From a virus: 29,550 bases of DNA. The position numbers and the translations under genes were made by a program. The stretch is from the IMG/VR virus record IMGVR_UViG_3300044704_000032, positions 1 through 29,550 of that record. One strand, written 5' to 3'. Shown piece by piece: positions 1 to 29,550 of the stretch (its first letter is position 1; each line of letters opens with the position of its first letter). The notes beneath the pieces are model-generated. The model saw only the letters and a program-made list of their open reading frames with translations. It was not told the DNA's origin and did no database searches.

Positions 1-1
1 T

Positions 2-796
2 TGGGACATCGACGATGGCCACATGGTGCGCCGCTCCGAGTTGCCATCCGAGTGTGCGGGCCTAACGCCTTGCTACGACGGCTACCCGTGGTTCGAGCAC
101 TCAATCGGGTACACGCAGCGCGGCTGCCGTTTCAACTGTAGCGACTTCTGCGTAGTGCCACGCAAGGAGGGCAAGGTGCAGGCGGTGTCGACGCTGCGGC
201 GCTTGTGGCGCGGCGAGGGGCATCCGAAAACGATCGTGCTCCTCGATAACGACTTCTTCGGGAACCGCGACTGGCCGGTGCTGGTCGAAGAGTGTCAGCG
301 CGAGGGATTCAAGATCGCGGTCATCCAGGGCATCAACGCCCGCCTACTCACGGTCAAGCAGGCCGAAGCGATCGCGTCCGTACCGTGGATGTCGACCGCG
401 TTTCACCGCAAACGGGTCTACACCGCGTGGGACAATCTTGACGACGAGCGCACGTTCTTTCGTGGGCTGCAGCGGCTCGTCGACGCGGGCGTCTCACCCG
501 ATTCGATCATGGTCTACATGCTGGTCGGCCACGCCGATGGCGAGACTGCCGCCGATCGCGACTATCGCCGCGCGAAGATCCGCGCATTCGGCGCGAGACC
601 ATACCCGATGGCGTTCGTCCGCGACGGCGCGCTCGGTGACGAGCTGCGCGCGTTCGCCTCGTTCTGCACGCAACGGATCGATCTCTACGAGACGTGGGAG
701 ACATACTGGGGCCGCTTCGGCGGCAACGTCCGCAAGATGGCCCGCAGCAAGGCCAAGCGGCGCGTGTCGCTGCCGTTGTTCGGTGGCGACGAGTAG
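2..796 (+). CDS. Phage-type radical SAM protein, 5' end cut by the window
   Basis: The reading frame is open from base 2, so the ATG at 23 is probably internal and the gene starts upstream of the window. Numbered from that ATG, Cys35, Cys39 and Cys43 (GCRFNCSDFCVVPRKEG) form the iron-sulfur cluster motif, followed by the VVPRKEG stretch seen in phage and prophage radical SAM proteins. An LLDNDFFGN stretch near residues 72-80 fits a later strand of the partial TIM barrel. Radical SAM enzymes cleave S-adenosylmethionine to start radical chemistry; the substrate here is unknown. The usual spacing is CX3CX2C, but here it is CX3CX3C, with the aromatic residue before the last Cys retained. The C-terminus is basic (about residues 236-250). 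It is transcribed on the opposite strand from the structural operon. The family call is fairly secure; the function is not. Confidence 0.8.
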   Translation, partial: WDIDDGHMVRRSELPSECAGLTPCYDGYPWFEHSIGYTQRGCRFNCSDFCVVPRKEGKVQAVSTLRRLWRGEGHPKTIVLLDNDFFGNRDWPVLVEECQREGFKIAVIQGINARLLTVKQAEAIASVPWMSTAFHRKRVYTAWDNLDDERTFFRGLQRLVDAGVSPDSIMVYMLVGHADGETAADRDYRRAKIRAFGARPYPMAFVRDGALGDELRAFASFCTQRIDLYETWETYWGRFGGNVRKMARSKAKRRVSLPLFGGDE

Positions 797-848
797 CCAC
801 CGCCCGCCGCTGACGATTTATCGCGAGCGGGTTCGCGGACTTAGGGAA

Positions 849-865
849 GTTACCCCGGGCGTAAC
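849..865. promoter_or_regulatory. Imperfect 17-base palindrome, possible operator
   Basis: GTTAC and GTAAC form perfect inverted arms around a GC-rich 7-base centre. The two strands agree at 14 of 17 positions. It lies between the radical SAM stop codon and the promoter at 897-931, where a repressor site would be expected. There is no T-run after it, so it does not look like an intrinsic terminator. Confidence 0.4.
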
Positions 866-875
866 CCGGATCTAT

Positions 876-917
876 CGTTTCGTCGTACGATTCACGTTGC
901 GTTTCGTCGTACGAATC
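876..917 (+). repeat. Two 18-base direct repeats, candidate operator
   Basis: The unit CGTTTCGTCGTACGA[AT]TC occurs at 876-893 and 900-917, with unit starts 24 bases apart. The first 15 bases are identical. Each copy contains the palindrome TCGTACGA. The second copy overlaps the predicted -35 box and spacer of the promoter at 897-931, so a protein bound here would be expected to control that promoter. The ribbon-helix-helix protein encoded at 1251-1598 is a possible binder, since this family often binds short direct repeats upstream of its own operon. That link is inference. Confidence 0.55.
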
Positions 918-931
918 GCTAAGCTACTCTC
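897..931 (+). promoter_or_regulatory. Predicted leaderless promoter for the 932 gene
   Basis: TTGCGT (897-902) and TAAGCT (920-925) are separated by 17 bases. Six bases follow before ATG at 932, putting the start codon at +1. No Shine-Dalgarno sequence is visible between 915 and 931. The -10 box fits TANNNT, the pattern usual for leaderless transcripts. The geometry matches the minus-strand promoter family in this window, although the -35 sequence differs. Confidence 0.5.
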
Positions 932-1246
932 ATGACGACGACGAACAACGGCCTGACGACAACCTACCCGTACGAAGCGACCAGCCCGGGCGTGGCCCGC
1001 CACCAGTGCGACGAGTGCGGTGGCTGGGAGCGTTCGGACAAAGGCACGATCCGCCACTCCAAGCGCTGTGAGTCGCGCCCGCAGGCGACCGTGGCGACGC
1101 CCGTCTCGACCGAGCAGGACGCGCTCCGCACGTTCGGCCGCAACGTCCGCCACTACGGCCTTTCGAAGGGCCGCGATGCCGACGTCCTCGCGGCGGTCCG
1201 CGCTGGCTATCTGTCGGAGTCCGACGCCATGAACACGGACGACTAA
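932..1246 (+). CDS. Small protein with a Cys/His putative zinc site
   Basis: This 104-aa protein carries HQCDECGGW followed by HSKRC (about residues 24-47), a C-X2-C then H-X3/4-C arrangement that could bind one zinc ion, as in small zinc-finger or zinc-ribbon proteins. The rest is polar and acidic near the C-terminus. I recognise no named family. The start is the ATG at 932, which sits at +1 of the predicted promoter and has no ribosome binding site, so it is probably translated from a leaderless mRNA. The ribbon-helix-helix gene follows four bases after the stop codon and is probably co-transcribed. A regulatory or DNA-binding role is plausible but unproven. Confidence 0.65.
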   Translation: MTTTNNGLTTTYPYEATSPGVARHQCDECGGWERSDKGTIRHSKRCESRPQATVATPVSTEQDALRTFGRNVRHYGLSKGRDADVLAAVRAGYLSESDAMNTDD

Positions 1247-1250
1247 CCCC

Positions 1251-1598
1251 ATGCGCAAACTCCTCGAAGAAATCCAGACTGGCACCCGCGTGGTTGCTGG
1301 CACCGAGTGGCCGATCGTCGACCAGCTGCACCGCACCGGCGAGCGCGAGTGGACCGTGACGCGCGACCTCTGCAACGGGGTGCCGCGAACAGCCGAGACG
1401 TATCGCAGCGAGACGAAGGCGCGCGAGGCGTTCGAACAGCGGCTCGACGGCCGCAAGCCGCGGACAGGTGTAGCCAGCAAGCCGATCACGTTCAAGGCGA
1501 GCGACGCCGAGCGAGCGCGGTGGGAGGCTGCCGCGGGTCGCGCCGGGCTGTCGCTATCCGAGTGGCTGCGCGCGGCGGCCGATCGCGCTGCCGAGTAG
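1251..1598 (+). CDS. Ribbon-helix-helix (CopG/Arc-like) protein
   Basis: The last 40 residues of this 115-aa protein (KPITFKASDAERARWEAAAG through SEWLRAAADRAAE) have the pattern of a ribbon-helix-helix DNA-binding domain: a short strand with alternating residues, an Ala-rich helix, then a GLSLSEWLR turn and second helix. Such proteins act as dimers that insert a paired strand into the major groove; relatives include CopG-type repressors and mobilisation proteins. The N-terminal 70 residues are of unknown function. It follows the 932 gene by four bases and may autoregulate the pair through the direct repeats at 876-917 (inference). Its TAG stop (1596-1598) directly abuts the stop codon of the converging minus-strand gene. 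Confidence 0.7.
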   Translation: MRKLLEEIQTGTRVVAGTEWPIVDQLHRTGEREWTVTRDLCNGVPRTAETYRSETKAREAFEQRLDGRKPRTGVASKPITFKASDAERARWEAAAGRAGLSLSEWLRAAADRAAE

Positions 1599-1781
1599 CT
1601 ACCGCCCACTGCGACAGCAGCACTCGCTCCGCGGGTGTTCGCCGGCCGTCACCGCGAGCCGACGGCAGTGGCAGCAGCGCCACACGGTGTGGATGACGAG
1701 GCCGGTCCGCGACCGCTCGACCTCGGCCCAGCAGCTCGCGGCTTGCGGTGACTCGGACGGCGCAGCGGTGAAGGGCCACAC
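1599..1781 (-). CDS. Small Cys-rich protein, last gene of the late operon
   Basis: This 60-aa protein starts at GTG 1781, two bases after the stop codon of the gene before it. The C-terminal half has CCHC and later CCC, with a His between them, which looks like a small zinc-binding fold. Phage operon ends often carry such short Cys-rich proteins. No family is recognised. It is the final minus-strand gene and its TAG meets the plus-strand TAG with no bases between. Support is coding continuity, coupling and the zinc-like pattern; expression is not certain. Confidence 0.5.
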   Translation of the reverse strand: MWPFTAAPSESPQAASCWAEVERSRTGLVIHTVWRCCHCRRLAVTAGEHPRSECCCRSGR

Positions 1782-1783
1782 GC

Positions 1784-2047
1784 CTACCGCCTTGGCGTGC
1801 CGTCGCCGGGGATCGGCATCGGCGGTGGCGGTGTCAGACGTCGACCACGCTGATCGATCACGAGCGCGCCAGCAGCGATCGACCGCTCGACGAACGCTCG
1901 AAAGCGGCGTTCCGATTCGTAGTGCTCGTCGAGGATGCGACGCTTCTCGGCGGCGAGCCATTCCCGCTCGGCCCGTCGCGTCCGCCACCACGCGAGCACC
2001 CGGCGCCACCAGGGCACGCGAGCGATGCGGGCGAGCGCGAGGGTCAC
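1784..2047 (-). CDS. Small basic amphipathic protein
   Basis: This 87-aa protein starts at GTG 2047, whose last bases overlap the stop codon of the preceding gene (GTGA). The first 20 residues are hydrophobic and Trp-rich (VPWWRRVLAWWRTRR). A charged helix follows (about residues 20-50), probably a coiled coil, and the tail is Pro-rich. The Trp/Arg segment could bind a membrane interface. No family is recognised. Longer upstream extensions of this frame are Arg-rich and read like a shadow of the neighbouring genes, so I reject them. Confidence 0.55.
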   Translation of the reverse strand: MTLALARIARVPWWRRVLAWWRTRRAEREWLAAEKRRILDEHYESERRFRAFVERSIAAGALVIDQRGRRLTPPPPMPIPGDGTPRR

Positions 2048-2187
2048 GGCAGCACCACGCCGCGCTCCACGTACCGGAACACGCGTCGCAACCGCGCGTC
2101 GAGCTCGGCCGCACCGGGCGCCGCATCGCGCAGCAATCGACGAATCGTCTCGACCGACGGTACCGGCGGTGGCTTGCGGTCGTTCAC
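2044..2187 (-). CDS. Tiny coupled ORF of 47 aa
   Basis: It starts at GTG 2187 overlapping the stop codon of the preceding gene (GTGA), with GGAG five bases upstream. It ends at 2044, overlapping the GTG of the next gene. The composition is normal: a Pro-rich start, then a helix with ETIRRLLRDA and RLRRVFRYVERG. The exact stop/start overlaps at both ends are the main support. Function unknown. Confidence 0.5.
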   Translation of the reverse strand: MNDRKPPPVPSVETIRRLLRDAAPGAAELDARLRRVFRYVERGVVLP

Positions 2188-2417
2188 TTGTTCTCCACGC
2201 CGCCCGGCGCCGCCAGCGCGCGCTGCATCGCCGCGTGATTGATCGCGATCTGCACAGCCGCACCGTCGACGAAGTGGGTCGCGAGGTCGCGCACGTGGAC
2301 GCGCAGGACCTCGATCCAGTGGCCGTTGTGGCGGACGAGCAACGTCACCTCGTGGCGCTCGGTCCGCAGCTGCAGGCCGCAGATCTCGACGTAGTCGCGG
2401 TACTCGGTGGTGGTCAC
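2184..2417 (-). CDS. Hypothetical 77-aa phage protein
   Basis: The start is GTG 2417, two bases after the TAG of the preceding gene. Going further upstream the frame becomes Arg-rich, like a shadow. The protein alternates strands and polar residues (EYRDYVEICGLQLRTERHEV, then HWIEVLRVHVRDLATHF) and looks like a small beta-rich fold followed by a helix. No family is recognised. It lies in the run of small genes after the lysozyme. The final codons overlap the next start (GTGA). Confidence 0.6.
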   Translation of the reverse strand: MTTTEYRDYVEICGLQLRTERHEVTLLVRHNGHWIEVLRVHVRDLATHFVDGAAVQIAINHAAMQRALAAPGGVENK

Positions 2418-2419
2418 GG

Positions 2420-2854
2420 CTACGTCAGGTCCTCGATCGCGCCGTTGCGAACGAAGTAGTGCGCCTTGCAGCCGCTCGTGAGCAGCACGCTCGCCGCAGC
2501 CGGGCCAATGAACGTTATGATGTCGATGCCGCTGCCGCTCGGAACCCACCGCCCGGGCTTCGGATCGACATCGTCCGCGACGTGACCGACGAACCAGTTC
2601 AGCACGCTGTGCGTGCCGATCGGGCCGCCGTTCGCCGCGAAACACTTCGGGCACAGGTAGAAGAGCCCGTCTGCTTCGGTCAGCGAGTCGACGGTCTGCA
2701 GGTACACGACGTCGCCGACAACCTCCTCGATATCGCCCTCCTCGAACGGCCCGAGCGGCCGAGCCGCGTACACCTCCGCGCGCACGCGACGATACGGTTC
2801 GACGCGAACCTCGCGACGAATGAAGCACGCATTGAGGTCGCGTAGCGTCGCCAC
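2420..2854 (-). CDS. Phage protein with CPKC knuckle, DUF6527-like
   Basis: The start is GTG 2854, two bases after the TAG of the small membrane protein, giving 144 aa. The C-terminal half has LFYLCPKCFAANGGPIGTHS, a W-F-x-G-H stretch, GRWVPSGSGID and SGCKAHYFVRNGAIED. This resembles small zinc-knuckle proteins, common in proteobacterial phages, that end in a GC-x-x-H-x-F-V-x-N-G motif. The N-terminal half is polar and acidic. Its role is unknown. The DUF6527 assignment comes from memory of the motif pattern and is tentative. Confidence 0.65.
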   Translation of the reverse strand: MATLRDLNACFIRREVRVEPYRRVRAEVYAARPLGPFEEGDIEEVVGDVVYLQTVDSLTEADGLFYLCPKCFAANGGPIGTHSVLNWFVGHVADDVDPKPGRWVPSGSGIDIITFIGPAAASVLLTSGCKAHYFVRNGAIEDLT

Positions 2855-2856
2855 GG

Positions 2857-3006
2857 CTACACCCGGTGCACCCAGCCCGCGTGCGCGACGAGCACGAGCA
2901 GACCGACGGCGAACGCGATCAGGCCGGGCCACTTCGAGCGGTCGCCCGCGAGGTAGCCGACGAGGCCGAGCAAGAGGACGATCAGAGCGAGGATGTCGAG
3001 GGTCAC
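2857..3006 (-). CDS. 49-aa membrane protein with two TM segments, holin candidate
   Basis: The start is GTG 3006, overlapping the TGA of the preceding gene (GTGA). The 49-aa protein is almost entirely two hydrophobic segments (about residues 4-20 and 28-46) joined by a short charged turn, GDRSKWPG. Two short helices with charged ends are typical of small holins, and it lies two genes past the lysozyme. Several other membrane proteins in this region could equally be the holin, so the role is open. The longer in-frame extension upstream is low-complexity shadow sequence. Confidence 0.6.
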   Translation of the reverse strand: MTLDILALIVLLLGLVGYLAGDRSKWPGLIAFAVGLLVLVAHAGWVHRV

Positions 3007-3191
3007 GGTTTGCCTTTCGCTGCGGCGACGATCGTCGCGTTGTGATCGCGGACCGCGCGCTCGGCGATCTGGTTCGTATCCATGACACCGATCAGAACGT
3101 CGGCATCGGACGGCGTGCCTCCGAGCTGCGCGTAGATCGTGCGCCCGACCTTGCGGCCGACGCGCCACCGACGGTGCTCGAACTTCGTCAT
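3003..3191 (-). CDS. Small conserved-type phage protein, 62 aa
   Basis: ATG 3191 lies two bases after the stop codon of the lysozyme gene. The sequence RRWRVGRKVGRTIYAQLGG and DVLIGVMDTNQIAERAVRDHN looks like a small basic protein common near the ends of phage late operons; I do not know a function for it. The Arg-rich N-terminus suggests nucleic-acid or acidic-surface binding. The last bases overlap the start of the holin-like gene. Confidence 0.65.
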   Translation of the reverse strand: MTKFEHRRWRVGRKVGRTIYAQLGGTPSDADVLIGVMDTNQIAERAVRDHNATIVAAAKGKP

Positions 3192-3193
3192 GG

Positions 3194-3994
3194 CTAGAGC
3201 AGCGCCGCCCGCAAGCTGTGAAGCGTCGGCTTCTGCGCGCCGTTGACGTGCACGGAGACGTCGATGCGGCCGAGTCCAGGCACGGCGAGCGGCAGCTTGT
3301 GCTGGCTCGCGTCTCCGGTGCCGTCGCCGCCGTACTGCCAGATCGCGATATCTTCAATCGCCCACGGCCCGGGCTTGCCGTCGACGGTGCACAGCCCATT
3401 CGTGACCATGTGCGCCGTGTAGCTCGGGTTCCAGACGCGATCGCAGCCCATCTTGCTCACGATGCTGCGATCGCGCATCACGCCGCGGCCGTACAGCATG
3501 ACGCGCCGGCCGGTGCGGTCACGACAGCGCTCGGCGAACGCAGCACAGCAGTCGATGATCTGTTGCGTGTTCGCGCGGTGATTCGGTGCTCGCTCGGGTC
3601 CGAACTCGACGTCGACGATCGGCATGATCGTGCCAGCGTCCCAGCCGCCCGCGCGTTCCACCGTGTTGACGTACGCGTCGGCTTGCGTCGCTGGGTCCTG
3701 GGCGAATTGCAGGTAGTGGTACGCGCCGCGGAACCAGGACGAGGCGTAACGCTGCGACGCGACCGTGCGCAGCCGGTCGAAGTTGCGCACGAACCAGCCG
3801 GCATCGTTGTAGCGCGTGCCGTCCGTCGCCTTGAGGATTCCGCCGCACCACGGCGGGCCTGCCTCGACGACGCGCTCGAACGGCGGATCTTCGATGCGCG
3901 GCGTGTGCGGGTTGTCCAGATCGAATGGATAGAGGTCGAAGAGCAGATACGGCGGCCCTGGGTCCTCGACGATCGGCAGGACGGTGTCGGTCAT
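3194..3994 (-). CDS. Endolysin: GH25-type lysozyme (muramidase)
   Basis: This 266-aa protein has the landmarks of glycoside hydrolase family 25: an early Asp (Asp20), GGILKATDGTRYNDAGWF (51-68), RGAYHYLQF (89-97), the acidic PIVDVEFG block with Asp128 and Glu130 (125-132), MLYGRG, WNPSYTAH, WQYGGDG (219-225) and a terminal RIDVSVHV. The family cleaves the N-acetylmuramic acid to N-acetylglucosamine bond of peptidoglycan; Glu130 is the likely acid catalyst. There is no signal peptide, so export should need a holin. It spans the single domain without an added cell-wall-binding domain. Its start overlaps the stop codon of the membrane protein gene (ATGA), and membrane proteins lie on both sides. 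Confidence 0.88.
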   Translation of the reverse strand: MTDTVLPIVEDPGPPYLLFDLYPFDLDNPHTPRIEDPPFERVVEAGPPWCGGILKATDGTRYNDAGWFVRNFDRLRTVASQRYASSWFRGAYHYLQFAQDPATQADAYVNTVERAGGWDAGTIMPIVDVEFGPERAPNHRANTQQIIDCCAAFAERCRDRTGRRVMLYGRGVMRDRSIVSKMGCDRVWNPSYTAHMVTNGLCTVDGKPGPWAIEDIAIWQYGGDGTGDASQHKLPLAVPGLGRIDVSVHVNGAQKPTLHSLRAALL

Positions 3995-4347
3995 GGCTTC
4001 CCCGTCGGGTCGGGCACCGGCTGCACCGGCACGATCTCCGGCACCGACGCGACCGTGCTGGTCTGCTCGACCCCGCCACTCGGCAACGGCTCGGTCGTCG
4101 TCTTGGTCTGCATGCCGACGCCGGCCGACTTTGCAGCCGCATCCTCGCTGGCGATTCCGGTGATCAGCGTCAGCCCGCCGGCGACGATCGGCGTGAGGAA
4201 CGCCGCGAGCGTGGCGTCATTGACGTGCCAGCCGAAGCGCAGCGCGACGGTCGTGCCGGTGCTTGTGAGCACCGTGACGAGAAACACGACGAACTTGCGG
4301 CTGGAAAGCAACAATCGCCATGGCGACGGTGACGTCGCGTCGGTCAC
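3991..4347 (-). CDS. Two-TM membrane protein, holin candidate
   Basis: This 118-aa protein starts at GTG 4347, overlapping the preceding stop codon. Hydrophobic segments lie at about residues 18-37 (VVFLVTVLTSTGTTVALRF) and 46-66 (TLAAFLTPIVAGGLTLITGI). The tail is polar and Pro/Thr-rich. Small two-helix proteins directly next to the lysozyme gene are the usual holins, and this is the best candidate by position. The longer polar tail is unusual for a minimal holin. Confidence 0.6.
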   Translation of the reverse strand: MTDATSPSPWRLLLSSRKFVVFLVTVLTSTGTTVALRFGWHVNDATLAAFLTPIVAGGLTLITGIASEDAAAKSAGVGMQTKTTTEPLPSGGVEQTSTVASVPEIVPVQPVPDPTGKP

Positions 4348-4694
4348 GGCTCGCCCTCCCCAGCACTCTCGATCCGCCGTCGTGCCGCCTCCATCGCGGC
4401 ATCGACCGTCGCGTCGCGGCCCTCGCTGCGGTGCACGATCGTGCCCGCCTCGGCCCGCTCGCGCTCGATGTCCGCGCGTAGCCGAACGAGCTCGGCGCGG
4501 ACCTCGTCGGGCGTCAGCTTGCGGGTCATCCCGGCCTCGACCGCGGCGACCACGGCGTGGACGAACGCGTAGACCCGGCCGACGAGCGACGGATTGACCA
4601 CCTCGGTCGGCAGCGGCACGACAACACCGAGCAGCCGGAGTGCGTCGATCGCGATGTTCGCGGTGGAGAGTGCCTTGCCGGTGGGATCGCTCAT
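4344..4694 (-). CDS. Hypothetical 116-aa protein of the lysis region
   Basis: ATG 4694 overlaps the stop codon of the lipoprotein gene (ATGA). The N-terminal half is moderately hydrophobic (IDALRLLGVVVPL, VYAFVHAVVAAVEAG). The C-terminal half is a charged helix (LTPDEVRAELVRLRADIERERAE), probably a coiled coil. No family is recognised. It sits between a putative lipoprotein and a holin-like protein, so a lysis or envelope role is possible. Confidence 0.6.
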   Translation of the reverse strand: MSDPTGKALSTANIAIDALRLLGVVVPLPTEVVNPSLVGRVYAFVHAVVAAVEAGMTRKLTPDEVRAELVRLRADIERERAEAGTIVHRSEGRDATVDAAMEAARRRIESAGEGEP

Positions 4695-5116
4695 GGGGTC
4701 ACCTTTCGTGAAGTGGTGGGCGCGGTGGCACCGCGGAGCGCGTCGTACGCCTTGCCCAGCTCGCCCACGGCAGCGAGCGCTGCCCTGAGTGACGGGTCGT
4801 CGTCGAGCGTTGCCGCGAGCGACAGCGCCGCGTACGCCGCGAGCAGGGCCGCCTGGGCGGCCGCGCGTGCCTTGCGGTGGGTCGCGATCTCGGCGGTGAG
4901 CTTATCGAGATCGTCTTTCGTTGCTGCCTTGCCAGCGCGTTCGGTGAACGCCGCGTCGCGGTCGGCGTCGTAGGCGTCGATCCCGTCGCGCGCGGCATTG
5001 AGCGTGACGAGCCCGGCGCGCAGCGTCTTGACGCGCGCCGACGGTCCGCACGCGGTCGCGAGGACAGCGAACGCGACGAGCACGACGAGCAGGGTGGTTG
5101 GATTGCGATGTTTCAC
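4691..5116 (-). CDS. Lipoprotein, spanin-like candidate
   Basis: The start is GTG 5116: AAGGAG at 5124-5129 lies seven bases upstream and the N-terminus then reads as a compact lipoprotein signal. An ATG 24 bases further upstream would overlap that ribosome binding site and is less likely. The signal has a basic start (KHR), a hydrophobic core and the lipobox LATAC with Cys23. The mature protein (about 118 aa) is Ala-rich and helical, suiting a periplasmic coiled coil anchored in a membrane. Phage o-spanins are lipoproteins encoded beside the lysozyme, but most are shorter and Pro-rich, so the spanin role is only suggested. Confidence 0.65.
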   Translation of the reverse strand: MKHRNPTTLLVVLVAFAVLATACGPSARVKTLRAGLVTLNAARDGIDAYDADRDAAFTERAGKAATKDDLDKLTAEIATHRKARAAAQAALLAAYAALSLAATLDDDPSLRAALAAVGELGKAYDALRGATAPTTSRKVTP

Positions 5117-5146
5117 AGTGGAACTCCTTCGGTGCGGCAACGAGCG

Positions 5147-5689
5147 TCAGCAGCCGCGTGTGGCGAGCGCGCCGATCACGGCGCCGATCACAGCGGTGCT
5201 GGTCAGCGCGGCGATCAACTTGAGGCTCACTTCGCGGAGCCACCACGAGCGGTGCGCCGCGTTGCTCGTTCGTACGCGCCGCTCGTGCTCCTCGCTCTCG
5301 GTGCGCGCCTTGATCCTGTGGAGCGTGACGTCGGCGATCTTCTGCACGTTGTCGTGCACGACCTCGACGAGCTGGCGTTGGCCCTCGGTGCGCTCGTCGA
5401 GCTTGCCGATATCGACGCGGAGCTCGCCAACCTCGATCCGCACGCTCGACACCGCGCCTTCAAGGTTGTTCACCCGGTGCACGAGTTGACCCGTCGCCGC
5501 GGTGCTCGCGTCGAGCTCGGGCTTGAGCTCGACGGCGAGCTCCTTGGACGTGGCCCGCGCGATCGCCATGGTCTGCTCGGTCGGCCGCGGCGGACGCGAC
5601 GCCTCGAGGTCCGCCGCCGACGGCAGATCGTGGCGCGTGCGCGTCAGATCGTCGCGCGGCGGCTTGGGGGTGCGCTGGTCGTCGGGCAC
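5147..5689 (-). CDS. Coiled-coil protein with C-terminal membrane anchor
   Basis: GTG 5689 is one base after the +1 of the promoter at 5697-5728; a GTG at 5695 would lie before +1. This gives 180 aa. The N-terminal 45 residues are polar and Pro-rich. Residues 65-140 have heptad-like spacing (LVHRVNNLEGAV, VDIGKLDERTEGQRQLVEVV) and predict a coiled coil. Residues 156-177 are hydrophobic and form a C-terminal membrane segment. Topology would be a cytoplasmic or periplasmic rod anchored at its tail. It begins the lysis module after the tail genes, so it may be a holin accessory or inner-membrane spanin. The 30-base gap to the next start separates it from the lipoprotein gene. Confidence 0.6.
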   Translation of the reverse strand: MPDDQRTPKPPRDDLTRTRHDLPSAADLEASRPPRPTEQTMAIARATSKELAVELKPELDASTAATGQLVHRVNNLEGAVSSVRIEVGELRVDIGKLDERTEGQRQLVEVVHDNVQKIADVTLHRIKARTESEEHERRVRTSNAAHRSWWLREVSLKLIAALTSTAVIGAVIGALATRGC

Positions 5690-5696
5690 GGACACA

Positions 5697-5728
5697 ACGG
5701 TCGCTGTGACACGAGCGGTGGTCGATTT
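5697..5728 (-). promoter_or_regulatory. Late promoter element, copy 1
   Basis: On the minus strand AAATCGACCACCGC (5728-5715) is followed by ten bases and GCGACCGT, giving -35-like TCGACC, a 17-base spacer and -10-like GACCGT (5702-5697). Predicted +1 is 5690, one base before GTG 5689. It lies between the end of the tail protein gene (5737) and the lysis module. Confidence 0.72.
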
Positions 5729-5736
5729 GCCGGGCT

Positions 5737-7212
5737 CTACGGCGTCGGGAACGCGCCGAGCGTCGCGCCGAACACGTCCTCGATCAGCGCCACGGTAATC
5801 GTGCCGTCTGCGAGCTGCCCGTAGTCGACGTCGACGACGCGGAACACCTTGTTGACGATCCCGCACCACGGCCAGTTCGCCTTGAGCGCGTCGCCCGGCA
5901 ATATGGCGAAGAACTCGCGGTTGAGCTTGACGTTTGCCGTCGCGTACGGTCGTGCCACGACCGCCAGATCGCGCGCGACCAGCGTCTCGGCGAGCGCTTG
6001 GGTCGTGCATCCGGTGTACTCGACTTCGTGTGCGCGCAATCGCGGGATGAGTCCGCTCGAGTTGGCGAGTCGATGCGACATCGCCCAATTCTTCTGGTAA
6101 GAGCGCGAACGATCGTTAAACGTGACCCGGACCGCGTTGCTGGTCTCGCGCCAGCCGTGAACCGTGACTTCAGCGTCGACCGTGTTGTCGACGGTCATGA
6201 CAGGGATCAGGTTCGCGTCGTAGTCACGACGGATCAGTTTGAGCACGATGAGCCCTGTCGCCGGATCCTCGAACAGCACGCCGTCGATCTGCGCGAGGAT
6301 GCCGCCGATGATCCTCGCTGCGTCTTCGCTCTGGTAGATCGCGAGGCTGATCCCGTTCTGCTCGTTGAGCAGTGTCGTCGCAGCCGCCTGGAAGCTCGGC
6401 ACGTCGACGCGGGTCTGGTCGTAGCCGATCTTCCAGACCGGGGAGCAGATCAGATCGAAGATGACCCACGCCGGGTTCGCGTCGAGTCCGTTGATTGGTT
6501 CGGGGCCGACAGCGGCGATCTCGAGGCCGATTCCCGGGATGTGCGGGCTTGTGCCGATCGATCCGTAGCTTCCACTTGCCGCAATCACGCACAGCATCTT
6601 GTGGCGGTAGCCCGGCACGAGGGACCGATCGACGCCGGCCGCGGCGAGCCGCTCATCGATCGTGTTGCTGGGTCCGTTCGGATATGCCGTGATCACCTGA
6701 TCGCGTCGACCGTCCCAGAACTCGCCTTGCGCGAGCAGTGCGCCATCGTTGCCGAGGTTGTGGCCGATCAGCCGCGCTTCACCGTGGACCATGCCGGGAA
6801 ACGCGAACGGGATGTAAAGGTCGCCCCACCACACAGCCTTCCACCGCGGTGGTCGTAACGCACGCCAGTCGTAGAACGGCGCGAGCTGCGATCCGGGGTT
6901 CGCTGGATCGTTGTACTTGTCGTAGAACGGCACGCCGGGCGTGAGCAGCAGCGTGATCTGGTACTCGAACCCGTCGTTGCCTGCCGCGCTATCTGGGTTG
7001 CCGTGCCAGAGCAACACTGGGCTGTCGACGCGGATCGTCCCGTAGATGTACGGGGCAGGCGCGCCGATCGACGCCTGCGGAAACTCGAATCCCTCCGGCT
7101 GCGGCTTCTTGTACCCCGCAGGGCCGTCGGGTCCGCTGTGCTGGTACGCGTCATACAGAACGCCGATCCCACCAGTCAGAACGAATTCGCCGGCGATTTT
7201 TCCCCAGCCCAT
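5737..7212 (-). CDS. Tail tip / baseplate hub protein (Phage-tail_3-like)
   Basis: This 491-aa protein opens like the tip proteins of siphophages: a Gly-rich start, then ASIGAPAPYIYGTIRVDSPVLLWHGN, the conserved patch that passes the tape measure through the tip. The middle and C-terminal parts contain IGGILAQIDGVLFEDPATGLIVLKLIRRDYD and EVTVHGWRETSNAVRVTFNDRSRSYQKNWA, which resemble the putative phage tail protein domain (PF13550-like). It should be a structural component near the tail fibre attachment site. AGGAG lies six bases before the ATG at 7212. It follows the BR0599-like protein, the usual order at the end of GTA-like tail modules. Confidence 0.8.
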   Translation of the reverse strand: MGWGKIAGEFVLTGGIGVLYDAYQHSGPDGPAGYKKPQPEGFEFPQASIGAPAPYIYGTIRVDSPVLLWHGNPDSAAGNDGFEYQITLLLTPGVPFYDKYNDPANPGSQLAPFYDWRALRPPRWKAVWWGDLYIPFAFPGMVHGEARLIGHNLGNDGALLAQGEFWDGRRDQVITAYPNGPSNTIDERLAAAGVDRSLVPGYRHKMLCVIAASGSYGSIGTSPHIPGIGLEIAAVGPEPINGLDANPAWVIFDLICSPVWKIGYDQTRVDVPSFQAAATTLLNEQNGISLAIYQSEDAARIIGGILAQIDGVLFEDPATGLIVLKLIRRDYDANLIPVMTVDNTVDAEVTVHGWRETSNAVRVTFNDRSRSYQKNWAMSHRLANSSGLIPRLRAHEVEYTGCTTQALAETLVARDLAVVARPYATANVKLNREFFAILPGDALKANWPWCGIVNKVFRVVDVDYGQLADGTITVALIEDVFGATLGAFPTP

Positions 7213-7215
7213 CGA

Positions 7216-8142
7216 TCACTCCTGAGTGATCACGCCGTAGCCGTTCGGCGCGGTGGGTTTGCCGTCGGGAAACTGGGGATCGCCGCCGAAGTTGACGACG
7301 TTGTCGAACTTGTCGCGGCACGTCGTAACGGTGTGGTCGCAGCCGGGATAGAGCAGCACGCTCGATCCGGCGACGAGCGTACGAAACGGGACATCGACGA
7401 TGATCGTTCCGCCGATCTGCGAGAGCACAGAGCGCGTCTCGGTGCCGTACTCGAGGATCCCGAACTTGCCCCAGCCGTCTACGGGGGCTGAACCGGCGTA
7501 CGAAACGGTGATGGTCGTGCCATCGATCGCGGTCACGCTTCCGGTCAACGCGAAACTGATGACGTGCGTGTGACCGTGGATGTCGATGATCTCGATCGTG
7601 CGACCCACACGGCAGCCCGCATCGTAAAGCTGGTGCTGGCAACCGCGCGATGAAGAGATCACCGGCAACTGCACCGCGAACGCATCGTCGAGATCGCGGA
7701 GCGCACGGATCCGTGCGAGCGCGCCGTCCGTCGTGACGCTCGCGATGTAGCCGCGGAAGATCTGGCGCCCCGATGGAATGCCCACGAACATCCGCATGAT
7801 CGTGATCGTCACGTCCTGCTGCGGGATCCCGTTGAGCAGCAACGCCTGCGCGACGGGATGGTCGACCGCGAGCGAGATCGTGAGCTCCTTGCCCTTGCCG
7901 ACGACGGCAGGCACGACGTTACTGCGGCTCAGCGGTACGGACGTGTAGAGCAGCGATCCGAACGTCGTGTCCTCGATCGCGCTGGTCAGCCGGTACGCGC
8001 CGGCGCCGAACGCGAACGTGTAGAGCTCGATCGGCAACGCGTCCTGGACGCTGCGCTCGACCTGGGCGTACGCATCCAGGCCGACGGGGCCGGCCTCGAA
8101 GCCGCCCGCGTAGAACGCCGTGGGTTCGAACGCAGCAGCCAT
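7216..8142 (-). CDS. Tail protein, DUF2163/BR0599 family (GTA hub-like)
   Basis: This 308-aa protein has an N-terminal DUF2163-like part (IELYTFAFGAGAYRLTSAIED, RGYIASV) and the C-terminal BR0599 signature: RGCQHQLYDAGCRV near the middle and CRDKFDNVVNFGGDPQFP at the end. Proteins of this type sit in the distal tail of gene-transfer agents and related siphophages, next to the tip protein. Four or more conserved Cys residues could hold a metal or disulfides. It starts at ATG 8142 and is followed after four bases by the tip protein gene. Family assignment is good. Confidence 0.85.
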   Translation of the reverse strand: MAAAFEPTAFYAGGFEAGPVGLDAYAQVERSVQDALPIELYTFAFGAGAYRLTSAIEDTTFGSLLYTSVPLSRSNVVPAVVGKGKELTISLAVDHPVAQALLLNGIPQQDVTITIMRMFVGIPSGRQIFRGYIASVTTDGALARIRALRDLDDAFAVQLPVISSSRGCQHQLYDAGCRVGRTIEIIDIHGHTHVISFALTGSVTAIDGTTITVSYAGSAPVDGWGKFGILEYGTETRSVLSQIGGTIIVDVPFRTLVAGSSVLLYPGCDHTVTTCRDKFDNVVNFGGDPQFPDGKPTAPNGYGVITQE

Positions 8143-8145
8143 GGA

Positions 8146-9126
8146 TCAGAGCCGGATCTGCACCTGGATGCCGTCGCCACCGTTGCCCCCATTGCCGCCG
8201 GTGAACGTGCCGTCGGTGTTGCCCGTGCCGCCGAGCCCGCCGACCGCCGACATCGTCGGGAAGTTGCCCTCCTGGATCGCGACGACACAGATCCCGCCGC
8301 CGCCGCCGCCGCCGCCGCCGTTTTTGCCGGTGGTCGCATTGCCGCCAGCGCCGCCCTTCGCCTCGACCGTGCCGGTGCCGGTGATCTTTTTCGCGACGAC
8401 GACGCAGTAGCCGCCGCCGCCGCCGCCCCCACCGCCCGAGCCGCCGTCCGGCGACGACCGACCGCCGCCGCCGCCGGAGCCGCCTTGCCACGAGCTCGTC
8501 GACCCGTGCGGGCGGCCGATCAGCGGCGCGTCGCCCATACGGATATCGCCGCTGATCGTCGGCATGAGCACAACCGTCCCCCCGGCCGCCCCCGCGATCC
8601 CGACCGATCCCGAGTAGCCACCTCCTCCTCCGCCGCCCTGACCCGCCGAGCCCGACGTCCCAGCGCCGTTGCCCGTACCAGCGCCCGCGGTCCCCGCGAC
8701 GAAGCCGCGCGGACATGCGGTGCCCGTCCCGCTGCCCGCGACCGGTGGCGCCCCGGCGCTTCCGCCGACCGTCGCGTTGCCCGCGTTCGTGAGCAACTGG
8801 CCATTGTTCGCGGGTGCGGCACCGCCCGTCGCGCCGCTCGCGTTACCGCCGTTGCAGTGGATCGTGCCGTTGAGCACGAGCAACGTCTTCGCGCACACGC
8901 GAAAGCCGCCGCTGTTGAGTTTGATCCCCGCGTTGACGGTGAGGTGGTCGTAGAACATGTCGCGCGTCAGCGGCGTATCGACCGATACGACGACATCGCC
9001 GTCGGAGCCATCGCCGACCCAGAACGTGGTGTCGCTCGTGTGCGCATAGTTCCAGTCGCTCGGCTGCACGAGCCCGGCGTCGGAGCCGTCGCTCTTGAGG
9101 CTGACCTTGGCGTGATAGATGGTCAT
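8146..9126 (-). CDS. Glycine-rich tail adhesin-like protein
   Basis: The first 90 residues of this 326-aa protein look folded (beta-rich, DGDVVVSVDTPLTRDMFYD and GFRVCAKTLLVLNGTI). From about residue 90 it is dominated by Gly with runs of five to nine residues, interrupted by short less repetitive segments (CVVVAKKITG, CVVAIQEGNFPTMS). This matches the layout of phage adhesins such as T2-type gp38, where Gly-rich loops flank hypervariable receptor-binding segments, but homology is not shown. The Gly runs are encoded by pure GGC/CCG triplet runs, prone to slippage without breaking the frame. GGAG lies six bases before ATG 9126. Its place between distal tail proteins fits a receptor-binding role. 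Confidence 0.65.
   Translation of the reverse strand: MTIYHAKVSLKSDGSDAGLVQPSDWNYAHTSDTTFWVGDGSDGDVVVSVDTPLTRDMFYDHLTVNAGIKLNSGGFRVCAKTLLVLNGTIHCNGGNASGATGGAAPANNGQLLTNAGNATVGGSAGAPPVAGSGTGTACPRGFVAGTAGAGTGNGAGTSGSAGQGGGGGGGYSGSVGIAGAAGGTVVLMPTISGDIRMGDAPLIGRPHGSTSSWQGGSGGGGGRSSPDGGSGGGGGGGGGYCVVVAKKITGTGTVEAKGGAGGNATTGKNGGGGGGGGGICVVAIQEGNFPTMSAVGGLGGTGNTDGTFTGGNGGNGGDGIQVQIRL
8294..8320. repeat. Trinucleotide run (CCG)9 in the adhesin gene
   Basis: Nine uninterrupted CCG units encode Gly on the minus strand. Shorter pure runs of five units lie at 8411-8425 and 8462-8476. Length change in whole units would keep the reading frame and alter only the poly-Gly length. Confidence 0.85.
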
Positions 9127-9136
9127 CGATCGCTCC

Positions 9137-10561
9137 TCATTGCTGCACGACCCGCGCGACGAGCTCGGCCTCGAACGTGTTTGCGCGCCACGTCACCTCG
9201 ACGTCGTCGCTCGCCAGTCGGACCGTCTCGAGAAACTCGACGCGTGTCGGTCGGCTCGGCAGCGCGATGCCGAGCTCGATGTCGGTGTTGCCCGACTGCG
9301 GAGCGGCGTCGACGATCGTGCGGTACGCGATCGAGCCGTCCGGCAACGTCGCGCGGATGCGGCGGTGCGCGAGCGAGCCGAGCCAGGCCGTGTAGTAGTC
9401 GGTCCCCGCGACGGTGAGCGTCACGCCGACGTTCGCGAGCGGCGCAAGGTCGGGGCGCCCGGTTGGCAACAAGAACGTGACCTGCTGCCCGCGGATCGTG
9501 TCGAGGAACCGCTTGAACCACTGCCAGTCGCTGCGCGCGCTCGACTCGATGCGAATGTGGCGCTCCCAGTCGACGGCCGCGTACCGGCCGAGCTCGCCGA
9601 CGCGAGCGCCGAGATCCTGCAGCTCGGCCCCGCTGTAGAGCGGCTGCTCGGCGACCTCGAGCGCGTTGCCGCGATCCCAGACCGGCATGACCGTGACGAG
9701 GCCGGTCGTCGGATCCGGGCTCGCGTACGTCGTGACCGCCGCGCCGACGCCGACCGCCGTCGACGCGCCGAATCGAAGCGATGCGACGCGCGCGACGAGC
9801 TCCCACTCCCCGAGGTTCGCGGCGTACCGCGACAGCCGCTGTTGCGGCTCGAGGTAGACCAGGACGAGCGGCATGATCCGCGCGCCCGGCCTCGCGACGG
9901 TGGCCGACAGGTCGACGTCGAGCGCGATCGCAGATCCCACGACCGACTGGATCGTCGCGGCGCCGATCGCGCCATCGGGGGCAACGACCGCGACGCGTTG
10001 TCCCAGCACCGCCCAGTCGCTGTACGCCAGCGAGCTGGTGGTGACGGTCTTGCCGACGACCGAGACGATCGCGACGTCCTCGTATGGCAGCGCCAGCTGA
10101 AACTGTGAACCGCTGACCGTGAACGCCGCGAGCTGGCTCAGCATGGTCCGCTGCAGCGCGTCGCTGAGCTGCGCGGTGAACTGCAGGCGTTGACGTGGAG
10201 CGGTCAGGATCGCGATTCGTTGCTCCTTGCCGGACCAGCCCTTCTTCAGATCGGTCAGCCACGAGAACGTGACGGTCGCCTCGTCCTGCACGCTCATGGC
10301 GAGGACGCCGACGCCCGCCGGCGTGCTCGGCGACACGACCGCATCGGCGATGATCGTCGCCGGGGCAAAGAAGGTCGGTCGCAGGTGAGCCCGGCGCTTC
10401 GCGAGGCCCGGATCGGGATAGAGCGCGCGCGCCGCCGCGGTCGGTGCCGCCGCCCCGACGAGGCGCGGCGCGAACGAGCTCGGGTAGAGATGAGCCCGCC
10501 GCCGGCGCAGCCCCGGATCGGGATACACCGCGCTGGCGAGGTCGGCGCCGGTGCCGGGCAT
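9137..10561 (-). CDS. Distal tail protein
   Basis: This 474-aa protein starts at ATG 10561 three bases after the zinc-ribbon gene. Its N-terminus carries a near-duplicate block, AVYPDPGLRRRRAHLYPSSF at 11-30 and ALYPDPGLAKRRAHLRPTFF at 46-65. The rest reads as a tail structural protein: LTDLKKGWSGKEQRIAIL, a central beta-rich region, and WQWFKRFLDTIRGQQVTFLL near 344-363, which recalls the distal-tail/DUF2460-type motif. By position after the tape measure it should attach the tail tube to the tip complex. I cannot name a single family with confidence. Confidence 0.7.
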   Translation of the reverse strand: MPGTGADLASAVYPDPGLRRRRAHLYPSSFAPRLVGAAAPTAAARALYPDPGLAKRRAHLRPTFFAPATIIADAVVSPSTPAGVGVLAMSVQDEATVTFSWLTDLKKGWSGKEQRIAILTAPRQRLQFTAQLSDALQRTMLSQLAAFTVSGSQFQLALPYEDVAIVSVVGKTVTTSSLAYSDWAVLGQRVAVVAPDGAIGAATIQSVVGSAIALDVDLSATVARPGARIMPLVLVYLEPQQRLSRYAANLGEWELVARVASLRFGASTAVGVGAAVTTYASPDPTTGLVTVMPVWDRGNALEVAEQPLYSGAELQDLGARVGELGRYAAVDWERHIRIESSARSDWQWFKRFLDTIRGQQVTFLLPTGRPDLAPLANVGVTLTVAGTDYYTAWLGSLAHRRIRATLPDGSIAYRTIVDAAPQSGNTDIELGIALPSRPTRVEFLETVRLASDDVEVTWRANTFEAELVARVVQQ

Positions 10562-10564
10562 CGA

Positions 10565-10834
10565 TCAGCCTTCCACCGCGCGCAGGAACGCATCGCGGCG
10601 CTCGAGCTCCTCGATCCGGCGCAGCAGCGGGGTGCAGCGGCCGTCGCGATCGCACGCGTCACAGACCGGCTTGGGGCCGCACTGCGAGCACATGGCGATG
10701 CTCGTAACGCGGGTGCCGTCGTCGTGATGTAGCCGGATGATCGCGCCGCAGTGGGCGCACCCGACTGTGTCGGCCTCGACCGTGTGTCGCGCCGCTGGGT
10801 CGGTGATCGTGAGGTAGCCGCGTCGCTGCGCCAC
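10565..10834 (-). CDS. Small zinc-ribbon phage protein
   Basis: This 89-aa protein has CAHC, then CSQCG and CDAC with a further Cys, so up to two zinc sites across residues 26-67. The C-terminus is a short helix. It starts at GTG 10834, two bases after the stop codon of the preceding gene. Zinc ribbons of this size occur in phage tail regions but their role is unclear. The Cys pairs exclude it from being a shadow ORF. Confidence 0.7.
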   Translation of the reverse strand: MAQRRGYLTITDPAARHTVEADTVGCAHCGAIIRLHHDDGTRVTSIAMCSQCGPKPVCDACDRDGRCTPLLRRIEELERRDAFLRAVEG

Positions 10835-10838
10835 GTGG

Positions 10839-11288
10839 CTAGTCCTCTCGGAAGCGGATGCTCCCCGTGATCGCGACCGTTGCCATCGCCGGCGTCTGGA
10901 TGCCGATGCCGTTGTTGGCCGTCGCCGGGACGATCAGCCCGTCCTGCGGATCGCAGCACCAGCGGAACGTCGAACGCTGGTTCAGCGCGACGCTCAACAG
11001 CACCGCGGCGGCGGTGTACGTCGGCTCGACGGTGTGGTTCTGGCCGGCCGTGGTGACCGCTGCCGGATCGGCGGTGTCGAGCGGCTGCGGCGTCACGGCC
11101 GTGCGCGTGCCCGTGGTCGTGCAGCGCTGGAGCTGGTAGAGGAACGCGTTGTCCGCAGCCGCACCGTCGGCGCCGAGCACGAGGTCGTACAGCCGGAACC
11201 GTCGCATGCCGGACGCCGGCGCAGTGATGTTGCCGAGCGATGCGGTCGCCGATGCGGTGCGACGCATCTCCACGGCGTAGTTGCCCAT
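10839..11288 (-). CDS. Virion structural protein, tail region
   Basis: This 149-aa protein (MGNYAVEMRRTASATASLGNI, then MRRFRLYDLVLGADGAAADNAFLYQLQRCTTTGT and FRWCCDPQDGLIVP) matches a small beta-rich virion protein type I have seen in siphophages of Proteobacteria, possibly a surface or decoration protein. The role is uncertain. The ATG at 11288 lies exactly at +1 of the promoter element at 11295-11326, so a separate leaderless transcript is predicted. It follows the tape measure gene by 36 bases. Confidence 0.65.
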   Translation of the reverse strand: MGNYAVEMRRTASATASLGNITAPASGMRRFRLYDLVLGADGAAADNAFLYQLQRCTTTGTRTAVTPQPLDTADPAAVTTAGQNHTVEPTYTAAAVLLSVALNQRSTFRWCCDPQDGLIVPATANNGIGIQTPAMATVAITGSIRFRED

Positions 11289-11294
11289 GGGCAG

Positions 11295-11326
11295 AGCGTC
11301 GAGCCGAGCTTCGCGGTGGTCGAGTT
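11295..11326 (-). promoter_or_regulatory. Late promoter element, copy 2
   Basis: AACTCGACCACCGC (11326-11313), ten bases, then TCGACGCT with -10-like GACGCT (11300-11295). Six bases later ATG 11288 is at +1. The first bases of the element overlap the TAA of the tape measure gene. Confidence 0.8.
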
Positions 11327-14300
11327 AGCGTCCGTTGAGGAAGTTGCGCAGCGCTGTGCGGTTGTCCTTGATCACATTCAGCACCATGCGCTGACCGGCT
11401 GGCGTGTTCATCGCCTTGACCATCTCTTCGTGGCTGAACACGTTCGTGATGTGGACGTCGCCGCTGCCGCCGCGGCCGCCGTCGCTCCGCTGCTGCTCGC
11501 TCGGGGTCTCGACGGTCACGCGCTCGCCTGGGCTGGCCATGAAGCTGACCGGGACGGAGTCGGTGCCGCCTTGGCCGCGCACCATGAACTTCGCGCCGGT
11601 ACCCGCTCCCATCAACGCAGTCGCCATCCCCCCTCCGCCCGACACGGCCACGCTGGAGCCGCCGGTGGCGATGGCCTTGATCACGGCCAGTGCGGCCATC
11701 CGAATAATGAGCCGGGTGATGTCGCCGATCATCGCGTCGACCAGCGATCGCCACTCGAGCTTCCCGGTCTGCACCAGCTTGACGATCGCGTCCTCGATGC
11801 CCTTGAACGCGTTCACCGCGAGGTCCTCGGCGGCCTTGGACACGTTCGTGAGGTCGGTGAGGATCGTATTCCAGCCGGTACGAAGCCCGCCTTCGACGCT
11901 CTTGTCTGCGGCGTTCTGAACGTCGGTGTACGCCTTGGTCAGCCGGTCGAGCTCCTTCTGATACTCGACGGCCGTGATCGCGTTGTCGCGCATCAGCTCG
12001 CGCGCGATCGAGAGTCCCTGGTTGTACTCCCACGTCGGCCCCTTGATTCGCTCGAGCGCGGACTGCAGCTCCTTTTGGCGCTCCTCCTGGAGCTGTGCCG
12101 CGGCCGCTGCGCCGCGCTGCGCGTCGATCTCGCGCGCGATGTCGGCCTGAATGTCCGCGGCGATCGCGACGCCCTTCTGGCGCAGATCGTTCTCGACGGC
12201 GCGGATCTGGTTCGCGCGCTCGCGTTCGTTGCTGCTCAGCGCGAGCGCGGCCGTCTCGGCGCGGATGTCGGTCACCCATTTCTCGAACGGGAACCGCGCG
12301 TCGCGCAGCTGCGTGCTGAGATCGGAAAGCGCCGCGTTGGCGTCTTCCATGCTGATGATCTTGGCGTCGAGTGCACGCCTCGTGACGTCGACGCCCTTCG
12401 CGAACTTCTGCTCGGCCTCGACCATGGGATTGCTCTTCGCGAGCAGTGCGTCGAGCTCCTTCCGCAGCTTCAGCGCCGCCTTGATCGCCGCGTCGTCGGG
12501 CGGCTTGGCGCCCGGCGTCTCGCCCTTGTCGTGGACGGTGCCGGCCTTCGGCGCGTTGTTCAGCCGCTCGACGGCCTTGTCGCGCGCTGCCTTGTCCCAC
12601 TGATCGACGAAGTTGGATGCCCAGTCCTTCGCGACGTCGGATCCGAAGTCCTTGCCCCAGGCATCCTTGAGCATGTCCTTCATGGCAGTGTGTGCGCCCT
12701 CGAATGGGTTCTTGATCGACCAGTCGACGCGCGCGACCTGTCCAGCACCCGCTGCCTCTGCGTTGCGCTGCTGCTCGCGGGCGCGAATCTTGTCCCACTC
12801 CGCCTGCTGCGCGGCCGACAAGTCCTCACGACGAAACCCGGTGCTGCGTGGTGCCTGCTTCGGCAAGCGGCCAGCCGCCTGCTCTTGGGTGACGAGATCG
12901 TTGAGCTGGCTGGCCGTGACGGCGCGACTGGTCGCCGCTTGCACCGGGTCGATCGCCTTGTGCGCGAGGCTGTTCAGCGTGTTGTACGCGTCGATCACCG
13001 TATTGACGATCTTGCCGAACATCTCCGAGATCGCGGTCGCCAGATAGAAGAACGCCTCACCGATCACCGCCGGGATCCCGCCGAACACCGCAATGATCGT
13101 GGTCTTCAGGGCCTTGAACAGCGCGATCGCGGCGTCAACAAACGACGCAATAAACACGAGCACGTTCCGCAGCGAGAACTCGATGCCGCCCGCGTCGAGC
13201 CCGTTCGAGAACGCACCGGTGAGGCTCGACCATGCATTCTGCACGAAGTCCACGACCGCCGCGCCGAGTTGCTTGATCATGTCCCACAGCGCACGGAGGT
13301 AGTCGCCGACGGTGACGTACGTCCCGGCGACGTTCTGCCAGACGCGCTGGTGCGTGTTCAGACTGTCGCCGAACTGCCGCAGCAGCATGATGCCGGTGGT
13401 CACCGCGATCAGGAGCGCGCCGAGTGGGTTCGCGGCGATCGCGACGGTCAGCGCGCGCACCAGGCCGATGATCTTGTCGATCACGTACAGGCCGATCAGC
13501 GCCTCGCCGACGCCGAGCAGCACCTTGCCGAAGGTCTCGAAGTGGTCGGCGACGAACTTCACGGCGCCGGTGAGCGCCTTGAGGACGCCCGAACCCGCGC
13601 CGGCCTCGCCGAAGAACTTCTCGGCGGCGTTCGTGATCAACGTGAACGCCTGGTGCGACGTCGGCACGAGCTTGTCGAACTGCGCCTGGATTTCCGGCCC
13701 GGCCTTCTTGAAGGCATCGCGCAGAAGCTCGGCGCTGATCTTGCCGTGCTTGCCCATCTCGACGAACTCGGCGCGGGTGTGGTTCGAATACTTCGCGAGC
13801 AAGCCGATCACCGGCGTGGCGTCCTTCAAGACGACCTTGAACTCTCGACCGGTCAGCTTGCCGAGCTCGAACGCATGGGTGAGCTCCATCATCGTCATCG
13901 CGGCTTCCTGCTGCGTCGCGCCCGAGATCGCCATGGCCTGGGAGATCTCCTTCGTGAGATCCATCGCCTCGCGCTGGGAAACCCCCATGGACTCGGTCGC
14001 CTTCGCGACGCGCTGGTACACGTTCGCGACCTCCTCCCACTCGGTGCGGGTGTCCTGTGCGACCCGGAACGACGCATCCATCAGGCCATTGAGGTTGTCT
14101 TGGTCGTGTGCCACGTTGCGCAGTCGGTTGCCGACTTCCGTGTACGTGTCGACGACTGCGAGTGCTTTGTGCGCGGCCGCGTAGACGCCGAGCGCCGCCG
14201 CGAGCCCCGTGATCTGACCGTGCAGACCATGGGCGCTCTGTTCGGCCTTTTGCATCGAGGTCGATAGCCCATCGGCGGCCCTCTTCGCACCGTCGATGCC

Positions 14301-14441
14301 GGCACCCGCCTTCGTGAAGCGGCCGAGCGAGTTGCGCAGCTGGTTGCCCTTCGTCTCGGCACGGTCGAGCGCGCGCTCCAGTCCCGCCACGTCGCTCTGC
14401 GCGCCCTTCGTGTCGGCCTTGACGGTGATCGTGAAGCTCAT
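11325..14441 (-). CDS. Tape measure protein
   Basis: This 1038-aa protein starts MSFTITVKADTKGAQSDVAGLERALD and has the N-terminal tape measure domain (DTYTEVGNRLRNVAHDQDNL, DASFRVAQDTRTEWEEVANVYQRV, GVSQREAMDLTKEISQAMAISG). Long Ala-rich helices follow, with two or three hydrophobic segments between about residues 300 and 350 and around 430-460 that could insert in the membrane during DNA entry. By the usual rule of about 1.5 angstrom per residue the tail would be near 155 nm. The ATG overlaps the stop codon of the chaperone frame (ATGA). The C-terminus (NAPAGQRMVLNVIKDN) is polar. The length, position and domain make this one of the most secure calls. Confidence 0.92.
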   Translation of the reverse strand: MSFTITVKADTKGAQSDVAGLERALDRAETKGNQLRNSLGRFTKAGAGIDGAKRAADGLSTSMQKAEQSAHGLHGQITGLAAALGVYAAAHKALAVVDTYTEVGNRLRNVAHDQDNLNGLMDASFRVAQDTRTEWEEVANVYQRVAKATESMGVSQREAMDLTKEISQAMAISGATQQEAAMTMMELTHAFELGKLTGREFKVVLKDATPVIGLLAKYSNHTRAEFVEMGKHGKISAELLRDAFKKAGPEIQAQFDKLVPTSHQAFTLITNAAEKFFGEAGAGSGVLKALTGAVKFVADHFETFGKVLLGVGEALIGLYVIDKIIGLVRALTVAIAANPLGALLIAVTTGIMLLRQFGDSLNTHQRVWQNVAGTYVTVGDYLRALWDMIKQLGAAVVDFVQNAWSSLTGAFSNGLDAGGIEFSLRNVLVFIASFVDAAIALFKALKTTIIAVFGGIPAVIGEAFFYLATAISEMFGKIVNTVIDAYNTLNSLAHKAIDPVQAATSRAVTASQLNDLVTQEQAAGRLPKQAPRSTGFRREDLSAAQQAEWDKIRAREQQRNAEAAGAGQVARVDWSIKNPFEGAHTAMKDMLKDAWGKDFGSDVAKDWASNFVDQWDKAARDKAVERLNNAPKAGTVHDKGETPGAKPPDDAAIKAALKLRKELDALLAKSNPMVEAEQKFAKGVDVTRRALDAKIISMEDANAALSDLSTQLRDARFPFEKWVTDIRAETAALALSSNERERANQIRAVENDLRQKGVAIAADIQADIAREIDAQRGAAAAAQLQEERQKELQSALERIKGPTWEYNQGLSIARELMRDNAITAVEYQKELDRLTKAYTDVQNAADKSVEGGLRTGWNTILTDLTNVSKAAEDLAVNAFKGIEDAIVKLVQTGKLEWRSLVDAMIGDITRLIIRMAALAVIKAIATGGSSVAVSGGGGMATALMGAGTGAKFMVRGQGGTDSVPVSFMASPGERVTVETPSEQQRSDGGRGGSGDVHITNVFSHEEMVKAMNTPAGQRMVLNVIKDNRTALRNFLNGR

Positions 14442-15249
14442 CGGCGACCTTTCTTGGCGTTGGCAGCCTTCGCGCGCTTCTTGAAGTCCTCAGCGTCCAC
14501 GTAGCAGACCGCGTCGATCAGGATCGATGCGGCGGAGTCGTCGAGCTCGTGGCGCTCGCACCAGCGGTCGATCGCGGTCCACGGAATGCGGCCGGCGATC
14601 AGGCCGAGCGGCCGGCACGTCTCGAGCGCCTTGTAGGCGATCACGACGAGCTGCACCGCGTCGTCGTGATCGGGACGGTCGGCCAGGATCGTCTCCTGTT
14701 CCGGGGTCGGCTCGCGTCCCTTCGCCTCGCCCATCTCGAGCGACGCGATCGTCGGGCCCGCCTTTTCTTCCCAGGCGAGCCACTGGGCTACTTTTTTCCC
14801 AGCTCGGTGCCCGCGTTCGGATCGGCGGCGAGCGTCGGGAAGTTGTCCGCGTCGCGCGCTGCGGCGGCGAGTCCGTCGAAGATGTCGTCGCGCTCGCTCG
14901 CGAGCGACAGCAGCAGCTCGAGGCACTTCTCGCGCGAGAACGGGCACGGCACGCCGGGCGAGTCGTCCTCGGCGACAAATTCCCAGCCCTTGACCACGGT
15001 CGCCGCGAATAGCTCGGCGGTGTGCTGCCGGCTCGCTTCGATCTTCGCCTCGGTGAGCCGTCCGCTGCCGAGCTTCTTACTCTGATCATTGGCGAGCTTG
15101 AGGAGCATCGACATGTACGGGCCGTTGCCCTTGCCAGCGTAGGCGAGCTCGAGCACCGGATTCTTGTCGAAGCCGAGCGTGATCGTGTCGAGCGTGAACT
15201 TGAGTGTGCCGGCCGGCTTCTGCTTGCTGAGCTGGCTTCCGAATCCCAT
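14438..15249 (-). CDS. Tail assembly chaperone fusion made by -1 frameshift
   Basis: The frame opened at ATG 15249 is joined to the downstream frame by a -1 shift on A AAA AAG (14797-14791). The downstream frame has no start codon of its own next to its homologous part, and reads KKVAQWLAWEEKAGPTIASL onward through LETCRPLGLIAGRIPW to the basic end ANAKKGRR. The fusion would be about 270 aa. In lambda the G and GT proteins made this way bind the tape measure and help assemble the tube. Here the pair lies between the tail tube and the tape measure gene, which is the standard location. The frame ends overlapping the tape measure ATG. Confidence 0.85.
14788..15249 (-). CDS. Tail assembly chaperone, unshifted product (gpG-like)
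   Basis: This 153-aa product stops at TAG right after the slippery sequence. It begins MGFGSQLSKQKPAGTLKFTLDTITLGFDKNPVLELAYAGK and is helical towards the C-terminus (CLELLLSLASERDDIFDGLA), as in other tail chaperones. It is expected to be made in excess over the frameshifted form. The ATG lies exactly at +1 of the promoter at 15256-15287. Confidence 0.85.
   Translation of the reverse strand: MGFGSQLSKQKPAGTLKFTLDTITLGFDKNPVLELAYAGKGNGPYMSMLLKLANDQSKKLGSGRLTEAKIEASRQHTAELFAATVVKGWEFVAEDDSPGVPCPFSREKCLELLLSLASERDDIFDGLAAAARDADNFPTLAADPNAGTELGKK
14791..14797 (-). other. Slippery heptamer A AAA AAG for -1 frameshifting
   Basis: In the 0 frame the codons are GGA AAA AAG TAG, so the heptamer A-AAA-AAG is in the correct phase and the stop codon follows at once. 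GGG-AAA-A overlaps it and is a second possible site (14800-14794). This is the strongest heptamer known for bacterial -1 shifting and is what tail chaperone genes usually use. Confidence 0.85.
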
Positions 15250-15255
15250 GCGCCA

Positions 15256-15287
15256 AGGGTCGGGCTGGCCCGAGCGGTGGTCGAGAT
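15256..15287 (-). promoter_or_regulatory. Late promoter element, copy 3
   Basis: ATCTCGACCACCGC (15287-15274), ten bases, then CCGACCCT with -10-like GACCCT (15261-15256). Six bases later ATG 15249 of the chaperone is at +1. Confidence 0.8.
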
Positions 15288-15302
15288 GCCCGGATCAGGT
15301 GA

Positions 15303-16796
15303 TCAGCTCGCCGGCAGGTACGGGAACACGGTCATGCCGAGCGAGAAGTTGTATGTCGTGTCGCGGAATGCCTCGATCGACGCCGGCAGCTTCACGGCCT
15401 CGTTCGCCGCGATGTCTGGGCCGCCGTCGCCGAGCGTCAGGGACGGCACATCGAACAGGACCGCGCCGTCCGTGCTCGCGATCGCGACGTCGAACGCGCA
15501 CGTGCGGTTGTCGCGGATCGCCTTGCACACGTCGTCCTGGGTGAAGATGCACGTGACGTCGAGGCTGACGTCGAAGCGACCCGTGATGATGCGCTTCGCG
15601 CCGAGCGTGCCCTGCTGGACCTGCGGCTTGACGTTGTTATTGACCGTCAGCTTCCAGTCGAGGATGTCCGTCGAGATGCCCGTCTCGTCGGTGTTCGATA
15701 CGCGCAGCCGACGAACCTGCGAGGCCGTCGTGAACAGCGCGGTCTGGACGGGCGTCGGCGCGGCTGCGGCGCCGGTCGCTCGCACCGTGCTTGGATCGGT
15801 GAAGTCCGTCGCTGCGAAGCTCACCGCGGCTGTGATCTTGTCCTCCGATGGCGCGTTGATCTCGAACGTATTGACCAGCGCGCCGAGCGCGTACGCGTAG
15901 CTCGTCGCACCCGCAGCCGCCGCGCCGGGATAGCCGATCTCGAGCGTGTAGCTCGGCTCCTTGTAGTCCGCCGAGTCTCCGAACACGTTGCGCACCCACG
16001 GGCCGAAGAACAGCTGGATCGTCTTGCCCGTCCCCGGATCGGTCGCCCATGCCTGATTCTTACGATCGACGGTGATCACGCCGGCCGCGACGCCGGTGAT
16101 CCGCGCGAAGCCGCGATTCTGCGCCGCGACGGTGAAGCCGAGCGCGCCGGGTGCCGCGGCCGTGCCGCCGCCGACCCAGACCCACCAGCCGGGCAGAAGG
16201 CCGAGCCCTGCGAATGCATTCGCGGCGCTCGTGAGGTTGCCCGCCGCGTTGACGCCGATGTCCCCGGACGCGCCCTGGTAGCCGACGACCTCGACGACCG
16301 CGGTCGCCGGCGGCGTCTCGATCGTACCGCCCGTGATCGCGATCGAGCCCGCCGTCGATCCCGCGCCGACGACCTTCAGGCCGTTGTTCAATGTGGTGCC
16401 GCGGATCCACAGGATCGCTCCCTGCGGCAACGCACCGCCGGCGGGCACGCCGATCGCGGTGGCCGTGAACGACGTGGGCACGAAACGGCCGACGCCGGTG
16501 CCGCCGGGATACTTCGTCGCGCTGCGGAAGATGCCCTCCCAGAACGCTTCGAGCAGCTCCTTGTTCAGGTCCTGCGTGACCTTCGGAGCGCTCTCGAGCC
16601 CGACGACAGCGCCCTTCTCGCGCTGGAGCATGATCGACAGCGGCTCGCTCGAGACCCGCTTGAGCTTCGCGTAGAAGTCGGACAGCCCGCCGCCGTTGGG
16701 TTGATGCCGCCGGTAGCCGGCGGTGGCCTGGACGCCGAGCGTCGTTTCGAGCGCGCTCTGCAGGCTGACGAAGTCCGACTTGACGAGCAGCGACAT
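15303..16796 (-). CDS. Major tail tube protein
   Basis: This 497-aa protein lies directly before the tail chaperones and after the terminator, where the tail tube gene is expected. It is beta-rich, with conserved-looking features in the C-terminal third: TDILDWKLTVNNNVKPQVQ, GAKRIITGRFDVSLDVTCIF and YNFSLGMTVFPYLP. The middle (about residues 120-260) is Gly/Ala-rich and may be an inserted Ig-like surface domain, which would explain a length above the 150-300 aa of many tube proteins. Its ATG is at +1 of its own promoter element, consistent with high expression. Confidence 0.8.
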   Translation of the reverse strand: MSLLVKSDFVSLQSALETTLGVQATAGYRRHQPNGGGLSDFYAKLKRVSSEPLSIMLQREKGAVVGLESAPKVTQDLNKELLEAFWEGIFRSATKYPGGTGVGRFVPTSFTATAIGVPAGGALPQGAILWIRGTTLNNGLKVVGAGSTAGSIAITGGTIETPPATAVVEVVGYQGASGDIGVNAAGNLTSAANAFAGLGLLPGWWVWVGGGTAAAPGALGFTVAAQNRGFARITGVAAGVITVDRKNQAWATDPGTGKTIQLFFGPWVRNVFGDSADYKEPSYTLEIGYPGAAAAGATSYAYALGALVNTFEINAPSEDKITAAVSFAATDFTDPSTVRATGAAAAPTPVQTALFTTASQVRRLRVSNTDETGISTDILDWKLTVNNNVKPQVQQGTLGAKRIITGRFDVSLDVTCIFTQDDVCKAIRDNRTCAFDVAIASTDGAVLFDVPSLTLGDGGPDIAANEAVKLPASIEAFRDTTYNFSLGMTVFPYLPAS

Positions 16797-16802
16797 GCCG
16801 GC

Positions 16803-16834
16803 ATCGTCAAATCCGTGGGTGCGGTGGTCGATTT
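16803..16834 (-). promoter_or_regulatory. Late promoter element, copy 4
   Basis: AAATCGACCACCGC (16834-16821), ten bases, then TTGACGAT with -10-like GACGAT (16808-16803). Six bases later ATG 16796 of the tail tube gene is at +1. It lies in the 63-base gap after the terminator gene. Confidence 0.8.
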
Positions 16835-16859
16835 GCGGCGGAGCGCACCGGCTCGGGCG

Positions 16860-17285
16860 TTACGCGCGACCGGTGAAGTCGAACGGCACGGGTACGAGGA
16901 GCGTGGCCCACTTGCCTTCCTTGCCCGGCACGGATCCAGCCGCGGCGCTGTAAACCGGCTCGACGCCGGGTGCGCCGCCGATCGTTTGCGACGCGAAGAT
17001 CGCCCGGACGTCTCCGGCCAGCATGGCGAGCTGGCGTGCGCCCGCGTCGAGCGGCCCGTACAGCTTCACGTTGATCACGCCGCGGTACTCGAATAGCCGC
17101 GCGCCGATCGGCCCCTGCGTGAGCTGCCGTGCCACGAGCGGCCCGAACGTGACCGTTGCGGCCGCCGACGCGTCCTGCGGCCGGAACGCCTCGTTGTGCA
17201 GCGCGTACGGAATCTCCGGATGCGCCTGCTCCCAGCCGCTGCGCCAGCGTTCGCTGATCGCCTCGATCGCCTCTGCCTCGGTCAC
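16860..17285 (-). CDS. Tail terminator-like protein (DUF4128-like)
   Basis: The start is GTG 17285, overlapping the TGA of the gp10-like gene. The 141-aa protein opens with a helix (EAEAIEAISERWRSGWEQAHPEIPYALHNE) then beta strands (RLFEYRGVINVKLYGPLDAGARQLAMLAGDVRAIF), the layout of the phage tail terminator fold. It closes the tube at the head-proximal end. The further upstream extension of this frame is shadow sequence from the gp10-like gene. Position between neck protein and tail tube supports the call. Confidence 0.75.
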   Translation of the reverse strand: MTEAEAIEAISERWRSGWEQAHPEIPYALHNEAFRPQDASAAATVTFGPLVARQLTQGPIGARLFEYRGVINVKLYGPLDAGARQLAMLAGDVRAIFASQTIGGAPGVEPVYSAAAGSVPGKEGKWATLLVPVPFDFTGRA

Positions 17286-17689
17286 AGCTCGATCTTCTTC
17301 GCCATCCAGCGCTGCTTGACGCGCTCGTCGGCGCGTTCGATTGCGTGCTCGACGAACTCTGCCTCGGCCTGCGGCGATGAGCCCTCGTTGAGCTGCTGGA
17401 TGTACGGCGCGTTGTTGGCCAGGCCGAGCTCGGCTTCGGGGTCGCGATTGGCGATCACTGCGGCGATCGCTGACTGCTGCGCCGATGCGGCTGCGCCGAC
17501 GTCGTCCGGGCTGCCGTTGGGCGCGGTGGGCGGCTCGCCGACGTACGGCACCCAGTTCGATCGCGCCCACGTCGTATCGACGGGCGTGGCCGCGACGATC
17601 TCGGCGGTGCGCTCGAGCACGATCTCCTTGCGAACATGATCGAGCTGCGCGGCGAGGTCGATCGCGATCCGCTGGCTCTGGCGCGTCAT
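17282..17689 (-). CDS. HK97 gp10-like neck / head-tail completion protein
   Basis: This 135-aa protein has the family signatures ATPVDTTWARSNWVP (about 34-48) and NNAPYIQQLNEGSSPQAEAEFVEHAI (92-117), the pattern of HK97 gp10 family proteins that help join tail to capsid. Its ATG is at +1 of the promoter at 17696-17727. The TGA overlaps the start of the terminator gene. Confidence 0.85.
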   Translation of the reverse strand: MTRQSQRIAIDLAAQLDHVRKEIVLERTAEIVAATPVDTTWARSNWVPYVGEPPTAPNGSPDDVGAAASAQQSAIAAVIANRDPEAELGLANNAPYIQQLNEGSSPQAEAEFVEHAIERADERVKQRWMAKKIEL

Positions 17690-17695
17690 GTCCAG

Positions 17696-17727
17696 AGGAT
17701 CGAGCTCGAGCGCGCGGTGGTCGAGAT
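17696..17727 (-). promoter_or_regulatory. Late promoter element, copy 5
   Basis: ATCTCGACCACCGC (17727-17714), ten bases, then TCGATCCT with -10-like GATCCT (17701-17696). Six bases later ATG 17689 is at +1. It overlaps the TGA of the gene before. Confidence 0.8.
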
Positions 17728-18026
17728 CAGCGACGGCTGGCGCGACGATCGGCGCGGTTCTGTGCGGGCGTTAGGACGTCGACGCGGTGTCCCGGCGTCA
17801 TCGTGACCTTGCGACCGCCATCGAGCGTGACCTCGCGCGGCGGTCCGACGGGATCGACGTCGATCTTGAGCGCTGTCCACAGGATGAACAGATCGAACGG
17901 CGATACGCCGAGGTCGCGCCACGGGAACGGAGCACCCCGCGCGAACCGGTGAGGCCCGAACAGCAGCTCCTCGCACGCCACTGTGAAGGCGGCGTCCTCG
18001 TCGAAGGCTACGCGGACCAGCGACAT
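17727..18026 (-). CDS. Hypothetical head protein of 99 aa
   Basis: This protein lies between the major capsid and the gp10-like gene. It contains FGPHRFARGAPFPWRDLGVSPFDLFILWTALKIDV, then a basic Arg-rich end (NRADRRASRR). Short proteins at this place are often head completion or connector proteins, but I recognise no family. It starts at ATG 18026 eleven bases after the capsid stop codon, with no clear ribosome binding site. Confidence 0.6.
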   Translation of the reverse strand: MSLVRVAFDEDAAFTVACEELLFGPHRFARGAPFPWRDLGVSPFDLFILWTALKIDVDPVGPPREVTLDGGRKVTMTPGHRVDVLTPAQNRADRRASRR

Positions 18027-18037
18027 CAGCCGACCGG

Positions 18038-19096
18038 TTACGGGGTGACCATGCCCTGGAAGTACGTGCCGGCCTCGGGCGTGATGACGCCGAAGCCGTT
18101 GTAGACGTCGATGATGTTCGCCCAGCTGCCGCCCGGACCCGCCTTCTCATCGCGGACCTTGCGGATCTGGATGCCCTGGTCGCTCGCGACGCCGTTCCAG
18201 ACGAACCGCGCGAACGCCGCGGGCTCCTCGGACTGCAGCGTCAGGCCCGCGTCGCCGTTCTCGTCGCCGGCGGTCGGCGAGTAGAACAGCAGACCGTCGT
18301 CCGGCGGAACGATCGGCAGGTTGTTCGGCGTCTCGTTCTCGAGCGCGGCGTTGTAGATCGCCGTCGAGACACCGACCCACTTGATGCCGAGCAGCGCGGC
18401 GATCTGCGGCGCCTCGGCGGCGCGTGCGGCGGCGATCAGCGTGTTGTTGCCGTTGATGGTCGCGAACACCTGCGCCTTGATCTTCGCGGCGTTCCGGACC
18501 TTGTGCCAGAGCCGGCCGCCCATCGCGAAACCCATCTGCTCCGGCGCCATGCCGGTGAGGTTGCTCTGGATCCGGATCTCGTCCTGGATCGCCTCGATGA
18601 TGTCCGCGCCGGCGTTGTCGAAGTAGAGGCGGTTCTTCGCGGTCGCCGTGCCGGTGTTGTCGGCACCGGCGCCGGTGACGGTGCGATACCAGGCGGACGG
18701 CGTGAAGAACGTCGCCGCCATGCGTCGCTCGGTGTGCAGCGCCGCCTTGTAAGCGAGCACCCGGGGCACGAGCAGCTCGGGATTCCGCTCGACGTCCGCG
18801 GCGGCTGCAGCCGCGTCGTTGACGTCGTACTCGAGCGACCGAGCGTCCGTCTTGAACGGTGCGGTGCCGTAGCCCCACGCCGCCTTCTTCGGCGCTGCCG
18901 TCGGACCGCGCGGCTCGAGCTCGTCGCGGTTGAGGTCCCCCACGTTGACTGTCGTGTAGAGGCCGCTCGGCTTCTTGACGACCAGCTTCGGCACCATCTT
19001 CGTCGCGATGAATCGCCCATCGCTGACGAACCGACGAACCGCCATGTTGGTCTGGGGGACGTCGACGTACAGACTGCCAGGTGCAAAGTCGGCCAT
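18038..19096 (-). CDS. Major capsid protein
   Basis: This 352-aa protein begins ADFAPGSLYVDVPQTNMAV, has the GRFIATKMVPKLVVKKPSG region, long alpha-helical central parts (ELLVPRVLAYKAALHTERRM) and ENETPNNLPIVPPDDG, a layout fitting HK97-fold phage capsids. It follows protease, scaffold and decoration genes, the standard head order. AGGAG is nine bases before the ATG. There is no copy of the late promoter directly upstream, so it is probably read from the scaffold promoter. The type of capsid family is inferred from context and length. Confidence 0.82.
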   Translation of the reverse strand: MADFAPGSLYVDVPQTNMAVRRFVSDGRFIATKMVPKLVVKKPSGLYTTVNVGDLNRDELEPRGPTAAPKKAAWGYGTAPFKTDARSLEYDVNDAAAAAADVERNPELLVPRVLAYKAALHTERRMAATFFTPSAWYRTVTGAGADNTGTATAKNRLYFDNAGADIIEAIQDEIRIQSNLTGMAPEQMGFAMGGRLWHKVRNAAKIKAQVFATINGNNTLIAAARAAEAPQIAALLGIKWVGVSTAIYNAALENETPNNLPIVPPDDGLLFYSPTAGDENGDAGLTLQSEEPAAFARFVWNGVASDQGIQIRKVRDEKAGPGGSWANIIDVYNGFGVITPEAGTYFQGMVTP

Positions 19097-19165
19097 GGTC
19101 GGAATCTCCTAAAGGGGTGCTGCGAGCGAGAACGAAGCGATGGGACGGGTGGAGAGGAGGTCGCG

Positions 19166-19552
19166 CTACGGCTTGGCGTAACGCGCGACGGGAAGGACCG
19201 TAATGATCGCGCCGGCCGCGCCGGCCGCTTCCATCGCCTTCGCGGCGACGATGTTCGTGGCGACCGCGGTGATCGCGTCACCGTTCGCGTTCGGCGTGAG
19301 CTCGGCGCCCTTCGCGACAGCCGCACCGACCTGGACCTTGCACGGGCGCAGATCGGTGTAAAAATCAACCGCATCGCCCGCGGTCGGCGCCTTCACGAAG
19401 TGGCCGCCGATAATGCCGTCGGCGCGCTCGCCGAGCACGGAGCACGCTGCGACGCCGGTGGCCGTGTACTTGCCGAAACGCCAGATCTTGGCGGTGAGGT
19501 CCCCGGACGCATCTGCGTTGACCGGTGGAACGGCGGTATCGATCTTGCCCAT
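19166..19552 (-). CDS. Head decoration protein, DUF2190-like
   Basis: This 128-aa protein is small, Gly/Ala-rich and beta-rich (GKYTATGVAACSVLGERADGI, VGAAVAKGAELTPNANGDAI), like the capsid-cementing proteins encoded just before the major capsid in many siphophages. GTAGGAG lies nine bases upstream of ATG 19552. It is separated from the scaffold gene by 75 bases with no promoter element. The family name is tentative; the decoration role is supported by position. Confidence 0.72.
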   Translation of the reverse strand: MGKIDTAVPPVNADASGDLTAKIWRFGKYTATGVAACSVLGERADGIIGGHFVKAPTAGDAVDFYTDLRPCKVQVGAAVAKGAELTPNANGDAITAVATNIVAAKAMEAAGAAGAIITVLPVARYAKP

Positions 19553-19627
19553 GGCGGCGAACTCCTACGTGAGCGGTGTGATTCGGTTCGGTGATTGCTG
19601 GTTGGGAGCGATGACGATCGAGACGGG

Positions 19628-20323
19628 CTAGCCGGCCTGCCGGCCGTAGGCGCGCGTGGCGTCGTAGGCCTTCTTCAGCTCGATGCCCTTCTCGGTGGTG
19701 AGGAAGCGCTCGAGCGCGAGGCCCTCATCCTTGATGCCCTTCTCCTCGGCGAACTTCTTGGCGCCGTCGTTGAAGGCCTGGAGTGCGTCGGCTGGCTCGG
19801 CGTCACCGCCTGGATCGGCGCCGACCGGCTTGCCGAGCGACTTCATCGCGGCGTCCGCGCCCTTGAGCATGGCGGTCACGCTGTCGCGAACCTTCTCGTC
19901 GGCGATCGTGTCGAGCGCCTTGAGCGCCGCGACCTTGGTGTCCTCGTCCCCGGCGAGGTGTCCGATCTCGGTCTTCGCGCGCGCCTTGTACAGCGCGACG
20001 AGGCCGGTCGCCTTGCTCTTCTCGAGCTCGGCCGCGTTGGCGTCGTTGTCGCGCGCGAGCTGCTCCATGAGCGCCCCCTGGGACTTGCGGATCTCGACGC
20101 CCTTGACCGTCTTGTAGACGACCGGGTCCGCCTCGAGCTTGGACTTGACGATCGCTTCGCGGTCGGTGAACGACTTGCCGACGAACGGCTCGATCTCGTC
20201 CGCTGGCAGCGTGGCCGCATGAAGCCGCTGCGCTTCGGGCAGTGTGAGCGCGAGCGCGAGCAGCTTGGCGAGCTCGGTGTTGCGCTTCTCGAGTGCGGCG
20301 ATCTTGTCGGCGTCGGTGGTCAT
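19628..20323 (-). CDS. Nested scaffold protein (short form, internal start)
   Basis: ATG 20323 is in frame inside the longer gene and has GGAG six bases upstream, in an otherwise Pro/Ala-rich linker. It also has its own promoter element (20352-20383) with predicted +1 at 20345. The 231-aa product is the coiled-coil part alone, analogous to lambda Nu3 made from inside gene C. Two products of one frame sharing a C-terminus are a common scaffold design. Support is sequence-only: the coincidence of promoter, ribosome binding site and ATG. Confidence 0.7.
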   Translation of the reverse strand: MTTDADKIAALEKRNTELAKLLALALTLPEAQRLHAATLPADEIEPFVGKSFTDREAIVKSKLEADPVVYKTVKGVEIRKSQGALMEQLARDNDANAAELEKSKATGLVALYKARAKTEIGHLAGDEDTKVAALKALDTIADEKVRDSVTAMLKGADAAMKSLGKPVGADPGGDAEPADALQAFNDGAKKFAEEKGIKDEGLALERFLTTEKGIELKKAYDATRAYGRQAG

Positions 20324-20767
20324 CGTTCGCTCCGGTGGCTTTGTGGGGTTGACGCTAGGTGCCGCTGGGGCGGTGGTCGAGTTGGCTGCGGGCATCGGCG
20401 CTGGAAGGCGCTTCGTCGTCGGCGCCACGACCTCGTGCGTGTGGCCCGCGGCCTCGCCGATCGTGATAGCCGCGCCGTCTCGAACCCACGGGTGGGAATG
20501 CCACGCGTAGCTGCCGTCGTTGGCGGACTCGCTGCTCGTCATGCCGCTCTGCTGCTCGTCGACAGACGGCACGAGGTGTGAGTGGCCATTGGTGGCCGTG
20601 GTGAGCACGGCACGCTTCGCGAGATCCACGCCCCGCGTGATCTTGTCCGGCGCAGACGGTTCTCGCTTCATCAGCGCGACCGTCGCCGGCTTGTGACACG
20701 GGCGATCGACGCCGCTCAGCTCGTTGATGCGCAGATGAACGAGACGGGCCTTCGGCAGCTTGCTCAT
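19628..20767 (-). CDS. Scaffold protein with N-terminal leader region (long form)
   Basis: The start is ATG 20767, overlapping the TGA of the protease gene (ATGA), giving 379 aa. Residues 1-148 hold LRINELSGVDRPCHKPATVALMKRE, a motif often found beside XkdF-type proteases, then a His-rich stretch (GHSHLV, WHSHPW, GHTHEV) that could bind metal. From residue 149 it is helical and charged (ADKIAALEKRNTELAKLLAL), the pattern of a coiled-coil scaffold. This C-terminal part can also be made alone from the internal start at 20323. A copy of the late promoter lies within codons of PAANSTTAPA (residues 127-133). Confidence 0.72.
   Translation of the reverse strand: MSKLPKARLVHLRINELSGVDRPCHKPATVALMKREPSAPDKITRGVDLAKRAVLTTATNGHSHLVPSVDEQQSGMTSSESANDGSYAWHSHPWVRDGAAITIGEAAGHTHEVVAPTTKRLPAPMPAANSTTAPAAPSVNPTKPPERTMTTDADKIAALEKRNTELAKLLALALTLPEAQRLHAATLPADEIEPFVGKSFTDREAIVKSKLEADPVVYKTVKGVEIRKSQGALMEQLARDNDANAAELEKSKATGLVALYKARAKTEIGHLAGDEDTKVAALKALDTIADEKVRDSVTAMLKGADAAMKSLGKPVGADPGGDAEPADALQAFNDGAKKFAEEKGIKDEGLALERFLTTEKGIELKKAYDATRAYGRQAG
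20352..20383 (-). promoter_or_regulatory. Late promoter element, copy 6, inside a gene
   Basis: AACTCGACCACCGC (20383-20370), ten bases, then CCTAGCGT with a -10 of TAGCGT (20357-20352). It is the only copy with TANNNT and the only one inside a coding region. Predicted +1 is 20345, giving a 22-base leader with GGAG before ATG 20323. Confidence 0.78.
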
Positions 20768-21213
20768 GTCGTGGTCTCCTTCGAACGGACCCCGCCGCCG
20801 CCGATCGAGAAGCCGGTCAGCTCGCCGCGCTCGAACTTCGCGAGCATGTCCGGATCGGGCTTCATCGCCACAAGCCATCCGGTCATCTGGGCATCGATCG
20901 ACAACGCCTTCGCGATGTCCTCGGTCAGCGGAAACGAATGGACGACCGCACCGCGCTCGCTACCGTCGTGCATCTCCTTCGCGATACGCGCTGACTGCAT
21001 GAAGTCGGTGACCGCGACGATCATCTCGTCCTCGGAGATGTGATCGGCGTACATCTCGCCGTCGTCCTCGTCGACAGAGCCCTGGTCGTAGTAGGGCTCG
21101 AACTCGCCCGCGGCGTTCTTCGTCGCGCAGATGAGCGCGTAGCCGAAGACGAGGCCGAGCTTCTTGTCGACCTTGCAGACGCTGACCTCGACCTTACGGA
21201 TCGCTTTCGTCAC
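20764..21213 (-). CDS. Prohead protease, XkdF-like
   Basis: This 149-aa protein has the XkdF family pattern: LGLVFGYALIC (19-29), HISEDEMIVAVTDFMQSARIAKEMH ending at His82, VVHSFPLTEDIAKAL (90-103), GWLVAMKPDPDMLAKFERGELTGFSIGG with Ser136. His82 and Ser136 are the likely catalytic pair of a self-cleaving serine protease that removes scaffold from the procapsid. It starts at GTG 21213, exactly at +1 of its own promoter element. It is directly followed, with an ATGA overlap, by the scaffold gene. Confidence 0.85.
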   Translation of the reverse strand: MTKAIRKVEVSVCKVDKKLGLVFGYALICATKNAAGEFEPYYDQGSVDEDDGEMYADHISEDEMIVAVTDFMQSARIAKEMHDGSERGAVVHSFPLTEDIAKALSIDAQMTGWLVAMKPDPDMLAKFERGELTGFSIGGGGVRSKETTT

Positions 21214-21219
21214 GCCCCG

Positions 21220-21251
21220 ACGGTCGACCGGGCGATCGCGGTGGTCGAGTT
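21220..21251 (-). promoter_or_regulatory. Late promoter element, copy 7
   Basis: AACTCGACCACCGC (21251-21238), ten bases, then TCGACCGT with -10-like GACCGT (21225-21220). Six bases later GTG 21213 of the protease is at +1. It overlaps the TAA of the gene before. Confidence 0.8.
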
Positions 21252-21642
21252 ACGCCGGCAGCTTGGGCACGCCGCGGACGTACCGACGGCGCGGCCGAAT
21301 CACGTAGACCGCCTGACCCGGCGCGGCCGCGAACACGGCGGTCACCATCTCCCAGTAGTCGCCAGCCGGTATCGGCTTCGTGTCAGCCGTCGCGATCACG
21401 ATCTTCGCCTGACCGATCGACACGACCTGGTCGCGCACAATGATGCCCGCGACCAGGTCCTTGGCGATCAGCACCTGGTCGGCATCGTCGAGGCTCGCCT
21501 TGAGCACGTACTCGAGCCCCGTGACCCGGTACGGACCGGTCTCGATATCGACCGGCGTGCCGTCCGGCAACTCGGTCGTCGGCACACCATCGGTCACGGT
21601 CACGATCAGGTCGGTGGCTTCACCGCGATAGAAGACGTTCAT
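21250..21642 (-). CDS. Small Ig-like phage structural protein
   Basis: This 130-aa protein begins MNVFYRGEATDLIVTVTDG followed by a beta-rich body (TGLEYVLKASLDDADQVLI, GDYWEMVTAVFAAAPGQAVYV), which resembles the first domain of baseplate upper or fibre-attachment proteins (BppU-like) in fold type. GGAGG lies nine bases before the ATG. The start overlaps the stop codon of the repeat protein. Its function may be to attach the repeat fibre; inference only. Confidence 0.55.
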   Translation of the reverse strand: MNVFYRGEATDLIVTVTDGVPTTELPDGTPVDIETGPYRVTGLEYVLKASLDDADQVLIAKDLVAGIIVRDQVVSIGQAKIVIATADTKPIPAGDYWEMVTAVFAAAPGQAVYVIRPRRRYVRGVPKLPA

Positions 21643-22487
21643 GTGTGATGCCCTCCGGTGAGCGTGCCGCCGGCGAAACGCGTCGTAACCAGCGTGCCCT
21701 CGACATACGGCACGACCCGCTCGACCTGAATGAAGGTGATGGCGGGCGTGCCGATTGCGCCAGCGCTGACGCCTGCAGCATCCACGAACACGATGAGGCG
21801 TGTCGTGCCGTGCGTCTCTGCGCTCGCGATCCCGGTGAGCGCCAGCGCGTTCTCGAACGCCAGCGCGGCCGCGCCCACCACAGCATCGGTGGGCAGGCCG
21901 GTCGCATCGACATATGCGACGAACGATGCGCTGCCGATCGCTTCGGCGCTACCAACGCCGCTCGTGTCGACGTACGCGATCAGTGATGTCGCGCCGACCG
22001 TCGCGGCGCTCGCGACGCCGGCCGCATCGATCGCACTAGCGAGCGAAGCCGCCCCCACCGCTGCATCGCTGGCCACGCCGACGGTATCGATGTTTGCAGA
22101 AGTGCCGAACGAAGGTGCACCGATCGCCGCGCCGCTGGGGATGCCAGTCGCGTCGACGTATCCAACCAGCGCCGTGGTGCCGACTGCAGCGCCGCTCGCA
22201 ACACCGGCCGCGTCGACGTACGTGACGAGCGCCAGCGCGCCAATCGCTTGCCCGCTGGCAATCCCTGTCGTATCGACGTACGCAACCAGCGCCGCAGCAC
22301 CGACCGCAGCGCCCGTCGCGACGCCCGTCGGCACTAGCTCTGCGACGAGTGTCGCGGCGCCGATCGCCTCGGCGCTGGCGATTCCCGTCGCGTCCGCGTG
22401 CGCGATGGAGAGCGGGGTGATGCCAAGTGCGAGCGACTGACGCTCGGGCAAGAAGCGCAGCCATGGATTTCCGTCACGAAGGCCCAT
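21639..22487 (-). CDS. Repeat protein with eleven 20-aa repeats, fibre-like
   Basis: The start is ATG 22487, two bases after the TAG of the preceding gene, with GGAGG seven bases upstream. The 282-aa protein consists of an N-terminal 30 residues then 11 units of about 20 residues with the pattern G-[IV]-A-S-[AG]-x-A-[IV]-G-A...-Y-V-D (residues 33-255), then a short tail. Similar G-I-A-S-x-E-A-x-G repeats occur in phage tail or fibre proteins, where each unit adds a strand pair. The longer upstream extension of this frame is shadow sequence from the paralogue genes. Confidence 0.7.
   Translation of the reverse strand: MGLRDGNPWLRFLPERQSLALGITPLSIAHADATGIASAEAIGAATLVAELVPTGVATGAAVGAAALVAYVDTTGIASGQAIGALALVTYVDAAGVASGAAVGTTALVGYVDATGIPSGAAIGAPSFGTSANIDTVGVASDAAVGAASLASAIDAAGVASAATVGATSLIAYVDTSGVGSAEAIGSASFVAYVDATGLPTDAVVGAAALAFENALALTGIASAETHGTTRLIVFVDAAGVSAGAIGTPAITFIQVERVVPYVEGTLVTTRFAGGTLTGGHHT
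21723..22391 (-). repeat. Coding tandem repeat, about 60-base period
   Basis: Eleven units of roughly 60 bases encode the 20-aa repeat of the fibre-like protein. Units differ at many bases, so it is an old repeat under protein-level constraint rather than a recent expansion. Two units are one or two codons longer. Confidence 0.75.
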
Positions 22488-22489
22488 CG

Positions 22490-23332
22490 CTAGACCTCCA
22501 TGAAGTCGATCTCGGTCGCGAAGTTGATGATCGACTGCCCAGTACCATTGAACAGTAGCTGCAGACAGGCATCGGTCTGGATCTGCGGCATGTGCATGCC
22601 GAGCTCGCGAAACGGCAGGCCGCTCATGCCGTAGTCCTGCGCATTGAGAACCGGCAGACAGAGCAGCGGTCGCAGCAGCGTGACGCCGAAGTTGCCGGCG
22701 GTGCCTGTCGTTCCGGCGAGCGTCACGCTCTGGACCGAACGCACGCCGGTGTCGCCCTGCTGGAGCGACACGAAGAACATGCGACCGGCTGCATTGTTGT
22801 TGGTCGCCCCGAAGTCGATCGGCTGCGACGTGCGGCCGGCCGTGCCTGCCTGATTCGTGTAGCTGATCGTGAGCGTCGTGGCCGTAGCACCCACGGCCGT
22901 GTAGATCTCGACGCACGCAATCACTCGATCGCCGGTCGTGTAGCGCGTCAGAGCGGGCGTGCTCACGGTCTGCGCGGTCGTCACCGTGCCGCTCAGACCG
23001 CTGATGTGGGCGAGGCGATCCGCAAGCATCAACGTCCCGGCGAGGTTGTTGCTCATGTACCAGGAGCGAACCCAACCGAACAAACTGCCGCTCGCCGGGT
23101 TTCGCTGCCCGATCGCTCCGTTCGTCGTGCGGTCGCAGGTGGCTGCTGTAGTCGGAGGGAGAGCCGACGCTCCAGTGATTGCTCCGGAATTGTTGAAGGC
23201 TTTCGTGCCGAGGTCGAAGTAGCTCGCCCACCGCGTCCCCGCGGGATGCGTCAGAGAGTTGCCGCCACCCAAGATCTTCTCGTCGGGAACGGAGAGCTTG
23301 GAGACGTACGCCGCGAAGTCTGCGAGAGCCAT
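22490..23332 (-). CDS. Paralogue 3 of a virion-associated family, 280 aa
   Basis: The start is ATG 23332, two bases after the stop codon of the previous paralogue, with GGAG eight bases upstream. The core matches its two neighbours: MYLADRL-type segment (LMLADRLAHISGLSG), TTAQTVSTPALTRYTTGDRVIACVEIYTAVGATATTLTISYTNQAGTAGRTS, and LQQGDTGVRSVQSVTLAGTTGTAGNFGVTLLRPL. It diverges most of the three at both ends. This family is found in siphophages as a virion structural protein of unknown role, from memory. Confidence 0.7.
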   Translation of the reverse strand: MALADFAAYVSKLSVPDEKILGGGNSLTHPAGTRWASYFDLGTKAFNNSGAITGASALPPTTAATCDRTTNGAIGQRNPASGSLFGWVRSWYMSNNLAGTLMLADRLAHISGLSGTVTTAQTVSTPALTRYTTGDRVIACVEIYTAVGATATTLTISYTNQAGTAGRTSQPIDFGATNNNAAGRMFFVSLQQGDTGVRSVQSVTLAGTTGTAGNFGVTLLRPLLCLPVLNAQDYGMSGLPFRELGMHMPQIQTDACLQLLFNGTGQSIINFATEIDFMEV

Positions 23333-23334
23333 GA

Positions 23335-24174
23335 TCAGCGCTCCGCCATCGAGGCAAGGAAGCCAAGCGATATCGGCGTAACCGGGGAGGGCGGCAAGAG
23401 CGCAGCGCAGATGCACGCCCCGCTGACGTCCGGCATATTGCCGTCGAGGTACGTCTTCGTGGCGGACATCCCGGTGATATGGATGCCGATGACATCGATC
23501 GGTCTCGAGATCGTGATACCGAACGCGCCGGCGGTCCCTGTCGTAGCCGTGAGCGTCACGCTCTGGACGGACCGGACCCCGGCGTCGCCGGACTGCAGGG
23601 TCACTGGAATGATCCTGGCAGCCTCGCGCAAGCCTGTACCGCCGAATGACACGGTCGCGGTGCGCCCCGACGTTCCATTCTCGTTCGTATAGCTGATCGT
23701 CGCGGTCGTGTTCGTCGCACCGACTTGCGTGTAGATCTCGACGAAGATCTGGTTTCCAGCGCCACCGGTGTTGCGCGTGATCGAGCCGCCGACGGTCTGT
23801 GCCGTCGTGAGTGTCCCGTCGAGGTTCCCGCTGTGCAGCAGACGGTCGTAGACGACCACAACCCCACTGGTGGCGGTCGTGCAGTTCAGATACGCGCTCA
23901 GCGAATCGAGCCACTTCTGACGTCCGCCGCCCGGTGCCGTCTGCAGCCAACCACCGACGGTGGTGTTATCACAGGCCGCCGCGGCACCCGGCGTCGATCC
24001 GTGGCTTGGACTGCCCTCGAGCAGCCACGTCGAGTACCACCGGCCTGTGAGTGTAACGCCGGCGGCGGCTCCGCCGATCCGCCACTCCTTGTTGATCATG
24101 TAAAACTCTGGCGCCCCAGAATTCCCGCCGGTCTTGCGGTTGATGACCTCGTGCATGTCCGCGTAGGCGGTCAT
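23335..24174 (-). CDS. Paralogue 2 of the virion-associated family, 279 aa
   Basis: This protein begins MTAYADMHEVINRKTGGNSGAPEF. It shares RQKWLDS, the VYDRLLHSG stretch, TTAQTVGGSITRNTGGAGNQIFVEIYTQVGATNTT and LQSGDAGVRSVQSVTL with paralogue 1. Its ATG directly follows the TGA of paralogue 1. A 40-base segment is identical to paralogue 1 (see the repeat entries). The role is probably virion structural; which part of the virion is not known. Confidence 0.7.
   Translation of the reverse strand: MTAYADMHEVINRKTGGNSGAPEFYMINKEWRIGGAAAGVTLTGRWYSTWLLEGSPSHGSTPGAAAACDNTTVGGWLQTAPGGGRQKWLDSLSAYLNCTTATSGVVVVYDRLLHSGNLDGTLTTAQTVGGSITRNTGGAGNQIFVEIYTQVGATNTTATISYTNENGTSGRTATVSFGGTGLREAARIIPVTLQSGDAGVRSVQSVTLTATTGTAGAFGITISRPIDVIGIHITGMSATKTYLDGNMPDVSGACICAALLPPSPVTPISLGFLASMAER
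23906..23945 (-). repeat. 40-base segment identical to 24737-24776
   Basis: This segment codes for TAPGGGRQKWLDS in paralogue 2 and is identical in paralogue 1, while flanking DNA differs. It suggests recent duplication or gene conversion between the two genes. Confidence 0.8.
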
Positions 24175-25005
24175 TCAGCGCTCCGCCATCGCAGCGAACA
24201 GTGAGAGCGTCGTGGGAACGGTCGTCGCGTTCGAATGAAACATGAACGCGAGGCACGCGGTGGAGACGTCCGGAATCGGGCCATCAAGCGACGTCCTGGT
24301 GGTGCCGACGGCGCCTGACTGGAGGCCGAGCATCATCAATGGCCGCGCGATGATCACGCCGAAGTCACCGGCCGTGAGCGTCGAGCCCGCGAGCGTGATC
24401 GATTCGACGGATCGCACGCCCGAGTCGCCGGACTGCAGGGGCACCGGGATCGCGCGACCTTGCTCGCGCAGGTTGGTGCCGCCGATCGGGAATGCGGGCG
24501 ACGTACGACCGGCGGTCCCGGCTTGGTTCGTGTAGCTGACAGTCGCGGTCGTCGCGGTGGTGCCGATCGCCGTGTTGATCTCGACGAAGATCGCGTTGCC
24601 GACGCCGCCGGTGTATCGCGTGATCGCTCCGCCAACGGTCTGCGCGATCGTGAGCAGGCCCGACAGTCCACCGCAATGCAGCAGACGGTCGTAGATCATG
24701 ACCGACGAGTTGTTGCTGCAACAGGCGACGACGCTGTCGAGCCACTTCTGACGTCCGCCGCCCGGTGCCGTCTGCATGAAGCCGCCCGACGTCGTGTTGT
24801 CGCAAGCAGCTGCCGTCGTCGGCACGTTGCCGTGGCTCGGGGTGCCTTCCAAGAGCCAGCTCGAGTGCCACCTGCCGATTGCCGGCGCCGTCGCAACCGC
24901 TCCAGCGATCCGCCACTCCTTCGAGACCATGAAGTAGTCCGGCAAGCCGGAGTTACCCCCGGTCTTTCGGTTCACGTACTCGTTGAGGTCGGCGTAGGCG
25001 CCCAT
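24175..25005 (-). CDS. Paralogue 1 of the virion-associated family, 276 aa
   Basis: The start is ATG 25005, two bases after the TAG of the small coiled-coil gene. Its N-terminus GAYADLNEYVNRKTGGNSGLPDYF and WRIAGAVATAPAIGRWHSSWLLEGTPSHG closely parallel paralogue 2. It then shares the MIYDRLLHCGG and IAQTVGGAITRYTGGVGNAIFVEINTAIGTTATTATVSYTNQAG block and the LQSGDSGVRSVESITL block. Being first in the series it may be the parent copy. The longer frame upstream is shadow. Confidence 0.7.
   Translation of the reverse strand: MGAYADLNEYVNRKTGGNSGLPDYFMVSKEWRIAGAVATAPAIGRWHSSWLLEGTPSHGNVPTTAAACDNTTSGGFMQTAPGGGRQKWLDSVVACCSNNSSVMIYDRLLHCGGLSGLLTIAQTVGGAITRYTGGVGNAIFVEINTAIGTTATTATVSYTNQAGTAGRTSPAFPIGGTNLREQGRAIPVPLQSGDSGVRSVESITLAGSTLTAGDFGVIIARPLMMLGLQSGAVGTTRTSLDGPIPDVSTACLAFMFHSNATTVPTTLSLFAAMAER
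24737..24776 (-). repeat. 40-base segment identical to 23906-23945
   Basis: This is the partner copy in paralogue 1. The two starts are 831 bases apart, the length of one gene unit, so it is a local duplicate. Confidence 0.8.
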
Positions 25006-25007
25006 CG

Positions 25008-25211
25008 CTACTCTGCAGTCGGCGCATCCTTGAGCGCGTTCAACGCGCGTGCGATCGCGGCACGCTCTTCTGGCGTCATCGCGCTGAACTTCTGCACCGC
25101 GAGCGCATCGGCGCGCTCGGCACTGAGCTTGCGCTGGCGCTCCTTGAGCGCGTCGATCTGTTCCGACAGCGCGTCGATTTCGAGCTGGATCTCTTCGAGG
25201 CTTCGGTTCAT
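25008..25211 (-). CDS. Small coiled-coil protein, 67 aa
   Basis: The sequence LEEIQLEIDALSEQIDALKERQRKLSAERAD is a clear two-stranded coiled coil (residues 5-35), followed by a short helix (TPEERAAIARALNALKD). AAGGAG is six bases upstream of the ATG, which overlaps the stop codon of the preceding gene. No family is recognised. It could be a chaperone or assembly factor for the neighbouring structural proteins. Confidence 0.65.
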   Translation of the reverse strand: MNRSLEEIQLEIDALSEQIDALKERQRKLSAERADALAVQKFSAMTPEERAAIARALNALKDAPTAE

Positions 25212-25582
25212 GACGGCTCCTTCGATGGTGACGGGACGCGATCGAGTGACGGCATGCCGACGACAGCGCGGGACGGTACCGAGGGGATTCGCCGCAGGTC
25301 ACGGTCGTGCGCGGCGAGCTTCCGCGCCTCGTCGAGCACGCGAGGGTCGCCGCTGATCGCGACCGGCGCGCCAGTCCGAAGTAGCAGCGCTTGATCGTCA
25401 GCGATCTTCGGCGCCGTCGCGATGGTCTCGGCGACCTGCGAGAGCCGCACCATGTGTCGGCCGAGATCGCGCGCCGCTTCCCACGGCAGCGAGACGGCGC
25501 GGCCGTCGCCGAGATCGACGACGACTCGATCGCCATCGACGCGGACGCTCGCGCACTTGATCTGAGGAATGACGATGGCCAT
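25208..25582 (-). CDS. Hypothetical 124-aa protein
   Basis: This protein starts MAIVIPQIKCASVRVDGDRVVVDLGDGRAVSLPWEAARDLGRHM, strand-rich then helical, and ends in a polar Pro/Ser tail. The middle holds LRTGAPVAISGDPRVLDEARKLAAHDRDLRR. No family is recognised. It follows the 25592 gene by nine bases with GAGGT before the ATG. Confidence 0.6.
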   Translation of the reverse strand: MAIVIPQIKCASVRVDGDRVVVDLGDGRAVSLPWEAARDLGRHMVRLSQVAETIATAPKIADDQALLLRTGAPVAISGDPRVLDEARKLAAHDRDLRRIPSVPSRAVVGMPSLDRVPSPSKEPS

Positions 25583-25591
25583 GCCGTTACC

Positions 25592-25999
25592 TCACAGCTT
25601 GAAGATTCGATTCGCTCCGCTGTCCCAGCGAACGGTCACGTCCGACCCGCTCGGCGTGAACGGCAGCCCGGTAGCGGTATCGATGAAGACGACGAGCGTA
25701 CTGGTGCCGGCAACACCGGTGTCGCGATAGATGACGAGCGACTCGATGCTCGCGCCGGTGACTGCGGTCAGCGTGATGTCGTCGGCGTCGGCAACGCCCG
25801 CCGTTTTCGTCTTGTTCGCGAGGTTGCCGGACGTCGCGACACGCGCGCCGGCCGTGATGTCGGAGAGGTTTTGATCCGTGGCCGGTACCGGCGTGTCGAC
25901 GCCATGATCGACGAACACGAGCTTGAAGTTGTGAGCGTCCCAGTCGAGATCGCCGCCGAGGAAGAATTCGCGTCCGATATCGAAGAGTGCGTTGGCCAT
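25592..25999 (-). CDS. Virion structural protein, 135 aa
   Basis: The start MANALFDIGREFFLGGDLDWDAHNFKLVFVDHG and the later YRDTGVAGTSTLVVFIDTATGLPFTPSGSDVTVRWD match a small structural protein type often found next to fibre or decoration genes in siphophages. AGGAGG lies six bases before ATG 25999, an ideal ribosome binding site. A six-codon ORF begins at the predicted +1 and ends on this ATG. No exact role is known. Confidence 0.68.
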   Translation of the reverse strand: MANALFDIGREFFLGGDLDWDAHNFKLVFVDHGVDTPVPATDQNLSDITAGARVATSGNLANKTKTAGVADADDITLTAVTGASIESLVIYRDTGVAGTSTLVVFIDTATGLPFTPSGSDVTVRWDSGANRIFKL

Positions 26000-26019
26000 C
26001 AGAAGCCTCCTGGCGACAT
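25999..26019 (-). CDS. Possible six-codon leader ORF (MSPGGF)
   Basis: ATG 26019 is exactly at the +1 of promoter copy 8. The ORF is six codons long, carries the ribosome binding site AGGAGG inside it, and stops with TGATG that merges with the ATG of the structural gene. Leaderless initiation followed by termination at the next start would couple translation. It may also be chance, because the +1 position favours ATG in this family. Confidence 0.4.
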   Translation of the reverse strand: MSPGGF

Positions 26020-26025
26020 GCGGCT

Positions 26026-26057
26026 AGCCTCGACGCGCGATGAGCGGTGGTCGAGTT
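26026..26057 (-). promoter_or_regulatory. Late promoter element, copy 8
   Basis: AACTCGACCACCGC (26057-26044), ten bases, then TCGAGGCT with -10-like GAGGCT (26031-26026). Predicted +1 is 26019, the A of the short leader ORF's ATG, 20 bases ahead of the structural gene at 25999. Confidence 0.78.
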
Positions 26058-26088
26058 GGCGTACGGCTGCCGGTGTGCGCTCGGGTGC

Positions 26089-26838
26089 TCAGCGATCCTC
26101 GATCGCGGCGGCGAATCGGCGACCGAGCTCGAGGTAACTTTGCGAAGTGAAGTGGGCACGGCTGGCGGGCTGCATCGCGAGGTCGTCAGCGGTAATCACC
26201 ACCACATCGGGCCGTTCGTGAGCCGTGCGCTCCTGGCCGGCGCGCACCATGTCGGGTCCGGTGCCGACGAAGCTCCCGTGCAGCCGGTTGAGGACGAAGC
26301 GAGCAGCAGGAAACCGCGCGCGCACCGCGTCTACGAAGGCGATCAGGTTGTCACCATAGGCCTGCGCCGTCGCTGCATCCGATGCGTCGCGTTCACCCTG
26401 GATCCAGACGACGGCAGAGACCGGCATGCCCTGCGAGACCTCGGCCGCAGCCGCACCGCTGACGAGCCGCGCGAACAACGGACCGTCGAGTCGCCAGTCG
26501 TACGCCAGCGAGGTCGCACCGATCGCCACCTTGTCGACCGCCGAGCCGGGCGGCAGCGCACGACCGAGCGTGAGCTCGACGCCAAACGTGCCGTCGGTGC
26601 GCGGCGACAGATCGCGCCACGCACCGCCGAGCTCTTGGTAGCGCGCCTCCGGGTAGGGCTGCGCGAAGTCGACGTCGGCGCCGGAAAGATCGGCGACCTG
26701 GCCGATACCTTCGGCGTTTGACTGGCCGGCGATCATGACCAGGCGAGACCGAGGTAGCGCATCCGCGCTCGGTGCGTCGTGTGACGCGGCTTGTGAGCTG
26801 CACGCGACCAGCGCAACGGCGATCAGCAACGAACGCAT
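26089..26838 (-). CDS. Lipoprotein acetylesterase, SASA/CE6-like SGNH hydrolase
   Basis: This 249-aa protein begins with a short lipoprotein signal (RSLLIAVALVAC, Cys13) and an Asp/Ala linker. Family marks are MIAGQSNAEG with the GQSN motif and nucleophile Ser40 (35-44), the later GVELTLGRAL block, WIQGERDA (145-152) and a C-terminal D-to-His pair at about Asp219 and His229. The family removes O-acetyl groups from sialic acids, xylan or similar glycans. A secreted, membrane-anchored form inside a head operon is odd; it may alter host surface glycans (a moron gene) or act on the cell wall. It has its own promoter copy 9. The substrate cannot be read from the sequence. Confidence 0.78.
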   Translation of the reverse strand: MRSLLIAVALVACSSQAASHDAPSADALPRSRLVMIAGQSNAEGIGQVADLSGADVDFAQPYPEARYQELGGAWRDLSPRTDGTFGVELTLGRALPPGSAVDKVAIGATSLAYDWRLDGPLFARLVSGAAAAEVSQGMPVSAVVWIQGERDASDAATAQAYGDNLIAFVDAVRARFPAARFVLNRLHGSFVGTGPDMVRAGQERTAHERPDVVVITADDLAMQPASRAHFTSQSYLELGRRFAAAIEDR

Positions 26839-26847
26839 GACGTGCGC

Positions 26848-26879
26848 AGCGTCGAACCGCCGATAGCGGTGGTCGATTT
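26848..26879 (-). promoter_or_regulatory. Late promoter element, copy 9
   Basis: AAATCGACCACCGC (26879-26866), ten bases, then TCGACGCT with -10-like GACGCT (26853-26848). Predicted +1 is 26841, three bases before ATG 26838 of the esterase. The element overlaps the TAA of the head morphogenesis gene. Confidence 0.78.
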
Positions 26880-27825
26880 ACGCCGGCACGAGGTGCGTCG
26901 TCAGAAAGCAGCGGCAGCCGACGATCTCTTCGCTCCGCGCGTCCGGATCGCCCGGATATGCGATCGGGTAGCCAGCGCCGGTCTCGAACCGCTGCCCGAG
27001 CCGGCGCTCCTGGCCGTGCATGACGCGATGGCTCGCTCGGGTGCGCTTGTCGTGGAGCGAGTTCCACCGCCGCACGACGACCATGTCGTCGGCGATCTGC
27101 CCGGCCTCGGCGGCTTGTTGCAGGAGCTCCTCGGCGCCCTCGTGCACGGCGCGTAGCGCTTCGGTCCGGGCGATCACGTCCGCGCGGAACGCGACGTAGT
27201 TCGTGCGGTACCGCTCGACCATGCCGTCGATTCGCGCCGGATCGATCGCCGTGCTGTTCTCGAGCGCGCGCCGCAGCGCCTTGTCCGACCGCGCGTCGCG
27301 CAGCTCGCGACCCAGCGCATCGCGCAAATCGCCGCTCTCCAGCGCGCGCCGGTAGCTCGCGACGTGGCGTTCTTGGGTCGGCGTGAGGCCGATCGAATCA
27401 CGCAGGTCGCGCGCGATCACCTGCGCACTCCGTCCAGCATTGACGCCTTCGCCGACGACGTCACGAATCACCTCGTGCTGCTCGATCCCGAGGTCGCGGA
27501 TCATGTCCGTCTTGTTTTGCTCGGCCCACGCGACCGCGCGCGTCCCGGCCGCGTCGAAGCTGACCAGCTTGTCGGCGACGAGGTCGTCGAGCCATGCCGC
27601 CGCCTTCTGGCCGCTGGTCACGTAGCCGTCGTGCACCTCGGTGGCGAACCTGATCGCGGCGTCCTCGACGCCCTGGATCGCGCCGGCCAGATCGCCCGCG
27701 CGCAACCTCTCGGCGACGTCGTCGAGCTGATTCTGGTCGCGCAGCCACTCGACCGCCTCGCCCCAGGCCCGGCCGAGCCGGCGCTCGATGGTCGCGACCA
27801 GGCGCTCCATCTCGTCATCGCCCAC
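26878..27825 (-). CDS. Head morphogenesis protein, Mu gpF-like (MuF)
   Basis: The start is GTG 27825, with GGAGG six bases upstream, overlapping the zinc-protein gene by 11 bases; ATG 27810 is the alternative. The 315-aa protein has a helical N-terminal part and the MuF domain at the end: WNSLHDKRTRASHRVMHGQ, then YPGDPDARSEEIVGCRCFLTTHL with the closing CRC. MuF proteins are minor capsid proteins placed near the portal and injected or needed in early head assembly. Upstream in-frame sequence is low-complexity shadow. Confidence 0.85.
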   Translation of the reverse strand: MGDDEMERLVATIERRLGRAWGEAVEWLRDQNQLDDVAERLRAGDLAGAIQGVEDAAIRFATEVHDGYVTSGQKAAAWLDDLVADKLVSFDAAGTRAVAWAEQNKTDMIRDLGIEQHEVIRDVVGEGVNAGRSAQVIARDLRDSIGLTPTQERHVASYRRALESGDLRDALGRELRDARSDKALRRALENSTAIDPARIDGMVERYRTNYVAFRADVIARTEALRAVHEGAEELLQQAAEAGQIADDMVVVRRWNSLHDKRTRASHRVMHGQERRLGQRFETGAGYPIAYPGDPDARSEEIVGCRCFLTTHLVPA

Positions 27826-28003
27826 GCTCGGCCTCCAAGAGCGCATTGCACTGCGCGATGCACTGGTCGCAGATGCATGGCCCGAACACTCGAGGGCTGC
27901 CCCAGTCAGCACGGATCAAGTACCGCACCTCGTTCCGCTTCTTGCCGCAAAAGAAGCAGAACGCTTTCAGCGTAACGGTGACAGTCGGCGCGTCATCACC
28001 CAC
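27815..28003 (-). CDS. Stand-alone ClpX-type C4 zinc-binding protein
   Basis: This 62-aa protein has KAFCFFCGKKRNEVRYLI (Cys16, Cys19) and ICDQCIAQCNALLE (Cys45, Cys48), the same order and spacing style as the N-terminal zinc-binding domain of ClpX, followed by a helix. ClpX uses this domain to bind adaptors and some substrates. Alone, it could compete for or recruit adaptors, but this is inference. It starts at GTG 28003, four bases after the preceding stop codon. Two extra Cys residues (43 and 52) are present. Confidence 0.72.
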   Translation of the reverse strand: MGDDAPTVTVTLKAFCFFCGKKRNEVRYLIRADWGSPRVFGPCICDQCIAQCNALLEAERGR

Positions 28004-28007
28004 CGCG

Positions 28008-28391
28008 TCACCGCCTCGCGAGGCACTTGTAGATCGCGCCCACCGGATCGCTGTGCACGCCCTCGACCCGAAACGTCACGAGCTCGCCGGAGTCGGGCGG
28101 GTGCTCGATCGTCACCGTGTCGTTCGACTGCGGGACCGTGTCGAGCGATCCGCCGAGGAGCGCCACGATCAGGTCTTCCTTCTGGACGATCGCGCCCGGG
28201 AACTCGGTGCCGTCGTAGGACTTCACGAACCCCTTCGCCTCGTACGTTTCCTCGATGGACTGGCGCCCCGCCGAGATGATGTACGGATCACGCTCGCCGG
28301 GCGTGCGGCGGGTCAGCGTCGCATCGAGCACATGCTTGCCCAGATACTTCGCGACCTGGCCCGGGATGTAGCTCGAGATCAGCTTCGGCAT
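28008..28391 (-). CDS. Head-tail connector / stopper-like protein
   Basis: This 127-aa protein (MPKLISSYIPGQVAKYLGKHVLDATLTRRTPGERDPYII, YEAKGFVKSYD, IVQKEDLIVALLGGSLDTVPQSNDTVTIEHPPDSGELVTFRVEGVHSDPVGAIYKC) looks like a beta-barrel head closure (stopper) protein. Its place just after the DnaT-like connector gene agrees. GAGGTG before the ATG is a weak ribosome binding site. Family inferred mainly from context and beta-barrel layout. Confidence 0.65.
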   Translation of the reverse strand: MPKLISSYIPGQVAKYLGKHVLDATLTRRTPGERDPYIISAGRQSIEETYEAKGFVKSYDGTEFPGAIVQKEDLIVALLGGSLDTVPQSNDTVTIEHPPDSGELVTFRVEGVHSDPVGAIYKCLARR

Positions 28392-28400
28392 CGACGCACC

Positions 28401-29000
28401 TCAGAACGGGTCCCAGCGCTTCAAAACGTCGCAGTCGTCGAACGCCGAGTCGCTGCCAGTGCCGCTCGAGCCACCCGACACGACGACGGTCGCGCCGCCA
28501 CCGCTCAGGTACTTGCGGATCAACTGCTGGACGACCACGGGCAAGACGCCCGCGCTGCCGTCGCGCGCCGAGGTGCTACGGAAGAACTCGATCCGGGTGC
28601 CGTCGGCGTCGAGGACGCGGACGTTGCTCCCCTGATCGGCCGCGGCCGCGGCGTCCTCGTCGACCGCGAATACGGCGACGAGCTCGAACGCGGCCTGCAC
28701 GATCGCCGGTGGCACGGTCGTCGGATCGACCGCAACGTTGTCGACCGTGACGCCGCTGCGCGGCCAGGCGAGCGTCGTGCCGCCAGCGCCGTTGCGCGTG
28801 CCCTGCCACGACAGCCGCTCGAGGTAGCGCGTCGCCTCGATGAGAAGCCGTTTGCGCTCGTCGCCGTTCTTCGCGGCGATGAGTCGGCGGTAGCGCTTCG
28901 CACCGGCGCCGATCTTGGCGGTGACGTACGCATCGGCGGCAGCGAGCCCGCCGTAGACCTCGACAGGCACTCCTCCCGTGATCGTCTCGGAGTACGTCAT
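28401..29000 (-). CDS. Head-tail connector, DnaT-like adaptor
   Basis: This 199-aa protein begins with a strand then GLAAADAYVTAKIGAGAKRYRRLIAAKNGDERKRLLIEATRYLERLSWQG, the pattern of the phage DnaT-like/head adaptor group, followed by LAWPRSGV and a helical region with a Gly/Ser tail. Such proteins sit between portal and stopper. AGAGGA precedes the ATG, which overlaps the portal stop codon. The name DnaT-like reflects family naming; the role here should be structural. Confidence 0.7.
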   Translation of the reverse strand: MTYSETITGGVPVEVYGGLAAADAYVTAKIGAGAKRYRRLIAAKNGDERKRLLIEATRYLERLSWQGTRNGAGGTTLAWPRSGVTVDNVAVDPTTVPPAIVQAAFELVAVFAVDEDAAAAADQGSNVRVLDADGTRIEFFRSTSARDGSAGVLPVVVQQLIRKYLSGGGATVVVSGGSSGTGSDSAFDDCDVLKRWDPF

Positions 29001-29550
29001 CGATGCGTCCTCTGTTTCTTCGGTGCCGCAGCGGCCGGATCAGTCTTGGCGCCGGCCGCGCCGATGTCTTTCGCGCCCGTGCCGAGGTCATCGACCGGCA
29101 CGTCGACCTCGCCCTTGGTCGGATCCGGCGGCGTGTTGCGGCGCGGCAGCATCGCATCGCGCTCGAGCACGGATAACTCCGGCTGGGGCGGCAGATCGGC
29201 GCGGCCGCGGACGATGTTCGGCGCCTCGTCGCCGGGCTGCAGCGGCGCGCCGGCCTGGGCGAGCAGCAGCAGCGTGCGCGCGGCGGCTTCGATCGACTGC
29301 GTCGGGATCGGCTCGGCCTTGATCGTCGGCGTGTCGGTGTCGGGATCGCCGCCGTTGAGCAGCGTAATCGGGCGCGCGACGTCACGGGTCGCGCAGTCGC
29401 CGAAGTCGTCGAGATCGCCATTTAGGATCAGGCCGAACATCGCGGTCTTGTCCTCATGAACGCTGCGTGCGCCCTCGCCGTCGCCCATGAACAGCCACTC
29501 GGCGCCCATCACGCGCAACATCTCGCGGTTGATCGAATCAATCGCCTTGC
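28997..29550 (-). CDS. Portal protein, C-terminal part, cut by the window
   Basis: The frame is open to the window edge at 29550, so the N-terminus is missing. The sequence around INREMLRVMGAEWLFMGDGEGARSVHEDKTAMFGLILNGDLDDF is the pattern of the DUF935/Mu gp29-like portal proteins. The C-terminus is Pro-rich and basic. The portal forms the ring through which DNA enters the head. Terminase should lie just beyond the edge. Confidence 0.75.
   Translation of the reverse strand, partial: KAIDSINREMLRVMGAEWLFMGDGEGARSVHEDKTAMFGLILNGDLDDFGDCATRDVARPITLLNGGDPDTDTPTIKAEPIPTQSIEAAARTLLLLAQAGAPLQPGDEAPNIVRGRADLPPQPELSVLERDAMLPRRNTPPDPTKGEVDVPVDDLGTGAKDIGAAGAKTDPAAAAPKKQRTHR

Follow-up and report, generated by a model that had tools for sequence, protein, structure and literature searches.

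The phage represented by this DNA very probably uses a separate transcript to make an additional, short scaffold protein together with the downstream capsid proteins. As judged from sequence comparisons, this transcript would arise from a promoter-like element (copy 6 of a family with nine copies) that is embedded in the scaffold gene, just ahead of an in-frame ATG at which a nested product is predicted to begin.

The window (the whole stretch of DNA that was analysed, 29,550 nucleotides) holds the late module of a tailed phage, with genes on the minus strand. Its head genes are ordered protease, scaffold, decoration, capsid (starts at 21213, 20767, 19552 and 19096), and the features that bear on the nested start are:

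20764-21213, minus strand: prohead protease, XkdF-like (PF14550), with a leaderless GTG at the predicted +1 and an ATGA overlap with the scaffold reading frame
19628-20767, minus strand: long open reading frame of 379 amino acids, phrog_24785 (function not assigned), comprising a GVDRP segment, an HxH domain, a disordered linker and the helical putative scaffold
20352-20383, minus strand: copy 6, the internal promoter-like element, with AACTCGACCACCGC at -38 to -25 and TAGCGT at -12 to -7
20345, minus strand: predicted +1 of copy 6, placed according to the RTG position at the other copies
20323-20345, minus strand: leader of 22 nt with GGAG, ending at the nested ATG (20323-20321)
19628-20323, minus strand: predicted nested short product, the helical scaffold of 231 amino acids (residues 149-379 of the long frame)
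19166-19552, minus strand: decoration-like protein, phrog_673, led by TAGGAG, downstream of copy 6
18038-19096, minus strand: major capsid protein, phrog_1005, led by TTAGGAG

The decoration role of gene 19552 is a putative one. Two family labels look misleading in this region: 'head scaffolding' for phrog_673, which matches the decoration-like gene (19552-19166, minus strand), and 'DNA methyltransferase' for phrog_1530, which matches the protease gene (21213-20764, minus strand). Elsewhere in the window, homologous blocks, read as duplicated structural domains, recur every ~830-840 nt at 22667-25005 across genes 25536, 24174 and 23495, and 60-nt repeats occupy 21873-22390.

The ATG at 20323 is in frame with the reading frame 20767-19628, corresponds to its residue 149, and is preceded by CCGGAGCGAACG. 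In an AlphaFold model built from an alignment of 18 relatives, residues 112-149 of the long protein are disordered, model confidence jumps at about residue 150, and confident helices begin at residue 152; the nested start consequently falls on a predicted domain boundary. Copy 6 itself lies within the linker. The earlier note had described the region behind this ATG as a coiled-coil scaffold; the helices are borne out by the model, while the scaffold role is suggested by genomic position and the predicted helices, and a fold search of the PDB with the scaffold returned no significant match. It had likewise assigned a His-rich linker and a protease-associated segment to the region ahead of the ATG. 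The histidines are indeed there, as an HxH domain with three His pairs upstream of the linker, but the protease is encoded by a separate frame, 21213-20764. The three HxH pairs (20584-20435, minus strand; residues 62-111) are the sole invariant residues across 21 relatives, and the region is possibly a metal-binding domain situated between protease and scaffold.

The element to which copy 6 belongs is sharply defined. The extended pattern AWHTCGACCACCGC-N13-A(-11)-N3-T(-7) has nine matches in the 29.5-kb window versus none in 100 shuffles, and all nine lie on the minus strand, which is the coding strand of the window. When the copies are aligned on their core, each has TCGACC at -35 to -30 and a -10-like box at -12 to -7, about 17 bp apart, and every copy carries A at -11 and T at -7 (9/9); within the promoter class, the -10-like box mostly reads GANNNT. 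During DNA opening, sigma70-family factors capture these two positions of the -10 box, A-11 and T-7. The class thus agrees with sigma70-family promoters in its spacing and in A-11/T-7, but not in the TTGACA/TATAAT consensus; a sigma70 scan misses it, with neither of these two hexamers matched. Apart from copy 6, the family consists of eight intergenic members:

26848-26879, minus strand: same-class promoter, +1 at 26841, ATG at 26838
26026-26057, minus strand: same-class promoter, +1 at 26019, 20-nt leader, ATG at 25999
21220-21251, minus strand: same-class promoter of the protease gene, +1 at 21213
17696-17727, minus strand: same-class promoter, leaderless ATG at 17689
16803-16834, minus strand: same-class promoter, leaderless ATG at 16796
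15256-15287, minus strand: same-class promoter, leaderless ATG at 15249
11295-11326, minus strand: same-class promoter, leaderless ATG at 11288
5697-5728, minus strand: same-class promoter, +1 at 5690, GTG at 5689

With +1 placed 35 nt downstream of T(-35), the predicted start site coincides with an ATG or GTG in six of the nine copies, five of which are gene starts, and two further copies have their start codon 1 or 3 nt past it. The five gene starts at +1 lack a Shine-Dalgarno sequence (-0.9 to -3.3 kcal/mol), and none is present at the starts of the other copies in general (-0.2 to -3.3 kcal/mol), with the exception of the 26019 copy. There, the ATG at +1 opens a frame of only six codons, and AGGAGG leads the ATG at 25999 behind a 20-nt leader. 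Given RTG codons at the predicted +1, mostly without a Shine-Dalgarno sequence, we infer that the AWHTCGACCACCGC family represents promoters whose mRNAs are mostly leaderless. For the 26054 promoter, the predicted RNA (26019-25999, minus strand) begins ATGTCGCCAGGAGGCTTCTGATG, a six-codon leaderless upstream frame that contains AGGAGG, ends in TGATG and is coupled to gene 25999. Among the virion genes lies one for a SASA-type carbohydrate esterase (PF03629; 26838-26089, minus strand), which has a promoter of the AWHTCGACCACCGC class to itself.

Copy 6 reads AACTCGACCACCGCCCCAGCGGCACCTAGCGT (minus strand, 20383-20352), with T(-35) at 20380. That it is the only family member inside a coding region, as had been claimed beforehand, is correct: its closest competitor for such a position, the 17727 copy, merely begins in the TGA of gene 18026-17727, a gene with homologues in L054 and L102. 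The predicted +1 at 20345, 22 bases ahead of an in-frame, GGAG-led ATG, was likewise confirmed in coordinates, frame and leader sequence. Copy 6 is the least consensus-like member of the family, scoring 16.2 versus 34-43 for the others under a matrix derived from the remaining eight, a value within reach of the best shuffled scores. This is the one point that favors a chance match in a low-complexity linker and also speaks against a working promoter. Copy 6 nevertheless retains both invariants outside the core, A-11 and T-7, the 14-nt core alone is expected by chance only 0.002 times per strand, and the element recurs at the same boundary in four diverged phages. Contradicted by this conservation and by the shuffles, a fortuitous match was rejected, and we accord it next to no probability.

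The comparison with related phages for a conserved element, which the earlier note had suggested, was run and was positive in L005, L054, L102 and L098. Together with the window, these make five promoter-class phages, and in all of them an internal copy lies at the same domain boundary. Their linkers align without gaps from AA at -38/-37 through TCGACC and A-11 to T-7, with A-11 and T-7 kept in 5/5 internal copies, at a chance expectation for such motifs of 0.01-0.07 per locus. The internal copies of L005 (scaffold 44% identical) and L054 (35%) have a perfect core, A-11 and T-7, and the nested ATG of L054 is at +2. The promoters of L102 (major capsid protein 48%) read AATCGACCC(C), as does its internal copy, TCGACCCC, which is followed by a 19-nt leader with GGAG and then ATG. 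In L098 (about 24%), the phage's promoters read A(A/T)TCGACCGC, and the internal copy, TCGACCGC, follows this consensus with the nested ATG exactly at +1. The proposed separate promoter is thus supported by internal copies that follow the consensus of their own phage in every case. The protease is fused into the scaffold frame in all four relatives, as PF14550 in L005, L054 and L102 and as DUF2213, a different protease family, in L098 (7452-8825, plus strand), where the position of the internal promoter is unchanged. L102 has another core at 7203, within its decoration-like gene; with neither A-11 nor T-7 present, it was discounted as a promoter. Beyond these genomes, in L003 (IMGVR 3300045968_000052), a related tail module and a leaderless promoter copy occur with an apparently different capsid protein, so the class apparently travels across head modules. 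Relaxed pattern scans of viral contigs gave mostly single, unrelated matches, and a search of a genome collection yielded one distant relative (L099) and no host.

These alignments also bear on whether the repeated letters merely encode a conserved peptide (K/N-S-T-T-A), for instance a protease cleavage site in the linker. Four of the five internal copies share a codon phase, and three of these four encode STTA; but L102 has STPQ, and the L098 element, in a different phase, encodes QIDRDR, with IDRDR where the others have STTA. This frame change indicates that DNA rather than peptide is conserved. Moreover, synonymous choices favor the core (probability of the core given the protein 0.04, 0.13, 0.09 and 0.016 in four genes), and eight copies lie outside genes altogether. 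The peptide reading, contradicted by the frame change in L098, was rejected as well; its probability is negligible.

About 18 relatives without the promoter class, the RDJL phages included, also have an in-frame ATG at the same boundary. Across 21 loci, with the promoter clade included and relatedness not corrected for, the Shine-Dalgarno sequence of the nested ATG has a median of -8.7 kcal/mol versus -2.7 kcal/mol at other ATGs of the same genes (p=2e-11). It is strong in most relatives without the promoter and weak in a few (L089, L094), and it is weaker in the window, L005, L054 and L102 (-4.0 to -6.6 kcal/mol), with -8.9 kcal/mol in L098. Most simply, the nested scaffold would be an ancestral feature, or at any rate a widespread one, which the promoter clade provides by means of a transcript of its own. 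A long and a short product with a common C-terminus, as foreseen by the earlier note, are hence supported by an in-frame ATG at the boundary in about 20 related phages, with a strong Shine-Dalgarno sequence. Loss of the element with retention of the protein, which that note had set against its prediction, was found only where the whole promoter class is absent, and most such relatives have a strong internal Shine-Dalgarno sequence.

One might instead suppose that the short form is made solely by internal translation of the long mRNA, copy 6 being a regulator site or an RNA element. GGAG does precede ATG 20323, and most relatives appear to rely on a Shine-Dalgarno sequence alone; yet the fixed spacing from core to RTG, the invariance of A-11/T-7 and the missing Shine-Dalgarno sequences at other copies fit promoters, and we consider this explanation very unlikely. 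Unlikely, too, if not to that degree, is that copy 6 is a real promoter whose purpose is the decoration-like and capsid genes, placed within the gene for lack of space, with the short scaffold as a by-product. In its favor, the stretch from 20345 to the major capsid gene contains no other convincing copy in the window, nor does the corresponding stretch in L054 and L102. Against this purpose, the internal ATG persists in relatives that lack the promoter, in most cases behind a strong Shine-Dalgarno sequence, and in 5/5 phages the promoter stands just ahead of the nested ATG, with no leader or almost none in L054 and L098. Copy 6 would nevertheless also be the nearest promoter of its class for the decoration-like and major capsid genes and therefore probably sets the output of the capsid module. 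The proposal that the promoter governs the ratio of long to short form is accordingly supported at the level of sequence with one refinement: capsid-module output is probably set as well, not this ratio alone.

In our preferred reading, which we regard as quite likely, copy 6 is a working internal promoter of the late class, and an mRNA from about 20345 gives the free scaffold, decoration-like and capsid proteins. Its architecture (a -35-like TCGACC, a 17-bp spacer and a -10-like box with the invariant A-11 and T-7) would direct transcription from about 20345, and ribosomes would begin at ATG 20323 to form the free helical scaffold of 231 amino acids; the same mRNA would run on through the decoration-like and major capsid genes. 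A longer mRNA from 21213 would provide the protease and, via the ATGA overlap and a Shine-Dalgarno sequence of its own, the long HxH-scaffold protein, of which there would presumably be less. The Shine-Dalgarno sequence at 20323 could be used on this long mRNA, too. The effect would be a small number of protease and long-form chains alongside abundant free scaffold and capsid subunits, with copy 6 doing the job of the strong internal ribosome site in the relatives. Promoter activity, product amounts and scaffold function are what we infer here. More tentatively, and with somewhat less than even confidence, we suggest that these phages form a group with its own late-transcription specificity (a sigma factor, an activator or a remodelled polymerase recognizing TCGACC-N17-GANNNT) and leaderless late mRNAs, in which an internal promoter has replaced the ribosome site and recognition and the internal copy coevolve. 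The sigma factor families PF04542 and PF08281 (sigma70 regions 2 and 4) had no match in the searched contigs, all of them either incomplete or possibly so.

The usual explanation for nested scaffold genes is internal translation. In the present case, ribosome binding seemingly governs the nested protein in one set of relatives and a conserved internal promoter does so in another, which makes it possible to compare how phages adjust their protease:scaffold:capsid ratios and suggests that a promoter can persist inside a coding sequence across very diverged phages. In the papers searched, we found no description of this promoter class and nothing that bore directly on leaderless late promoters in phages or on promoters inside scaffold genes.

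The middle promoters of phage T4 are host promoters modified by the phage, with a MotA box and the host -10. The class described here likewise has a -10 box preceded by a long conserved stretch around -30, but it differs in sequence, and of the -10 box only A-11 and T-7 remain. In mycobacteria, leaderless mRNAs that begin with RTG have been mapped (PMC4633059). The window shares with these the ATG or GTG at the predicted +1, the lack of a Shine-Dalgarno sequence and some starts a few nucleotides downstream; in contrast, its start sites are predicted from sequence, and its conserved -35 region is unusually long. Also close is gp72 (phrog_24785) of the Roseobacter phages RDJL (Xiamenvirus), a homologous HxH-scaffold protein with an in-frame ATG at the boundary, whose family differs by a strong internal AAGGAG(G) and has no copy of the promoter class there. 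The deposited RDJL annotation contains the long frame only, as hypothetical, and thereby misses the nested start. A further precedent is the C/Nu3 pair of phage lambda, a protease gene with a nested, in-frame scaffold; lambda transcribes its late genes from one distant promoter and makes Nu3 by internal translation. Interactions between C and Nu3 are described in PMC3224144. As in lambda, a protease and scaffold region lies upstream of the decoration and major capsid genes, and an in-frame internal start is predicted to give a scaffold that has its C-terminus in common with the longer product. Unlike in lambda, the protease is a separate frame in the window, though fused in L005, L054, L102 and L098, and a promoter of the phage's own class would stand just before the nested start.
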